This document shows, piece after piece, positions 1-64,000 of a DNA stretch of 64,000 nt. A program made the position numbers and the translations under genes. Below the pieces are notes generated by a model. It had not been told where the DNA came from. It saw only the letters and a list, made by a program, of their open reading frames with translations, and did not search any database. The stretch comes from Oscillatoria sp. CS-180 (lineage in GTDB: Bacteria; Cyanobacteriota; Cyanobacteriia; Phormidesmidales; Phormidesmidaceae), in assembly GCF_028330965.1 (NCBI RefSeq), contig NZ_JAQMUB010000081.1, positions 186,001 through 250,000 on the forward strand, given 5' to 3'. The stretch's first letter is position 1; each line of letters starts with the position of its first letter.

Positions 1-977
1 AGCAATCCTTCCGCTTCCATCGCCATACGGCGACGGCTCTCTTGATTTTGAGCCACAACAGCCTTCAGATCGTCCACGTTGAAAGCATGGACATTTTCTA
101 AGTCATTCACATCCGTGTTCACGTTGCGAGGCACTGAGATATCGAACAGCATGAGCTTTTGATGAGGCATCAAAGCCGCCTCTAGCCTGGCCTTATCTAA
201 GATAGGTTCAGTCGAAGACGTACAGGTGAACACAACATCTGACGCACAAACGGTCTCAATCATGATGTCGAGGGTCCCGGTTTGAATGCCTGCACCATTG
301 AACTGTGCGGCTAAATCATCCGCTCGGCTGATAGAACGATTGAGAATCGTGATTTGGCAAGAATCCTTAGACAGCAAGTGCTGCACTAAAAGGCGAGCCA
401 TTTTACCGGCTCCCAAAATACTGATGCGGCAGGCTTCTAAGTTAGGCTGCTTGAGCTTAGCTAATTCTGCCGCTGCCGAACTGATAGAGACTGCTCCGGT
501 TCCAATACTGGTTTCGGTCCGTACGCGCTTACCCACAGTAATGGCCTGCTTGAGTAAACGGTTCAAAATGCGGCCTACACCTTTATGCTGCTGCCCAAGT
601 TTGTGAGCATGTTTGACCTGAGACAAGATTTGACCTTCGCCTAAGACCAAACTGTCTAGCCCCGCTGCCACTCGAAATAAATGCATTACAGCGTCTTGAT
701 GCAGCAGGATAAACAAATGCTCTCGTAAGGCAGCGAGGGGCACTTTGCCGTAGTCTGACAGAAACTGAATGACCTCTCGTACACCCTGATCGGCCTTCTC
801 CGTCACGATATGGATCTCTAGGCGATTACAGGTGCTTAGGATGGAGACTTCATCGATGTGCGGATAACTGAGGAGTTGAGCGATCGCCTCTGCAGCTTGT
901 GGGGTAGGAATACTCAGTTTTTCCCGAACGTCAACGGGTGCAGTTTTGTGGCTCAGACCCACTACAGCAATGTTCAT
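1..977 (-). CDS. hemA: Glutamyl-tRNA reductase, partial (C-terminus beyond left edge)
   Basis: HemA reduces glutamyl-tRNA(Glu) to glutamate-1-semialdehyde with NADPH, the first committed step to heme, chlorophyll and bilins. I translated the minus strand by eye. It starts [20 protein letters not shown], has the nucleophile motif STCNRLE with Cys50 (the same position as in the E. coli enzyme), the [10 protein letters not shown] motif, and a Rossmann segment ILGAGKMA. The ATG at 977 is preceded by a good GGAGG ribosome site. About 325 codons are in the window; family members are about 420-430 aa, so the C-terminal dimerisation domain is missing only because of the window edge. It lies downstream of glpX on the same strand, an order I recall from other cyanobacteria. 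The 510-bp gap suggests its own promoter. Confidence 0.96.
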
Positions 978-1487
978 GCATCCTCCTAACGAAATAATTT
1001 TGTTATCGACTTGATAAAAAGCAACTCACACAGACTTTCTATTGTGCCTGTTTTGCTCTCAAAGGGAGAGCATCCTTATCCAGTTTGGTTTCATGATCTG
1101 CCAATTCTCCTGAGCTGGAGAAAAGACTATAGATAGCGGGGGTATCAAACGCAGAGTCATAGAAAATCAGCACAGTCGGTACATCGAGAACTGGGTAAGC
1201 CTCGAAAAATTAAAGACCTGACAAAAAGATGTGAGGCAGTGAAGCTTGTTATTTCATTACCAGCATTTCTGAAAGTAAAGAACAACGCTAGTTGACTCAA
1301 GGAAACTCAACAAAAGTCTATTAAATTCAAGCTTTAAGACGCAATTGGCTCTCTATTTGCTTCCATAAAGAATCAGAGACACGACGAATCGCATCTCTGA
1401 TTCACAACATTAGGTTATGCCTTTCAAGCACCCACGATGGGCGCTTCATCTAGAAGAACAGTGGCTCACCTAGCACAATGTTCAAGC
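978..1487. other. Gene-free stretch between glpX and hemA
   Basis: These 510 bp contain no convincing ORF. A 9-bp inverted repeat at 1371-1402 is the only clear structure. A second weak hairpin at 1426-1446 (9 pairs with one G-U in the minus-strand RNA) sits just after the glpX stop. The part near 977 presumably holds the hemA promoter and leader, but I see no unmistakable -10/-35 pair. Confidence 0.5.
1371..1402 (-). terminator. Hairpin downstream of glpX, possible terminator
   Basis: AATCAGAGA (1371-1379) and TCTCTGATT (1394-1402) form a perfect 9-bp inverted repeat with a 14-nt loop, about 90 bp past the glpX stop. On the minus strand it is followed by CTTTATGG, with only a short T run, so it could be a weak terminator or an RNA-stabilising hairpin between glpX and hemA. 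Confidence 0.4.
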
Positions 1488-2528
1488 TTACTTGAGCTGA
1501 AGCGCTTTGGGCTTTTCGGGCATATGAATAGTGTCCACAAAACGAGCCGTTTTGGATTGGCTGGAAATAACCAAGCTCTGCGTACGAGCACCGCCGCTGA
1601 AGAAACGAACACCCTCCATCAGCGTTCCTGAGGTGATACCACAGGCTGCGAATAGCACAGTCTCACCGGAGGCTAGTTCCTCTGCTTCATAGACCTTATC
1701 AGGATCTTCAATGCCCATTTCCTTCAGGCGAGCAACGTTAGACTCTTTGCTTTCACCGATGAGTCCTGTTTTAACAACGGCAGGATCATAAATGAGCTGT
1801 CCTTGGAAATGTCCGCCTAAGCAGCGCATTGCAGCAGCTGAAATAACGCCTTCAGGAGCTGCACCAATTCCCATCAAAGCGTGAGTATTAGTTCCTACAA
1901 AGCCACAAGAGATAGCCGCAGAGACATCACCATCACTAATCAGGCGAACTCGTGCCCCTGCATCCCGAATTTCATTGATGAGGTCAGTGTGGCGATCGCG
2001 CTTCATCACCACGACAACTAGCTCATCAAGCGCCCGGTCTAGACACTCTCCAATGATCTTCAGGTTTTCTGTCGCAGACTTGCGAATATCAACCTTGCCC
2101 TTAGCTGCAGAAGGGGCGGCCAACTTTTTCATGTAAAAGTCAGGCGCATGGAACAAACCGCCTTTCTCAGAAATTGCCAATACGGCCATGGAGCCAGGCT
2201 GACCATAGGCACAGAGATTAGTTCCCTCGCAAGGGTCAACAGCGATGTCAATCTCAATCAGTTCGTCGGGATTACAGTATTCCTTAGCATCTTCACGAGT
2301 ACAAATGCCGACCTCTTCGCCGATATAGAGCATCGGGGCATCATCACGCTCACCTTCGCCAATCACAATGCGGCCTCGCATGTGAATATCGTTCATGCGT
2401 TCCCGCATGGCTTCTACAGCCACGAGATCGGCAGTATTCTTGTCGCCTTTACCCATCCAGCGGGCAGATGCGATCGCTGCCTTCTCAACAACTTCAATAA
2501 TTTCTAAACCTAGTGTGGTTTCCAACAA
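1488..2528 (-). CDS. glpX: Bifunctional fructose-1,6-/sedoheptulose-1,7-bisphosphatase (class II, GlpX type)
   Basis: This cytosolic enzyme removes the C1 phosphate from fructose-1,6- and sedoheptulose-1,7-bisphosphate in the Calvin cycle, replacing separate enzymes in cyanobacteria. The 346-aa product has the expected length and GlpX motifs: [15 protein letters not shown], the metal-binding [23 protein letters not shown] and a late [13 protein letters not shown]. The first in-frame starts are adjacent TTG codons at 2528 and 2525; a GGAGG site at 2538-2542 is well placed for them, so I infer a TTG start. It follows cdsA by 103 bp on the same strand and precedes hemA. No oddities; the function is secure from family similarity. 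Confidence 0.96.
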
Positions 2529-2631
2529 GGCCCTTATCCTCCAAAACTGCCGACTTTACGTGGGTCTGACCAGAGCTATCTCAGTCATTCAGTCTATCAG
2601 AGGAGGGGATCAGGGGATAGTGGCCCTCTTT

Positions 2632-3492
2632 TTACTGGGGCAGCATCGGCAGCAGCAGCGTCACAAAATAGTAGACAATTGGCGCCGTAAAGACATAGCT
2701 ATCGGTGCGATCAAGAATGCCGCCATGACCGGGGATTAACTGTCCCGAATCTTTCACGCCAGCGTCGCGCTTCATCAAAGATTCTGTGAGGTCACCCAGC
2801 AAACTGCTAATTCCAATCAGAGCACCCAGCGCTCCACCCGAGAGCCATATAGACCAGTCCAGCCAAGCAGCACCTGCCATGCCGATCAGAATGCTGGCAG
2901 CCATGCCAAAGACAGCCCCTTCGACCGTTTTTTTAGGACTAATGTTTGAGAGGGGTGTTTTGCCAAAGGTGCGACCCATGACATAAGCACCAATATCAGC
3001 AGCGGCAATACACGAGAAGGCCAACAATGTAGCCGTCAACCCCATTGGTAGGGCTTGAACCTGTATTGGCCAAGTTGGCCAGAATCCCTCTAACGGAAGC
3101 GTTGCTACAGCATCCAAGTCCCGCAGGCGAATCCAATAGCTAGGAAGATAGCAGCCATAAAAAAGGCCCAAAATAGAAGCAGCAACATCCGCGATCGTGG
3201 CAAATTTAGGTTGAAACAGCAGATAGAAACAAATAAACGTGCCGCCTAACGGTAAAACTGCGTTCACCAAGGTGGGAGAGCTATGGGCACACACTAATAG
3301 AAGTTGACTGACGAATAGAGTTGTTTTTGCTGCTGGTAAAATGCCTTTCGCTTGAACCAGCTGAAAAATCTCACGCTGTCCCAAAAAAACAATCACGCCG
3401 AAGGCTAGGGTGAAGTACCATCCCCCTAAGACAACAATCAGGAAGGCAAATAGAAGCGCAACTAAGGCACTAACGGTTCGGGTCAGGGGCAT
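2632..3492 (-). CDS. cdsA: Phosphatidate cytidylyltransferase
   Basis: CdsA is an inner-membrane enzyme that makes CDP-diacylglycerol from phosphatidate and CTP, the branch point for phosphatidylglycerol. The protein is very hydrophobic, with about eight membrane segments, and carries the family signature near its C-terminus: SLMKRDAGVKDSG followed by PGHGGILDRTDS, including the KD and DR..D residues that bind metal and nucleotide. The longest frame begins at a TTG at 3525, but the ATG at 3492 gives the usual N-terminus (MPLTRTVSALVAL) and is preferred; that makes 286 aa. It is first in a minus-strand run with glpX and hemA and diverges from the DAHP synthase. Confidence 0.94.
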   Translation of the reverse strand: MPLTRTVSALVALLFAFLIVVLGGWYFTLAFGVIVFLGQREIFQLVQAKGILPAAKTTLFVSQLLLVCAHSSPTLVNAVLPLGGTFICFYLLFQPKFATIADVAASILGLFYGCYLPSYWIRLRDLDAVATLPLEGFWPTWPIQVQALPMGLTATLLAFSCIAAADIGAYVMGRTFGKTPLSNISPKKTVEGAVFGMAASILIGMAGAAWLDWSIWLSGGALGALIGISSLLGDLTESLMKRDAGVKDSGQLIPGHGGILDRTDSYVFTAPIVYYFVTLLLPMLPQ

Positions 3493-3970
3493 TTCAGACG
3501 GCAATAGGACACCAGCTGCTAACAAAAATCAACCTGCTCACTCTAAGCCTAGGGAGAACGAGGAAACAGGCCAATACAGTTTTCCAATGTCTTTAAGCTA
3601 ACAATAGTAAGACGATTAGTGAAACTGCACCACAGATATATTGAAGCTACCTTATGAAAGCAACTTAGAGCGCATCATACCTTTATTGCAGGACTTAAGA
3701 AAAAGTCTTTGCCTACGCTTGCCTATGAATCCAAGTAGCATTAGAGCCGCTGTGGTGCCATCACTTTGACATAGTGGCGACAGCCCTGCCTGATCGCCTA
3801 GCCTGCCTAATCGCCTAGTCAGACTAATCATATTTGTCATCGTTTCTGATAATTCGCGAGTTTAGATAAGTTGAATACAATTGATAAGGATAAAGTTCCT
3901 CACAACTCGCTTGGAAAGAATCGCCAGGGTGGGGGATACTGAAAACTCTGATCTGCCAATAACCAAGTTC
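3493..3970. other. Divergent promoter region between cdsA and DAHP synthase
   Basis: About 480 bp with no supportable gene; a 62-codon minus-strand frame at 3652-3840 looks non-coding. It should hold the promoters of both flanking genes. The one repeat visible is a 2 x 17-bp tandem at 3787-3820. Confidence 0.5.
3787..3820. repeat. 2 x 17-bp tandem repeat
   Basis: Two adjacent units, TGCCTGATCGCCTAGCC and TGCCTAATCGCCTAGTC, match at 15 of 17 positions. They lie about 150 bp upstream of the DAHP synthase start. They could be operator half-sites or a simple duplication; nothing in the sequence decides. Confidence 0.7.
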
Positions 3971-5038
3971 ATGCACAAGACTCAGGATCTGCACGTTGTT
4001 GAGACACGCCCACTCGCGAGTCCGGCTTTGATACACCATGAACTGCCGATTACGGAAACGGCAGCCACCTTGGTTACTCAAACTCGCGATCGCATCCGCA
4101 ATATTCTTTACAACGAAGATCGTCGTCTGCTGGTCATCGTCGGCCCCTGTTCTGTCCACGATGTTGATGCGGCTTTGGAATACGGCCAACAGCTCGCTTC
4201 CCTGCGGCAGGAACTATCCGAATCCTTAGAAATCGTTATGCGGGTTTACTTCGAAAAGCCTCGCACCAATATTGGTTGGAAAGGACTCATCAACGATCCC
4301 CATTTGGATAACAGCTACGACATCAATACAGGCTTGCGGTTAGCCCGTAAACTTCTATTAGATTTAGCCCATTTGGGGTTACCCTCAGCCACCGAGCTGT
4401 TAGATCCCATTACGCCTCAATATATTGCTGACGTTATTTCCTGGACGGCGATCGGGGCCCGCACCACGGAAAGCCAAACCCACCGAGAGATGGCCTCTGG
4501 GCTGTCAATGCCGATTGGATTCAAAAACAATACGGACGGTAGTTTGCTGGCAGCGATGAACGCGATGCTCGCCGCTAGCCGACCCCATCACTTTTTAGGC
4601 ATCAACCATCATGGATTAGCCAGTATCGTCACCACCACAGGTAATCCTGATGGGCATCTTGTTTTACGGGGCGGCAAGCATGGTCCCAACTATGACAGTG
4701 TTTACGTGCAGCAGGCCGCTCAAGAGCTAACCGATTTGGGCCTTAATCCTCGCATGATGGTGGATTGTAGCCACGCGAACTCTCAAAAAGACCACAACCA
4801 GCAGGTTGTCGTGTTGGAAAATGTTGCTCAGCAAGTTAAGTCAGGGATGCGCCACCTTTTGGGCGTAATGGTCGAAAGCCACCTGGTTGCCGGCAAGCAA
4901 TCCATTCCTGAGGACTTGAGCCAGCTCAGATATGGGCAAAGCATCACCGATGCCTGTGTGGATTTTGAGACGACTGCCGACATGCTACGAAAACTGGCAA
5001 CTGCGATCGCACCTTCCCTCTCAGCCTCGACCAAATAA
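3971..5038 (+). CDS. 3-deoxy-7-phosphoheptulonate (DAHP) synthase, type I (AroF/G/H-like)
   Basis: The enzyme condenses phosphoenolpyruvate and erythrose-4-phosphate into DAHP, opening the shikimate pathway to aromatic amino acids. The product matches the AroF/AroG/AroH family along its length: LLVIVGPCSVHD (metal Cys), RVYFEKPRTNIGWKGLINDP, SATELLDPITPQY, GARTTESQTHRE, IGFKNNTDG, LRGGKHGPNYD and DCSHANSQKDH. The open frame extends to 3881, but the ATG at 3971 gives a 355-aa protein of normal family length with a typical start, so I use it. Which aromatic amino acid inhibits it cannot be read from the sequence, so no isozyme symbol is given. It is monocistronic and convergent with the giant gene. 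Confidence 0.95.
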   Translation: MHKTQDLHVVETRPLASPALIHHELPITETAATLVTQTRDRIRNILYNEDRRLLVIVGPCSVHDVDAALEYGQQLASLRQELSESLEIVMRVYFEKPRTNIGWKGLINDPHLDNSYDINTGLRLARKLLLDLAHLGLPSATELLDPITPQYIADVISWTAIGARTTESQTHREMASGLSMPIGFKNNTDGSLLAAMNAMLAASRPHHFLGINHHGLASIVTTTGNPDGHLVLRGGKHGPNYDSVYVQQAAQELTDLGLNPRMMVDCSHANSQKDHNQQVVVLENVAQQVKSGMRHLLGVMVESHLVAGKQSIPEDLSQLRYGQSITDACVDFETTADMLRKLATAIAPSLSASTK

Positions 5039-5136
5039 CGAACGCTAGCAAAAGTCAGGCATGGACGATCACTCGTAATAGGTCTTGCGTTCGAGCGATC
5101 GCCTGTTCGGCTATGGATTTCAAATAAACGACACAA

Positions 5137-5179
5137 AGGAGCCTGTAGGGTCATACCACTGATAACCCTACAGGCTCCT
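5137..5179 (-). terminator. Strong 15-bp perfect hairpin between convergent genes
   Basis: AGGAGCCTGTAGGGT (5137-5151) pairs perfectly with ACCCTACAGGCTCCT (5165-5179) around a 13-nt loop. It lies 12 bp past the stop of the 2268-aa giant gene and about 100 bp past the DAHP synthase stop. On the minus strand it is followed by TTTGTGTCGTTTATTTG, so it best fits a terminator for the giant gene and may act in both directions. Confidence 0.75.
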
Positions 5180-5190
5180 GACGATCTTCG

Positions 5191-5930
5191 CTATGCAAAT
5201 ACGGTGCGGCCTTCAAATCGACCGATTTCAACGTAGTGGTCAAACCCGCTTGTGAAACTGCCGTTTGCTATTGCCGCTCCAACGTCAGGATTGAGACCAA
5301 GATAGCTAGCTTCGTTATATAGAATGCTAGGCTGTCGCCCTTCAATCTGACCAAAGCTAACAAAGTGTTCGAAGCCATCGGTGAACAATCCGTTTTGCAC
5401 GTCGGCTGCCACGGTCGGATTGTTGCTGAGGTAAAACTCCTCGTTATAGAGATACAACGCTGGTGAGCGATTCTCGTTGGCCCCTTGCAGAATATAGTGC
5501 TGGAACCCGCTATTAAACACGCCATCACGAACCGCATTCTGAATATCGACGTTTTCGTCTAGATACTCTGTTTGGGTGAACTGGCTACTGGGACTTCGTA
5601 ACTCAAATGCGCCTGTTAGCAAGAAATGCTCTAGGCCGCTTTGCACCATGTTGTTTGCGATCGCAATAACAATGTCTTCGTTAGTCCCTAAGTAAAAGTC
5701 CTCATTGTACAGAACGCTGGGATTGCGTCCCTCAGCAATACCCGCCGTGAGGAAATGCTCAAATCCGGATGAAAACGTGCCTGCCCCGACAGCCTGTCCA
5801 ATATCTGGATTCTGCGTGAGATAGAACTGCTCGTCAAAGAACTGGGCAATGGGTAAGTCGTTAATACTATCCACCGGGATAACAGCGTCGGGATTTTGCA
5901 GCCGTAGGAATTGCTCATAGTCCAGAACGC
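5191..5930 (-). repeat. C-terminal block of five ~48-aa FYLxxNPD repeats (protein level)
   Basis: Five imperfect units, each with (F)YLxxNPDV, a short acidic/Ala stretch, then GF(E/D)HF or HY and (E)GR(x)PS. They follow a lead-in containing YEQFLRLQNPD and AQFFDEQFYL. The same architecture, in the same order and with the same end, is present at 12924-13665 in the neighbouring giant gene. Confidence 0.85.
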
Positions 5931-8900
5931 CGCCCGCGATCGCGCCAATATTGACAGGAACAAACTGATCGACCGTAACCGCTAACGGTTCCGTTGAAGT
6001 TGAGCCGTCACTGACCACAATGTTGTAGGCAGGAGATGTTTCACTACCATCCTGGACAAAACTCACAGTGCCGTTGAGTAAATCTTGCTGGGAGAAGCTT
6101 TCAGTTGCTGCACCATTCAGCAAGAATTCTCCGCCGACTACATCTGAGACGGTGAACGTTAAAGCCTCCGGTGGCGTGTCAGCATCAGAAGCTGAAAGAT
6201 TAATGCCGGACAGAACGAGGGTTTGCCCCCGGCTAATGGATAGACGGTTTAAATCAAGCGTTGGCGTATTGTCGATGCCCGCAATCTCGATGTTGACCGT
6301 CGCGGTGGACGTTGCGCCAGAGCTATCAGTAATGGTGTAGGTGAACGAATCTGCCGCAGATTGACCGGAGACTAGAGCCACAAACTGACCGTTCGGGTCG
6401 TAGTTAATGTTGCCGCCAGACGCGAAAGAGATGACGGCTCCCGATGGTAGGGCGATCGGGACGCCTTCCGTGGCAGCTTGTCCATTCAACTGAATCACTG
6501 CCAGGGTTTCCGAATCACCGGGATCTTCATCGATGTCATTGGCCAACACACTAGCCATTGTGAAGGCAGTTTGCTCGTTGGTGATAAAGCCTTCACCTCC
6601 GTCGTCTACAGCGACAGGCGGATCATTAGTGTTGATCAGCTCTCCAATAACGGCTGCAACTGGATCCGTTTGAATCTCGCCATCGCTAACGCTGATATTG
6701 AAGCTGGGAGGAACTTGGTCACCATCGTCAACAAACTCAACAACACCTGCAGCCAGTTGCCCCTGCGTGAAGGTGGTTGTGGGAATTAGGGCATCGCCCT
6801 CTCGGATAGCAAAGCCCCCTCCCTGCAATTCTGTGATGACAAACGTCAGCACGTCTGGAGGCGTATCGGCATCCGCTGCCGAGAAGTTTTCTAAGGTTAC
6901 CGGAGTGCCGACGCCCTCAGTGACCGTCAGCTGATTGTTCACCAACGTCGGCCCGTCATTCACTGGGGTGAAGATGACGTTGGCGGGTACAACAACGGGT
7001 TCGCCTCCGTTATCAAAGACCGTGATATCAAAGGTAGGCGGCGTCTCAGAACCATCATGGGCAAAGATAATATTGCCTGCATTCAGTTCCGCTTGAGTGA
7101 ATTGGTTGATGGGCTGAGCGAAGAAATCAACAAACGTTCCCCCAACCACGTTGCTGACTTCAAAGGTAATCGCTTCGGGAGCAGCCACCTCAGCATCCGT
7201 TGCTTGCAGGTTAATCACCCCTGTTGTCGGATCATTCAGCGTAAGTCGTTGACCTTCGGTAATCTCGAAGGTATTAGCGGTCAACTCAGGTGGGTCATTC
7301 AGGGGAATGAACTCAATGGTCGCTGGAACAGGCTCAGCCATACCCCCTTCCACATCGCGAACGATGACCGAATAACTCGGTGCAAGTTCATCACCATCGT
7401 CTGTGAATGACAGTTCGCCAAAGGAGACAGCAGCAGTGGTGAAGGTCTTGCCTTCAATCAGCTCAGTGCCTCTCAGGAAGAATGTACCGCCCTGAACATC
7501 GGTAATCTCAAAGGTGACCTGACTGAGATTGCTGTCAGGGTCGGCTGCCAGGAGATTTGACTTCGTGAATACAGCGGTGCCCCCTTCTTCGATGGTGAGC
7601 GTATTGGCTTCTAGAGCCGGATTGTCGTTGAGGTTGACAAACCCACCTTCTGGAATCTCAACAGTAGAGGAAACGCTGTTGGGTTCTTCGCCAGGCACCA
7701 AAGGCGTATCGGTCACCGTAAGCGTGTAGCTGGGAGCCGCTTCGTCGCCATTGTGAACAAACTGGATGGCTCCGCCATTGACATCTGCCTGAGAAAAGAT
7801 ACTGCCAACGTCAAGGGGTCCTACTGCCTTCCCTTGGCCTGGATCAAAAGCTTGAAAGCTGCCGTTGAGGACGGCTTCAATGGTGTATATCAGTCCTTCA
7901 GGGGGAGTTTCTTCGTCACCTGCTAGGAGGAATTCAGGTGTCAGGGTGACGGTTTCTCCTTCACTAATTCGCAAAGTGTTCGTGACAATAGGCATATCAT
8001 TAAAGGCTATAAAGCCTACTTGAAGGTCTACTTCGACAGGAATCGGCTCTCCCTCATCAGAGTTGAGCGTGTCTACTACGGTCACAGTCAAATCAGGCGC
8101 AAAATTAGAGCCGCCGTGCACAAATGCCACCTGCCCAGCGTTAACCTGGGCCTGGCTAAAGGCAACAGCCGGATCGGTCAATAGTTGACCGTTGATTTCA
8201 AAGCCATCCGGCTGATTGGGATCGGCATTGGCGATCGCCACCGTATAGACCAATTCCTCTGGCGGCGTCTCCTCATCCGTTGTGCTAAGCAGGGCTTCTG
8301 TCAGCACAACGCGCCCCCCCTCCTCGACGTCAAAGGCACTGGCCCCCACAAGGGGAGCATCATTCACAGACGTAAAGATGACCCCCGGCTCCGTTTGGTC
8401 AGTGATGATGAGGGTGTTGACATCGTCATTGACCGTCAAGCTGAAGGTCGGAGCGGCGTTCCCACCGTCGTGCTCAAAGGCAATGACGTTCCCGGCATTA
8501 ATTTCCGCTTGGGTAAAGCTAGTTGCGTCGCTGGCATCGGCTACGCGCACAAAGCGACCGCCAGTGACCGCATCAACGGTGTAGGTAACCGCTTCGGGAG
8601 GAAGCTCTTCATCAACAACAGACAATACTTCCGGTGTTAGCGCGATCGTGTCGCCCTCCCTCAGGGTCAGGGAGAAGGCTGCTAGCTGAGGCTCGTCATT
8701 GAGGGCTGTGAAATTGACGACACCATCACCGATGACTGATAGCGGTGATTCAGGGTCGAGATCCCTGAGCTCAACCGTGTAGGTGGGCGGTTCATCGATC
8801 GCCGGATCATTGACAAAGCGGATTTGGCCTTGAGCAATCTCCGCCTGGTTGAAGCTAATCGGTGGGGCGAAGTCAGGTGCCGCCAGCACTTCAACCTGCT

Positions 8901-11900
8901 CTTCACCATTCACTATGGTGACTCGCTCAAACCGCCCGTTCGTCACCTGAGTCACGGTAAAGAGTAGGGCGTTGTCATCGCTTTCAACATCCGCAGCACT
9001 GAGGTTCTCAAGGGTGAGGACAACCATGTCTCCTTCGGACAAGGTGATTTGGTTGTTGCCCAAGATCGGAGGATCGTTGACCAGGATGAACCCCCCATCC
9101 GGGATCTCGACGGTGCGAGATACGCTTTCGATCGTCGCCGGATCGCCGTCTAGTCCCGTATCAGACACGGTGAGGTTGTAGCTGGGAGCCAGTTCACTGC
9201 CGTTATGCATGAACTGGACAAGACCGTTATTGACATCAGCCTGCGTAAAGGTGCTGCCGATCGCCAAATCAACGGGAGCCTCTCCTCCCAAGAGCTGAAA
9301 CATGCCATTGCTGAACCCATCAATGGTGTAGGTCAACCCTTCCGGCGGTGTTTCTTCATCGGTGGTCACCAGATTGGGAGCCTCTGGGTTGCTGTTGAGA
9401 ACAACGGTCGCATTTTCAGCGATCGTCAGCGTGTTTACCGAGAAGAGGGGAGCATCATTTCGCGGCGTGTATAGGATCTCGGCGTCGCGGCTGTCTACCA
9501 GGGGTGGCGTAGTGAGGTCACTGACAGTGACTGTGTAACTGGGCGCAGCATTGGTCGCCGGATCGTTAACAAAACGAATCTGCCCCTGTAGGATTTGATC
9601 CTGAGAAAAGCTAATCGGAGTAGGCAGATCGGGTGACGCCAGCACTTCAATCTGCTCAACCCCGCCAACGAGGGTGACTCGCTCAAACCTGCCGTTGACA
9701 ATGTTGGTAACGGTGAATTGCAGATCAGCGTCGTTGTCTTCTGGATCAGTCGCACTGAGATTGTCACTATCGAGAACAATGATGTCCCCTTCACTGAGCG
9801 TCAGAGTATTGTTCACCAGCACAGGCGGATCGTTTGTAGTAACAAATCCGCCATCTGGAATTTGCAGATCGCGAGCAACGCCGAGGACTGTTCCAGGGTC
9901 TCCGTTAATTCCCGTATCGGTAACCGTCAAACGGTAAGCAGGCGGGATTTCGCTGCCGTTATGGGTGAACTGAATCAGGCCGTTATCCACATCGGCTTGG
10001 GTAAAGGTGCTACCGATCGCCAGATTTGCTGGTGCGTCCCCGCCTAAGCTCTGGAAAGTACCGTCACTGAAGCTATCAATGGTGTAGGTCAGTTCCGTCG
10101 CAGGGGATTCTTCATCGGTCGTCACCAAATTGGGCTCAATGCTGTTGAGGACGACGGTGCCGCCTTCCGTAATCGAAAGGGTATTGACCGCGAAGATAGG
10201 TTCATCATTGGTCGCCTGAAACGTGACCACAAAATCAAGCGGAACAGGAGGATTGGGTGCATCCGTATCAGACAGAGCCGTGTCGGTGACGGACAGGGTC
10301 AGATTTGGAGCAACATTGGAACCGCCGTGTACGAACTGTACTAAGCCCGCATTGACGTCTGCTTGGGTGAACGTAACCGTTGGTTCTAGCGTCTCAACGC
10401 CGTTGATGATGAAGCGATCAGGCTTAGCCGGGTCTGCATTAGCAATCTGAACGGTGTATATCAACTCAGCCGGAGAGCTTTCTTCATCCAGCACTTGCAA
10501 GTTCTCAGCACTGGTGAGGGTGACCGTCTGACCTTCAGTAAGCGTAAGCTGCGATCGCTGCACCACAGGCAGATCATTGAAGGCTTGAAACTGAATTCCA
10601 TCGCCGCTGCTAATCTCAATCACATTGCCGCCACCATCGGCTACAGCTAGTGTGAAGGCAGGCGCAACCGGACTACCGTCATGCTCAAAGGCAATGACGT
10701 TCCCAGCATTAATTTCAGCTTGAGTGAAGGCCGTGACGGTGGTGCCATCGGCAATGCGGACGAAGCGACCGGCAACCACCTCATTGACCTGATAGGCCAG
10801 GGCATCAGGCGGCGTTTCCTCATCAATGACCTGCAAGTTCTCACCTGTCAGCGGAACCGTTTGGTTTTCCGCGATGATGAGGGAAACGATCTGTGGTAGC
10901 GGCAAATCGTTGACAGCGGTGAAAAGAATTTCAGCTTCATCTGTTGCCACCTGAACCGGATCGGGAATCCCAGAATCGCTGACCTGCAAGGTGTATGTGG
11001 GTGGAGTATCGGTAGCCGGATCGTTAACGAACTGAACCAGCCCCTGTAAGATGCTGTTTTGTGAAAAGGGAACCGGCTCTGTATCCGGCGACGCGAGCAC
11101 GGATACAACGTTTCCTGCAGGGTCAAGCAGCTCAAAGCGTCCGCCTGTGACTGAGGTAATTACAAGGGCGAGCGCGGCATCGTCATCTTCGACATCAGTG
11201 GCTGCAATATTCTGACTATTCAGCCTCACCGTAGCGCCTTCTGTCAGGGCAATACCGTTGGCAGTAATAACCGGGACGTCGTTGATTTGGGCAAAATTTT
11301 GTAGTGCAACTTCGCGGCTGGTGCCTTTGGGTGTCGGATCATCAGCGATGCCAGTATCAATCACGCGCAGACTGTAATTAGGAGCCGTCTCACTGCCATC
11401 ATGCTTGAAGGCAATTAGCCCCGCATTGACATCGGCTTGAGTAAAGCGGTCGGCCACTCCCAGTTCAGTCGCCGTTTCACCAACACCAATTTGAAAATTC
11501 CCGTTAGATACCGATAGGATTTCATAGGTCAACTGCTCGGGCGGTGATTCTTCGTCAGTCGTCACTAAGTTGGGCGCCTCTGCGATCGCGTTCAGCGTAA
11601 CGGTTTCACCCTCTGAAATTGACAGCGCATTGATCGAAAAAATGGGGCTATCGTTGCGGGCCACGAATACAATCTCTGGGGCACTCGCCTCAGAAACTTC
11701 TCCTGCCGCACTTGCCACAACGGTGTATTGCGGTGCAACATTCGAGCGATCATGACTAAAATCAACCCTACCCTGCAAAATTTCTTCCAGGCTGAAATTA
11801 GTCGTAGGCGCTCCATCCAGCAGGAAGCTTCCTGCTAGCAGCGACTCGCCGCCAGCACCCACGGCTGGAATGATCTCAAAGCGAATATCGTTTGTAGAAA

Positions 11901-11997
11901 CGCCAGGTGCGCTAGCGTTCAACTCACTGGTTGAGACAGGGATATTTTGTCCCTCTTCAATATCGAGTCGGTTCGTCGTAATTTGAGGTGCTGCCAT
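5191..11997 (-). CDS. Giant cadherin/CSPG-like repeat protein (2268 aa), predicted surface or secreted adhesin
   Basis: No enzymatic domain is recognisable. The protein is a string of about 16 units of roughly 115 aa, each with a core like NxLxIxEGxxVxLT, then LxxxDEExPP, then GxFxxNG, then FTQADVNAGxVxFxHDGSE, then PxxTVxVxD, as in CSPG/cadherin-like repeats; one VCBS/tandem-95-like unit (AVDDGGEGF) lies near residue 1760. The last ~280 aa hold five ~48-aa repeats (FYLxxNPDxxxAVxxGxF, GFEHFxxxGxxEGR) ending GRTVFA. There is no Sec signal and no RTX nonapeptide. It starts at ATG 11997 (MAAPQITTNRLDIEEG) and directly enters a repeat. It lies 926 bp downstream of a larger paralogue with the same C-terminus but lacks its N-terminal DUF4347 region. 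Type I secretion and an adhesive role are inference. Confidence 0.85.
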   Translation of the reverse strand: MAAPQITTNRLDIEEGQNIPVSTSELNASAPGVSTNDIRFEIIPAVGAGGESLLAGSFLLDGAPTTNFSLEEILQGRVDFSHDRSNVAPQYTVVASAAGEVSEASAPEIVFVARNDSPIFSINALSISEGETVTLNAIAEAPNLVTTDEESPPEQLTYEILSVSNGNFQIGVGETATELGVADRFTQADVNAGLIAFKHDGSETAPNYSLRVIDTGIADDPTPKGTSREVALQNFAQINDVPVITANGIALTEGATVRLNSQNIAATDVEDDDAALALVITSVTGGRFELLDPAGNVVSVLASPDTEPVPFSQNSILQGLVQFVNDPATDTPPTYTLQVSDSGIPDPVQVATDEAEILFTAVNDLPLPQIVSLIIAENQTVPLTGENLQVIDEETPPDALAYQVNEVVAGRFVRIADGTTVTAFTQAEINAGNVIAFEHDGSPVAPAFTLAVADGGGNVIEISSGDGIQFQAFNDLPVVQRSQLTLTEGQTVTLTSAENLQVLDEESSPAELIYTVQIANADPAKPDRFIINGVETLEPTVTFTQADVNAGLVQFVHGGSNVAPNLTLSVTDTALSDTDAPNPPVPLDFVVTFQATNDEPIFAVNTLSITEGGTVVLNSIEPNLVTTDEESPATELTYTIDSFSDGTFQSLGGDAPANLAIGSTFTQADVDNGLIQFTHNGSEIPPAYRLTVTDTGINGDPGTVLGVARDLQIPDGGFVTTNDPPVLVNNTLTLSEGDIIVLDSDNLSATDPEDNDADLQFTVTNIVNGRFERVTLVGGVEQIEVLASPDLPTPISFSQDQILQGQIRFVNDPATNAAPSYTVTVSDLTTPPLVDSRDAEILYTPRNDAPLFSVNTLTIAENATVVLNSNPEAPNLVTTDEETPPEGLTYTIDGFSNGMFQLLGGEAPVDLAIGSTFTQADVNNGLVQFMHNGSELAPSYNLTVSDTGLDGDPATIESVSRTVEIPDGGFILVNDPPILGNNQITLSEGDMVVLTLENLSAADVESDDNALLFTVTQVTNGRFERVTIVNGEEQVEVLAAPDFAPPISFNQAEIAQGQIRFVNDPAIDEPPTYTVELRDLDPESPLSVIGDGVVNFTALNDEPQLAAFSLTLREGDTIALTPEVLSVVDEELPPEAVTYTVDAVTGGRFVRVADASDATSFTQAEINAGNVIAFEHDGGNAAPTFSLTVNDDVNTLIITDQTEPGVIFTSVNDAPLVGASAFDVEEGGRVVLTEALLSTTDEETPPEELVYTVAIANADPNQPDGFEINGQLLTDPAVAFSQAQVNAGQVAFVHGGSNFAPDLTVTVVDTLNSDEGEPIPVEVDLQVGFIAFNDMPIVTNTLRISEGETVTLTPEFLLAGDEETPPEGLIYTIEAVLNGSFQAFDPGQGKAVGPLDVGSIFSQADVNGGAIQFVHNGDEAAPSYTLTVTDTPLVPGEEPNSVSSTVEIPEGGFVNLNDNPALEANTLTIEEGGTAVFTKSNLLAADPDSNLSQVTFEITDVQGGTFFLRGTELIEGKTFTTAAVSFGELSFTDDGDELAPSYSVIVRDVEGGMAEPVPATIEFIPLNDPPELTANTFEITEGQRLTLNDPTTGVINLQATDAEVAAPEAITFEVSNVVGGTFVDFFAQPINQFTQAELNAGNIIFAHDGSETPPTFDITVFDNGGEPVVVPANVIFTPVNDGPTLVNNQLTVTEGVGTPVTLENFSAADADTPPDVLTFVITELQGGGFAIREGDALIPTTTFTQGQLAAGVVEFVDDGDQVPPSFNISVSDGEIQTDPVAAVIGELINTNDPPVAVDDGGEGFITNEQTAFTMASVLANDIDEDPGDSETLAVIQLNGQAATEGVPIALPSGAVISFASGGNINYDPNGQFVALVSGQSAADSFTYTITDSSGATSTATVNIEIAGIDNTPTLDLNRLSISRGQTLVLSGINLSASDADTPPEALTFTVSDVVGGEFLLNGAATESFSQQDLLNGTVSFVQDGSETSPAYNIVVSDGSTSTEPLAVTVDQFVPVNIGAIAGGVLDYEQFLRLQNPDAVIPVDSINDLPIAQFFDEQFYLTQNPDIGQAVGAGTFSSGFEHFLTAGIAEGRNPSVLYNEDFYLGTNEDIVIAIANNMVQSGLEHFLLTGAFELRSPSSQFTQTEYLDENVDIQNAVRDGVFNSGFQHYILQGANENRSPALYLYNEEFYLSNNPTVAADVQNGLFTDGFEHFVSFGQIEGRQPSILYNEASYLGLNPDVGAAIANGSFTSGFDHYVEIGRFEGRTVFA
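8002..9459 (-). repeat. Four-unit super-repeat ABCD, copy 2, in the 2268-aa gene
   Basis: Read in the protein direction the order of ~115-aa units is A-B-C-D-A-B-A-B-C-D-A. This 1458-bp (486-aa) block starts at the NDAPLFSVNTLT unit and ends before NDMPIVTNTLRIS. Its C unit shares FTQAEINAGNVIAFEHDG with the C unit of copy 1, and its D unit shares YTVxIANADPxxPD. The AB block at 9460-10209 (250 aa) lies between the two ABCD copies. Confidence 0.75.
10210..11655 (-). repeat. Four-unit super-repeat ABCD, copy 1, in the 2268-aa gene
   Basis: This 1446-bp (482-aa) block starts at the NDSPIFSINALS unit and ends before NDEPIFAVNTLS. Units A carry APNLVTTDEE and an FTQADVNAGL core, B carry QFVNDPATD, C carry AEINAGNVIAFEHDG, and D carry IANADPAKPD. 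Matching units in copy 2 resemble each other more than they resemble their neighbours, which indicates duplication of the whole block. Confidence 0.75.
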
Positions 11998-12670
11998 TGG
12001 ATTTCACTCTTGATATCAACTCAATTGTGAGAGCTTAATTAATTGTCTTAACGGCTTTCTAAAACCGCTTCTCTCCACATCAAACTTTCTACGAGATGCC
12101 GCGATCGCAAAGACAAACTCCCAGAAGAAAGCCCAAAAATTTGCTTCGCACACCAAAATGGCATCCCAACTTTAGCGCATCCTGTAGATTTTGGACGCAG
12201 GTTTTTTCCTGCTCCGATTAGTCAATCAGACCCGACTCGCGATTTCAAGTTTAGACGGTTACTTTGGAAATTCAAATACCAAAAGAACTGCCAGCCAAAA
12301 ATCAATCATCATACTTGTAATAAATCTTACTTCCCGAGCAAGTGTCAAGAATAGAAAGCACTCTCAGAACAGATGGCTGAGAATAAGGAGTAATTCCATC
12401 AATCTTAAAGGCGTAAAAATAATTGAGTATGTTCCCGTTTGCCAGCTATTAAAATAGTCCAAGAAGAATAAAAGATGTTTCTGAGATGAACGTTATGTCA
12501 TTCAGAACACGGCACTACTTATAGGCTTTTCAGAATCAGTAGCGCGATCGCTGAATTCACAGACAGCTTTAACTCTAACAGTCTTAAATCGATTACTTTC
12601 TTATTGTTTTTGACCTCTCATGCTGAACAATCCCAACGATAAAAAGAGCGTCTGGGTATTGATTGCAATA

Positions 12671-12772
12671 GATAGCTTTAGCCATCTAAGCTTGTGCACT
12701 TAATAGCATCTGAGTGCTTAGCCCATAGTCCGATGACTCGCCGTCTTGTCCTGATGGAACTGACGAGGCTAC
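12671..12772 (-). repeat. Dispersed ~104-bp element, copy A
   Basis: Near-complete copy in inverse orientation. It begins GATAGCTTTAGCCATCTA, contains GAGTGCTTAGCCCATAG and CTCGCCGTCTTGTCC, and ends GACGAGGCTAC. It matches copy C (28040-28143) along its length with scattered changes. Confidence 0.8.
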
Positions 12773-12803
12773 AGAAAACTTACGGCTTGGAAAACAAGAG
12801 ATT

Positions 12804-12820
12804 TATAGCCGTCGCCAGTT
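12804..12820 (+). repeat. Isolated end fragment of the dispersed element
   Basis: TATAGCCGTCGCCAGTT is the same as the left end of copy C for the first 15 bases and then stops matching. It lies 32 bp from copy A in the opposite orientation. It may be a relic of a second copy, but at 17 bp chance cannot be fully excluded. Confidence 0.45.
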
Positions 12821-12923
12821 CATCCTTTCAACTTCATCCTGCGCCTTTTCCTTTACCGATCAACTACCTCATCAGAACAGAACTCCTGACAAGGTAGATA
12901 TGGCTCATTACGACATACTTGAA

Positions 12924-13665
12924 TTAAGCAAAAACACCTCGTCCTTCGAAACGACCCATCATTTCATAGTGTTGGAAACCACTCGTAAATGCACCTGCAG
13001 CCACAGCGTCTGAGACATCTGGGTTAAGCGCTAGATAACTGCCTTCGTTGTATAGGCTGCTCGGCGGACGATTTTCGATTTGCCCAGATCGAACAAAGTG
13101 TTCGAAGCCGTCAGCAAAGCTACCTGCGGCTACCCCTCCAGCCACATCAGGATTAGTCGCCAGATAGAAGCTCTCAGAATAGAGATTCAGCACGGGGCCT
13201 CGTCCTTCATCTACGCCAAATTCAACGTAGTGTTCGAAAGGACTGCTAACCGCCCCAGCATTAATGGCATCCGCCACGTCAGGATTATTGTTCAAGTAGT
13301 CGGCCTGACTAAAGAAGTTACTGGGGTCTCGTTGCTCTCGGTTGCCGACGAGCAAGAAATGCTGCAAGCCACTGGAGAACGTACCCGCAGCGATCGCCCC
13401 TGCAACATCAGGATTACTGCCAACGTAAAACTCCTCGTTGTACAAAATGCTGGGGTCACGACCTTCCGCTAAGCCGAACGAGAGGAAGTGCTGATAGCCG
13501 AAGGGTGTTCGACCCGTTTCAACTGAAACAGCCACATCTCGATTTTGGCTAAGGTAGAAATTTTCGTCGAAGAATTGCGCCAGCAGCAAACCGCCCACCT
13601 CCTCAGCAGGAGACATGGTAGCCGGATCCTGAGACCGCAAGAACTGTTCAAAATCGAAGAAGGAA
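12924..13665 (-). repeat. C-terminal block of five ~48-aa FYLxxNPDV repeats (protein level)
   Basis: The units begin FYLSQNRDV, FYVGSNPDV, YLNNNPDV, FYLATNPDV and YLALNPDV, each followed by a G(F/L)QHF/EHF and EGR or ENR segment. The lead-in FEQFLRSQDPA and AQFFDENFYL matches the other giant protein. The block ends in GRFEGRGVFA. Confidence 0.85.
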
Positions 13666-16600
13666 TCTGGCGTTTCGACGAGTCCAGTAATACTAATAGT
13701 CACCGTCGCCGCAGATGAATTGCCTGCATTGTCAACAACGGTGTAGACAAAGCTATCGGTTGCTAGTCCACCTTCTGGCAAACCATCAAATGCACCTGCT
13801 GGGTCATAGGTGAAGGTGCCATCCCCATTGCTGATCACACTACCTGCAGTTTGGGAGGTATCGATATCGGCGATCGCCAGCCCCTCCACTTCCGGATTGA
13901 TGTCGTTCACCAAAACATTTCCGGTAACAAAGGCCGTATCTTCATCGGTAGCAAAGCCTTCACCGCTATCATCGACAGCCGTGGGGCCATCATCAACGCC
14001 CGTAACGGCCACAGTTACGCTGCCGGTCGCCACCGCTCCACGAGTATCAGTGATGGCATAGGCGAAGGTTTCGTTGATGGTTTCGTCACCGCGCAATGCA
14101 CCCCCAATCGGTGTCGGGTCGTACGTCAAGGTGCCATCACCATTGATAAAGACCTGTCCCCGTAGACCTGCGACCCCGACTTCAGTGATTGACAGGGTTT
14201 CGTTGAGGTCAAAGTCCGTGTCATTCTCTAAGACATTGAGAACAATCGGTGTAGCCTCGTTGGTCGCGGCCAGATCCTCCACGGCAACAGGTGCATCATT
14301 CACACCGTCAACAATGACCGTCACCGTTGCTGTGCTTTCACCGCCATTGCCATCGCTGATGGTGTAAGTAAAGGGTTCGGCCTGTTGTTCACCCGGAGAC
14401 AAAAACTCCAGGGCACGACTCGGATTGTAGCCAACAGAATTGTCTGCATTTAGCGTCACCGTCGCCCCTGACGCCAGGGTAATCGCGTCACCGACGCCCA
14501 CTGGCGCGCCATTGAGGGCAATGATGGTCAGCAAATCCCCTTCCTCGTCAATATCATTCAGCGTTAGAACGGGTGTAGTGAGGAAGGTGTCCTCGTCAAT
14601 GCCGAAGCCGTTGCCAAAGTCATCAACTGCGATGGGTGCATCATTGGTTGCGGTAAAGGTGACGTTGGCTGGAACAGTCACCAAGCCGCCTTCTGGGTCC
14701 GTTACCGTGATGTTGAAGCTGGGTGGAACGTTGCTGCCGTCTTGAACAAAAACAACACGCTCATTGTTCAGATCCAGTTGGGTGAACTGGTTAATGGGCG
14801 CTTCAGGATTGTCGTCAAAGAAGAAGGTGCCTGCCACCAGCTCGCTGATGGTGTAGGTCAATCCGGCGGGGTCAAGGGTCTCGGCATCTTCAGCCTGGAG
14901 GTTGACGGTATCGCCATCATTCAGAACCAGTAGCCCGGTCTCGCCAATCTCAAAGGTGTTGACCGTAACCGCAGGCGGATCGTTGACAGGAATTAAGTTA
15001 ACGGTTGCGGGTGCCGTTGTGCTGCCACCTTCGGTATCAGTGACGGTGAAGGAAATGACTGGAGGAACTTCGTCGCCATCGTCCTTGAAGACCACGCGGC
15101 TGAAGGTAAGGTCAGCTCGCGTGAAGGCGCGATCGCCCTCGGGCAATGTGCTCAATTCCACCCCATTGAGGAAGAACTGTCCACCCTCCAGCGTGGCTAA
15201 ATCCACAGTGAACTGCAACAGACTCGCTTCGTCCTCAATATCCGTTGCGGCCAAATCCGTCGGCGCTAGAACGGTGAAGTCGCCCTCAATGGGACTGAAG
15301 CTGTTGGCTGTGAACGTCGGTGCCGTATTGATCGTCACGAATTCAGGTTCAATCACCTGGGTGACGCTTTCAGGTGCAGGCACACCGTTGTCGGAGAGGG
15401 TCAGCGTGATGCTTGGCGGGTTTTTGCTGCCATTATGAGCAAAGGAAACCCGACTGTTGTTGATGTCTTCTTGGGTGAAGAAGCCCGTGATGGCACCATC
15501 CAAACGAAATTCGCCGTTGGCGATCGTCGTGACCACAAAACCCAGATTAGCGGCGGCACTCTCATCATCGCTGGCACTGATGATGGTGTTGTCGATGGCA
15601 ATGACAGCCCCTTCCTCGACGGTGGGAAAGTTAACCACGAAGCTAGGCGGATCGTTGACGATGAAGAAATCCAGGATTCGAACGGTGCTGGGACCAATGG
15701 AAATGGCAGGATCCGCTCCAATGGGCTCATCGGTCAGGGTCAGTTCATAGCTGGGTGCGTCGTTCGTGTTGTTATGAACAAAGCTAACCTGGCCATCCAA
15801 AACGTTCTGCTGCGTGAAGGTACCGCCAACAATAAGCTCATCGGCCCCTAGGAAGAACTGACCATTTACCAAACTGTTGATGGTGTAGGTGAGTCCGGCT
15901 GGCCCAGTCTCTTCATCACTGGAGAATAGGTTATTGCTGTTCAAGACAATGGTGTCGCCTTCTGTCAGCGCTAGGTCATTAGCGATGAACTGCGGTGCAT
16001 CATTAACGGCTAACAGCGTTGCTGTGTAATTCTCAACGTCTGTTGCCCCTTGTTCGTCTTGAACAGTGAGTGTGTAACTCGGCGCAGTGTTGCTGTCCGT
16101 ATGACTGAAGACAACCTGTCCGCGATTCACCTCATCCCAGGTAAACGAATCGACGGGAACAGTAGTAGCTGTGGAGTTTGCAAAGAAACCGCCGACAACG
16201 TTCGAGACCGTAAACAGGAGGGCCCCCTGCGGCGTTTCGCCCTCTTCGTCAGTTGCGTTGATATTGGCAGTGGTCAGCAGTTGAACGCTTTCCTCGTTGA
16301 TTTCAAACGCGGGACTGACGATCGCCGGATCAAGCTGTGGAGCGTCATTCGTGGGCGTAAAGAACACTTCCGCAACCGCCGGTCCAGTGCTCTTTGGATC
16401 AGCAGCATCATCGTCAAAGGCTTCAGCGGTGTAGGTAGGAGCAAAGTTGCTGCCGTCGTGAGTGAAGGTGACGCGCCCTTCGATCACATCTTGCAGCAGG
16501 AAGGAACCTGTAGTGTCTGGCTGCCCTTCACCAAAGATGCCTGTCCCTTCGACAGTGAAGACGCCGTTTTCAATCGTGCTGACTTCAAATCTGAGGTTGG

Positions 16601-19600
16601 GTGCGATCGTCTCTAGATCGCTGGCACTCAAGTTTGCCGTGCTCAGTTCAAGGGTCTGGCCTTCCTCAATCGTCAATGTATTGGCGACAAAGGTAGGCGC
16701 ATCGTTGAAGTTAACAAACGTTGGCGTCAGGGTCGTTGTGGCAACGCCCTCAGGGCTGCCATCGCTAACGGCAATTTCGATGACTGGCCCAACTTCGCTG
16801 CCGTCGTGAACATAATCCACTAGCCCAGCTTCAATGTCCGCCTGGGTAAAGGTATTGACGGGTGCGCCATCTAATTGGAAGCTACCCACAGTCGCGCTGA
16901 CCGTGTAAACCAGTGTGGAATCAGGACTTTCCTCATCGGTGGCCGTCAGAACAGCCGTCGTAATCGGGATCGTTTCCCCTTCGCTGACGGTCGCGAGTGC
17001 CGCGGTCAGGATGGGCGCATCATTGACTGCCGTAAAGGTAATGACGGCTGGACTCGGTGGCAGCGCAATGATGTCTTTGGTGCCACCGCCGCCATCGTCA
17101 ATACCACCGTCACTGAGTACGAGGGAATAGGCTGGTGCTGTATTACTGCCGTCTTGCAGGAAGCTGATCGCGCCCTCAATGACCTGCTGCTGGGTAAAAC
17201 TATCGCCGATCGCGATCGCGGTCCCATTCAGCTCAAACGTACCGCCTGTCAGGCTATCGATAGTGTAAGTCAGCTCCGAATCAGGAGATTCCTGATCTGT
17301 GGCGAACAGGTTGGCTGTCGTGAGCACCACCCGCTCCCCTTCACTAATCGTCAGAACGTTAGTTGGAAAGGTAGGCGGATCGTTAACTTCAATCAGAGCT
17401 GCTGTATAGTTCTCGGTGTCTGTTCCCCCTTGCTCATCGCCCACAATCAGCGTGTAGCTGGGAGCGGCACTGCCCTGATGGGTAAAGACCACTCGACCTT
17501 GATTGACATCCTGCCAGCTAAAGGCGGAGATAGGCACCGTGGTCGCTGAGGCAAAGGCAAAGAAACCATTCTCCACGTTCGTGACGCCGAACTGTAGAGC
17601 TTCCTGGGGCGTCTCGCCCAGTTCATCCGTGGCGTTGATGCTGGCCGTAGTCAGTACAACTGTGCCGCCTTCGTTGATCGTAAAGACCGGGCTGACGATC
17701 GCCGGATCAAGTTCCGGGTTGTCATTAATCGCGTTGAAGACGATCTCTGCGGGTGCGGGGCCAGCACTCTTTTGATCCACAGCATCGTTGTCAAAGACCT
17801 GCACAGTGTAGGTCGGCGCAAAGTTGCTGCCATCGTGGGTAAAGCTTACGCGCCCTTCAATGACGTCTCGCAGCAGGAAGGATCCCGTCGTATCAGGCTG
17901 TCCCTCACCGAAGATGCCGGCTCCAGCAACCGTGAAGAAGCCGTTATCGATGTCAGTGAGACTAAATGCGAGGTCAGGCGTTGCCGTTTCTAAATCCTCG
18001 GCACTGAGAATTTCTGTCGTCAGCTGAACGGTAGCGCCTTCGTCAATCGTCAACTTATTAGCAACTAAAACTGGAGCATCATTGAGGTTGACAAATGTCG
18101 GCGTCAGGACGGCCTCGGCAGTGCCTTCAGGTGTACCGTCATTGACCGAAATTGTGATAGTTGGTCCCGCCTCGCTACCGTCGTGAACGTAGTCCACCAG
18201 TCCAGCCGTAATATCGGCCTGGGTGAAGGTATTGGTATCGGCTCCATCGAGCTGGAAGCTACCCACCGTCGTCGTCACGGTGTAAACCAGAGCGGTATCC
18301 GGCGTTTCCTCATCCGTAGCAGACAAGACTGCTGCGGAGATGGGCAACGTTTCCCCTTCGCTAATCATGGGAAAGTCCGTAGTCAGGACCGGAATATCAT
18401 TGATTGCGGTAAAGCCGATGATGGCCTCGCTAGGCGGCAAAGCAATGATGTCTTTAATGCCGCCGGCGCCGTCATCAATGCCGCCATCGGTGAGCACTAA
18501 AGAGTAGGCAGGAGGAACCTCAGTCCCGTCCTGAACAAAACTCACCGCACCGTCTACAACCTGCTGCTGAGTGAAGCTGTCGCCGATCGCGATGGGCGCT
18601 CCATTCACTTCAAAGGTCCCTGCCACCAAGCTGTCAATGGTGTACGTCAGTTCAGCATCCGAAGATTCTTCGTCGGTTGCCAGCAGATTGGCCGTGGTGA
18701 GAAAGACCCGCTCCCCTTCGCTGATCGTCAGGGTATTGGTTGGGAAAGTCGGTGCATCGTTGACCTCGTTGAAGCCAACCACAAAATCCTTCGTGTCGGA
18801 ACCACCCGCAATATCTGTAACCGTGACGGTATAGCTGGGAGTGGTGCCAACGCCATCGTGGACAAAGACAATCTGCCGGCTATCGACTTGCTCCCATTCA
18901 AAGCTTGTGATGGGAACCGTTTTGTCCGTTGTTAAGGCAAAGAAGCCATCCGTGACGTTAGAGACCGTAAAGGTCAAGTCCGTTTGTGGATTATCAACAT
19001 CGGTGGCATCGATGATGGACCGAGTGATGAGGACGGTGCCGTCTTCGTTGAGGGTGAATGGCGGATCGGAAACTGGATCAGCAATGACGGGGGCATCATT
19101 GACCGGAGTGAACACGACCGTGACGTCCTGACTTGCAGCCTGAACCGGCACGCCGTTATCCGTAACGGTGACAGAATAGGACGGTGGTATTTCTGAACCG
19201 TCGTGCCTAAAGGCGATCGCACCCAGCAGCACTTCTTCCAGGGTGAAGGTCTCAGTCGTGACGTCAATCGCCGCTCCGTTTCGCAAAAACTCCCCTGCCG
19301 CCAAATTACTGATGGAGAAAACCAGATCGTTGGGCAGCGTCTCAATGTCGGTCGCATTCAGCTCAGCCGTGGTAATGGGAATCTCTCCGCCTTCACTGAT
19401 GGCGATCGTATTCGCCAAGAAGGTCGGCGCATCATTGACCGCAGAGAATCCGGGAACGTAGCTAACTTGACTCTCTAATTCACCGTCACTGACCGTCAGG
19501 GTAAAGGTCGGTGGCGTTTCACTACCGTCATGTTCAAACTGAACGGTGCCCTGGTTGATCTGCTGTAGCGTAAAGGTGTTGCCCGGTACACCCGCGACCA

Positions 19601-22600
19601 AAAACTGCCCAGCAACCAAGTCAAAGACCGTAAATATCAGATCTGCATCATTCGACTCTTCGTCAGTGGCACTGATGTTTTGGGCACGAACCGGGACACG
19701 ACCCCCTTCAGCGACCGTAAAGGGATCGGCAATGATGATTTCAGGGGCATCGTTGACGGTCGTCAGGGTAACGTTAGCCGGTGCTGATACGGTAGCGGTG
19801 CCGTCGGAAACCTCGATTGTAAAGGCGGGGGTGACTTCATCGCCGTTGTCCTGGAACGCCACTACGCCATTCAAAATATCAGCGCGGGTGAATGTATTTT
19901 GCTCTACGCCACCGACGGTGAAGGCGTCACCTGCTGACAGTCCTGTAATCGTGAAAGTGATTTGAGAATCGTCCAGCGTATCAATATCGATCGCATCCAA
20001 GACGCCAATATCAATTGGCAGCGCTTGCCCTTCCGTAACATTGAACTGATTGGTAATGATCTGCGGCGGGTCGTTCTCTGGTGTAACAGTAACCAGCACT
20101 TGCAGGGTGTCCGTACCCGCATTGCCGTCATCCACCTGCACTGTGAACGTATCATCACCGTCATAGTCTAGGTTGGGCGTATAGGTAAACGTCTGTTCGC
20201 CTGGTGTTGCACCTGGAGCTAGGGAGACAGCACCGTTACTGGGCGGTCCAATCACGCTCCAAGTTAGGACATCCTGGATGCCGACATCGGTAGCTGTTAA
20301 AGTCAGCGTTGTGCTGCTGTCTTCAGGCAGGGTGATTGCTGTCTTGCCATCTGGATCGGGATCAGGATCCAAGATGACGGGCGCAACGTTCTCAACCGTA
20401 ACCTCTTGGGTGGTAGAAACGCTGGCTCCAGCAGCGTCCGTTGCAGTCACCGTAACTGTGAACGTGCCAGGACCATCGACGTAGGTATGGGTAACGCCGG
20501 CAAAAGAAACCGTCGGTGTGGTGGCGTCAATCAGCGCAGCATCGTCAAGGGTTGTGACAGCGCTGCCGTCCCCCCAATCAATGGTGACGGTATGCACGTC
20601 ATCCAGCAGCGGATCAGCAGAATTATCAGCATCGAAGAAGCTGCCGTCCAAAGTGATTGTGCTACCTTCTACGATCGCCCCCGTCGGCGTCAATGTTGTG
20701 GTCAGGTTGGTCGGTTCATCGTTCACCGGATTCACGCCAACGACAATAGTTGAAGTACTGACATCAACACCGTCAGACACTTGAATCGTGAACTTATCCA
20801 GGCCGTTCTGATTGGGAGCCGCCGTGTAAGTAACTGTTTGCTCAGCCCCCGTAGAGTTTTCAGAAAGCGTTGCCACGCCTAACTCGTCTCCACCAGCTCC
20901 ATCAGTGCCGTTGTCGATAATCTGCCAGGTGAAGTTGGTATCGGCAGGATCGCTGGCCGTGAAGGTAATTGTGGCAGTGCCGTCTTCATCAACCGACAGG
21001 GAACCATCCGGTCCCGGAATAATCGTCGGCGCAATATTGTTAATCGTGATGCCCGTCGTGCCATTGGCAACGGCACCAGAGCCGTCCACCACCGTAACCA
21101 AAATGCCTGTCGCCGTGTCGTCAAAATATTGATGATCAACCGCGAAAGAATATCGGCCTGAAACCGCATTGAAGGTTAGGTTTTCGTTAGTCAATACGGC
21201 TGGCTCACTGCCATCGCCCCAATCAATAGTGACCGTGAATGTATCGTCAGCATCTGGATCCGCGAAGTTGCCGCTCAGCGTCAGAATTTCTCCCTCGTTG
21301 ATCGCCGCTGGAGTCGGTACTAGCGTTAGTCCCTCTGGCGCGTCTGGTTGCGCTTCAACATTGACGTTGACAGTGACGGTATCGACACCACCATCATCAT
21401 CTTGGACTTGAATCTGAAACGAGTCCGTGCCGCTGAAATTGTCGCTGGGGTCGTAGGTAAAAAGACGATTGCGGTCCCTAGCATTGGCGGGTGCAGCAGG
21501 TGGATTCGGTGTTAAGGTGCCGCTAGCAGGTGCACTGACCACCGTGTAGGTCAATACGTCTAAAGTAGACGGATCAGTCGCCTTGAGCTGAAACGCAACC
21601 TCAGCATCCTCAACGATATCCAGAGTCAGCGTATCGCCATTAATGATGGTTGGCGCAACATTGTTGACTGTAATGGCACGAGTATCCGCAACCGTGTTAA
21701 CGCCGTCGCTAATACTGACGGAAATGTTGAAATCGCCGTTGTCTCGATAGAGGTGATTGAGGGCAAAACTGGTGTTTCCCGAAGCATCAATCGCAAGACC
21801 ATCACTGCTGATTACCGTTTGATTGGTCATATCACCCCAATCCACGGTGATAATTTGAGTGTCCTCAGCATCCGGGTCAGAGAACAAACCCGACAGTGTG
21901 ATTAGCGCCCCCTCGTCGACGCTGGCAGGACTACTTAGGCCAATCAGGACTGGCGTGTCTTGAGCATCCAACACGTCCACAAAGACGGATTCGGTATCTG
22001 AAAAGCTGCCGTCATCCGCTTTAACGCCCAAGCTGTAGAAAGAGTCAAACACCTCAAAGTCGAGGTCACCAGCATCCTGCACTGATAGCTGACCAGCAGC
22101 ATCAATCGCAAAGGCCACCGTACCATCGCCATCGTTATCGGGGTTGCCGCTCACGATAGACCAGGTCACGGGCTTACTGACAGCGATTGGGGTGCCAACG
22201 AGAGCGCCATCGGTCGCATCCTCACCGATCTGAAAGGTTTGGCCAGGCGTAATGACAGGCGGCACATTTAGCGTTAACTGAATGGGGCCTTGGGCTTCCC
22301 GGACACCATCTACGGCAAAGAAATAAGTCGTTCCAGCACTGGCCGTAAAGGTATAACTGCCGCTGCTCCCCCCTGGAGACACCTGATTGGTTACGGAGGA
22401 CAGATTGCTGATGGCCGTTCCCGTATACACGGCAACGACTGCATTGATGCCGCTCCCTGCTGTAGTTGCGTTGATGAGACCCGATACTGGGGCTGTCCAA
22501 CGCCACCAGATGGAGTCGTTCAAAGACGCTTGAAATTCGGGAGACAGATCACTAATAGAGGAATCGTGAAACGGTTCACCAGCTTCGGAATCAGCACCTG

Positions 22601-23195
22601 TCGTGTCATCGGTATCAACGACACGACCATCCACTAGGACCAACTCAGGCGCATCAACAAAATTATTACTGCCTGCCAAAACTCCGGGGTAGGCCGCGAT
22701 CGCCTCCGCAGTCAACAGAGCAGTGTTGCGGGGCTGACCCACAGCGGCGTCTAGCGTCCAGGAACCGCCCTTGCTAGCGTGACCGACCCGTCGAGAAGAC
22801 GCCGCGATGTTGGCCCCAGTGAGCGATCGCAAAGCTGCCAAAAATTCTGCACCCGCATCTCCCGCAGCAACGTTGCAGCCATAGAGGCGCAAATCAACCA
22901 ACCGCCCCTGGGATGCCCATTGATGCAGCACAGAACGATAAAGCGGCAGTGTTTCTAGGTTTAGGCGAGCGTTTCCTAAAATCAGCTCACCCGACGAGCC
23001 GTGAGCAACAATGCAAACCTCAGAAACATCGGACCGCGCCTCAACCACCGCAGCTATTTGCTCAACACCGTCCTTAGCCGGAGACAAAATCAAGACTTCA
23101 GCGTTGAAAGCAATCCCCGCTGCTAGCTGCAATGGAGCCTCAACACCTGCATCAACAAAAACGATGGACTTCGTTCTAATCGCCATGGTCCGCAT
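12924..23195 (-). CDS. Giant DUF4347 / PKD / cadherin-CSPG repeat protein (3423 aa), predicted secreted adhesin
   Basis: Order of parts: a DUF4347 domain at residues ~8-170, with AHGSSG at 64-69 and LYGCNVAAG at 104-112; a pre-peptidase (PPC)-like beta domain at ~175-310 (SIWWRWTAP, TYFFAVDG); PKD-like domains with VDWGD motifs to ~1000; about 16 CSPG/cadherin-like units of ~115 aa; three VCBS/tandem-95-like units (AVDD, DEDT); and five ~48-aa FYLxxNPDV repeats ending GRGVFA. There is no Sec signal peptide and no RTX repeat. ATG 23195 and ATG 23186 (MAIRTKSIVFVDAG) are both possible starts; the second gives the more typical DUF4347 beginning. It is first of two tandem giant genes. DUF4347 proteins are common in cyanobacteria and usually carry large repeat regions; export by a type I system is inferred. 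No ABC exporter of that type adjoins it. Confidence 0.86.
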   Translation of the reverse strand: MRTMAIRTKSIVFVDAGVEAPLQLAAGIAFNAEVLILSPAKDGVEQIAAVVEARSDVSEVCIVAHGSSGELILGNARLNLETLPLYRSVLHQWASQGRLVDLRLYGCNVAAGDAGAEFLAALRSLTGANIAASSRRVGHASKGGSWTLDAAVGQPRNTALLTAEAIAAYPGVLAGSNNFVDAPELVLVDGRVVDTDDTTGADSEAGEPFHDSSISDLSPEFQASLNDSIWWRWTAPVSGLINATTAGSGINAVVAVYTGTAISNLSSVTNQVSPGGSSGSYTFTASAGTTYFFAVDGVREAQGPIQLTLNVPPVITPGQTFQIGEDATDGALVGTPIAVSKPVTWSIVSGNPDNDGDGTVAFAIDAAGQLSVQDAGDLDFEVFDSFYSLGVKADDGSFSDTESVFVDVLDAQDTPVLIGLSSPASVDEGALITLSGLFSDPDAEDTQIITVDWGDMTNQTVISSDGLAIDASGNTSFALNHLYRDNGDFNISVSISDGVNTVADTRAITVNNVAPTIINGDTLTLDIVEDAEVAFQLKATDPSTLDVLTYTVVSAPASGTLTPNPPAAPANARDRNRLFTYDPSDNFSGTDSFQIQVQDDDGGVDTVTVNVNVEAQPDAPEGLTLVPTPAAINEGEILTLSGNFADPDADDTFTVTIDWGDGSEPAVLTNENLTFNAVSGRYSFAVDHQYFDDTATGILVTVVDGSGAVANGTTGITINNIAPTIIPGPDGSLSVDEDGTATITFTASDPADTNFTWQIIDNGTDGAGGDELGVATLSENSTGAEQTVTYTAAPNQNGLDKFTIQVSDGVDVSTSTIVVGVNPVNDEPTNLTTTLTPTGAIVEGSTITLDGSFFDADNSADPLLDDVHTVTIDWGDGSAVTTLDDAALIDATTPTVSFAGVTHTYVDGPGTFTVTVTATDAAGASVSTTQEVTVENVAPVILDPDPDPDGKTAITLPEDSSTTLTLTATDVGIQDVLTWSVIGPPSNGAVSLAPGATPGEQTFTYTPNLDYDGDDTFTVQVDDGNAGTDTLQVLVTVTPENDPPQIITNQFNVTEGQALPIDIGVLDAIDIDTLDDSQITFTITGLSAGDAFTVGGVEQNTFTRADILNGVVAFQDNGDEVTPAFTIEVSDGTATVSAPANVTLTTVNDAPEIIIADPFTVAEGGRVPVRAQNISATDEESNDADLIFTVFDLVAGQFLVAGVPGNTFTLQQINQGTVQFEHDGSETPPTFTLTVSDGELESQVSYVPGFSAVNDAPTFLANTIAISEGGEIPITTAELNATDIETLPNDLVFSISNLAAGEFLRNGAAIDVTTETFTLEEVLLGAIAFRHDGSEIPPSYSVTVTDNGVPVQAASQDVTVVFTPVNDAPVIADPVSDPPFTLNEDGTVLITRSIIDATDVDNPQTDLTFTVSNVTDGFFALTTDKTVPITSFEWEQVDSRQIVFVHDGVGTTPSYTVTVTDIAGGSDTKDFVVGFNEVNDAPTFPTNTLTISEGERVFLTTANLLATDEESSDAELTYTIDSLVAGTFEVNGAPIAIGDSFTQQQVVDGAVSFVQDGTEVPPAYSLVLTDGGIDDGAGGIKDIIALPPSEAIIGFTAINDIPVLTTDFPMISEGETLPISAAVLSATDEETPDTALVYTVTTTVGSFQLDGADTNTFTQADITAGLVDYVHDGSEAGPTITISVNDGTPEGTAEAVLTPTFVNLNDAPVLVANKLTIDEGATVQLTTEILSAEDLETATPDLAFSLTDIDNGFFTVAGAGIFGEGQPDTTGSFLLRDVIEGRVSFTHDGSNFAPTYTVQVFDNDAVDQKSAGPAPAEIVFNAINDNPELDPAIVSPVFTINEGGTVVLTTASINATDELGETPQEALQFGVTNVENGFFAFASATTVPISAFSWQDVNQGRVVFTHQGSAAPSYTLIVGDEQGGTDTENYTAALIEVNDPPTFPTNVLTISEGERVVLTTANLFATDQESPDSELTYTIDSLTGGTFELNGTAIAIGDSFTQQQVIEGAISFLQDGSNTAPAYSLVLSDGGIDDGGGGTKDIIALPPSPAVITFTAVNDAPILTAALATVSEGETIPITTAVLTATDEESPDSTLVYTVSATVGSFQLDGAPVNTFTQADIEAGLVDYVHDGSEVGPVIEIAVSDGSPEGVATTTLTPTFVNFNDAPTFVANTLTIEEGQTLELSTANLSASDLETIAPNLRFEVSTIENGVFTVEGTGIFGEGQPDTTGSFLLQDVIEGRVTFTHDGSNFAPTYTAEAFDDDAADPKSTGPAVAEVFFTPTNDAPQLDPAIVSPAFEINEESVQLLTTANINATDEEGETPQGALLFTVSNVVGGFFANSTATTVPVDSFTWDEVNRGQVVFSHTDSNTAPSYTLTVQDEQGATDVENYTATLLAVNDAPQFIANDLALTEGDTIVLNSNNLFSSDEETGPAGLTYTINSLVNGQFFLGADELIVGGTFTQQNVLDGQVSFVHNNTNDAPSYELTLTDEPIGADPAISIGPSTVRILDFFIVNDPPSFVVNFPTVEEGAVIAIDNTIISASDDESAAANLGFVVTTIANGEFRLDGAITGFFTQEDINNSRVSFAHNGSKNPPSITLTLSDNGVPAPESVTQVIEPEFVTINTAPTFTANSFSPIEGDFTVLAPTDLAATDIEDEASLLQFTVDLATLEGGQFFLNGVELSTLPEGDRAFTRADLTFSRVVFKDDGDEVPPVISFTVTDTEGGSTTAPATVNLIPVNDPPAVTVNTFEIGETGLLVLNDGDTVNLQAEDAETLDPAGLTYTISELVAGTFFFDDNPEAPINQFTQLDLNNERVVFVQDGSNVPPSFNITVTDPEGGLVTVPANVTFTATNDAPIAVDDFGNGFGIDEDTFLTTPVLTLNDIDEEGDLLTIIALNGAPVGVGDAITLASGATVTLNADNSVGYNPSRALEFLSPGEQQAEPFTYTISDGNGGESTATVTVIVDGVNDAPVAVEDLAATNEATPIVLNVLENDTDFDLNETLSITEVGVAGLRGQVFINGDGTLTYDPTPIGGALRGDETINETFAYAITDTRGAVATGSVTVAVTGVDDGPTAVDDSGEGFATDEDTAFVTGNVLVNDINPEVEGLAIADIDTSQTAGSVISNGDGTFTYDPAGAFDGLPEGGLATDSFVYTVVDNAGNSSAATVTISITGLVETPDSFFDFEQFLRSQDPATMSPAEEVGGLLLAQFFDENFYLSQNRDVAVSVETGRTPFGYQHFLSFGLAEGRDPSILYNEEFYVGSNPDVAGAIAAGTFSSGLQHFLLVGNREQRDPSNFFSQADYLNNNPDVADAINAGAVSSPFEHYVEFGVDEGRGPVLNLYSESFYLATNPDVAGGVAAGSFADGFEHFVRSGQIENRPPSSLYNEGSYLALNPDVSDAVAAGAFTSGFQHYEMMGRFEGRGVFA
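16005..17384 (-). repeat. 1.38-kb tandem super-repeat, copy 2, inside the 3423-aa gene
   Basis: This 460-codon block runs from the NDPPTFPTNVLTISEG unit to just before NDAPQFIANDLAL. It contains four CSPG-like units in the same order as copy 1. Shared landmarks include AIAIGDSFTQQQV, DGGIDDGGGG, TKDIIALPPS, FTQADIEAGLVDYVHDGSE and GIFGEGQPDTTGSFLL. Confidence 0.85.
17385..18761 (-). repeat. 1.38-kb tandem super-repeat, copy 1, inside the 3423-aa gene
   Basis: This 459-codon block starts at NDAPTFPTNTLTISEG and abuts copy 2. It carries the same landmarks (PIAIGDSFTQQQV, IKDIIALPPS, FTQADITAGLVDYVHDGSE, GIFGEGQPDTTGSFLL). The unit just before it also resembles the fourth unit of each block (TTVPI/KTVPI, SFxWxxV), pointing to a further partial copy. 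Confidence 0.85.
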
Positions 23196-24273
23196 CCCAA
23201 AAAAAATTCTATACGCTGCGTTTTAAGGTCACTGCATTTACTCAACCGCCTGCTGATAAACAGCGGTCAAGACATTGCCGAAATCCTAATAAAAGACTTC
23301 CCGAGAAACACACAAAAAACACCGAATACCAAACACCAAGAAAAAAGGTTTCTAAAGCACCTTTTTCCTATACATAAATGCAAAAACACCAGCCCCATTG
23401 TTCCACTTGAGTGGGGCAAAGAAGAATAGCTAACCTTCCCTACAGTTGCAAAAAACACGACGTCAGGCTGCCTGTTTCAACTCGCAAAAACCAAACAAAT
23501 CAACCCAAGCAAACAACTGTCTCAGCTAAAACTTCATTCTTTAACTCAGCAGAAGGCGATTAAGTTTTTATTAGACAAGCTCTCTAAATATTGCCGCGAT
23601 CGCTCTCATGGCAAGCTTCACAGAGATCATTGCCATCATTCAAACCAACATCTTCTCCTTACATTCAAGAGGTCAGGGGGTTAGCTCAATCCGGACGATG
23701 ATAATGATACCCAGAATGTCATTTAAAGCACGCATTTAGGCATTATTTTTTTAGCGTTTTTTCCTGCCTGCACCAAAAACGGCCTGCCTTATCTAGCGTT
23801 TTTAGTAATCTCTTTAGAATTAGAGACACCGAGATCAATCGACACCAGCAAGCTGGATTCAAAAATGAGGCATACAATCATAAATGCTAAAAATAGACCT
23901 ACTGGAACTTTTTAGTAAAATGTTACATTCCTAAAACATCTACGTGGATCCGCATAAAACGGCCAATGCTGAGGATTGCAGAATATTGCAAACGCTTGCT
24001 TTATAAAGACCTTTAGTACTCAGATTTGATCATGCTCTTAACGGATTTGTCTTAACGCAGAAGAACACTAAAACGGAATTATTACCTGCGATCTTAGCGA
24101 CCTGCTTTTTCGCTTTGACTGGTACCGCTACGCGGAATTCAAAATGCAAAATACTCGACTCTTCGAGAACGTCAAAGGCGAACAAGAAGAGCAAAGCTCT
24201 GCGGAATTCAAAAAGGCGGATCAGCCTTCCCAATGTTTTGTAGGGTGAACCTATTGCTGTCTTAGCGTACTGG
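23196..24273. other. Long gene-free region upstream of the giant gene
   Basis: These 1078 bp lie between the start of the 3423-aa gene and the 3' end of ispD. They look A+T rich and have no supportable ORF; an 84-codon minus-strand frame at 24030-24284 runs through short repeats into ispD and is unlikely to be coding. A small hairpin GCCCCA/TGGGGC lies near 23391-23417. The region probably carries the promoter and a long leader of the giant gene. Confidence 0.5.
24132..24213. repeat. 13-bp direct repeat GCGGAATTCAAAA (two copies)
   Basis: The word occurs at 24132-24144 and 24201-24213, each after a CTACGC or CTCTGC context, with a small CTCGA/TCGAG hairpin (24154-24167) between them. From memory, similar GAATTCAAAAT words occur in intergenic repeats of many cyanobacteria. 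It lies just past the ispD stop. Confidence 0.4.
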
Positions 24274-24963
24274 CTATGACTCATCGAGGCGATCGCTCAG
24301 CACCATCTCTGCAATTTTAAGGTCTTCTGGAGTCGTCACCTTGAAATTGGTTTCTTCCCCTAGAACAATCTTGACCGGAAGACCACATCTCTCGAATAGG
24401 GCAGCATCGTCTGTGACCGTCCATCCTGAAGCAATACCTTGGGCATGGGCCGCCTTGAGCTGCTCGACCTGAAAACCCTGGGGGGTTTGTGCCGCCCAGA
24501 GCGTACTTCGATCAGGTGTATTTTGCACCGTTGCTGTGTCATCCACCACTTTGATGGTGTCTTTCACAGGGACCGCAGCCACAAAACCCAAACAAGACTG
24601 AAGCGCTTCAGCACAACGGTCAAACAGCGTTGGGGTTGCTAAACACCGTGCTCCATCGTGAATTAGAACTTGGTCTGCATCGGTCGGTAGCGCTTGCAAG
24701 CCATTGTAGACAGATTCTTGTCGCGTGCTGCCTCCTTGGATTAGCTGTATGGGTGTTGTCAACGCTAAATCTTGCAGGATAGTTTTGATATCTGGCTCAT
24801 CGACAGACTGACAGATTATGCCAATCCAAGTCATTTGCTGACTAGCCTCAGCCGCCTGCAGTGTCCATGCTAGAAGGGGCTCATTTTTTAGCCTCAGCAG
24901 TAGCTTGTTGCGATCGCTGCCCATGCGACGCCCCACACCCGCAGCGGGAATCAGCAAATGCAC
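24274..24963 (-). CDS. ispD: 2-C-methyl-D-erythritol 4-phosphate cytidylyltransferase
   Basis: IspD joins CTP to methylerythritol phosphate in the MEP isoprenoid pathway, which feeds carotenoids, phytol and quinones. The 229-aa product has the normal length and motifs: the CTP-binding loop LIPAAGVGRRMGSDRNK at the N-terminus, QGGSTRQESVYNGL, LIHDGARC, PVKDTIK, TPQGF and TDDAALFE. It starts at ATG 24963 (MHLLIPAAG) and stands alone on the minus strand, divergent from the glycosyltransferase. No anomalies seen. Confidence 0.95.
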   Translation of the reverse strand: MHLLIPAAGVGRRMGSDRNKLLLRLKNEPLLAWTLQAAEASQQMTWIGIICQSVDEPDIKTILQDLALTTPIQLIQGGSTRQESVYNGLQALPTDADQVLIHDGARCLATPTLFDRCAEALQSCLGFVAAVPVKDTIKVVDDTATVQNTPDRSTLWAAQTPQGFQVEQLKAAHAQGIASGWTVTDDAALFERCGLPVKIVLGEETNFKVTTPEDLKIAEMVLSDRLDES

Positions 24964-25166
24964 CAGTCTATTCCTTCAATAATGGTCGGCTTCATTACAG
25001 TACCGTGAATGGGGAATGAGGAGCAGCAAAGCCGGAGAGCTGAGCTAGGAAACTGGAACGTATTGTTGGAAGGCAAGATTAATAATTGGTAGTTTTGTGG
25101 GTAACAACGCTTTCTTAGGAGCCACGTTCCTCTAAAATGTGGGACGGACTAGCAGGACTGAAGGCT

Positions 25167-26132
25167 ATGCATATACTGGCTCTCGTTCCCGGTGGAATTA
25201 GCGAACAGCTTCTTTTTTTTCCAACGCTTGAGCATCTCAAGCGGACGTTTCCGAATGCAGAAATTTCAGTAGTCGTAGAGCCATCAGCAGCAGCGGCATA
25301 CCGAGTTTCCAAGGTTGTTCAGGCAACGATTCCTTACACATTTCAAAAAAACAACAGTCCTGCAGATTGGGCCAATCTGTTGGGCATTATGCGCGATCGC
25401 GAATATGACGTTGTCATCACGGCCACAACTGACTGGGCAACTGCACTGTTGCTCTGGCTCAGTGGGGTTCCTAACCGCATTGGCTATCAAAGTGGTGCCA
25501 ACACGCTTTTCTTAACGACGACAGTCCCTCTAAAAACCGAGCAGTATGTAGCTTTTCAATATCACGATCTGATCATTCCCTTGGAAGTAGTCGGTCCCTG
25601 TCCTGATCCAACCATCAACGTACCTCAGGGGGATATTGATTGGGTCAATAACCAAATTCAGTCTCAGGGAATTGATGAGCAGGGGTATGTCTTAATCTAT
25701 CCAGGGTTAGCTGAGGGGGCTAAGGATGATCGTTATCCTGTGGAAAACTGGATCTCTATTACTCAAGACTTTCAGAAGCGCCAGCCGGGTCTACCTCTAG
25801 TTCTCTTGCAGCAGCCAGAGACTGCTGACACGGTTAAACTGATTACACAGTCAGCGCCTAACCTAACTGTTATCCGCCCTGATAACCTGGGACAAACTGC
25901 TGCTTTAGTAGCAGGGGCAAACCTAGTTTTAGCAACGGATAGCTATGTTTCAGAGCTAGGTGTTGCTCTCAGCGTATTTACCCTGGTGCTATTTGGTCAA
26001 AACAGCCCTGAGCGTCGTTTGCCCCCTGTTGATACTAGTGAACAAAGATTTCTGGGTGTGGAATCAGGTGGAAAAGACCTGGCTGACATTCCTGTCGAAA
26101 CGGTCTTGAAGAAGGTCTGGGGAGAAGGGTAG
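25167..26132 (+). CDS. Glycosyltransferase family 9 (heptosyltransferase-like)
   Basis: The 321-aa product resembles ADP-heptose:LPS heptosyltransferases: LALVPGGISEQLLFFPTLEHLKR at the N-terminus, VLIYPGLAEGAKDDRYPVENW in the middle, and a nucleotide-sugar end region with LVLATDSYVSELGVAL and LFGQNSPERRLPP. The usual GDxLL is changed to SEQLL. It probably transfers a sugar to a cell-surface glycan; donor and acceptor cannot be read. The frame is open from an ATG at 25137, but the ATG at 25167 (MHILALVPGG) gives the typical family N-terminus. The next gene on the same strand follows after 51 bp, so the two may be co-transcribed. Confidence 0.85.
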   Translation: MHILALVPGGISEQLLFFPTLEHLKRTFPNAEISVVVEPSAAAAYRVSKVVQATIPYTFQKNNSPADWANLLGIMRDREYDVVITATTDWATALLLWLSGVPNRIGYQSGANTLFLTTTVPLKTEQYVAFQYHDLIIPLEVVGPCPDPTINVPQGDIDWVNNQIQSQGIDEQGYVLIYPGLAEGAKDDRYPVENWISITQDFQKRQPGLPLVLLQQPETADTVKLITQSAPNLTVIRPDNLGQTAALVAGANLVLATDSYVSELGVALSVFTLVLFGQNSPERRLPPVDTSEQRFLGVESGGKDLADIPVETVLKKVWGEG

Positions 26133-26183
26133 GAGACGGCGCGATCGCTTACTCTGTCGATATTTTCCTAAGGAGCCGAAACC

Positions 26184-26834
26184 GTGGAGAAAATCAAAGG
26201 TCAAGCCAACAAGGTGGGTGAACTGTTGTTCGCCGCCGACACTGGTGCTACTTACAAAAAAGCAGTCGTTCTTACGTGGGATATTCTACGAGAAACTGGG
26301 GTGCTGCTGTGGTTAATCATCTGCTTGGTCTTTGTCGCTGGGGAATGGTTCTGGAAAAGCTCCATCAACCTCGGGCAGAGGACAAGAGACTGGTATGAGG
26401 GTCTCCAGCAACCTGACGATACTGAGACAGAACCTAAGACAATCGCTAATATGAGCAAGTCGGCGGCTGATTCACTGGCCTCAGGAACTGAGACTTTGCT
26501 CTATCGGGCCAAACAGCAGTTAGGCATTCAGGCTGAGCCACCCGCACCCAAACTGCCTAAGCCTAAGCCCTCTATTTCTCAGCCAACGGTAGAGAGTTCG
26601 CCTAGTCAATCTGAACCAACAGTTAAAAGTTCACCTAGCAGTCCAACCCCTCCGTCGGAGCCACCCGAAGTCGGCGAACCGCCTGTGCAGCCAACACCTC
26701 CCAATGTCGTAGCTAAATACAACAGCCCTGAAGAAACTGAAGCTCCAGGCACTAAAACAGCATTAGCCGCCGCTGCAAATCAGTCCCAGAAAATCGATGA
26801 ATCTGACGAAGCGGTACCTGAAAACGATGAATAA
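26184..26834 (+). CDS. Pro-rich single-pass membrane protein of unknown function
   Basis: I do not recognise a family. The 216-aa product has a soluble N-terminus (~38 aa), one strong membrane segment at about 40-58 (VLLWLIICLVFVAGEWFW), a linker, and a long low-complexity tail rich in Pro, Ser and Glu (KLPKPKPSISQP, SSPTPPSEPPEVGEPPVQ). It starts at GTG 26184, supported by a well-spaced AAGGAG site at 26170-26175. It follows the family 9 glycosyltransferase closely and could assist it or anchor something in the envelope, but that is only context. Confidence 0.7.
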   Translation: MEKIKGQANKVGELLFAADTGATYKKAVVLTWDILRETGVLLWLIICLVFVAGEWFWKSSINLGQRTRDWYEGLQQPDDTETEPKTIANMSKSAADSLASGTETLLYRAKQQLGIQAEPPAPKLPKPKPSISQPTVESSPSQSEPTVKSSPSSPTPPSEPPEVGEPPVQPTPPNVVAKYNSPEETEAPGTKTALAAAANQSQKIDESDEAVPENDE

Positions 26835-27007
26835 TAGACGTTCTGTGTCATAGTGCGTTGAGGCTAACATCGCGAGCCGTGTAGATTGGTGTTGAAAAAG
26901 GTTTTGCCTTTTCATGGAGTTAACCAACGCTGATAGTCGTTGTATCGGGCGTCCTTAGCCTCAGCCCAGTCTACAGCTTTAGCGTGGTTGATCCATTGTG
27001 GAGTCTA

Positions 27008-27766
27008 ATGTCCCTTTCGCCACAGAACGGTCATAGTCGCCGAAACGGCTATAGCGGGACACTTTCGTCTTCCAGTCCTGCTGTTGCGCTCAGCGAGATT
27101 TCGCGAGTCTACGGTAGTGGAGAGGCGATGGTGCGGGCGTGCGATCGCATTAGCCTAAACATTCATCCTGGCGAATATTGCGCCATTATGGGCGAGTCGG
27201 GTTCTGGCAAAACCACCCTGATGAATATCATCGGCTGTCTCGATCAGCCCACCAATGGACGCTATTGGCTAGATGGCGTTGACGTTTCTCGCTTGGGTAA
27301 AAATCAACTAGCTCGAATTCGTAATCAGAAAATTGGGTTTGTTTTCCAGCGATACGAACTCCTGAATAATCTGAGTGCGCTAGAAAACGTCATGCTGCCA
27401 ATGATGTATATGGGTATCGATCGCAAACAACGACGTCGTTTAGCCGCTGCCGCTCTCCGACGTATGGGACTCGGGCAACGACTGGACAAACGCCCCACCC
27501 AGCTTTCTGGAGGACAACAACAGCGTGTTGCAATCGCTCGGGCGATCGTCAACCGTCCCCTCTTGCTCCTTGCTGATGAGCCAACAGGCGCCTTGGATAC
27601 CCACTCTGCTGAAGCCGTGATGGCTATCTTCAGCGAACTTCACAAGAGCGGTATCACCATCATCATGGTCACCCACTCCCACGACGTAGCCGGTCACAGC
27701 AAACGTATCATTCAGGTCAGCGACGGCCGAATTTTGGGCGATAGCACGTCAACGATAGGACGGTAG
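27008..27766 (+). CDS. ABC transporter ATPase, MacB/LolD/DevA type
   Basis: This is the energising subunit for a tripartite efflux or export machine. It shows Walker [11 protein letters not shown]-loop FVFQRYELL, signature LSGGQQQR, Walker [14 protein letters not shown] and the H-switch VTHSH, and the MacB/LolD-type lead-in [12 protein letters not shown]. The frame is open from a GTG at 26984, but ATG 27008 has a GGAG just upstream and is preferred (252 aa). Its partners, a membrane fusion protein, a MacB-type permease and a TolC-like channel, follow on the same strand, though after 400 bp holding two copies of a dispersed element. Substrate unknown. Confidence 0.93.
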
Positions 27767-27774
27767 AGGCTAAT

Positions 27775-27889
27775 TATAGCCGTCGACAGTTCCGTTAGGA
27801 CAAGACGACGAGCCATCGGGCTATGGGCTAAGCACTCGGATACGACTCGGACACTGTTAGGTGCACAAGCTCAGATGGCTAAGGCTGTG
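27775..27889 (+). repeat. Dispersed ~104-bp element, copy B
   Basis: It starts TATAGCCGTCGACAGTTCCG, 9 bp after the ATPase stop, contains GTTAGGACAAGACGACGAGCC and GGGCTAAGCAC, and ends near AGATGGCTAAGGCTGTG. It is about 10 bp longer than copy C in the right half, where it has extra bases around CGGACACTGTTAGG. Confidence 0.8.
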
Positions 27890-28039
27890 TATCCTATAGC
27901 GGCATGCAGATGTACTTAGCCGCACGGGGCTATATTTCGCATTGAGTGGATTAGACGCCGAAAAGCAACCATCTCCTACGTCCAACCCCCCTCCGGTTGA
28001 CGAATAAAACCGGCCTCAGCAGAATGAAAAAGGTTCAGG

Positions 28040-28143
28040 TATAGCCGTCGCCAGCTTTGTTAGGACAAGACGGCGGGCCATCGGGCTGTCCGCTAAGCAC
28101 CCGGATGCAACTGGGTGCATTAGCCTAGATGGCCAAAGCTATA
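28040..28143 (+). repeat. Dispersed ~104-bp element, copy C (reference copy)
   Basis: Ends TATAGCCGTCGCCA and TGGCCAAAGCTATA form a 14-bp imperfect terminal inverted repeat with 11 matches. Inside, TTAGGACA (28060-28067) can pair with TGTCCGCTAA (28087-28096) with a 2-nt bulge, and GCACCC (28097-28102) pairs with GGGTGC (28113-28118). The whole could fold as a three-way junction. It ends 23 bp before the GTG start of the membrane fusion protein. Confidence 0.85.
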
Positions 28144-28166
28144 AGACACTTGACTAGGACACTACT

Positions 28167-29519
28167 GTGGAACCAACCACGCCTGAGGACTTTCAGTCTG
28201 CATCTTCTGCCCCCTTTAAAGACTCTGATGTTGATATCGCTGAACCGTTAGAAGCCCCTATTCGTAAAGAACAGACAGGGCTGCGGTGGATTATCGGCTC
28301 TGGTCTCGTCACGCTTTTGGGCATAGGGGGTTGGCTAGGATATCGAACCTTTTTGCAAACGCCGCCTGAATCGATCGCGGTCGTTATGGCCCCGGTCAAT
28401 CGCCAAGATTTGGAAGTCAGTATTACCGAAGCGGGCATTGTGGAACTGGGCGGACAACAGACCTTCAAAGCTCCCAGTGATGTAACCGTTCAGGAAGTCT
28501 TAGTCGAAGAGCGGGAACGGGTTAGTCAGGGACAGGTCTTGCTAGAGCTGCGCGATCGCAGGCTTCAGCAGCAGCTTGATGATCAGCTCGTGCAGAACCA
28601 AATCAATCAGCTGGATCTTCAACGCCAACAGGAAGTTTTGCAGGAACGGTTAACACGGCTCACAGATGCCGAGAGTCGCTTGCAGGACTCGGCAGAACTG
28701 TTAGAGCAGGGGTATATTTCTGAAGATGACTTTCGCATAGACAGGCGATCGCTCGAAGAGGCTCAATCGGAGGTCAGGAATGCCGAAGTTGAAGTCACTA
28801 AAGCGGAATTACGGGTACGCCAGGACGACATCAACACCGCTAACTTGCAGGTACAGCTGGAAGATAATCAAATTGTTGCGCCGATCGATGCGATCGTCCT
28901 CAAGGTGGACGTTAAACCTGGAGACGGTGTGCAGCGTGAAGGGCGTCTGTTGAGCATTGGTGATCCGACACAAGAAACGATTCGCCTGCAAATGACAACG
29001 CTTAATGCGGCTAACGTGGGCATTGGGATGCCGGTGAGAGTGAGCGTGATTGGCCCCAACCCAGACATTTTCGAAGGGCGGATTCAGCGAGTTTCTCCCC
29101 AAGCTGTTACCGATCAGAACAATTCTGAGCAGTCCACGGTTGAAGCCGAAGCGGTTTTGAACGAACCCAGCAATTCACTCATTCCAGGCAGCGCCGTCAG
29201 CGTCGATGTGGTTCTGGAGGAGCGACAAAATGTACTGGTGATTCCTGTAACGGCCCTACAGCGAGATGCTGGCAATCCTTATGTCTGGGTCAAAGATGCT
29301 GAAGGACTGGCCCAACAGCGGGAAGTTACGGTCGGGCTAGAGACCTTAGAAACTATTGAGATTCTGTCGGGCCTGCAGGAAGGGGATGAAATCGTCGTTG
29401 CAGTTCCGCCAGAGACCGACCTCGTGCCGGGCAGCCCGCTGACACCACCTGAAACCAACGCGCCCTCAGAACGCGAAGCAGAAACGTCCTCTGGCCAGCA
29501 GAACTCAGGAGGAAACTGA
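28167..29519 (+). CDS. Membrane fusion protein (HlyD/MacA/DevB family)
   Basis: The periplasmic adaptor links an inner-membrane ABC transporter to an outer-membrane channel. The 450-aa product has a cytoplasmic N-terminus of ~37 aa, one membrane anchor at about 40-65 (WIIGSGLVTLLGIGGWLGY), a lipoyl/barrel-sandwich start (FKAPSDVTVQEVLVEERERVSQGQVLLEL), a long coiled-coil hairpin to ~240, the second lipoyl half (IVAPIDAIVLKVDVKPGDGV), a beta-barrel, and a polar C-terminal tail. It starts at GTG 28167, preceded by AGGA; no better ATG lies upstream. The permease follows after 3 bp, so they are translationally close. Its leader is made of two dispersed element copies. Confidence 0.92.
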   Translation: MEPTTPEDFQSASSAPFKDSDVDIAEPLEAPIRKEQTGLRWIIGSGLVTLLGIGGWLGYRTFLQTPPESIAVVMAPVNRQDLEVSITEAGIVELGGQQTFKAPSDVTVQEVLVEERERVSQGQVLLELRDRRLQQQLDDQLVQNQINQLDLQRQQEVLQERLTRLTDAESRLQDSAELLEQGYISEDDFRIDRRSLEEAQSEVRNAEVEVTKAELRVRQDDINTANLQVQLEDNQIVAPIDAIVLKVDVKPGDGVQREGRLLSIGDPTQETIRLQMTTLNAANVGIGMPVRVSVIGPNPDIFEGRIQRVSPQAVTDQNNSEQSTVEAEAVLNEPSNSLIPGSAVSVDVVLEERQNVLVIPVTALQRDAGNPYVWVKDAEGLAQQREVTVGLETLETIEILSGLQEGDEIVVAVPPETDLVPGSPLTPPETNAPSEREAETSSGQQNSGGN

Positions 29520-29522
29520 ATC

Positions 29523-30719
29523 ATGGCGCTGTCTCCAACTGACTTGGTTATCACTACTTTTCGCGATTTGGGAGGCAACTGGGTACGGTCCGGGCTAACC
29601 ACCTTAGGCATTTTTATGGGCGTGGCCGCAGTGAACGCCACACTCAATATTGGAACGATTACGAGCGCGCAGCTTCAAGAAAAACTGGCCCAGCGGGACA
29701 ACCCTTTTGTCACCTATTTTATGTACGACCCTACAGGACTTAAGACAGCACCGGAACTAGGGGAAGAAGATTTCATTGTGATGCAGCAGGAGGTCCCCGG
29801 AATTGCGAGCATAAGCTATAGGACACGCGGTTTAAGTGCCAGCCAAGTACGCCATCAGGGACAAGTGGCGCTGAATGCTGACATCGAAGGCGTATCTTTA
29901 AATTTTCAGGAAACGACAGGACGCAAGGTCATTGAAGGTCGCTTCTTTCAGCAAACCGATTTTGACGAATATTATCCGGTCGCCATCATTAATACCACTC
30001 TAGCTGAGCAGCTTTTTCCTGAAGGATCTCCCGTCAATCAAGGACTATTTCTAGGCACGATTCGGCTAACGGTGATTGGCGTGACGGAGGCTAAGCAGCG
30101 ATGGTCAGGTCGTGAACCTAATCCAGAAGTATGGCTGACTCAGAACTATGCCAACGCGATCGCTGGCCAATACAGCTGGGGGACGACTCAAATCGCGATC
30201 CAAGAACTGGAGAATTATGAAGCCGTCGAAGCCGGCATTGAAGCTTTTCTCAACCAGCGCTATCCCGGCTTTGAAGTCGGCATCTGGGGCAATGCAGCCG
30301 ATCTATATCGCGAAGAGCAGCAGCAGCGAACCAGTAACCGCATTCTCAAGGTTGTAGGTCTCCTGGCTTTGGTGATTGGTGGGGTTGGCATCGCCAATAT
30401 TACGGTAGCTGCCGTCATGGAGCGCACTCGCGAAATTGGTCTCCGGAGAGCCATCGGCGCTACTGACTGGGAAGTCATGATGCAGTTTATTGTAGAAGCA
30501 GCCCTTCTCAGTTTAGTTGGCGGCACAGCTGCGATCGCCACCGTTCATGGGCTAACCAGAATAGCCACCACTCAGGTCTTTGAAGCACCCTATACCTTTC
30601 GTCCTCAAGCAGCAGCGATCTCCATGGGAGCAGCGTTTGCCGTCGGCGTCGGGGCCAGTTTCTTTCCAGCATTGCGGGTCACGCAGATTGATGTGGTTCA
30701 AGCCTTGAGGGGAGAGTAG
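29523..30719 (+). CDS. ABC transporter permease, MacB/FtsX type
   Basis: This permease has the MacB topology: one N-terminal membrane segment (~20-40, VRSGLTTLGIFMGVAAVNATL), a large periplasmic domain to ~270 (MacB-PCD-like), then three C-terminal FtsX segments with the conserved ERTREIGLRRAIGAT loop and the end motif VVQALRGE. It is 398 aa, normal for the family. It sits 3 bp after the fusion protein and 5 bp before the outer-membrane channel. MacB permeases move lipids, peptides, siderophores or macrolides by a mechanotransmission cycle; here the substrate is unknown, and DevBCA-like glycolipid export is one option. Confidence 0.93.
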   Translation: MALSPTDLVITTFRDLGGNWVRSGLTTLGIFMGVAAVNATLNIGTITSAQLQEKLAQRDNPFVTYFMYDPTGLKTAPELGEEDFIVMQQEVPGIASISYRTRGLSASQVRHQGQVALNADIEGVSLNFQETTGRKVIEGRFFQQTDFDEYYPVAIINTTLAEQLFPEGSPVNQGLFLGTIRLTVIGVTEAKQRWSGREPNPEVWLTQNYANAIAGQYSWGTTQIAIQELENYEAVEAGIEAFLNQRYPGFEVGIWGNAADLYREEQQQRTSNRILKVVGLLALVIGGVGIANITVAAVMERTREIGLRRAIGATDWEVMMQFIVEAALLSLVGGTAAIATVHGLTRIATTQVFEAPYTFRPQAAAISMGAAFAVGVGASFFPALRVTQIDVVQALRGE

Positions 30720-30724
30720 GTGAC

Positions 30725-32476
30725 ATGAGCGCAAGGGAGCATTGGAGCAAGCTGGGAGAGCAGAGCATCAATCAGCATAGGTACTGGTGGGGAGGAGTTA
30801 GCGCAGTATTGTTATTGGCTCTCCCCTTAGCTCGGACAGGAATTGCCAATTCCATAGAGGGGCCTGTCTTTGAGCCGCTGCCCTCGGAAACGGGGTCTCC
30901 CGCAGAAGGGTCTACTTATCCAGACACATTAACGGATGAGGAACAGCAAGGTTCTGATGTTGATGAGGCATTGGAGCTGGAGGAAACCGTTAGTCCCCTT
31001 GATGCGGTCACGACCGATGGGCGATCGCGCGTTGCGGTCACCCTCCCTGAGTTGCTCAATCTGGTCATTGTGGGCAATCGTGATTTACGCGATCGTCAGC
31101 TGCAGCGACTGATTGAACAGCAGCAACTTCAGGCTGCTGAAGAACGGTTTGATCCGCAGCTTACTCCCACTGTCGGCATTGGTCTGAATCAGCGCTTTGA
31201 AGAGGTCTTTGGAGGTGGTGCTCGTTTACCCAATACCATTGGGGGCACATCGACGGATTTGGGCGATCGCACGACGCTGACCCAAAGCGCTGGCGCGTCA
31301 GCACTTCTCCTGACGCGCCAGGGAACTGAGATTGATCTCACCCTGGATGCCCTGAGCAATACCCCTTCTGTGCGCCTTAACTTGACTCAGCCGCTGCTCC
31401 GAGGGGCGGGAACGGCAGTCAATGAAGCGCCTGTCGATATCGCTCGTCTGCAAGAGTCTCAGAATTTTCTGGAGCTACAGCAAACATTGACAACGACCGT
31501 CAGCACGACGGTGACTCAATACACCAACCTGATTGAAGCCCAGGAATCCGTCAGAATTCAACGGCAAGCTCTAGACCGACGACAGCGACAGCTAACCATC
31601 TTGCGGGCATTGGTGGAAGCAGGGCGTAGGGCAGAGTTTGACTTAGTGGATTCACAGCGATCCGTAGCCGATGCCGAGAGAGATTTGCTCCTGGCTCAAA
31701 ATCAGCTGGAAGAAGCCAATACGGCTTTGTTAGATCAAATTGGGGTTAATCGTGACCTTGTGTTTGTAGCATCTCCAGAAACTATCACCGAGCTATTCAC
31801 AGTAGCGATCGCACGGGTTGAAGACTATGATTTGGAAACCTTGGTGGCGATCGCCTATCAAACGCGCCCCGACTATTTGCAAACTGAGCTAGCGCAAGAC
31901 ATCGCTCAACTTAATCTGAAACTAGCGGAAGATGGTCTACGGTGGCGTCTTGATATTGAAGGGAGTGCCAGCCTAGGCGACTTTTCAGAAACGACTATCG
32001 GTCTTGTTGCTCGCCGCACCTTTGATGAACCTAATCTGGAAACTGACTTAGTTCAGCGCCAAGTGGAAATTGTTCAGCAGGACAATCGCTTGGCTCAACA
32101 GCAGACCACCATCCGCAATGAAATTACTAATCAGCTCAACACCGTTAACGCCAACCTAGCGCGGGTTGAAGCCGCACAGCGAGCCACGGAGAACGCTCGA
32201 CTACAGCTAGATGTAACCCGCGAGCTCTTTTTAAGAGGCCGCATTCGGGACATCTTTCAAATTACAACTCAAGAAGAAAACCTGGTAGATGCCGAAAATA
32301 GCGAACTCTCAGCTCGTATTCAATTCCTCGACAGCATTGTTGCTCTAGATGAAGCAGTTGGCCTCACCCTGGAAACCTGGAGCAACGCCGTTGATTTTCT
32401 ACCCGTGCTGCTCACACCCGACGCCTTAGACACCTTCGAAATCCAAGAACCCGATTTAACCCCACTTGACGAATAG
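30725..32476 (+). CDS. Outer-membrane efflux protein, TolC family
   Basis: The last member of the tripartite exporter. The 583-aa protein has an N-terminal hydrophobic segment (~21-41, YWWGGVSAVLLLALPLAR) fitting a signal peptide, an acidic linker to ~85, then the two repeated TolC halves with long alpha-hairpins (VTQYTNLIEAQESVRIQRQA, RAEFDLVDSQRSVADAERDL in the first half; QQDNRLAQQQTTIRNEI in the second). The ATG lies 5 bp after the permease stop with AGTAGGTGAC upstream. It exceeds the ~450-490 aa of E. coli TolC mainly because of the N-terminal linker, a common trait of cyanobacterial homologues. Confidence 0.92.
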   Translation: MSAREHWSKLGEQSINQHRYWWGGVSAVLLLALPLARTGIANSIEGPVFEPLPSETGSPAEGSTYPDTLTDEEQQGSDVDEALELEETVSPLDAVTTDGRSRVAVTLPELLNLVIVGNRDLRDRQLQRLIEQQQLQAAEERFDPQLTPTVGIGLNQRFEEVFGGGARLPNTIGGTSTDLGDRTTLTQSAGASALLLTRQGTEIDLTLDALSNTPSVRLNLTQPLLRGAGTAVNEAPVDIARLQESQNFLELQQTLTTTVSTTVTQYTNLIEAQESVRIQRQALDRRQRQLTILRALVEAGRRAEFDLVDSQRSVADAERDLLLAQNQLEEANTALLDQIGVNRDLVFVASPETITELFTVAIARVEDYDLETLVAIAYQTRPDYLQTELAQDIAQLNLKLAEDGLRWRLDIEGSASLGDFSETTIGLVARRTFDEPNLETDLVQRQVEIVQQDNRLAQQQTTIRNEITNQLNTVNANLARVEAAQRATENARLQLDVTRELFLRGRIRDIFQITTQEENLVDAENSELSARIQFLDSIVALDEAVGLTLETWSNAVDFLPVLLTPDALDTFEIQEPDLTPLDE

Positions 32477-32661
32477 GGACACCTGCCACAACCAGTCATC
32501 AACGTACTCCGGTGTATTCGCACAGCCTGGCGATAGCCCCTTAATCCGCCTGCCGCATAACTCCTCGCGACAACTTCACGCCCATGAGCTGTACGGCTGT
32601 CATCGAACCGCAAAGTGGAAAATCTAGTGATTCTGCGCTGTTCTAATCCTTTAAAACGAAA

Positions 32662-32715
32662 AGCTGAGCTGGTCCTTCTAACGAACTTCCAGCTCAGCTC
32701 GTGCTCAAGGAGCAC
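32662..32715. terminator. Two adjacent hairpins downstream of the TolC-like gene
   Basis: AGCTGAGCTGG (32662-32672) and CCAGCTCAGCT (32689-32699) make a perfect 11-bp stem with a 16-nt loop. Immediately after, GTGCTC and GAGCAC (32701-32715) make a 6-bp stem with a 3-nt loop. There is no T run, so intrinsic termination is unproven; they lie 186 bp past the stop and could equally belong to a structured RNA. Confidence 0.45.
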
Positions 32716-32918
32716 ACGCGAGTCTACAGGATGCCTACATAGTGGCCTAGACGCTTTACGCAAACAATATGGAAAAGTTCAGTTAAATTCAGGTGTTCTC
32801 ACCAAAAGTTCAGCTCTTCAATTTGGGCAAATCGCCAGAACCCTTTGAGGAAGAGCATTTCGAAGAGATTCATGAACATCAATTCTGTGAGGACACGGCA
32901 CTGAACCTGTGACTATGT

Positions 32919-32977
32919 ACTGAGCGATCGAATGAGGCTCAGTGCATTAGCTCAGAATACGTGCTGAATTCTGAGCT
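32919..32977. repeat. Two consecutive stem-loops sharing an AGCTCAG-type motif
   Basis: ACTGAGC (32919-32925) pairs with GCTCAGT (32937-32943). Then AGCTCAGAAT (32949-32958) pairs perfectly with ATTCTGAGCT (32968-32977). The CTGAGCT/AGCTCAG word is also the core of the hairpin at 32662-32699. Confidence 0.6.
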
Positions 32978-33013
32978 AGGTGTGGCACAAACACAGCGAT
33001 AGCAGGATGTACT

Positions 33014-33044
33014 TAAATGTGACCTCAGCACCCTAAATGTGACC
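33014..33044. repeat. Direct repeat TAAATGTGACC, period 20 bp
   Basis: Two exact 11-bp copies at 33014-33024 and 33034-33044. Repeated short words of this type occur inside the ends of some insertion sequences (for example the IS21 family), but no transposase is nearby, so this may be an orphan end or a regulator site. Confidence 0.45.
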
Positions 33045-33221
33045 CGTTCTTTGCAAAAGAATTGTAATTATAGAGCACGATTTCTTGAATTTGGGTCTCA
33101 ACAGAGTGCACTAAGTTGAATGTTGCGCGTTATCCTTAACCTACTAAGGTTCCTGGAGATCGCAGCTTCACAGTCTAAATCAACACTTATGTAACTGGAT
33201 CTACAGGATTATTCCATCTCT

Positions 33222-33878
33222 ATGAGCGATTCGTCGGCATTTATTGCAGGGTGTGCAACGACTGGCGCTGCAGCGTTAATTTTGCTGATAGCGCGCGTTA
33301 CTGTGTCAAAATCCCCTCCGATCGTTGAAGATCTCAGCGCATTGCCGATCGAAGAAGTTGCCCCTGTACCCACAACATCAACTACTGCTGCTGCACCTCA
33401 GGTAGAAGACGTTCTTGAAGAGCTTGAACAGCAACAGAAGATCAATCAACGTCTGGAAGAACAAATTACTGAGCAAGATGCGCTACTCAAAGATTTAGAA
33501 GCCCAAATTCAGTGGCAACAGCAAGAAGCCCAAGCTCTCGTAGCGCGCGTCAATACCCATGAAACCTCAATTAACGCACTGACCTCTCAACAACAACAGT
33601 TTGCGGGCGTTCAGCAAGAAACTGATCGCACTCAGTCTTCCTTATTGTGGGTTGGCGCCGGACTCGTCGTTGTCGTTTTAATTGGCGGTGCGATCGTCCT
33701 GGTCATTCTGGTTGTTTTAGTTGCTTTTCAATCTCGTAATCGCCAGTCACCGGCTAGCCAAGTGGTGTATTCAACTGAGGTTCCTGTCCCCCCTAATCCC
33801 TACTATCAGGGCCAATTTTTACCCGCTCCTAGACGTACCCGTCAGGTATATCCACAAGATATTTACGACCCGGAATAG
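33222..33878 (+). CDS. Coiled-coil membrane protein of unknown function
   Basis: I do not recognise the family. The 218-aa product begins with a hydrophobic stretch (~6-26, AFIAGCATTGAAALILLIARV), then an acidic linker, a Gln/Glu-rich coiled coil at about 60-135 (VEDVLEELEQQQKINQRLEE), a strong membrane segment at about 143-170 (LLWVGAGLVVVVLIGG and onward), and a Pro/Tyr-rich C-terminal tail ending YPQDIYDPE. It stands alone between the efflux operon and the osmoprotectant transporter. The ATG at 33222 is the only sensible start. Confidence 0.65.
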   Translation: MSDSSAFIAGCATTGAAALILLIARVTVSKSPPIVEDLSALPIEEVAPVPTTSTTAAAPQVEDVLEELEQQQKINQRLEEQITEQDALLKDLEAQIQWQQQEAQALVARVNTHETSINALTSQQQQFAGVQQETDRTQSSLLWVGAGLVVVVLIGGAIVLVILVVLVAFQSRNRQSPASQVVYSTEVPVPPNPYYQGQFLPAPRRTRQVYPQDIYDPE

Positions 33879-34072
33879 AGCAAAGAAACCGTTTTGAACA
33901 ATTTAGTTTTCTGATACGCCGTCTTAAATAAAAGATATCGCTTGTTAGGCTGCATAATCTATGACTTTTTCAGATCGGTTTTCTCCATTGGGTGAGAGGA
34001 AACCCTTGAGATGAGGTGTTATTCTCAAAAGCAAACGATTTTCGACACAGATTCCGAGCGGATACTGCTTTC

Positions 34073-34993
34073 ATGAAATTAGTACGTCGATGGTTTTCTT
34101 TCGTCGCTTTGTTTATTTGCGCTGCTACAACGGTTGTGGCCTGTGCAGGAGGCAATACCAGTGGCGATGTTATTCGAGTAGGTTCGAAAGATTTTGCTGA
34201 ACAGCTGATTCTAGGCGAAATGTATGCCCTGATGCTGGAAGACGCAGGGTATGCAGTTGAGCGCAAACTCAATTTAGGTGGCACCCCTGTCGCGCAAGCC
34301 GCTCTGGAAAGTAACGAGATCGATCTCTATCCAGAATATACGGGGACAGGTCTATTGACTGTTCTGAAAGAACCTGTGAGTAGTGACCCGAATGAGGTTT
34401 TTGACACCGTTTCAAGTCAATATCAGGAACAGTTCAACCTGGTATGGCTGACACCCGCCCCAATGAACAATACCCAAGCATTGGCAATGACCCGTGAGAG
34501 GTCGGATGAGCTGGGCATCACCACAATTTCCGAATTTGCTGAGCAGGCCAATAATTTGACTTTAATTGGTCCGCCAGAGTTCGAAGTCCGTGAAGATGGT
34601 TTACCTGGTATTCAAAGCGCATACGGTGACTTTCAGCTCAAAGAATACAAAGCTGTTGATCAAGGATTACGGTATAAGGGCCTAGTCGACGGGGAAGCAG
34701 ATGTTGCCGTAGCTTTTGGTACCGACGGTGAGATCAGCGCTTTTGATCTGGTTGTCTTAGAAGATGATCAGCAACTTTTCCCGCCTTATCAAGTGGCTCC
34801 GGTTGTACGCCAGGAGGCTCTGGACGCTACACCTGAAATTGAAACTATTTTGAATGAACTGTCTCCTGCCATCACCGACGAAGTGATGCAAACTCTCAAC
34901 TATGCAGTCACCGGAGAGGAACGTGAACCTGAAGAGGTTGCTCAAACGTTCTTGGTAGAGAATGGTTTCTTAGAAGAGACGGATGCGGAATAA
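34073..34993 (+). CDS. Osmoprotectant/glycine betaine ABC transporter substrate-binding lipoprotein (OpuBC/OsmF type)
   Basis: This lipoprotein captures betaine, choline or a similar quaternary amine for the ABC importer encoded next. The frame is open from 34016, but ATG 34073 gives a proper lipoprotein signal: MKLVRRW, a hydrophobic core, and lipobox VVAC. The mature part has the type-specific opening IRVGSKDFAEQLILGEMYA, NEIDLYPEYTGTG, GLPGIQ and a second-lobe DGEADVAVAFGTDGEI. From the chosen start it is 306 aa. Which amine is bound cannot be told without structural comparison. The ATPase follows after 130 bp and the permease overlaps the ATPase. Confidence 0.9.
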   Translation: MKLVRRWFSFVALFICAATTVVACAGGNTSGDVIRVGSKDFAEQLILGEMYALMLEDAGYAVERKLNLGGTPVAQAALESNEIDLYPEYTGTGLLTVLKEPVSSDPNEVFDTVSSQYQEQFNLVWLTPAPMNNTQALAMTRERSDELGITTISEFAEQANNLTLIGPPEFEVREDGLPGIQSAYGDFQLKEYKAVDQGLRYKGLVDGEADVAVAFGTDGEISAFDLVVLEDDQQLFPPYQVAPVVRQEALDATPEIETILNELSPAITDEVMQTLNYAVTGEEREPEEVAQTFLVENGFLEETDAE

Positions 34994-35123
34994 CAGGGTG
35001 ACCTGGCTTTAGCCGGAATTTTTGCGAGTTTTCAGCTGTTAATCGAAGCTGTTGATTCACCATTCAAAACTCAGCATTCAACTCTCTCCCTTTCCTAACA
35101 TCTGTTAATTCTTCTGCACTCTC

Positions 35124-36086
35124 ATGGGTAATATTCAATTCAATCAAGTCACCCTGGAATTTCCAGGTATGTCTCGGCCCGCAGTGAATCAGGTTACCTG
35201 TGATATTGCGGCTGGCGAGCTGGTCGTTATTTTAGGCCCATCCGGCTGTGGCAAGACGACGCTGCTTAAGATGGTAAACCGCCTTTATGAGCCAACATCG
35301 GGGCAGATTTGCATTGATGGACAGGACATTACGCGCCTCAGACCGACCAAGCTGAGGCAGAAAATTGGCTACGTCATTCAGCAGTCTGGCCTATTTCCTC
35401 ACATGACGGTTGCTGAGAACGTTGCTGTTGTGCCAAAGCTTTTGAGATGGCCGAACCCTCGTACTCAGGCGCGGATAGACGAGCTACTGGATTTGGTAAA
35501 GCTGCCGCCAAATGAGTATCGCGATCGCTATCCGGCACAATTATCTGGCGGTCAGCAGCAGCGGGTTGGTATCGCTAGAGCATTGGCTGGAGATCCGGAC
35601 TATATGCTGATGGACGAACCCTTTGGGGCAATCGATGCAATTACGCGAACATCTCTCCAGAACGAAATTATTCGGCTTCAGCAACAGTTGAAAAAAACGA
35701 TTTTGTTTGTTTCCCACGATGTGGATGAAGCATTGCGATTGGGCGATCGCATTTTGGTTATGAATGCTGGCCGTATCGTTCAGTTCGATACCCCCTTTAA
35801 TCTCCTGACCCAACCTAGCGAACCTTTTGTCCACGAGCTTTTAGGCGCAGACGACATGGTGCGACAGTTAGGACTGTTACCCGTCAATTCGGCCATGATT
35901 TCGCTGCCAGAGCATTACCAAAACGGCAACAAGCCCTCAGTTGAAACTGCGGACAACTTAAGAGACGCACTCTCGATTATTCTAAGAACAGGGGCACCCG
36001 AGTTGTCAGTCCTAGAAGACGGCGAACCGGTCGGCTTGCTGACCCTAGACCATATCCGTAACTGCGCGGTGGAGGCAAACCGCTAG
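35124..36086 (+). CDS. Osmoprotectant/glycine betaine ABC transporter ATPase (OpuA/OpuCA type)
   Basis: This ATPase energises the betaine-type importer. The 320-aa product shows Walker A GPSGCGKTT, Q-loop YVIQQSGLFPHMTV (a family-typical form), signature [10 protein letters not shown], Walker B YMLMDEPFGAID and H-switch FVSHDVDEAL. Past residue ~240 there is a short regulatory tail with one CBS-like segment (DALSIILRTGAPELSVLEDGEPVGLLT). Its TAG stop overlaps the GTG start of the permease, so the two are coupled. It starts at ATG 35124 (MGNIQFNQVTLEF). Confidence 0.93.
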   Translation: MGNIQFNQVTLEFPGMSRPAVNQVTCDIAAGELVVILGPSGCGKTTLLKMVNRLYEPTSGQICIDGQDITRLRPTKLRQKIGYVIQQSGLFPHMTVAENVAVVPKLLRWPNPRTQARIDELLDLVKLPPNEYRDRYPAQLSGGQQQRVGIARALAGDPDYMLMDEPFGAIDAITRTSLQNEIIRLQQQLKKTILFVSHDVDEALRLGDRILVMNAGRIVQFDTPFNLLTQPSEPFVHELLGADDMVRQLGLLPVNSAMISLPEHYQNGNKPSVETADNLRDALSIILRTGAPELSVLEDGEPVGLLTLDHIRNCAVEANR

Positions 36087-36718
36087 TGGGGTATTTACTT
36101 GATAATCCGGGCGAGGTGCTGACGCTTCTGGTCCAACACGTTCAAATGACGGGCATCACACTCCTGATTGCCGTCCTTGTAGCTGTCCCCTTATCACTCC
36201 TCATTGCTCGCTATCAGTGGCTATCCGTCCCGGTAATTGGCATTCTGGGCATCTTATACACGATTCCTAGCCTGGCCCTAATTATTTTTCTGGTGCCTAT
36301 TTTTGGCCTTAATGCAACGTCGGTCATTGTAGCGATGGTGCTCTACACACAGGTCATCCTGGTTCGCAATCTCACGGTCGGTTTATCTGGCATTGATGCA
36401 GCAGTCTTAGAAGCGGCTAAGGGCATGGGCATGAGCAACTGGCAGCGCTGGTGGTGGGTGCAGGTTCCTCTAGTGCTACCCGTTTTTGTTGCCGGGGTGA
36501 GAATTGCAGCAGTAGTCGCGATCGCGATCGCCACGATTGGCGCCAAGTTTAACGCTGGTGGGTTGGGCAAACTCTTGTTTGACGGAATTCAAACCAATCG
36601 CATTGACAAACTTTGGGCGGGTTCAATTGCCGTTGCAGTGCTTGCCTTTGCCGTGAACAGTGTGCTCCTTTGGCTGGAACAGCGTAGTCATCCCACCCGC
36701 AAAGCTGAAAAGCATTAA
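36086..36718 (+). CDS. Osmoprotectant/glycine betaine ABC transporter permease (OpuBB/ProW type)
   Basis: The 210-aa membrane subunit has about five to six transmembrane segments and the ProW/OpuBB hallmarks: HVQMTGITLLIAV, IPSLALIIFLVPIFG, the coupling loop AAKGMGMSNWQRWWWVQVPLVLP and ATIGAKFNAGGLG. It starts at GTG 36086 in a TAGTG overlap with the ATPase stop. A single permease gene means it should work as a homodimer. No second permease gene is present, unlike the four-gene OpuB/OpuC operons of Bacillus. Confidence 0.92.
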   Translation: MGYLLDNPGEVLTLLVQHVQMTGITLLIAVLVAVPLSLLIARYQWLSVPVIGILGILYTIPSLALIIFLVPIFGLNATSVIVAMVLYTQVILVRNLTVGLSGIDAAVLEAAKGMGMSNWQRWWWVQVPLVLPVFVAGVRIAAVVAIAIATIGAKFNAGGLGKLLFDGIQTNRIDKLWAGSIAVAVLAFAVNSVLLWLEQRSHPTRKAEKH

Positions 36719-37287
36719 TTCGGCAGTCCAGCCCGCACTAGGGTGTAGAACTTTTTGACAGCTTCCAACGTCAGTAGAATTGAGCAGAACAGTTTTACTA
36801 TTGGGACCTTATTCAGATCCTTTAAGGAGAGTTCTAAACAAGAAATGACCTGAGAAAGCTAAGGCGGTAGGTTACGGTCGACATTGGGAAACCCAACGAA
36901 TAGAGGCTTTGAGGATGTTGGGTCTCGTTCCTCGACACCAACCGACGTGGGGATATTCGTTGCCAGAAAACGCCTAAACCTGACAAAACCGCTCTGTTTG
37001 ATGTCTGAGTTAAGTGGGTCAGGACTCATTCATGGAGCTATTTGCTTCCTAGAGAGCATAAGATAGCATTGCCTATCCTGCCTGTAGATCGTTTGCGTAA
37101 ATCTTGCCGGTATAACTTTTACCCCTTGAAGTGTAAAACCCTGCTGGTCTCCAAGCACTTTCGTTCAGGCCAGCTCGTTGGCTGAGAAGTATTGAGTCCC
37201 GTACGCTTTCACGATTTTCCTGTTGTTGACCTTCCTCCGTCTGCTCTGGTTGTTTCTACCCTGTGGTGTATTTTTGTGTAAAATCCT
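36719..37287. other. Gene-free stretch with an interspersed palindromic repeat
   Basis: A 569-bp region between the permease and the RusA-like gene. No supportable ORF is present; a 60-codon frame at 36884-37066 starts inside the palindrome. The palindromic repeat at 36884-36943 is the only clear element. I see no promoter I could defend. Confidence 0.5.
36884..36943. repeat. Palindromic intergenic repeat, GTTGGGT...ACCAACC type
   Basis: A small hairpin TTGGG/CCCAA (36884-36896) is followed by GTTGGGTCTCGTTCC (36917-36931) and CTCGACACCAACC (36931-36943), an imperfect palindrome. From memory, GTTGGGTTTCGTTCC-like words are a very common short intergenic repeat in cyanobacteria. Confidence 0.6.
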
Positions 37288-37707
37288 GTGCTGCCCTTCG
37301 AGTTTATTCTGACTGGTCGTCCTATCTCTAACCAAACTAAAGATAAATCCAAACTGCAGGTGTGGATTGCGGCGGTGCGTCGGGCAGCTAATCAATCATG
37401 GCCGAATGATAATCCTGTTGACGACAATGTGCGTATCAAATTGACCCATTATTTTGATACTCCCAGCGGTAAAGAGGAAAATGTCCCAGACAGCGACAAC
37501 ATTGTCAAACCCATACGGGCAGCCCTAACGGGCATTGTCTATGAGTACGACTACCAGGTCACAGATGTCACCAGTCGCCGCCGCAATTTGAACGGTTCAT
37601 TTAGAGTTAAAGGAATCTCCTTAACCTTGGCGGAAGGCTTCATTAAAGGCGAAGAATTTGTCCATGTTATGATCGAAGTTGCTCCAGATCCATCTGATCT
37701 GAGGTAG
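37288..37707 (+). CDS. RusA-family Holliday-junction resolvase
   Basis: RusA enzymes cut four-way DNA junctions as metal-dependent homodimers. The 139-aa protein fits: a beta start (LPFEFILTGRPIS), and the catalytic run PDSDNIVKPIRAAL then YEYDYQV, supplying Asp68, Asp70, Lys74 and Asp88. In E. coli RusA a further Asp follows shortly after the Lys (AxLDAL); here that position is Ala (PIRAAL), so activity may be altered. It starts at GTG 37288; no ATG lies near. It is 24 bp from a PD-(D/E)XK-like gene on the same strand. RusA genes are often phage-derived, but no other phage gene is visible here. Confidence 0.85.
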   Translation: MLPFEFILTGRPISNQTKDKSKLQVWIAAVRRAANQSWPNDNPVDDNVRIKLTHYFDTPSGKEENVPDSDNIVKPIRAALTGIVYEYDYQVTDVTSRRRNLNGSFRVKGISLTLAEGFIKGEEFVHVMIEVAPDPSDLR

Positions 37708-37731
37708 TGAGTTCTTGAGGCGATCGCTTCT

Positions 37732-38064
37732 ATGGGTTTCCGCAGCCACCAATCAAGTTTGGAGCACCGTCGGGTTCTCACCCTTGCCAGAGAATACCGC
37801 AGCGAAGGGTATGACGTTACGGTTTATCCAGAAGCGGCGGATCTGCCTGACACGCTATCAAAATGTCCGCTTGACTTAGTTGCCCGAACAGACGATCAGG
37901 TCATTGCGGTTGAAGTACGAACACGTCAAAGCTTGACTCGGAACGGCTCAGAAGATTTACGCCGGATGGCCGCAAAAATCACTGAAATTCCCGGCTGGCA
38001 ATTTGAGCTGGTCGTTACGAATCCTCGTAATCCCAAAGAACCAGAGATTAGCACTACACCCTAG
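37732..38064 (+). CDS. Small PD-(D/E)XK nuclease-like protein
   Basis: The 110-aa product has a shape seen in small restriction-endonuclease-like proteins: a helical N-terminus (LEHRRVLTLAREYRSEGYDV), then CPLDLVARTDDQVIAVEVRTRQSL. Asp48 and Glu61 sit at the usual D and E positions of a PD-(D/E)XK core, while the Lys is replaced by Arg63 (EVR). I cannot tell whether it is active. It follows the RusA-like gene by 24 bp and precedes dispersed copy D. A function in DNA repair or recombination is a context guess. Confidence 0.65.
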   Translation: MGFRSHQSSLEHRRVLTLAREYRSEGYDVTVYPEAADLPDTLSKCPLDLVARTDDQVIAVEVRTRQSLTRNGSEDLRRMAAKITEIPGWQFELVVTNPRNPKEPEISTTP

Positions 38065-38080
38065 CGAGCAGACTCTTTGG

Positions 38081-38168
38081 ATAACCGTCACCCGTTCCAT
38101 TAGGACAAAACGGCAAGCTATCTAGCGATGGACTAAGCCCCTGAACGCTATTTGGTGCCTTAGCCTAG
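38081..38168 (+). repeat. Dispersed ~104-bp element, copy D, left part (split copy)
   Basis: It begins ATAACCGTCACCCGTTCC, contains ATTAGGACAAAACGGC and GACTAAGCCCC, and runs to TTAGCCTAG, where the match with copy C breaks. The rest (ATGGCCAAAGCTCTA) resumes at 38397-38412. Together the two parts are 104 bp, exactly the length of copy C. Confidence 0.8.
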
Positions 38169-38392
38169 TGCAGCGTCAAGATTGAAATTGTGAGTCAATC
38201 CAGCTCTTGCAATTGAGTTGAGGCTGACTGCTTTGGCCCCCAGCCCCCATTCGGGGGAGCCAATCCCCGGAAGTCCCCAGAGTGGGGAATTTAGGGGGCG
38301 AATGCACGCTATTGGCTGAACCAAGAGAAGCGTATTGTCTGTCTCAACACTTGCAGGGATAACTCACTCACAATTGCCAACTTGGCAGACCA
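38169..38392. mobile_element. 224-bp non-coding element inserted in copy D (MITE-like)
   Basis: Its two ends are inverted repeats of each other: TCAAGATTGAAATTGTGAGT (38175-38194) against, on the other strand, CCAAGTTGGCAATTGTGAGT, with the last ten bases identical. It is flanked by CTAG on both sides (38165-38168 and 38393-38396), as expected of a 4-bp target duplication. It contains no ORF of note. Its centre (about 38237-38302) is a C-rich/G-rich palindromic stretch of a kind common between cyanobacterial genes. Confidence 0.75.
38237..38302. repeat. C-rich/G-rich palindromic repeat inside the 224-bp element
   Basis: Runs such as CCCCCAGCCCCCATTCGGGG and CCCCAGAGTGGGGAATTTAG alternate and can form several hairpins. 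Words such as GGGGAATTTAGGGGGC recur widely between cyanobacterial genes, from memory. Confidence 0.6.
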
Positions 38393-38396
38393 CTAG

Positions 38397-38412
38397 ATGG
38401 CCAAAGCTCTAT
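38397..38412 (+). repeat. Dispersed ~104-bp element, copy D, right part
   Basis: ATGGCCAAAGCTCTAT completes the element after the 224-bp insertion; with the duplicated CTAG before it, it restores the CCTAGATGGCCAAAGCT seen in copy C. Confidence 0.75.
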
Positions 38413-38431
38413 TGACGTATGGCGACACTCC

Positions 38432-40594
38432 TCACGACGAGGGAGATTCGGGTGGTGCAACAGGGCTACTGCTAGCACCCGACGGTACTGTCTGAGCTGA
38501 CACACGAACTCGCTTCGGTGGTTTTGGCTCAGGGGGCAATTTAGGCTCAATTTTGACCCGTTGAATACTCGGTGGGCGTCCCATGCCATAAGTCAGTTGA
38601 TGGCTTTGGGCCAGCATCCAGAAAAACAGAGCTGGATTGTTCCTTTCCAGCCAAGCTTGATTTTGATTTAACCAGTTGGGGAACCAGCCAAAAAGCCACA
38701 GTAAAAAAGTTTGCAGCGTGTAATTTAGATAGCTGCCAACCCACCGTATGAGATCCTTTGTGCCTGCTAGCTCCCAAATCCAAGACAGCAAAGCGGGATT
38801 TTTGCTGGCAGCGGTGAGCGCCATACGATTGAATTCGCTCCAACTGGCCTTGTCTTTGATAAAGCGCTCAGCAACATCGGGCGTTTCAGACTCCAAAATG
38901 CCGAAGAAAGTGTTGAGCATGGAGTTGATGCGTGCTGGAGCAATGTTCTTGCCCGTTGGCACCATCATGCCTTTGGAAAAGAGCCACGTGATCGCGATAT
39001 TACTTTGAAACGCGCGGACTTGGTTCAGGTGCTTAGCCTGGAGCAAGTCATAGCGCAGCGCCACGTCTAGCAAACTCGTTAAACGCGACAGATTCCGAAT
39101 CAGAGAACCAAACCCAGTAAAAACTAGAGGAGACTGAAGGGATGCCGCATCGCCGATCGCCACCAGCCGATCAAAGGCAACAGTGCGATCGTCCTTATCC
39201 AAGCTGAAATACCCTGGAATATAGCCAAACGTTGGCTTTCGCCAGGTCAGTTTGTCCATATTGCATCGGCGATACTCCGGCAGAATATGGAAGAAGTCCT
39301 CATACATTGCCAGCAGCGAACCAGGGTTATCAGGGTCAACCTGATGATAGTGAAACAGATAAATAGTCAGTTCGTTTCCTCGCGCGGGAAACAGTTCCCA
39401 AATGAGCTGACGGCCACGTGAAATATCACCGTGACTAAAGAGGACATCACCGTAGGTTGAATCCCAAACCTCTGGTTCAAAACCGCCCGAAACACAGGCT
39501 CCAACAGTAGGACATACGCTGTCGAAGGCGCGCCCGTTATTGAGCTGCCAAGCAATAGGCGATGCCGTCCCCATCGCGTCTACAAGCAGACGGCCCTGGA
39601 CCACCTCAGCGTCTCCACTGCCCCGTCGCCGAACCTGAACAGTGACCTCTGTGTCACTGACATGGGCTGACTCAAACTCAGTTTCATCCCAGATGGTGCC
39701 GCCTGCCGCCGTTAGTTTTTCTCCACAGCGCTTCAAGACAGCTTCCGAATCGAGCGCAATATTAAGAACCGTTGGCGTATGCAAGACAGGTGCTTTAGCA
39801 ACAGACGGATTGTTTGCGTCGAAAAACTTGTTGTAGCCGTCCTCATACTCGCGGGCAATTAGCGATTCGAACTCTTCAGCAGTGAACAGCCCGAGATCAA
39901 TCAAGCTCTGAAACTCTACTCGTGAAATATTCCATTCGCGATTCATCCGACCAAAAGGAAGCCGCTCAATGAGCAGAACTTTATACCCTAAATTAGCCAT
40001 CACAGCGGCATGGATAACACCCAAAGCACCACCAACATAGATGAGGTCGTATTGCTCACCTGACTCAGCGGGAGGGGCCTCTAAGGCGGTATTGTCTGCT
40101 CGAAAAATTACTTGTTTGGGCTTTTTGGGCGATCGCACGCTATCACGCCAGCGCTTTTCCCACCAATAAACTCGCTCCAGATCAGCTTCACCATTAGGCA
40201 TCCGCTGAAAATAAGTTACGGTTTTCGGAAACTTTGTTGCTAAAGCTTCAAAAATAGTCTGCTGCTCTGGCTGAAACGCGGGCATCTGCCCGTAATCCGG
40301 AGGAAAGGCCTGACGAATTTGCTGCTCAAGCTGCTGTAGGAGACGAGACTCCTGCGGCAGCGATCGCTCGCTCCAGCGAAACACCTTGAGATACGTTGTC
40401 CGCTGCAAAGACCACACAAAAATGGACAGAGCAGTTGGCAAAGGCATCCGACTGTCTCGACTGGGAAACTCAACCAGAACGCCTTCAGTCGTTGCAGTGA
40501 CTTTGCCTGCTGGCGCTACGAACGTGTTTTGTAGCCAAGCACGAACAGAGGCTGTATTTGGCGTTGGCACCTCTATATAAAGCAGCTCTTTCAT
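38432..40594 (-). CDS. cruA: Lycopene cyclase, CruA/CruP family (FAD-dependent)
   Basis: Members of this FixC-like flavoprotein family cyclise lycopene ends in carotenoid synthesis. The 720-aa product has an N-terminal extension of ~180 aa (starting LLYIEVPTPNTASVRAWLQ), then a Rossmann FAD fold with YDLIYVGGALGVIHAAVMAN and an acidic strand end LLIERLPFGRMNREWNISR; the RMNREWNISR motif marks CruA/CruP. Later blocks LVDAMGTASPIAW and VAIGDAASLQSPLVFTGFG fit the FAD-binding end. The C-terminal ~150 aa has hydrophobic stretches (FLLWLFGWFPNW) and a basic Pro-rich tail. The long N-terminus favours CruA over the shorter CruP, but I am not certain; CruP orthologues may act differently. It starts at ATG 40594 and is monocistronic. 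Confidence 0.72.
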   Translation of the reverse strand: MKELLYIEVPTPNTASVRAWLQNTFVAPAGKVTATTEGVLVEFPSRDSRMPLPTALSIFVWSLQRTTYLKVFRWSERSLPQESRLLQQLEQQIRQAFPPDYGQMPAFQPEQQTIFEALATKFPKTVTYFQRMPNGEADLERVYWWEKRWRDSVRSPKKPKQVIFRADNTALEAPPAESGEQYDLIYVGGALGVIHAAVMANLGYKVLLIERLPFGRMNREWNISRVEFQSLIDLGLFTAEEFESLIAREYEDGYNKFFDANNPSVAKAPVLHTPTVLNIALDSEAVLKRCGEKLTAAGGTIWDETEFESAHVSDTEVTVQVRRRGSGDAEVVQGRLLVDAMGTASPIAWQLNNGRAFDSVCPTVGACVSGGFEPEVWDSTYGDVLFSHGDISRGRQLIWELFPARGNELTIYLFHYHQVDPDNPGSLLAMYEDFFHILPEYRRCNMDKLTWRKPTFGYIPGYFSLDKDDRTVAFDRLVAIGDAASLQSPLVFTGFGSLIRNLSRLTSLLDVALRYDLLQAKHLNQVRAFQSNIAITWLFSKGMMVPTGKNIAPARINSMLNTFFGILESETPDVAERFIKDKASWSEFNRMALTAASKNPALLSWIWELAGTKDLIRWVGSYLNYTLQTFLLWLFGWFPNWLNQNQAWLERNNPALFFWMLAQSHQLTYGMGRPPSIQRVKIEPKLPPEPKPPKRVRVSAQTVPSGASSSPVAPPESPSS

Positions 40595-40901
40595 TACGGC
40601 AATCTTTAAGACCAGACGTTCTTAAAAAGGATTCTCAGGCGTTCCAGCCACTCCGCTAGGACCAAACCGCGATCGCCTGTCACCTCAATTTTGTTATCTT
40701 TCCTACATTAAACCCTATGCGTTCACTGCTTGCAGTACAAGCCAATTTCAGAGCATAGTCAGATCTGGGGGGAACAAACCCGGAAATTCGAGGGCTAGCC
40801 TGTCTGGAATCCTGATTCATTCTTCAGCCCTAGAATTAGCCACAGACGGCGCTTAACTTCAAGCACTAGCGTCTTTATAAAAAGCAGTTGTCCAGAATGA
40901 C

Positions 40902-41004
40902 ATATCACTTTAGCCATCTAGGCTGGCACAACCATTAGATCCAGGTCCTTAGCGCCTCGCCAAACGGCTCGCCGTCTTGTCCTAACAGAACTGGCGACGG
41001 CTAT
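40902..41004 (-). repeat. Dispersed ~104-bp element, copy E
   Basis: Inverse orientation. It starts ATATCACTTTAGCCATCTAG, contains GGTCCTTAGCG and GGCTCGCCGTCTTGTCC, and ends AACTGGCGACGGCTATG. The half with GTCTTGTCCTAACAGAACTG is almost identical to the same part of copy C. Confidence 0.8.
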
Positions 41005-41224
41005 GAGTCGAGGCAGCCAATCGCTTCCGTCTTCTGCAAGGCACAACCGCTAAGAGCCATTTATCGACATCTCGCATTCAACACAACATCTTACATTTGC
41101 CCTTAAATCAGCTAGGATTGGGAACTTCGACCTCAAAATCCTCGAATTTAGAGAGCAAGGGTTAAAGCAGTCAGCATCAGCTCAACTGCAAGATATGATC
41201 TGATGCGATCGCGCCCCAAATCAA

Positions 41225-41410
41225 TCAACGATTCAACCGCAGAGCGAGACTATAGACGGCAAGTCGCTTCACATCTTCGTACACGACACTGTCACCTTGG
41301 GCAGCTCGGCGCACCTCATTAGCGCCAATGAGAAAAGCGCTCCAAATCGCAACAATGACGACCAAACGGCGACAGATAGCTAGCTTGCATAGCACTGAAG
41401 GCTTAAACAT
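41225..41410 (-). CDS. Possible small membrane protein (61 aa)
   Basis: A 61-codon frame with an N-terminal positively charged part (MFKPSVLCKLAICRR) and one hydrophobic stretch (LVVIVAIWSAFLIGA), then a soluble tail. It looks like a small inner-membrane protein, but there is no clear ribosome site upstream of the ATG and no recognisable family. It may be chance. Confidence 0.3.
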   Translation of the reverse strand: MFKPSVLCKLAICRRLVVIVAIWSAFLIGANEVRRAAQGDSVVYEDVKRLAVYSLALRLNR

Positions 41411-41665
41411 ACAAAAGTATTCTTGAAAACGTCATCTTAAACCTGTCTGTATCAATATAGTCTTCATATTTGGTAACTGCCAGTATCACGCGCTCGATCT
41501 TTGATATTCAGAAATTTTGTTACAGCTTCTGGCCATCTCACTGCCATAGTCTGAGGAAAACACGGAAAACTCAGCGATTTCAAACCCTGCCTTGCGAGAC
41601 AATTCAAAGTTTTTTTGATATCAAAATTAATTATCAAAAGTATAAGAAAAACGATAAGGCAATGA

Positions 41666-42265
41666 TTAATCAGGTTCTCGCTTCAGACGCCTTGGGTGGT
41701 TGCGATCGCGAGGACTTGCCTGAGTCTGATACCATCTCCGCCACCCACGAGACGTTCGCAACGCCAGCCAAAGGAGCAATAAGGCAATGAGTCCACCCTG
41801 TTGGGGGGCATCAAAAGCGAACAAAACGAGACAGACACAGAGGAAGTCTTCGGCAAAAATGAGCCACGGAGAGGGCCTTTTGAGACGATATAGCCAACCA
41901 ACCTGTACCAGGTGGATAACTAGGGCCAACAGTCCACCTAGCCCCCCTAAGAGGAACATTAGCCCAGTGTCTACGTTAAATGTGCGAGCAACGGTAATCC
42001 CAGCGATCGCCCCTACGGCAGGACTCAGAAACATTTCTGCGCTTTGTATGAAACGCTGCACAATAGACTGCTTTGAAAACACCAGTTCAATCAGCGTCCA
42101 ACTCACCAATGCGCCAACCACAACAGAAGGGGGAAACTGAGACAAGATCGGTACTTCGGCCCACAAATTACCGGAAACAAACCCAATGATCAAAAGCGGT
42201 AAGGCCAATCTAAACCCAGCGGCTGCCGAGATGGATAAAACGGCTAATAACTCAGTGATAATCAC
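41666..42265 (-). CDS. DUF4126 family membrane protein
   Basis: The product has about five membrane segments, with the family-typical opening LLAVLSISAAAGFRLALPLL and a loop LSQFPPSVVVGALVSWTLIE, then FLSPAVGAIAGITVA. No biochemical function is known for DUF4126. The frame is open from ATG 42319, but 18 residues of unrelated character (MSYVERDSV and on) would precede the family start; GTG 42265, with AAGGG upstream, gives the usual short N-terminus, so I use it. The C-terminus is basic (RRWYQTQASPRDRNHPRR). It diverges from the rhomboid gene, the next on the plus strand. Confidence 0.8.
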   Translation of the reverse strand: MIITELLAVLSISAAAGFRLALPLLIIGFVSGNLWAEVPILSQFPPSVVVGALVSWTLIELVFSKQSIVQRFIQSAEMFLSPAVGAIAGITVARTFNVDTGLMFLLGGLGGLLALVIHLVQVGWLYRLKRPSPWLIFAEDFLCVCLVLFAFDAPQQGGLIALLLLWLALRTSRGWRRWYQTQASPRDRNHPRRLKREPD

Positions 42266-42439
42266 ACTTGCCCTTGGGTAGTTATGCTGAAGTACAGAAT
42301 CTCTTTCAACATAAGACATCGCAATTTTAAAGGGAGGAGAGTCAGACAGTTGTCCATTGGAAACATATCAATAGCTCTCCGAAACTTAAGGCTGAATAGG
42401 GTTTGAAAGCATTGAAAGCTATCGTAAATTTTTGACTCT

Positions 42440-43024
42440 ATGGCACTACCAATAAACAAAAACAATTTGAAAGACATCCCTCCACCGATTTGGACCTTAG
42501 GTGGATTGATCGTCATCCTGTGGGCGGTGCAGGGTATCAATGACGGGCTACTGGGAGGGCGGTTAGTGCTTCATGGCATCTATCCTCGGCAAATTGGTGA
42601 ACTTCAGGGCATCCTTTGGGCACCTTTTTTGCATGGAAATTTCCAGCATTTAATTGCCAATACCCTCCCGCTTCTGACCTTGGGTGGCCTCATTATGCTG
42701 GGCGAAGCCTCAGAATTTTGGAGTGTGACGGTCATTTCCGCTTTAGTCAGCGGCTTGGGTACCTGGCTTATCGGTGCACCGAATTCATTGCACATCGGTG
42801 CCAGCGGCATCGTTTTTGGATACTTCGGATATCTGCTATTGCGGGGCTATTTTGATCGCAGCGCGTTTGCGATCACGGCGTCTGTCTTGGTTGTTGTCTT
42901 TTATGGCAGCTTTTTGTGGGGTGTCTTACCAAACCAGCCTGGCGTCTCGTGGGAGGGACATCTGTTCGGCTTCTTGGGTGGCGCACTCACCGCCTGGCTG
43001 CTAGCCCGCTCAAAGCGGGGCTAG
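42440..43024 (+). CDS. Rhomboid-family intramembrane serine protease
   Basis: Rhomboids cut membrane proteins within or next to their transmembrane segment. The 194-aa protein has six hydrophobic segments and the full active-site set: HGNFQHLIANTL at 65-76 (the HxxxN loop), the nucleophile in GASGIVFGY (Ser122) and the base in WEGHLFGFLGG (His174). So it should be active. It starts at ATG 42440 and ends 50 bp before the convergent hrcA. Its substrate is unknown; nothing in the neighbourhood points to one. Confidence 0.9.
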   Translation: MALPINKNNLKDIPPPIWTLGGLIVILWAVQGINDGLLGGRLVLHGIYPRQIGELQGILWAPFLHGNFQHLIANTLPLLTLGGLIMLGEASEFWSVTVISALVSGLGTWLIGAPNSLHIGASGIVFGYFGYLLLRGYFDRSAFAITASVLVVVFYGSFLWGVLPNQPGVSWEGHLFGFLGGALTAWLLARSKRG

Positions 43025-43074
43025 CGATCGCCCACTGATCAGCGTTAATGCCAACTTCTGACCGTTCCTACCGC

Positions 43075-44178
43075 CTACAAAATAGCGTTAAACGCATCAG
43101 ACAGATAATTCGCGGCGGCTTCAACTGCTGCGATCGCATTCTCATACATCATGCGGGTTGGCCCCAAAACACTGACACTTCCCAGAGGAGCTTGGCTTTT
43201 GCCATAGGTCGCTGATACCAAAGCACAGCCCTGCATGGGTTCTAATGGATTCTCAGAACCAATCAGGACCTTAACGCGGCGGTTCAAACTGTCTTCTGGA
43301 TTGGCTTCAAATAAATTGGTTTCAAACACGAGAGACCAGAGTTGATCCTGCTCCTCTTCTAACAGCTGAACGATCGCCTGCACTTGCTGCGTTTCAGAAA
43401 ATTCTGGCTGTCTCAGAACTTCGCCTAAACCACTGACTACGAACTGGGTCGATTCTAGCGCCTGGTTACGCTCTGCCAGCATTTGAATCGCATCCTGCAA
43501 CATGTTGATGTATCGCTGAAACTCTCGGTCCAGCCTCCCCCAGTCAAGCTCCGCAATCTTCATCAGAGGATGACCGATGAGATGAGTTGTCAGAAAATTC
43601 GACAGGATCTTGAGCTCCCGCTCCAAAGCATCAAGCTGATGAACATCTGTCTCGTGCTGAGACGGCAGTTGAATCACCATTGATTGGGTTTCTAAAGAAT
43701 CTAGAACAACGGACATCAATATTTGCGTTGAATCCAGCAGCACAAGCTGAATGTGGCGAATGGTGACATCGCGTTTTTGCGGCACCGTGATCAGCGTTAG
43801 GTAGCCGCTCAGCGTTGAGAGAATTTGCGCGGCTCCTCGCAATAGCGCTTCTAGACTCCAACCGTCCCAGTTCAAAGTTCCAGATAGTTGACTATCAACC
43901 TGCTGAGCAATGCCCTGAGAGGGATGAATTAGATTATCTACGTAGAGTCGATACCCAAAATCAGACGGCACTCGACCTGCCGAAGTGTGCGGCTGAAATA
44001 GCAGTCCTGCCTTTTCAAGGACTCCCATCGCATGACGAACCGTTGCTGGGCTGATTTTCAAGTCATATTCCCGAGTCAGCGCTTTTGAACCCACTGGCTC
44101 GGCAGTTGTGACATATTGCCGGACCGTTGCCCAAAGAACGTGTTGCTGGCGTGGGTTTAAGGTAATGGGAGCCAACAT
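43075..44178 (-). CDS. hrcA: Heat-inducible transcription repressor HrcA
   Basis: HrcA represses groE-type heat-shock genes by binding the CIRCE operator, with GroEL as a sensor of unfolded protein. The 367-aa product shows the winged-helix N-terminus (LNPRQQHVLWATVRQYVTTAEPVGSKAL, then SPATVRHAMGVLEKAGLL and HTSAGRVPSDFGYRLYVD), all typical of HrcA, and the C-terminal ligand-like domain with GAAQILSTLSGYLTLI and VSATYGKSQAPLGSVSVLGPTRM. The family runs ~340-370 aa. It starts at ATG 44178. I see no CIRCE sequence near its own start, but a 14-bp palindrome at 44188-44201 lies in its leader. Confidence 0.95.
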   Translation of the reverse strand: MLAPITLNPRQQHVLWATVRQYVTTAEPVGSKALTREYDLKISPATVRHAMGVLEKAGLLFQPHTSAGRVPSDFGYRLYVDNLIHPSQGIAQQVDSQLSGTLNWDGWSLEALLRGAAQILSTLSGYLTLITVPQKRDVTIRHIQLVLLDSTQILMSVVLDSLETQSMVIQLPSQHETDVHQLDALERELKILSNFLTTHLIGHPLMKIAELDWGRLDREFQRYINMLQDAIQMLAERNQALESTQFVVSGLGEVLRQPEFSETQQVQAIVQLLEEEQDQLWSLVFETNLFEANPEDSLNRRVKVLIGSENPLEPMQGCALVSATYGKSQAPLGSVSVLGPTRMMYENAIAAVEAAANYLSDAFNAIL

Positions 44179-44847
44179 GCAGTTATTAAAGCGTACGCTT
44201 TACAAGATGAAATCTTGGATTTTACCTTAGCAGATTCACTTCGCAATTGAGTACAACAGTAGGACTTTGTGAACGTTCAGGGCGAAAATTTTCACCCACA
44301 GAAGCATGCCAGGCGATCATCCTCAACGGACTCAACGCAGTTGAATCTGGTTCGACCCCTTGCTCCTCAAGTATAAGAAAGCCGGATTCAACGTCTCTTA
44401 ACGGGAGGATATAAGGGGACTACGTGTCAGTCCTGCTCAACAAACTTTGCCTGTAAGCAGCTTACTAAGCTCACCCAGCTTCCGCTCAGCACAGTGCAGC
44501 AACAGGGTAATCACAAAAATCAGTCAAAAAATTAACAATTTATCAACTTTTGACACAAACAGCATAAATGCCTGATCACCAAGCTCAGGCCGGGATTTTC
44601 GAGAACATTGGCTTTGTGAAAGCAGCTTATTTTTTCATGAAGTTCATCGTTTTCTCGGTATGCAGTTCCAGGAAACCACGCTAAGCGAGTACTCTAGGGA
44701 TTGCGGATGATCCCAAAATTTTTATTTAGTCAGCGACTATCCGCTACCTGAGATGAGGTATCAGCGACAAGCTTTCCTCCCTAATGCCGATTGTTTTGTG
44801 ACTTAACGACGTGGCTATGTTCTCTTCAATGCTTTGGATAGGTTTTT
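44179..44847. other. Divergent region between hrcA and rbcR
   Basis: These 669 bp contain no ORF. They should carry both promoters. The 14-bp palindrome next to hrcA is listed separately. A GGTTCGAC word at 44349 is not part of a tRNA. I found no clear LysR T-N11-A box that I would defend. Confidence 0.45.
44188..44201. promoter_or_regulatory. Perfect 14-bp palindrome AAAGCGTACGCTTT in the hrcA leader
   Basis: The palindrome ends 10 bp before the hrcA ATG, where a bound dimer or an RNA stem could affect expression. It does not resemble CIRCE (TTAGCACTC-N9-GAGTGCTAA). Operator function is only inferred from position and symmetry. Confidence 0.4.
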
Positions 44848-45858
44848 ATGTCTGATCTTCCGTTCACCTTAGATCAGTTGCGAATCCTCAAGGCGATCGC
44901 GACTGAGGGTAGTTTCAAGCGGGCTGCCGACAGCTTATATGTCTCCCAGCCAGCCGTTAGCCTGCAGGTACAGAACTTAGAGCGCCAGCTCAACGTGCCC
45001 CTGTTTGATCGCGGCGGGCGGCGGGCACAGCTGACCGAAGCGGGACACTTGCTGCTGGAATATGGCGATCGCATTCTCAGCCTGTGTCAAGAGACCTGTC
45101 GCGCCATTGAAGACCTCCAAAACCTTCAGGGAGGCACCCTCATTGTCGGAGCCAGCCAAACAACAGGAACTTATTTGTTACCGAGAATGATTGGGCTGTT
45201 TCGTCAGCGCTATCCTGAGGTCGCCGTTCAGCTCCATGTTCACTCAACCAGACGCACCTCTTGGAGCGTTGCCAATGGTCAGGTTGACTTGGCAATTATC
45301 GGGGGTGAAGTTCCGGCTGAACTCCAAGAGTCACTGGAAATCATTCCCTATGCCGAGGATGAACTGGCGCTCATCATGCCCGTCTTTCATCCCCTGGCAA
45401 ACGCTGAAATTATTCGCCGAGAAGATCTATATCAGCTGAAGTTCATTGCGCTAGATTCTCAATCCACCATTCGCAAGGTGATCGATCAGGTCTTAACTCG
45501 CAGCGGCATTGAAACCGGAAACCTCCACATTGAGATGGAATTGAACTCCATCGAGGCCATCAAGAACGCAGTACAGGCGGGGTTGGGGGTTGCCTTCGTT
45601 TCTATTTCAGCGATTGAGAAAGAATTGCAGATGGGAATGCTTCACCGCAGCCGCATCGAAACGGTTGTTGTCCACCGTATGCTGTCGGTTATTTTCAACC
45701 CCAATCGTTATCGCTCCAAAGCCGCCGAGGCCTTTACAGAAGAAATTCTGCCCCAGTTTACCAACCGTTCTCTAGAACCGGCCCAAGCGGAGCAGAACGG
45801 TCAGAAACGCCCCGTCTCTCCCGTCTCTGAAGCGAATGGGAAAACTCCTGTCGAGTAG
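44848..45858 (+). CDS. rbcR: LysR-type regulator RbcR (Ycf30 family)
   Basis: RbcR controls RuBisCO and carbon-fixation genes in cyanobacteria and red-algal plastids. The 336-aa product opens with the typical [20 protein letters not shown] and a helix-turn-helix with [20 protein letters not shown], then [13 protein letters not shown]. The effector domain holds [37 protein letters not shown] and [13 protein letters not shown]. These match RbcR more closely than other LysR proteins such as NdhR or CmpR, as I recall them. The ATG at 44848 is the family start. The kinase follows after 79 bp. The C-terminal ~25 aa is a variable tail. Confidence 0.92.
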
Positions 45859-45937
45859 CCCTTCAGCTTGTAAGGTATGGGTAAGCCCTCACAGGTTTTT
45901 CTGTTAATTTAGGCTTGCCTACCTAAACCCAGCACAT

Positions 45938-47482
45938 ATGGAGATTGTTTGTACTCGGCCTACCTGCCCTCGACCTGAAAATCACTTTGCGGATTTAGAG
46001 AACCCTGGCACGCTAACGACTGTGCAGCAAAAGTTCTGCACGGCTTGTGGCATGCCCCTAATTTTGAGTGGTCGATATTTGCCTGAAAAGCTGCTTGGAA
46101 AGGGAGGATTTGGCGCTGCTTATCTAGCTCGCGATCGCTACACGCCAACCTTGCGGCCCTGTGTCGTCAAGCTTTTTCAACCATCAGGCGATTTGAGTCC
46201 CGATCAAATGCAGCTGGCCCAGTCTCTATTTCAAAGAGAAGCAGCGGTCTTAGAGGATCTGGGCAATAAGCATCGCCAAATTCCAGACCTGTATGCCTTC
46301 TTTCCGCTGATTGTGCCCGGTACTAGCCCAGGCTCCCAAGAAGAATATTTCTACCTGGTGCAGGAATTCATTGATGGCGAGGACTTAGAGCAAACTCTAG
46401 CGCGTCAGGGACCATTTCCCCCAGAAGACATTACTGAAGTTCTGGTCTCTATGCTGAAAGTGCTGAAATTTGTCCATGACAACGGCACTATTCATCGCGA
46501 CATCAAACCGTCCAACATCATGCGCCATCGGAACGGCACGCTGTTCCTGTTGGATTTTGGAGCAGTGAAACAGGTGACGACTGGCCAGGGCAACCCCAGT
46601 GGCAAATCAACGGGCATTTATTCTATTGGCTTTGCCCCACCGGAACAAATGGCAGGCGGTACCGTTTATCCCTCAACCGATCTCTATGCCCTGGCCGTCA
46701 CCTGCATCACGCTGCTAACTGGAAAAGAGGCCGGAGAACTTTACGACTCTTACAACAACACTTGGGCTTGGCGAGCACATGCTCAGATCACCCCCGCGAT
46801 CGCGGATGTTCTTGACCGTATGCTCCAGCCGATTCCCAATCAGCGATATGCCAGCGCTCAAGCCGTCCTGGAGACTTTGCGCCAAGCGACCGCCACGGTT
46901 AGCAAAACGTCCTCCGCCTCTATTAGCCAAACATCAAGTACAGCGACTGGGGGCAGCGCTCAATCCCCTTCCCCCTCAACGTCGATACAAGGCAATCCTT
47001 CCCCCAAGCAGAGATCAGTGCAGCCCAGTACAAGTCCTGGCAAGGCGACAGCTCAGACAACCGGAAAATCCATAGCGAAGTCTCAGGCTCAATCATCCGC
47101 ATCTCAGACCTCCTTGGCATCAACACCTCTCCTGCCATTTCTGGGAGGAGCTGCTTTTACAGGCGTAGAGGGCGGTTTGCTGGCGATCGCCCTTGCAAGC
47201 CTGTTGGGAACAACGTGGCTAGGCAGCGGCACCTGGCTAATTCTGGTCGCCGGGCTGATCCTCTTGCAGGCTCGCCAAGTGATTGAACGATTTGACTTGG
47301 TTATTATTGCAGCATTGACCTTCGGCTTCGTGCTGATTTTGCCGCCTTTGCAGACCGTCTTGGTCGGTACGGCGGCACCTCGTTTGGTGATCGCGGTGAT
47401 TGCCGTAATGGCCGGTCTGATTGCGATCGCGATCGGAACGCTGTTTCGACTGATCTATCGTCTGTTGTCAACGTTGATGTAA
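45938..47482 (+). CDS. Membrane-anchored Ser/Thr protein kinase with N-terminal Cys motif
   Basis: A Hanks-type kinase of 514 aa. The N-terminus has four Cys in a zinc-ribbon-like pattern (Cys5, Cys10, then CTAC at 34-37), common in cyanobacterial kinases. The catalytic domain spans ~45-315: glycine loop LGKGGFGAAYLA, Lys in CVVKLF, HRDIKPSNIM and LLDFGAVK, then APPEQMAGG. A Ser/Thr/Gln-rich linker (~320-400) leads to three to four membrane segments at the C-terminus. All key kinase residues are present, so it should be active. Its TAA overlaps an ATG of the next frame, and a phosphate-binding-type protein follows at once, suggesting a joint signalling role. Confidence 0.9.
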   Translation: MEIVCTRPTCPRPENHFADLENPGTLTTVQQKFCTACGMPLILSGRYLPEKLLGKGGFGAAYLARDRYTPTLRPCVVKLFQPSGDLSPDQMQLAQSLFQREAAVLEDLGNKHRQIPDLYAFFPLIVPGTSPGSQEEYFYLVQEFIDGEDLEQTLARQGPFPPEDITEVLVSMLKVLKFVHDNGTIHRDIKPSNIMRHRNGTLFLLDFGAVKQVTTGQGNPSGKSTGIYSIGFAPPEQMAGGTVYPSTDLYALAVTCITLLTGKEAGELYDSYNNTWAWRAHAQITPAIADVLDRMLQPIPNQRYASAQAVLETLRQATATVSKTSSASISQTSSTATGGSAQSPSPSTSIQGNPSPKQRSVQPSTSPGKATAQTTGKSIAKSQAQSSASQTSLASTPLLPFLGGAAFTGVEGGLLAIALASLLGTTWLGSGTWLILVAGLILLQARQVIERFDLVIIAALTFGFVLILPPLQTVLVGTAAPRLVIAVIAVMAGLIAIAIGTLFRLIYRLLSTLM

Positions 47483-47508
47483 TGGAGTCCTTCTTAGGAG
47501 TAACCCCC

Positions 47509-48597
47509 ATGAGCAGTCAAAAAGAGACTCCCGTTCTGATTGCATCGCTTCTCATCACCGTTGGCTTATTGGGTGGAGGATATTGGTGGCTGACTCGTAG
47601 CGGCAACTTCAGTTTAGGGCCACTCACGGGGACAGGCACTTCCACCCCCGCACCCACTGCACCATCACCGGATTCAGGAGCAGCCCCTACGCCCACTGCA
47701 CCATCACCGGGTTCAGGAGCTGCTCAATTTAGCGATGTGTCCAACGTACCCTCTGGCTTATTCAACTATGGGGGTAGCACGACTTGGGCACCCATTCGGG
47801 GAGCGATCGATCCGCTGATTCAGCAGGCTCAGCCCGACTTTCAGTTACGGTATACGGACCCCATTGGCACCCCCCCTGGCTCAGGTCCCGGCATCCAAAT
47901 GCTTCTGAATAACCAGCTCTCGTTTGCCCAATCGTCACGATCAGTCAGCCCTCAGGAACGTCAACAGGCTGAGCAGCGGGGTTATGCCCTGCGGGAAATT
48001 CCGATCGCTTTGGAGGGACTTGCGATCGCGGTCAACAACGATATGCCCATCGAAGGCATCACCCTCGACCAGCTGCGCAATATCTATCTGGGCAACCTCA
48101 CGAACTGGAACCAAGTAGGCGGCCCTAACCTGCCCATTGTCCCGATTTCGCGTCCTTCTGCAGGCGGTACGGTTGAATTTTTCGTCAGCACGGTGTTGGG
48201 TGGGGCCAACCTGACAGGAACGGTACAGACAGCAGATACCACCACTCAAGCGCTGCGCCTTGTAGACGCCACGCCTGGTGCCATTTATTATGCTTCCGCC
48301 CCAGAAGTTGTGGGGCAATGCACCGTCAAGCCCATCGCCATTGGTCGGCAGCTAGACCAATTAGTGAAGCCCTATGCCGACCCCTACGTGCCACCAGAGA
48401 ACTGTCCCAACCAGCGAAACCAAATCAACAGCGCTGCTCTACTAAGCGGAGACTACCCGTTAACTCGGCGGCTCTTTGTCATCGTCAAAGAAGACGGACA
48501 GTTAGATCAGCAGGCCGGAGAAGCCTATGCCGACCTGTTGCTGACACAGCAGGGACAAGCGCTGCTACAGGAAACGGGCTTTGTGGCCATTCGCTAG
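47509..48597 (+). CDS. PstS-like substrate-binding protein with N-terminal membrane anchor
   Basis: The protein resembles phosphate-type periplasmic binding proteins: FNYGGSTTWAPIRGAIDPLI, a loop with SSRSVSPQERQQAEQRG, IALEGLAIAVNNDMPIEGIT, LDQLRNIYLGNLTNWNQVGG and RPSAGGTVEFFVS, as in PstS/SphX. An N-terminal membrane segment (~10-28) and a Pro/Ser/Ala linker with a 13-aa duplication (TAPSPDSGAAP, TAPSPGSGAA) precede it. The frame is open from an ATG at 47482 overlapping the kinase stop, but ATG 47509 has a good TAGGAG site and is preferred (362 aa). No Pst permease or ATPase genes adjoin, so it may sense rather than import its ligand. Confidence 0.82.
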   Translation: MSSQKETPVLIASLLITVGLLGGGYWWLTRSGNFSLGPLTGTGTSTPAPTAPSPDSGAAPTPTAPSPGSGAAQFSDVSNVPSGLFNYGGSTTWAPIRGAIDPLIQQAQPDFQLRYTDPIGTPPGSGPGIQMLLNNQLSFAQSSRSVSPQERQQAEQRGYALREIPIALEGLAIAVNNDMPIEGITLDQLRNIYLGNLTNWNQVGGPNLPIVPISRPSAGGTVEFFVSTVLGGANLTGTVQTADTTTQALRLVDATPGAIYYASAPEVVGQCTVKPIAIGRQLDQLVKPYADPYVPPENCPNQRNQINSAALLSGDYPLTRRLFVIVKEDGQLDQQAGEAYADLLLTQQGQALLQETGFVAIR

Positions 48598-48671
48598 CGA
48601 TCTCCAGCTACTTTTTACAGGCTGCCTGTCCAGTTTGTCCTATTTCTGTTCCATTCCTTGCGATCCTCCCT

Positions 48672-49877
48672 CTAACGCTGCAAATGCTTCTCAATCATTT
48701 GGATCAGTTCTTCTGGCTGGGGAGGCTTGACCAAAAACTCTGTTGCCCCGGCCAGTCGAGCACGCGCCCGGTCAATCGGCTTGTTTTTCCCTGTGAGGAT
48801 AATAATGGGTGTTTTTTCGAAAACAGGCGTATCCCGTAAAAACTTACAAACGCTGTACCCATCGGCGTTAGGCAACATCAAATCCAACAAGATCAAGCTG
48901 GGTTGATGTTCAATCAGCTCAGAAAACCCCCGCATCGGTTCTTGAATAGTCAATGCCTCATAGCCAGCAGATTCCAATATTTTTTTGAGCGTATGGGCTA
49001 GGACAGGGCTGTCATCAATGCAAGCCACGACAGCTTTGCTTTCTGAGGCATTGGCCTGAGACTTTGGTGGAGCAACAGGAGCCTTGCTCAAGGGAAGCTG
49101 AGGCGACTTCACCTGAGAAACTGCGCTTTGAGAAGAGGATTGAGCTACTGGCACAAATGAGGTGTTAACTCGAATTTGAGGCAATGGGATATCTGGAATC
49201 GATTGAAATTCCAAAAATCCCTTATCGACCAGTGGCAACAGAGACTGGATGAGTTCCGTCACGGACTGACTCTTTTGATCAGCCACATCCCATAACGTCA
49301 GTTTCCCATTCAGATACTGGCTTGGAACGGGCAAACATTCAGTCGGAGCACCCTTCTTGAGCACTGGCGACAGATCAGGACTAAGCCGTTCTAGCTTTGC
49401 AGCCTGCCATTGCTGCTGCATATTCTCAACTTGGCTCAAGGTCATTTTCACTTCCCAAACAGACAGGGCGATGCTGTGACAAGCGCGAGAAATTGAGAGC
49501 GATCGCGGCTGCCAATCACTTTGCAAATGAGACCGATGGCTCAGCTCAAACAAACATTCCTGAGTCACCTTGCGGATTAACAGCTTGGCACGAATCAAGC
49601 TGAGCTGCTGCTGCTGGACACCCTGATCTAAAAGAGCGAGTTGCCAAGTTTTAGGATCGATCGCAGTGAGCGACTCACTAGGCCAATTCCAGTTTGGAAA
49701 AAACTGCTTGAGAACTCGATTCCAGCGTCGGACCGCGTGCAATTGATCCGCCACATAAAGCAATTGCCCCTTCACAAAACTCAGCGTCCATTGAGCATTG
49801 TCATCATTGAGTATTAAATGCCCATCAAAACGCTTATTGGGAGGATCTAATAATTGAGTTAATTCTGTAGGTGTCAT
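48672..49877 (-). CDS. PatA-like response regulator (N-terminal DUF4388-like domain, C-terminal receiver)
   Basis: Cyanobacterial PatA/PixG-type regulators act in phototaxis, pilus motility or heterocyst patterning. This 401-aa protein (from ATG 49877; the longer frame starts at a TTG) has an N-terminal domain (GHLILNDDNAQWTLSFVKGQLLYVAD) of the PatA/DUF4388 type, a middle region, a Ser/Gln/Pro linker at ~245-280, and a receiver from ~284: acidic pair IDDSP, phospho-acceptor Asp332 in LILLDLMLP, Thr362 and Lys384 in LVKPP. It is convergent with the PstS-like gene and divergent from the chemoreceptor, and may be a target of that CheA. Confidence 0.85.
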   Translation of the reverse strand: MTPTELTQLLDPPNKRFDGHLILNDDNAQWTLSFVKGQLLYVADQLHAVRRWNRVLKQFFPNWNWPSESLTAIDPKTWQLALLDQGVQQQQLSLIRAKLLIRKVTQECLFELSHRSHLQSDWQPRSLSISRACHSIALSVWEVKMTLSQVENMQQQWQAAKLERLSPDLSPVLKKGAPTECLPVPSQYLNGKLTLWDVADQKSQSVTELIQSLLPLVDKGFLEFQSIPDIPLPQIRVNTSFVPVAQSSSQSAVSQVKSPQLPLSKAPVAPPKSQANASESKAVVACIDDSPVLAHTLKKILESAGYEALTIQEPMRGFSELIEHQPSLILLDLMLPNADGYSVCKFLRDTPVFEKTPIIILTGKNKPIDRARARLAGATEFLVKPPQPEELIQMIEKHLQR

Positions 49878-51257
49878 TAGTAACAATTAGAACAGTCATA
49901 CGCAGGTCACTGTTTTCGGCAGGATTCAGCAAACGTCTAGATCAAAATAAATCATCGAGATCATCAAGTGAATCAATCAAGCCAAATTGATAATTTGATC
50001 ATTCCTCTCAATAAGACTTTCACCTTCTCAACACAGAAACAGGACGTATTTTTCCGAAATGTATGATTCCAAGATGCAATCTAAATTGCATTCAAAAAAT
50101 TAGTGTTCAAAATCCAAATCCATCGCCTCAACTTTGCAGACCAAATAGTACGAAAGAGACTCAGGTTCCTTGACTGAAGGTGACTTCAACAGTTTAATCG
50201 TACGGTAGAGTACAAAAAGCACTTCTAAAAAACCATGAAATTATCTTTCGCTAGAGCTTAAATCTCATCAATCGAAAAGTGTTTCTTAAAACCCAAAACA
50301 ATCTACCTTAAAGTGGGAATTGAGTTCTTTAAATATCTACAACCCTTCAAAATTAACTTTGCCTTTATTATTTATAAAGATAATGTAAAATCACTGAGGA
50401 GCGACTTCTGAATACAAAATCTTAGATTAAGTTTGTAAGACAGCATGACTCCTTCTTGTCAGGATTTTTGATCTCAGAAAGAAGCTGAAGCCTTTCCAGG
50501 AAAAGTTTTTAGCAGTTTTGTCGCTGTAGACATAAAACTTCTTTTCTGCGGAAAGCTCCAGATTTTTTTTGAATGACTTCTCTAGAAAAGCAGAGCATTT
50601 CCCACTTGTCTCAGTAAAAACAAGCAAGGATTGTTCATGTAGGAAAGGCAGGTGTATCCGGCAAGATCACATTTCTCATGGCTTTTATAAAAGCATCCTG
50701 CTTTCCAATAGATAGGAATGAAGACTTCTTTGGGTGATTTGCTTCTACCGTTAAAATTACACCCTATCTTGCTAATGGTTGACATTAAATGACTTAGTTG
50801 CACTTAGAGACCTCAGATAGTCTTTTTAGCGTCTAAGCTCTCATTTACTGACTCCTGCGTCAGTTAGTTTTAGTTCTCGTACGACGTCTCAGTTTTTGAT
50901 GGTTTTTCCAACCGATTGATCTCTTGCGATGGGTTGGCTTGACTCAAAACGATTTGCAGGATGTCTAAAGCATCGATGAGACGGATTGGCGAATTCACCA
51001 ACAGGTTGGTTCTAGGAATACACGGCTTATTAACTCGCTAAATTGCCAGGATTGTGTCGATGGATATGATGACCGCCACAATTTCTGGAAGCGAACGGGT
51101 TATTCAAGCTGGCATTCCTCGAACTGCATAGCAAACGCCACTCATGGCGTTGCGACAAAAGTCCCATTCTCTCAACTATCAGGGTTGCATCCTACACCTC
51201 GACAGCACCTTCCGTTCAGGTGCGTTCCTTGATGTCTTGTTGTATAGGTCAAGTTCT
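49878..51257. other. Long A+T-rich divergent region before the chemosensory cluster
   Basis: About 1.38 kb without a supportable gene. It looks A+T-rich up to ~50,860; frames at 50427-50627 and 50582-50803 show no coding character. From 51144 the receptor frame is open, but the 38 codons before ATG 51258 look unlike an MCP start. Promoters for the PatA-like gene and the receptor should lie here. Nothing else recognisable. Confidence 0.5.
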
Positions 51258-53147
51258 ATGGTTTCAAATATTTTTGGCGGACTGCAAAAGTTAAAAGTTC
51301 AGCATCAAATACTCTTACTCGTCGTGTTGAGTGCAGCTATTCCCGCTTCACTCGTTGGGTTACTCGGCACAGTTTCTGCCTCAGGTTCCTTATCGACGAA
51401 TGCTGAAAGTACGCTTCAGAAAGCAGTCGAGGATGAAATTGAAGAGATTGACAATTTCTTGAGAGGCGTCAGCAATGATGTGCTGTTCATGAGTAAGCTG
51501 CCGCCGATTCAAGGAATGATTCGTGCCGAGGCTAACGGTGGCACCGATCCTCAGAGTGACGCGACTTATGAAGAGTGGGCTGAACAGCTGCAAGCTATAT
51601 TTGCAGCCAAAATTGAAGATGTGCCGCAGTATATGCAGCTGCGATACATTGATGCAGCAGGCAATGAGTTAGTGCGGGTTGATTCTGTTGATGGGGCTCC
51701 CAGCATCATTCCCAATGCTCAACTCCAGAATAAAGGCGATCGCGATTACTTCATTAGTACAACGTCTCTGTCTGCTGGAGAGATGTATGTTTCGGCTCTG
51801 AACTTAAACCGAGAACAAGGTGCCATCGAAGAACCCTATCGGCCAGTGATTCGATATGCCACTCCCATTGTTGATGAATCAGGTCAGCAGCAGGGCATTG
51901 TCATTGCCAACGTCTTTGGCAATGCTTTTCTAGAGGAGCTTGAGAGTACAGAGACTCAGTATCCCGGAGAAGAATTATTCTTGGTGAATGAATCAGGCTA
52001 TTACTTGTCTCACCCTGATCCAGCCAAAGAGTGGGGATTTGATTTAGGCCATGAAGAAACTTTGGCTAAGGACTTCTCACCCGATGTTGCCGAAGAAATC
52101 TTAAATGGTGATGGGGGACTAATTGACGTTGGAAATTCCATCCTGGCTTACGACGAATTTATTCCCAGTAGCAGTCTGCCTTACACCCTCACGGTGATCA
52201 ATCAGGTCCCCAAGGGCAGCGTTTTTTCCTCAGTCAATTCCTTTAAGCTTCTAGCTGGTCTGACGGTCCTTGTCTCTTTAGGATTAGTCATTCCAGCGGC
52301 GGTCTTCCGGGGTCGGCAGCTGGTGGCCCTGTTAGAAAAATTGGCCGCTAATATTTCTACCTCTAGCCAGGAAATGGCAACCACGATCGCAGAGCAAGAG
52401 CGGATTGCTAGCCAGCAGGCCGCTTCGGTGAATGAAACCACCACCACAATGGATGAGCTAGAGGCCTCTTCGCGTCACGCCGCAGAACAAGCCAATGCCG
52501 CAGTGGAAGCAGCCAAACAGGCATCTTCTGCCTCAGAAGATGGTGCTCAGGCCGTCGGCGAAAGTTTGGAGGGCATGTTTGCTCTGGAACAAAAGGTAGA
52601 GGCGATCGCAGAACAAATTGTCAATCTCAGTGGTCAAACGGGCGAAATTGGCATCATCTCTCAGCTTGTGATGGATTTTGCGAACCAGACCAATATGCTG
52701 GCGCTAAACTCCTCCGTTGAGGCTGTGCGGGCTGGGGAACATGGTAAGGGCTTTGCCGTTGTTGCCAATGAGATTCGTAAATTAGCCGACCAAAGCCAAA
52801 AATCGGCTGACAGAATCAACACCCTGGTGTCCGACATTCAAAAAGCCATCAACGAAACCGTAATGGTGACTGAAGAGGGAACAAAAACTGTGAAAACAGG
52901 CGTGCACATTGCTCAACGCACGGAAGACTCCTTTAAGGAAGTGAAAGGGGCGGTTAATCAGGTCGTGATGAACAACCAGCAGGTATCGCTGAACTTGAAG
53001 CAGCAGGTCGATGCGATCCAGCAGGTCGTGAACGCGATGGAAGTCATCAACCGGGGGGCCAAAGAGACGGCGACTGGTTTGAACCAAACCAAAGTGGCCA
53101 CCGAACAGCTCAATGGAGCAGCCGCAGATCTCCAGCAAATGGTGTAG
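51258..53147 (+). CDS. Methyl-accepting chemotaxis protein, double-Cache-like sensor, no HAMP
   Basis: The receptor has a first membrane segment at ~14-36 (HQILLLVVLSAAIPASLVGLL), an extracytoplasmic domain of ~290 aa with Cache features (YIDAAGNELVRVDS, GDRDYFISTTSLSAGEMYVS, VRYATPIVDESG-like, FLVNESGYYLSHPD), a second segment at ~333-352, and a cytoplasmic coiled coil with the tip LALNSSVEAVRAGEHGKGFAV. No HAMP is apparent: the second segment runs almost directly into a Gln/Ala-rich helix. The open frame extends to 51144, but ATG 51258 (MVSNIFGGLQKLKV) places the membrane segment normally. It is first of a run with cheA, cheB, cheR and cheW. Confidence 0.9.
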   Translation: MVSNIFGGLQKLKVQHQILLLVVLSAAIPASLVGLLGTVSASGSLSTNAESTLQKAVEDEIEEIDNFLRGVSNDVLFMSKLPPIQGMIRAEANGGTDPQSDATYEEWAEQLQAIFAAKIEDVPQYMQLRYIDAAGNELVRVDSVDGAPSIIPNAQLQNKGDRDYFISTTSLSAGEMYVSALNLNREQGAIEEPYRPVIRYATPIVDESGQQQGIVIANVFGNAFLEELESTETQYPGEELFLVNESGYYLSHPDPAKEWGFDLGHEETLAKDFSPDVAEEILNGDGGLIDVGNSILAYDEFIPSSSLPYTLTVINQVPKGSVFSSVNSFKLLAGLTVLVSLGLVIPAAVFRGRQLVALLEKLAANISTSSQEMATTIAEQERIASQQAASVNETTTTMDELEASSRHAAEQANAAVEAAKQASSASEDGAQAVGESLEGMFALEQKVEAIAEQIVNLSGQTGEIGIISQLVMDFANQTNMLALNSSVEAVRAGEHGKGFAVVANEIRKLADQSQKSADRINTLVSDIQKAINETVMVTEEGTKTVKTGVHIAQRTEDSFKEVKGAVNQVVMNNQQVSLNLKQQVDAIQQVVNAMEVINRGAKETATGLNQTKVATEQLNGAAADLQQMV

Positions 53148-53380
53148 CACAAGGACGAAAGCAGCAGCTTGAATTCGATCCTTTACACAGCAGAGACTCT
53201 GGCGTTCCTGTCTGTCTTAAACGCAGGACTGATGCAGCTGAATCCAGCTTTGCCACCCTTGGTCCCAAGTCTGGGAAAGCCGGATATCAACGTCTTCCAG
53301 AAATGGGACGCAAGGAGGCCATGCGTCAGTCCTAAAACTTTGTAGGTACAGCTAGATAAGCCCAACGGTGACTTCCAACC

Positions 53381-56300
53381 ATGATGATTCAAGACGAAGA
53401 GCTGCGGAACCTCTACCAGGTAACGGGCATAGAGCGACTTCAAAAATTACAGATGGGGTTGGTGCAGTTAGAACAGGAGCCTAATGACCAAGAGGTTCTG
53501 GAAGAACTGCGGCGGGAGATTCACAGTCTCAGGGGCGACTCTGACAGTGTTGGAGTCATCGCCATCGTGGAGTTATCCCATCAACTTGAGACCATCATCA
53601 CCGCTATCCAGCGGCAGGAATTGGCGTTTACCTTAGAGGTGAGCGATCGCCTCTATCAAGGTCTTGATGCAGCGGGACAGATTCTCCACGAAGCCGTCTC
53701 CGGAGAATCCGGGGAGGTAGATTTGGCACAGCTGCAGATCCTACTGGGGTCTGTGGTGGATACAGCCTCTCCAGTTCCACCCCATTTTTCTGTGGAGAAC
53801 GCTGCTGTTGGTGGGTCAACAGCAGCGTTCCCAGCGAGCTTGTACATTGCGGATGACGAGCTGCGGGAAATCTATCGCACCACCAGTGAAGGACGATTGC
53901 AGGCCCTATTAACGAATCTCCAACACCTGGAACAGGGTCATGACGAGGCCATCTTGGACGTGCTGCGACGAGAAACCCATAGTCTTAAGGGCGACTCTAG
54001 AGCCGTTGAAGTGGATGCCGTTGCTCAGCTCACTCAAGTTGTTGAAGACATTATCAAAGACATTCAAGGTCAAGCGAGGTCATTCACTCCTGACGTGAGG
54101 TACTGCCTTGGTCAAGGGTTGGAGGATATTCGGCAACTGGTGCAGGAAGCTGTATCAGGGGTGCCTAGCGGCGTTGATGTTGACCAAGCGTTGGAGCGCC
54201 TGACACAGGTGGCGGCAGGAGCGAATGATTCTGTCCCAGGGATGTCTGATGCCATAGAATCAGGTTCTCCATCGTTCGTCAGCGCGATCGCGGATGATGA
54301 ACTGCGCGACATTTTCCGTACCACCAGCGAAGAACGGCTTCAGCAGTTAGAAACAAACTTACTGTATCTGGAAAAACATCCTCAGGATGGAGCCACGCTG
54401 GCAGCCTTGATGCGGGAAGCTCACAGCTTGAAAGGAGACTCTAGAAGTGCTGGGGTTGACTCCGTAGAAGGCTTGGCTCACGCCCTCGAAGATGTGCTTA
54501 CAAGCGTGCAGCGTCAGGAACTTGAACTTGACCCAGCGATCTGCGATCGCCTCTATCAAGGGCTAGATGCAATGGGGCAGCTGGTACAGGAAGCCGTCAC
54601 GGGTGAACCCGCCCACGTTAATACGGAGCATCTCTTAGCCGCCCTCCGAGAAACGCTTCCTCCGCTAGACACCCAAGAGTCGGAAACTGAGCCGCTTTCT
54701 GCCCCTCTAACTGAAACGGCAACCTCCCTAACACGACCTGAGCCACCCCTGCGCAGGACAGAAGATATTGCCCAAATTGACACTGTGCGGGTACAGACCC
54801 GCGAACTGGATGTCTTGATGGCTCAGGTAGAAGAATTGGCGGTGACTCGTATTCAAGTCGCTCAGACCTCTGCTCAAACAAATCAGTTAATAGATCTATG
54901 GGAGGCGTGGAAAACGAGCGAGAACGAAGAACTCGACCCTGAAGAGCTGACTTATGAAGAGCGCTTAGAAAACCTGCTAATGTCCCTGCGTTCAACGATT
55001 CAGGACAATAGCAGCAAGCTAGAGCTGGTCGCAGAAGACCTACGGGATCGGATACGCAAACTACAGCTGATTCCCTTATCTATGTTGTTTCAGCCATTGC
55101 CGCGAGTCGTGCGCGATCTGGCCAAGCAACAATCGAAAGCGGTCAATTTGATTCTCGAAGGCGAAGACAATTCTGCCGACAAACGACTCTTGCAAGGTAT
55201 CAAAGATGCTTTAATGCACCTCGTTCGAAATGCGATCGATCACGGCATTGAACCACCCAAAGACCGCATCGCTGCGGGCAAACCTGAGACAGCTACCCTG
55301 CGGGTAAAGGCTCATCAAACGGCTATCAGCCTCATGATTGAAATCTCTGATGACGGCCGAGGTCTAGACACTGAGCAGATTAAACGGACGGCAATCAAGC
55401 GACGACTCTATCGTCCTGAAGAGTTGGAAACAATGTCGGTCAGTCAAATCCAGCGACTCATTTTGGCGCCTGGTTTTTCAACTCGCAGCTTTATTACTGA
55501 AATCTCAGGCCGGGGCGTTGGACTCGATGTGGTGCAGACCCAAGTCGAAAAACTGAAAGGTAGCATCCAAATCGACTCTGTGCCCGGTCAAGGCTGTACG
55601 TTTCGTCTACAGCTCAGTACCGCTCTCAGCACGGCTAATGTATTACTGGTCAAAACCCAAGGCATTTCCCTAGCTCTACCTATCGACTTCCTACAAACAT
55701 CTCTCCTGGTTTCTCCGGAGCAGATCGTTACAGAAGATGGACAAGACACCCTAGTTATCGACAATCAGACTATTCCGGTTGCGAATCTGATCGATGTTCT
55801 AGAACTACGTAATTCTCCAATTTATAACTGGGTGGCCCGTCCTGCTCCAATGACTGGCGATCGCCGGCCCTGCATCCTGATTAAAGTCGGTAACGAGCAA
55901 GCCGGATTTTTTGTGGACGAATTAGTTGACCAGCGGGAGGTGGTGAGCAAAGCACTCAGTCCAATTCTCAAACGGGTGCCCAACGTAACAGGAGCGACCA
56001 TTTTGGGGACGGGTGAGATCTGCATGATTCTCAACCCATCCGACCTTCTGAAATCATTACAGCAACAGTCCCTCTCAGAAACCGTAACTCCACCTCAGCC
56101 AGAGACCACACGACAATCCGTCATTCTGCTGGTCGAAGATTCCCCCACGGTGCGGACCCAGGAAAAACGGCTGTTTGAGAAAGCTGGGTATGAGGTCGTT
56201 ACCGCTAGGAATGGTCGAGAGGGATATAACACCCTCAAAACAGGCAAGTTTGATGCGATCGTGTCCGATGTGGAAATGCCTCACTTGGATGGGTTCTCCT

Positions 56301-56476
56301 TAGTCGCCAAAATTCGCGAGTTGCCTAAGTATGATGACCTGCCGATCATTCTCGTCACCACCCTGGACTCGGATGAGGACCGGCAACGAGGTGCGGAGGC
56401 TGGAGCCAACGCCTACATCCTGAAAGGCAGGTTTAACCAAGAAGCCCTTTTAGAAACCTTAGAAAGACTTATTTAG
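53381..56476 (+). CDS. cheA: Hybrid chemotaxis histidine kinase CheA with three Hpt domains and a receiver
   Basis: The kinase of the chemosensory array. Its 1031 aa hold three N-terminal Hpt domains, each with the phospho-His motif (H48 in REIHSLRGDS, H200 in RETHSLKGDS, H348 in REAHSLKGDS), a dimerisation helix pair at ~465-565, the HATPase with HLVRNAIDHGIE (613-624), DDGRGL and GRGVGLDVV, a CheW-like domain at ~750-890, and a receiver at ~912-1031 with phospho-acceptor Asp963 (VSDVEMP) and late LKG. All key residues are kept. The CheA/receiver fusion is frequent in cyanobacteria; three Hpts is unusual. It starts at ATG 53381, 233 bp after the receptor stop. Confidence 0.94.
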   Translation: MMIQDEELRNLYQVTGIERLQKLQMGLVQLEQEPNDQEVLEELRREIHSLRGDSDSVGVIAIVELSHQLETIITAIQRQELAFTLEVSDRLYQGLDAAGQILHEAVSGESGEVDLAQLQILLGSVVDTASPVPPHFSVENAAVGGSTAAFPASLYIADDELREIYRTTSEGRLQALLTNLQHLEQGHDEAILDVLRRETHSLKGDSRAVEVDAVAQLTQVVEDIIKDIQGQARSFTPDVRYCLGQGLEDIRQLVQEAVSGVPSGVDVDQALERLTQVAAGANDSVPGMSDAIESGSPSFVSAIADDELRDIFRTTSEERLQQLETNLLYLEKHPQDGATLAALMREAHSLKGDSRSAGVDSVEGLAHALEDVLTSVQRQELELDPAICDRLYQGLDAMGQLVQEAVTGEPAHVNTEHLLAALRETLPPLDTQESETEPLSAPLTETATSLTRPEPPLRRTEDIAQIDTVRVQTRELDVLMAQVEELAVTRIQVAQTSAQTNQLIDLWEAWKTSENEELDPEELTYEERLENLLMSLRSTIQDNSSKLELVAEDLRDRIRKLQLIPLSMLFQPLPRVVRDLAKQQSKAVNLILEGEDNSADKRLLQGIKDALMHLVRNAIDHGIEPPKDRIAAGKPETATLRVKAHQTAISLMIEISDDGRGLDTEQIKRTAIKRRLYRPEELETMSVSQIQRLILAPGFSTRSFITEISGRGVGLDVVQTQVEKLKGSIQIDSVPGQGCTFRLQLSTALSTANVLLVKTQGISLALPIDFLQTSLLVSPEQIVTEDGQDTLVIDNQTIPVANLIDVLELRNSPIYNWVARPAPMTGDRRPCILIKVGNEQAGFFVDELVDQREVVSKALSPILKRVPNVTGATILGTGEICMILNPSDLLKSLQQQSLSETVTPPQPETTRQSVILLVEDSPTVRTQEKRLFEKAGYEVVTARNGREGYNTLKTGKFDAIVSDVEMPHLDGFSLVAKIRELPKYDDLPIILVTTLDSDEDRQRGAEAGANAYILKGRFNQEALLETLERLI

Positions 56477-56511
56477 TGACTTATTTATATTAAATTTTTG
56501 ATGTCTCCCTT

Positions 56512-57585
56512 ATGGCCATCCGCGTTCTCCTTGTTGAAGATTCCCTTGTTGCCCTGACAATCCTGAAGCGAATTTTTGATTCAACCCCCGATATCGAAAT
56601 CGTTGGTACTGCACGGACCGGGATTGAGGCATTAGAACTCATTCCTAAGGTTCATCCAGAAGTCATCTGTACCGATTTCCATATGCCTCAGATGAATGGA
56701 CTTGAATTCATATCCTACGTCATGGCTCATCATCCACTGCCCATTTTAGTCGTCAGTGCATCAGTGCAAGAAGAAGATACACATCGGATTTTTCAACTGT
56801 TGGCAGCTGGTGCCGTAGACATTTTGCCAAAGCCAAGAGTGGGTTTAGATCTTGAGAACATTTTGCTTAGGCAAGCGCTCATTGATAAAGTGAGAATTTT
56901 ATCGGGCGTTAAGGTTTTCAAGAAAAAACAATCAGCTAATCTGAATCAGTCCAATAGTCTTAAAAACAGTCGGACTCCTGCCTTGGTATCCGCTCGGTGC
57001 AGACCTAAAATTGTGGCCGTAGGAGCCTCAACCGGTGGTCCTTTAGCTTTACAAGAATTTCTAACGTATCTACCCGATGATTTTCCATTGCCGATTATTT
57101 GTGTTCAGCATATTAGTTTGGGCTTTTTGCAAAGTCTAATTGACTGGTTATCAACTAGCTGCAAACTTCCTGTACAGATTGCAGAGGCTGGGGAAAGGCC
57201 TAGAAGCGGACACGTTTATTTCCCGGCTGAGCGACAACATTTGCAGATCAATCTCCAGGGCAAATTTACCCATTCGTTAGACCCACCTTTGGGTGGCCAT
57301 CGGCCTTCTGTAACGACAACATTCATCTCAATAGCTGAGTTTTATGGTCGCAAAGCAATTGGAGTGTTGTTGACAGGAATGGGACGAGACGGAGCTGAAG
57401 GCATGAAGGCGATCGCCCAGGCTGGCGGGATGACGTTAGCCCAAGACGAAGCCACTTCTGTAGTCTTCGGAATGCCGAAGGAAGCGATCGCTCTAGGCGC
57501 TGCAGAGCACGTTCTCCCCATTCAAGCGATCGCCCCTACAGTCCTTGAGCTTGTCAACAATCCTTCTCCTACTGCTGGGAAATAG
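56512..57585 (+). CDS. cheB: Protein-glutamate methylesterase CheB
   Basis: CheB removes methyl groups from receptor glutamates for adaptation. The 357-aa protein has a receiver (~1-120; EDS, phospho-acceptor Asp55 in CTDFHMP, Lys in LPKPR) and a C-terminal esterase with the triad: Ser173 in GASTGGP, His200 in CVQHI and Asp293 in TGMGRDGAEG. All three are conserved, so it should be active. It starts at ATG 56512, 35 bp after cheA. Cyanobacterial tax clusters I know (for example of Synechocystis) lack CheB, so this one is notable. Confidence 0.95.
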   Translation: MAIRVLLVEDSLVALTILKRIFDSTPDIEIVGTARTGIEALELIPKVHPEVICTDFHMPQMNGLEFISYVMAHHPLPILVVSASVQEEDTHRIFQLLAAGAVDILPKPRVGLDLENILLRQALIDKVRILSGVKVFKKKQSANLNQSNSLKNSRTPALVSARCRPKIVAVGASTGGPLALQEFLTYLPDDFPLPIICVQHISLGFLQSLIDWLSTSCKLPVQIAEAGERPRSGHVYFPAERQHLQINLQGKFTHSLDPPLGGHRPSVTTTFISIAEFYGRKAIGVLLTGMGRDGAEGMKAIAQAGGMTLAQDEATSVVFGMPKEAIALGAAEHVLPIQAIAPTVLELVNNPSPTAGK

Positions 57586-57618
57586 TCCGTTTTGTTCATC
57601 ACTATAGCAGCCACTCAA

Positions 57619-58704
57619 ATGTCACAAGCAGAGTCCTTGACCCTTCATTTAAGACAAGCTTTCATTCGATTAGTTGCTAATCGTACCGGCTTGAAGATTC
57701 GAAATATTGATTACGAAAGCTTTCAAGACATCATTCTCAGAAGGGCCCAGCTTACTGGCCTACTATTTCCAGAAGCTTATTATAGTTTTCTGGAATCAGA
57801 AACTTTGGACAGCCGTCAAGAATGGGAACAAATCGTTCTAGAAATCACCAATAACGAAAGTTTCTTTTTTCGAGATAAAGGGCAGTTTAGGCTTCTCAAG
57901 GAGATTATTCTACCGCGCCTAATTCAACAAAAGGCTCAGGATAAAACTCTGTATATTTGTAGTGCAGGCTGTTCTACAGGCGAGGAGCCTTATTCTATTG
58001 CCATTCTTCTGAAGGAGCTGATTCCAGACTTAGAAGACTGGACTATCAATATTTTAGGCATTGATATTAATTCCGCTGCAATCAAGAAAGCTACGGCAGG
58101 CGTTTATCGATCTTGGTCATTTAGAAGCGTTGACAAGACTATCCAGCAGCAGTTTTTCCAAGAAATTAACGGTGAGTATCAAATTCATCCTTATTTTCGA
58201 GAAATGGTTACGTTTCGAACGGCAAACTTACTCAAGAATGCCTTTTCAGATCCCAAACTGAATCTTAAAAACATCGATCTTATTCTTTGTCGAAACGTAT
58301 TTATTTATTTCGATGAGCTAGCAATTCGAAAAGTCCTGAAGAATTTTTATGAGGCTCTGGTTCCTCACGGCTATCTTCTTGTAGGTCATTCAGAATTGTA
58401 TAGTCAGAATCCTGCTCCTTTCGAAATTGAAGTCTTTGAAGAATCTGTTGCCTATCAGCGCCCCAAAAATAGAGACACCACCTCAAAGGCGAATTTATTT
58501 CACGATGATGGCAAATCCAGTGTTAGCCAAAATACATCATCAGAAACAGCTCCTCAAGGTGTGGAATCGATCATTGAAAACCATAATTCGAAGATGCATG
58601 AAGCCGCTCTCAAACTCCTGCGAAATCTTCCTGCAGACATGAGAATTACGCGGCTGGGCGATCGCACCGTATCTGAATTAATTCTCGAACTGGAAAACAA
58701 TTAG
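57619..58704 (+). CDS. cheR: Chemotaxis protein methyltransferase CheR
   Basis: CheR adds methyl groups from S-adenosylmethionine to receptor glutamates. The protein has the CheR N-terminal helical domain (~1-80; FQDIILRRAQLTGLLFPEAYY), then the catalytic part with TNNESFFFRDKGQF, the SAM motif CSAGCSTGEEPYSIA, ILGIDINSAAIKKA and LCRNVFIYFDE. A ~70-aa tail follows with no TPR. The frame is open from TTG 57592; ATG 57619 (MSQAESLTLHL) is more likely, giving 361 aa. It is in line with cheB and the double CheW gene, spacings ~30 bp. Confidence 0.93.
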   Translation: MSQAESLTLHLRQAFIRLVANRTGLKIRNIDYESFQDIILRRAQLTGLLFPEAYYSFLESETLDSRQEWEQIVLEITNNESFFFRDKGQFRLLKEIILPRLIQQKAQDKTLYICSAGCSTGEEPYSIAILLKELIPDLEDWTINILGIDINSAAIKKATAGVYRSWSFRSVDKTIQQQFFQEINGEYQIHPYFREMVTFRTANLLKNAFSDPKLNLKNIDLILCRNVFIYFDELAIRKVLKNFYEALVPHGYLLVGHSELYSQNPAPFEIEVFEESVAYQRPKNRDTTSKANLFHDDGKSSVSQNTSSETAPQGVESIIENHNSKMHEAALKLLRNLPADMRITRLGDRTVSELILELENN

Positions 58705-58730
58705 CAGATTACTCTTTAAAGGCACCTAAG

Positions 58731-59831
58731 ATGCAAATCCCTCATTTTATTTTTGATCTGGATCAGCAGCGCAGCGCGATTAAAGCAGAATACGTCGAAG
58801 AAGTTCTTGCACTGCCTGAGCTCCTTCTGATTCCCAATGCACCTTTCAGCATCGTGGGTGTCCTCGATTTACGAGGAGAGGTCTTGCCTGTGCTCGATTT
58901 GCGCCAAAGGACTGAAAGTTCATCACAACGCTATCAGCTCAGCGACAAGATTATTGTTGTTAGCCAAGACCAACTCCGCCTCGGCCTGATTGTCAGCGCT
59001 GTTTACGAAATTCGAGAACTGTCAACTCAAGATATTACTCCGGACCAGGGGGAGACTCCAGCTTGGCTGAATCCGGATGTCAGTCATCTCATTTCAGGCA
59101 CGATGTCAGGAGAAGAGACGATATTGATGTTGAGTGACCCGAACCACTGGTTCGATAGTCATGAAATTCAGCAGTTTGTATCCGTAACCAGTTTTTTGGT
59201 TACCGAAATTCACTCTCAATCGTCAGCCCAGCCTGAATCTGAAGAACCAGCCCCTAATAATTTATCCGCAACTGTTGAGACAGCCTTTTGTCCTACAGCT
59301 ACACCAGAAGTCCAGCAAGCTTTTCGCCAGCGAGCAGAAGAACTCAGGCGATCGCTCGATGATGAAAAACAGTTTGAAGAGGAGACTCAATCATTGGTCG
59401 TAATCGCCCTCAATGATCGCCTCTTCGGCATTGACTTTCAAATGGTCCGAGAATTTATCACCATTCGCCAAGCCACCCCCATTCCCTGCTGCCCTGACCA
59501 CATCATTGGTAACATCAACTTACATGGCGAAATCCTGACCGTTTTAGACATCGGTCAGTTTTTGAATTTGACGCCAAAAACGATTTCTAAAGATCCCAAG
59601 GCAGTGGTTTGCGAATTTCAAGAGACTGCTGTTGGCGTAGTGGTAGATAGCATTCTCGATGCGATGTTTTCAGTCAAACCTGACGACATTCAACCGATTT
59701 CCGAAACAGCACTCGATACCGCATCTGAGCATCTTCAAGGCGTTGCTTCTTATCACGATCAGCCACTCTATGTCTTAAATTTGCCTACGCTTTTATTAGG
59801 TGATGAGTTGGTCGTGAATGCTAACCTGTAG
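58731..59831 (+). CDS. Double-domain CheW coupling protein
   Basis: CheW links receptors to CheA. This 366-aa protein has two CheW-like domains: residues ~1-150 (FIFDLDQQRSAIKAEYVEEV, GVLDLRGEVLPVLDLRQ) and ~215-360 (VVIALNDRLFGIDFQMVREF, GNINLHGEILTVLDIGQFL), joined by an acidic linker. The two halves are only distantly alike. Tandem CheW proteins may bridge receptor rows, but that is inference. ATG 58731 is 26 bp after cheR. It ends the chemosensory run; glycerate kinase follows after 57 bp. Confidence 0.9.
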   Translation: MQIPHFIFDLDQQRSAIKAEYVEEVLALPELLLIPNAPFSIVGVLDLRGEVLPVLDLRQRTESSSQRYQLSDKIIVVSQDQLRLGLIVSAVYEIRELSTQDITPDQGETPAWLNPDVSHLISGTMSGEETILMLSDPNHWFDSHEIQQFVSVTSFLVTEIHSQSSAQPESEEPAPNNLSATVETAFCPTATPEVQQAFRQRAEELRRSLDDEKQFEEETQSLVVIALNDRLFGIDFQMVREFITIRQATPIPCCPDHIIGNINLHGEILTVLDIGQFLNLTPKTISKDPKAVVCEFQETAVGVVVDSILDAMFSVKPDDIQPISETALDTASEHLQGVASYHDQPLYVLNLPTLLLGDELVVNANL

Positions 59832-59888
59832 CTTTTTTCAGGTTGGGATGTTGTTGCATAATGCATCCATTCACTGCGTCTCCTGAAT

Positions 59889-61157
59889 ATGCTCATGTCT
59901 CCACCTGAGGTTTTACAGGCTCTTTTTGAAACAGCCGTGAAGGCTGCTCAACCCCATCACCGCATCCCTGATTTTCTACCCGCTCCTCCCAGGGGCAAAA
60001 CAGTCGTCGTTGGTGCAGGAAAGTCCGCAGCGGCAATGGCGCAGGCGGTCGAACAAGCGTGGGAGAGGCCGCTAGAAGGCGTCGTTGTGACGCGATATGG
60101 ACATGGTGCAACCACCAAAATCATCGAGGTGTTAGAAGCAGCCCACCCGGTTCCAGATGCCAATGGCATGGCAGCAGCAGACCGCATGCTTCAGACCGTC
60201 ACGCCCTTGGGAGCGGACGACCTCGTGATTTGCTTAATTTCAGGCGGTGGATCGGCTCTGTTAACCCTGCCACCCCTAGGTATTGCTCTGAATGTTCTGG
60301 CCGATCTCAATCGGCAACTTTTGCGTTCTGGAGCCGATATTGGAGAGATGAACGCCGTTCGGAAAAACCTCTCTCGCTCCAGTGGGGGACGGCTGGCAGC
60401 AGCGGCATATCCGGCTCAGGTCGTGACGCTGCTGATTTCTGATGTGCCGGGGGATGATTTGCGGGCGATCGCCTCTGGTCCGACCGTTGGCGACACGGTC
60501 AAGCCCCAAGACGCCCTACAGATCATTCAAAAATATCGTTTGCAGGTGCCCCCAGAGGTGACCGCTCATCTCGCCAACAGCACCAATCCTGTCGTTCATC
60601 CAGACGATCCTCGCCTCAGCACAACCCGCAACCACCTCATCGCCGCCCCTCAACAGTCGCTGGAGGCAGCAGCCCAAACCGCCATTGAGTTGGGCTATAT
60701 GCCCCTTATTCTAGGTAGCGCTTTAGAGGGCGAATCTCGTCAGGTTGGGATTGTTCACGCGGGCATTGCCCAACAAGTGGTTCAATACGGGCAACCCATT
60801 GCACCGCCCTGTGTCCTGCTTTCCGGAGGAGAAACGACCGTCACCGTCACCGACAAAGCGGGTAAGGGAGGCCGTAACAGTGAGTTTTTGCTGTCTCTAG
60901 CGGTGGCGTTGAAGGGGCAGGAACGAGTGTGGGCGATCGCCTGTGACACTGACGGCATTGACGGCAGTGAAGACAACGCCGGAGCCATACTCACCCCTGA
61001 CACCCTCCAGCAGGGACGTCAGCAGGGACTCAAAGCCAGTGACTTTCTAATAGCCCACGATAGCTACGCCTATTTTCAAGCTGTGGGAGCCCTTGTTGAA
61101 ACAGGTCCCACCCTTACCAACGTCAATGATTTCCGTGCCATCCTGATTGATGCCTAA
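59889..61157 (+). CDS. Glycerate 2-kinase (MOFRL/GckA family)
   Basis: This family (DUF4147/MOFRL) phosphorylates D-glycerate, mostly to 2-phosphoglycerate. The 422-aa product fits: VVGAGKSAAAMAQAVEQAW, VVTRYGHG, AAHPVPDANG, CLISGGGSALL, NAVRKNLSRSSGGRLA, LLISDVPGDDLRAIASGP in the N-terminal domain, and the MOFRL part with LLSGGETTVTV, GRNSEF and AIACDTDGIDGSEDNAGA. It starts at ATG 59889 (MLMSPPEVLQALF; ATG 59895 is also possible). Its stop overlaps the start of coaX. In cyanobacteria a different glycerate 3-kinase (GLYK type) closes photorespiration; this enzyme may give another route for glycerate. Confidence 0.92.
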   Translation: MLMSPPEVLQALFETAVKAAQPHHRIPDFLPAPPRGKTVVVGAGKSAAAMAQAVEQAWERPLEGVVVTRYGHGATTKIIEVLEAAHPVPDANGMAAADRMLQTVTPLGADDLVICLISGGGSALLTLPPLGIALNVLADLNRQLLRSGADIGEMNAVRKNLSRSSGGRLAAAAYPAQVVTLLISDVPGDDLRAIASGPTVGDTVKPQDALQIIQKYRLQVPPEVTAHLANSTNPVVHPDDPRLSTTRNHLIAAPQQSLEAAAQTAIELGYMPLILGSALEGESRQVGIVHAGIAQQVVQYGQPIAPPCVLLSGGETTVTVTDKAGKGGRNSEFLLSLAVALKGQERVWAIACDTDGIDGSEDNAGAILTPDTLQQGRQQGLKASDFLIAHDSYAYFQAVGALVETGPTLTNVNDFRAILIDA

Positions 61158-62136
61158 TATGGCCCCCCATCAGCCTTTGACTGAAGACTATGACGTCCCT
61201 TGGTTGGGTTTGATCATAGGTAACACCCGGCTGCACTGGGCAGTTTTTGACCAGCTGAAGCCAACAGTTAGACCACGGAAGACAAACGGCGGCAGTCAGA
61301 CAGATACGGATAACACCAATTCCTTACCCGAGGAGGACTCCAACATTGGCGACTATGGTGAGGAATGGGATGGCGGTGCTCATGGACAAGCTATCCGGTG
61401 TGCTTGGCATACGCCTCATCTCTCGCTAGACGAAGCAGAGACGCTGATGCAGCGTGGGTTTTTGCCCAGTGCTTGGCAACATCTAGCGGTTAACGGTCAA
61501 CAGCCTGTCTCGTCGTTACCAGGGTTGGAGAAACGTGAGTTGTCACAGGGTCAGATCCCTGCGCTGTACTGTGCCTCCGTAGTGCCGGAACAAACTAAGC
61601 TGTGGGACACCTATCAGGGATTCCGTGAAGTTCGTTTAGCAGATTTGCCCTTGGGGAATGTATATCCAACGTTGGGGATTGATCGAGCGTTAAACGTGCT
61701 GGGGGCAGGCGATCGCTATGGCTGGCCGGTGCTCGTCATCGATGCAGGCACCGCGCTGACCTTTACCGGAGGGGTCGCAAACACCTTCTCAGGAGGTGCC
61801 ATTTTACCGGGATTATCCACACAACTCGCCGCGCTGGTCCAACATACCGCCACTCTGCCCCAGGCAAATGTTTCTGCATTACTGCCGCCGCGCTGGTCGG
61901 TGAATACCCCCGACGCCATTCGCAGCGGCATTATCTATGGCATTTTGGCCACCATTCGAGACTTCCTCCAGCAGTGGCGCCAGCAACATCCCAACAGTGC
62001 CGCAGTCCTCACTGGCGGCGACGGAGAGACCATTTTCGAGTGGCTGAGCCAGGAAGACACTATCCTCAACGTCTATCAGGACGCTAACCTCACGTTTTGG
62101 GGCCTCAACTGCGTCCGACACCATGGCCGCAGTTGA
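61150..62136 (+). CDS. coaX: Type III pantothenate kinase
   Basis: CoaX phosphorylates pantothenate as the first step of coenzyme A synthesis; it is insensitive to CoA feedback. The 328-aa protein has the N-terminal phosphate loop in a cyanobacterial form (LGLIIGNTRLHWAVF rather than DxGNT), then DRALNVLGAGDRYGWPVLVIDAG, TALTFTG, GGAILPGLSTQLAAL and a late VLTGGDGE. It is longer than the ~250-aa enzymes because of an insert at ~40-110. Starts TTG 61147, ATG 61150 and ATG 61159 are close; ATG 61150, overlapping the glycerate kinase stop, is chosen. It is convergent with the M48 protease. Confidence 0.9.
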   Translation: MPNMAPHQPLTEDYDVPWLGLIIGNTRLHWAVFDQLKPTVRPRKTNGGSQTDTDNTNSLPEEDSNIGDYGEEWDGGAHGQAIRCAWHTPHLSLDEAETLMQRGFLPSAWQHLAVNGQQPVSSLPGLEKRELSQGQIPALYCASVVPEQTKLWDTYQGFREVRLADLPLGNVYPTLGIDRALNVLGAGDRYGWPVLVIDAGTALTFTGGVANTFSGGAILPGLSTQLAALVQHTATLPQANVSALLPPRWSVNTPDAIRSGIIYGILATIRDFLQQWRQQHPNSAAVLTGGDGETIFEWLSQEDTILNVYQDANLTFWGLNCVRHHGRS

Positions 62137-62213
62137 TCGCCCTACACGGTTTCCCGTCCCGCAGATATGGCTCTAACTCGGTCCGCGAGAACAAGTCAGC
62201 GAGCCATTTTCCA

Positions 62214-63065
62214 CTACAGTCCGCTCATCTTGGAGCTATAGATTTCTGGGTTGTTGCCGTCCGTTGCATCGGCTTGATAGGACTCTGAATACATGCTTTG
62301 CAGGCGATCGACCCGGTTATCAGGATCAGGGTGAGTGCTGAAGAATTCAGGGGAAACGCCGCCATCCGATAGCTTCTCCATGAAGGAGATTAATCCGCGC
62401 TGATCGTAGCCTGCCCGTCCCATGTTCTCAAAACCCAGTTCATCAGCCTCATACTCGGCGCTGCGGCTATTGGGGAGAAAGAGCGCGAGCTGAACACCAA
62501 TATTGACCAAATCGTCCTCTGAGACGCCGAGCGCACCAACAATCCCGTTCGCCAAGGCAATCTCACGCATCCGGTTCACAGAGTGACGACCCACAATGTG
62601 ACCAATCTCGTGGGCCATGACCCCGGCTAGCTCAGCCTCCGTGTCCGCTGCACGCAGCAGCCCTGTGTGGACATAGACAAATCCGCCAGAGGTTGCAAAG
62701 GCGTTGATACTGTCATCGGCCACGATTTGAAACGTGTAGGGAATGTCACTGCGATCGCTTTCAGCCGCCAGTCTTTGACCGATATTGTTCACATAGTTAA
62801 CAACTTCAGCATCCTGGTTATATACCCTAACGCCTCGGCGCTTCAGCGCAGCATCCGTTTGTCGGCCCAAGTCAACCTCTTGATCATCACTTAAGTTGGA
62901 CAGCTGGATGTACTGAATCCCGCCAAAAATCAAATCGATAATGCTAATGTCGGCCTGCGTAGGCTGAGGTGTCGAAACGATCAGTCCGGTAGCCACCAGC
63001 GTCGCGATCGCGCCATACATCCACCGCTTACCTAGATTGCGTAATCGAGATATCCAGAAATTCAT
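62214..63065 (-). CDS. M48 family metalloprotease (BepA/Oma1-like), exported
   Basis: Zinc peptidases of family M48 act in envelope protein quality control. The 283-aa product has an N-terminal signal or anchor (~16-33, MYGAIATLVATGLIVSTP), then a core with FVYVHTGLLRAADTEAELAGV, the zinc motif AHEIGHIVGRH (His152, Glu153, His156) and a third ligand in EYEADELG (Glu206). A final stretch FFSTHPDPDNRVDRLQ is family-typical. No TPR domain follows, unlike BepA. It starts at ATG 63065 and is convergent with coaX and divergent from the DUF4330 gene. Confidence 0.9.
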   Translation of the reverse strand: MNFWISRLRNLGKRWMYGAIATLVATGLIVSTPQPTQADISIIDLIFGGIQYIQLSNLSDDQEVDLGRQTDAALKRRGVRVYNQDAEVVNYVNNIGQRLAAESDRSDIPYTFQIVADDSINAFATSGGFVYVHTGLLRAADTEAELAGVMAHEIGHIVGRHSVNRMREIALANGIVGALGVSEDDLVNIGVQLALFLPNSRSAEYEADELGFENMGRAGYDQRGLISFMEKLSDGGVSPEFFSTHPDPDNRVDRLQSMYSESYQADATDGNNPEIYSSKMSGL

Positions 63066-63459
63066 TGTTTCCTTGGCCCCTTGCTCTGCGTAATGTCCTT
63101 ACAACGGATACGACTAGCTCGATTCAAGCATTGACAAAACGGTTGGCAGCGTCGGGATACACGGTTCGCCGAACCCACCTACATCTTCAAAAGCTTTGCC
63201 TGAGCTAAAGTATCTTTGGTATTTTTATGGGCTAGCCAATAGACACGTACACGTCTTGTTTGGCTTGCTGACTTAATCACTCTGACGTTAATATTTGCTG
63301 CCAAGTTGCCTTCGCAGATGCTTAAATACTAGCGATCACTGATTTGAATTGAAGGTACTGAGTAATCTGCTTCCGGTGCATCGTTCTTCCGCTGCATTGT
63401 GAGCTTTAAAGAATACGGATTGTTTCAGTACCAGCATTAGCACCTCTAGAGGAAAGATC
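63066..63459. other. Divergent promoter region, protease and DUF4330 genes
   Basis: This 394-bp gap has no ORF of note. It must hold promoters for both flanking genes. The DUF4330 ATG has an AGAGGAA ribosome site at 63448-63454. I see no other element. Confidence 0.5.
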
Positions 63460-64000
63460 ATGGCAATTTTGGACGCAAAAGGTCGGTTGTTTGGCAAGGT
63501 CAGCCTGTTGGACATTGGAGCCGCACTGGTCATTCTCATGGTGCTGGTCGGCATTTTTATCTTCCCGGGCACAGGCGGTTCGGTAGCTCAGGTCGGTGGC
63601 GATCCCCAGCCTGTGGAAATTGATGTAATGGTGCGGGGATTAACGGTATCTGATCCTGAGGGCCTTTATCAGACGCTGAAGGAATCTGAAACCACCAACG
63701 TCATCGTCCGCAACCAGCCCTACGGTGACGTTGCCATCAAAGACGTCATCAAACTGCCCCGCAGTCAGGCAGTTCCCCAACCCGATGGAACCGTCAAATC
63801 CTTTCCAGATCCGCGCCCAGAGCTGGATTACACCATCGATATGCTGATTACCCTCGCTGACGAAGCTCTGATTACCGACAACGGCCCCGTCCTAAACAAC
63901 AGCAACATCAACGTCAAAGTGGGCACTCAAATTCAAATCGAAGGCGATCTCTACAATTTCTATACCAGCACAGTCGGTGTCCGCATCCTGGACACTGAAG
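63460..64000 (+). CDS. DUF4330 family membrane protein, partial (C-terminus beyond right edge)
   Basis: A translation by eye starts MAILDAKGRLFGKVSLLDIG, has one membrane segment at ~20-38 (AALVILMVLVGIFIFPG) and then a soluble domain with VEIDVMVRGLTVSDPEGL, IKDVIKLPRSQ and NINVKVGTQIQIEGDLYNFY. These are features of DUF4330 proteins, common in cyanobacteria and of unknown function. 180 codons are visible and the frame is still open. The ribosome site AGAGGAA supports the start. Confidence 0.82.
   Translation, partial: MAILDAKGRLFGKVSLLDIGAALVILMVLVGIFIFPGTGGSVAQVGGDPQPVEIDVMVRGLTVSDPEGLYQTLKESETTNVIVRNQPYGDVAIKDVIKLPRSQAVPQPDGTVKSFPDPRPELDYTIDMLITLADEALITDNGPVLNNSNINVKVGTQIQIEGDLYNFYTSTVGVRILDTE

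What the first reader, a model, noticed from the sequence alone, without database searches (positions are those of the whole stretch)
38081..38412. Nested insertion: a 224-bp element splits copy D with a CTAG target duplication
Copy D matches copy C up to CCTAG, then a 224-bp segment (38169-38392) with long imperfect terminal inverted repeats (last ten bases ATTGTGAGT-type identical on both arms) intervenes, and the match resumes at CTAGATGGCC. Removing the insert and one CTAG restores an exact 104-bp element. This gives the order of events (the 104-bp family is older) and defines a second small mobile element with its exact ends.
Basis: seen in the sequence. Interest (0 to 1): 0.7.

Follow-up and report, generated by a model that had tools for sequence, protein, structure and literature searches.

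The report
Small jumping element inside another
A 226-base non-coding DNA element has jumped into a second, smaller repeated element in a cyanobacterium-like genome; it looks like a transposase-less passenger of a common kind of bacterial transposon, and the smaller repeat seems to be a favoured landing site for it.

Summary
The nested insertion is real. A 226-bp element (38168-38393) splits 104-bp copy D; without it and one duplicate, 104 nt remain that align to the 104-bp consensus with no internal gap. The insert belongs to a MITE-like family with at least 22 loci in this genome; ten aligned copies are 6-10% from their consensus.

Its ends, TA|GTGCAGCGTCAA and TA|GTGGTCTGCCAA, are of IS630 (Tc1/mariner) type. 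In relative G006 an IS630-family element has the same first 12 bases, and a 133-bp MITE there shares 31 terminal bases with it. No such partner was found in the own genome.

Corrections: the duplication is better read as TA inside a preferred CTAG than as 4-bp CTAG; and "the 104-bp family is older" fails for the families, because at G000:C31:132959-133300 a 104-bp copy sits inside a 226-bp copy.

Extra: 7 of 22 loci sit at the same CTAG of different 104-bp copies, both orientations, more than a rough expectation. No orthologous empty site was available.

Verdict: real, mostly ordinary, modest hot-spot twist.

The parts
38168..38393 (+). 226-bp MITE-like element (224 bp if CTAG is counted as the duplication)
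   Evidence: 37 matches in own genome; ends aligned over copies
38168..38197 (+). left end, GTGCAGCGTCAAG...
   Evidence: 21 of 30 identical to the other arm as inverted repeat; first 12 bases equal to an IS630-family end in G006
38364..38393 (-). right end, GTGGTCTGCCAAG... on the minus strand
   Evidence: pattern found in 7 of 57 genomes of the family, own included
38165..38168 (.). left CTAG; its TA (38166-38167) is the likely duplicated target
38393..38396 (.). right CTAG; its TA (38394-38395) is the likely duplicated target
38237..38299 (+). G+C-rich inner palindrome, a repeat that also occurs alone in relatives
   Evidence: outside the own genome the matches fall in this part (query about 63-142), save one end match in G012
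38081..38168 (+). first part of the 104-bp repeat, copy D
   Evidence: 79.5% to the consensus over 88 columns
38397..38412 (+). last part of the 104-bp repeat, copy D
   Evidence: gap-free continuation when joined to 38168
40901..41004 (-). 104-bp repeat, copy C, uninterrupted
   Evidence: 85.7% to the consensus over 40908-41004; aligned with D

Best explanation
The insert is a MITE: a 226-bp element too short to code for a transposase, moved in trans by an IS630-family (Tc1/mariner-type DDE) transposase that recognises ends of the GTGCAGCGTCAA / GTGGTCTGCCAA type, cuts it out and joins it to a TA, usually within CTAG, duplicating the TA. Here it landed in the CTAG near the end of a 104-bp repeat, itself probably another MITE family. 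Shown: the multi-copy family, its ends, its target, the nesting in both directions, and transposase elements with the same end motif in a relative. Inferred: which transposase moved it, cut-and-paste movement, past activity, and the reason for the recurrent use of the 104-bp repeat.
For: At least 22 loci in the own genome with precise ends next to TA/CTAG in different flanks. Gap-free restored site at copy D. First 12 bases of the left end equal those of element L177 of G006, a match reached by 1 of 5073 TA-anchored places in the window, presumably the element itself; right end 10 of 12 to L181 of the same genus, reached by 2 of 5073. L177 carries an HTH ORF and a DDE_3 ORF, the second above the NCBIfam IS630 cut-off (128.6 against 100 bits). 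G006 also holds a 133-bp MITE sharing 31 terminal bases with L177. IS630-family elements duplicate TA (passages of PMC2170065); a title in its reference list speaks of preference for TA in CTAG. Own-genome IS630 elements L062 and L063 have CTAGTGG / CTAGTGC ends with GTCAA at the same offset.
Against: No element with both a transposase and these exact ends was found in the own genome: of 6 DDE_3 loci none showed the GTGCAGCGTCAA end, and the nearest relatives of the L177 DDE ORF are 45-47% identical. Beyond the first dozen bases the similarity to L177 is modest (19-20 of 29). L008 fits a 4-bp duplication. Copies are 6-10% diverged, so there is no sign of recent movement.
Confidence: 0.85

Rival explanations
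1. The element is moved by a transposase that makes a true 4-bp CTAG duplication, for instance of IS5 type (YTAR target, recalled).
For: CTAG stands on both sides in several copies (L001, L003, L004, L006) and L008 has CTAC on both sides.
Against: L002 and L027 have different letters on the two sides; elements with the same end motif and CTAG flanks carry IS630-family transposases.
Confidence: 0.1
2. The D, L006 and L022 cases are one nested unit (226 within 104) that spread as a whole by the ends of the 104-bp repeat, not separate insertions.
For: Same position and same orientation in L001, L006 and L022.
Against: The host parts are 61-66% identical to each other but 72-83% to the consensus, and the inserts L001 and L006 are no closer to each other than to others (85.0%). 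The opposite orientation occurs in L002, L013 and L017. The insert of L022 is cut short, so it was not in the insert table.
Confidence: 0.1
3. The segment is a structured-RNA or regulatory hairpin repeat spread by recombination, not a transposable element.
For: It folds nearly end to end as one hairpin, z -4.6 as single-stranded DNA, and holds a G+C palindrome known also alone.
Against: Precise ends at TA/CTAG in different flanks, gap-free restored site, no Rfam match in 37000-42000 at gathering thresholds. End-to-end hairpins are usual for MITEs (recalled).
Confidence: 0.04

Closest known systems
IS630-family insertion sequences, with ISY100 (ISTcSa) of Synechocystis as the studied cyanobacterial case (passages of PMC2170065)
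   Same: TA target; ends of one subgroup (L177, L181, L062/L063 of the genomes searched here) share the TAGTG...GTCAA motif
   Different: No transposase gene; 226 bp against about 1.2 kb for L177; the ISY100 ends were not compared by sequence
133-bp and 134-bp MITEs of G006 and G011 found here (L162, L120)
   Same: TAGTGGTCYGTCAA at one end and TAGTGCAGCGTCAA at the other
   Different: Shorter; interiors not compared beyond the printed sequences; G006 has a matching autonomous element
Cyanobacterial MITEs in print: those of Anabaena sp. 90 (passages of PMC3542288) and Nezha (title only, in the reference list seen)
   Same: Short multi-copy non-coding elements in cyanobacteria (147 complete or partial, 77-541 bp, in Anabaena sp. 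90)
   Different: Those of Anabaena sp. 90 were reported without evident similarity to the ends of that genome's ISs; no sequence comparison with either was made here

Membership tests
IS630-family MITE (226-bp element) | Multi-copy, short, with terminal inverted repeats | tested here: met
   22 loci with at least one end; arms 21 of 30
IS630-family MITE (226-bp element) | TA duplicated at the insertion site | tested here: inconclusive
   TA flanks most intact ends, CTAG often; L002 and L027 favour TA, L008 favours 4 bp, others damaged
IS630-family MITE (226-bp element) | Ends shared with an IS630-family transposase element | tested here: met
   12 of 12 first bases with L177 of G006, transposase checked; the right end fits other members better (10 of 12, L181)
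IS630-family MITE (226-bp element) | Autonomous partner with the same ends in the same genome | tested here: not met
   0 of 6 DDE_3 loci in own genome; draft of 102 contigs; usual for MITEs but not required of them
IS630-family MITE (226-bp element) | Mobilised by the transposase | not testable with these tools
   needs an assay
IS5-type element with YTAR duplication (recalled) | 4-bp duplication equal on both sides | tested here: inconclusive
   agrees in CTAG copies and L008, disagrees in L002 and L027
104-bp repeat as an IS630-type MITE | Ends shared with an IS630-family transposase element | tested here: inconclusive
   by eye only: TATAGC...TTAGGACA shared with the ends of L141 and L155 of G338; no control was run

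The most novel reading that the evidence does not exclude
Two non-autonomous transposon families in one genome use each other as landing sites: a palindromic CTAG in the abundant 104-bp repeat is a recurrent docking site for the 226-bp MITE and for other short elements with similar ends, while the 104-bp repeat has also inserted into the 226-bp MITE. The repeat would act as a safe harbour that draws IS630-type insertions away from genes.
Probability: 0.4. Interest if true: 0.5.

Novelty: new member of a known kind. Interest (0 to 1): 0.36.

Why it matters
It gives the ends, target and probable transposase family of a MITE for which my searches showed no description, corrects the duplication length and the order-of-events argument, and gives a countable case where one bacterial repeat family is a recurrent insertion site for another. 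If the hot-spot holds, abundant palindromic repeats may steer IS630-type transposition, which can be tested with a transposase and a plasmid carrying the repeat.

Tried and rejected
Counts of copies are lower bounds: the genome search scored 40 of 65 candidates for the 226-bp query and 40 of 362 for the 104-bp consensus.

Plasmid and phage collections: no match. Left-end pattern, exact, in genome contigs: 0 stretches; near relatives of this genome may be left out there.

Autonomous partner: not found in the own genome. In G011, 10 of 23 DDE_3 matches were looked at and their elements had other ends. The single matching left end in G012 lies beside an ORF that I would call IS6-like from recall, with no IS630-type ORF noticed next to it.

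Orthologous empty site: the gene at 38432-40594 matched in 18 of 19 genomes, own included; 11 relatives' loci were fetched and none has the same neighbours in the flanks held.

Two exact or near-exact 15-base left-end matches (L198, L205) were left out of the count, because no further element sequence was found there.

Composite spreading of a nested unit, a hairpin-RNA reading and a 4-bp duplication were weighed (see rivals). Rfam at gathering thresholds over 37000-42000: nothing.

Literature: searches were listings. Passages were seen of PMC2170065, PMC10969869, PMC3542288 and PMC8024623 (of no use). The Nezha paper and the IS630 target papers were seen only as titles in reference lists.

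Full report
What is there. The window lies at G000:C21:186001-250000 of a 6.53-Mb genome in 102 contigs. CTAG stands at 38165-38168 and 38393-38396; the segment between has outer arms that match as inverted repeats at 21 of 30. Joining 38081-38168 to 38397-38412 gives 104 nt that align to the 104-bp repeat consensus at 83 of 104 columns with no internal gap and to copy C at 77 of 107 columns.

The insert is a family. In the own genome 37 matches pass E 0.001; 40 of 65 candidates were scored, so this is a lower bound. I count 22 distinct loci with at least one recognisable end: L001-L010, L011 with L012 as one, L013-L022 and L027. Of the 37 rows, 24 belong to these loci (L028 is the far end of L009); the 13 others were dropped: 6 fetched without a recognisable end (L023-L026, L029, L030) and 7 not fetched. 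L011 and L012 are contig ends that overlap within one element. Two further 15-base end matches (L198, L205) had no more of the element and were not counted. Ten aligned copies are 6.4 to 10.2% from their majority consensus, 80.8 to 89.6% identical in pairs. L017 and L027 look like short internal-deletion forms with both ends.

Ends and target. The left end reads TA|GTGCAGCGTCAAG...AATTGTGAG; the right end, on the other strand, TA|GTGGTCTGCCAA...AATTGTGAG. The base outside TA is mostly C, giving CTAG, but is T in L002 (one side), L015 and L027 (one side) and G in L008 (one side); in L002, L005, L007, L009, L013, L014, L017 and L020 one junction is damaged or lacks TA in register. A true 4-bp duplication needs equal letters on the two sides. 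That holds for the CTAG copies and for L008 (CTAC/CTAC) and fails for L002 and L027. With the IS630-type ends I read this as TA in a preferred CTAG; it is not proven.

Transposase. The own genome has 6 DDE_3 loci. None showed the GTGCAGCGTCAA end; L062 and L063 have CTAGTGG / CTAGTGC ends with GTCAA at the same offset and IS630-family ORFs (checked on L063). In G006, L177 and L185 are elements of about 1.2 kb that start TAGTGCAGCGTCAA. L177 carries an HTH ORF and a DDE_3 ORF; the second passes the NCBIfam IS630 cut-off, the first does not alone. The first 12 bases of the window element's left end equal those of L177; of 5073 TA-anchored places of the window 1 does so, presumably the element itself. 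Over 29 bases the match is 19, and 20 with the other end of L177. The right end fits L181 of the same genus best (10 of 12; 2 of 5073 places reach that), L177 poorly (7 of 12; 89-97 places). In G006 a 133-bp element (TAs included) shares 31 terminal bases with L177 at one end and 24 of 30 at the other: a transposon-and-MITE pair with this end type. In G011, 12 places match the right-end pattern; L120 is a 134-bp element whose other end is TAGTGCAGCGTCAAG. The right-end pattern, up to 3 mismatches, is in 7 of 57 genomes of the family, own included, with no hit of the reversed control. The left-end pattern, up to 2 mismatches, is in 2 of 388 genomes of the class, own included. The closest relatives of the L177 DDE ORF in the own genome are 47 and 45% identical.

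Order of events. For copy D the 104-bp repeat was there first. For the families the claim fails: at G000:C31:132959-133300 (L009, L028) element positions 224-28 are followed by a 104-bp copy, 81% to consensus, and then by positions 28-1. No clean duplication is seen there (GA before, TA after). The two families were thus mobile in overlapping times.

A recurrent site. 7 of the 22 loci sit at the CTAG at about 86-89 of a 104-bp copy: L001 (window), L002, L006, L013, L017, L018, L022. In a scan of the direct 110-base flanks, six of these (all but L002) score above the best of 700 shuffled flanks (28); L002 does not, because a second element of about 155 bp, with a TAGTGGTCT end, lies between, and the repeat is found beyond it at E 9e-21. 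L013 has repeat sequence on one side only (also matched as L057) and L018 rests on short matches (E 0.002 and 0.007). Both orientations occur, 4 (L001, L006, L018, L022) and 3 (L002, L013, L017). Five host bodies compared are 72-84% to the consensus and 60-73% to each other, which speaks for separate insertions. In the window 3 of 169 CTAGs are at this site of the repeat; with that as expectation 7 or more of 22 has a binomial probability of 7e-8. Caveats: the expectation rests on three sites, one of them copy D; the idea came from the data; the window was picked for this finding. The 104-bp consensus folds with the CTAG in or beside a stem (z -2.9), as does window copy 28040-28143 (z -3.7), but copy C does not fold better than its shuffles (z -1.3). 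A structural reason for the preference is a guess.

A third layer. Bases 38237-38299 are a G+C-rich palindrome that occurs alone elsewhere: 13 of 59 genomes, own included, match the element, and outside the own genome the listed matches fall in this part, save one end match in G012. All ten aligned copies have it, L013 in shortened form, so it was taken up before the family spread.

The 104-bp repeat. 40 of 40 scored candidates matched in the own genome, of 362; among 38 other genomes 7 have matches, 1 to 11 each. Its TATAGC ends resemble those of IS630-family elements L141 and L155 of G338 by eye; I ran no control.

What it works like and what it is. It works like a MITE of the IS630 (Tc1/mariner) family. 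Membership rests on ends and target; no partner with the same ends was found in the own genome, and movement was not shown. It is a new member of a known kind; the reciprocal nesting and the recurrent docking site are the less usual parts.

Noticed in passing
L009/L028, G000:C31:132959-133300: A 104-bp repeat inserted into a 226-bp element, the reverse of the window's nesting.
   Followed up: yes
L002 (about 1740-1894) and L234 (from 341): Other short elements with TAGTGGTCT / TAGTCGTCTGTC starts at the same CTAG of 104-bp copies.
   Followed up: partly
window 38237-38299: G+C-rich palindrome inside the element that occurs alone in relatives.
   Followed up: partly
window 41164-41193: A 30-nt fragment of the 226-bp element (90%) 2.8 kb from copy D, minus strand.
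   Followed up: no
L062/L063, start of contig G000:C21: Two neighbouring IS630-family copies with CTAGTG ends, head to tail.
   Followed up: partly
own genome, 104-bp repeat: 362 first-look candidates in this genome (40 scored) against 1 to 11 matches in 7 of 38 other genomes: looks like a burst in this species.
   Followed up: partly
L011 (C17) and L012 (C50): Two contigs end inside one 226-bp element at a perfect inner palindrome, so they are probably neighbours.
   Followed up: no
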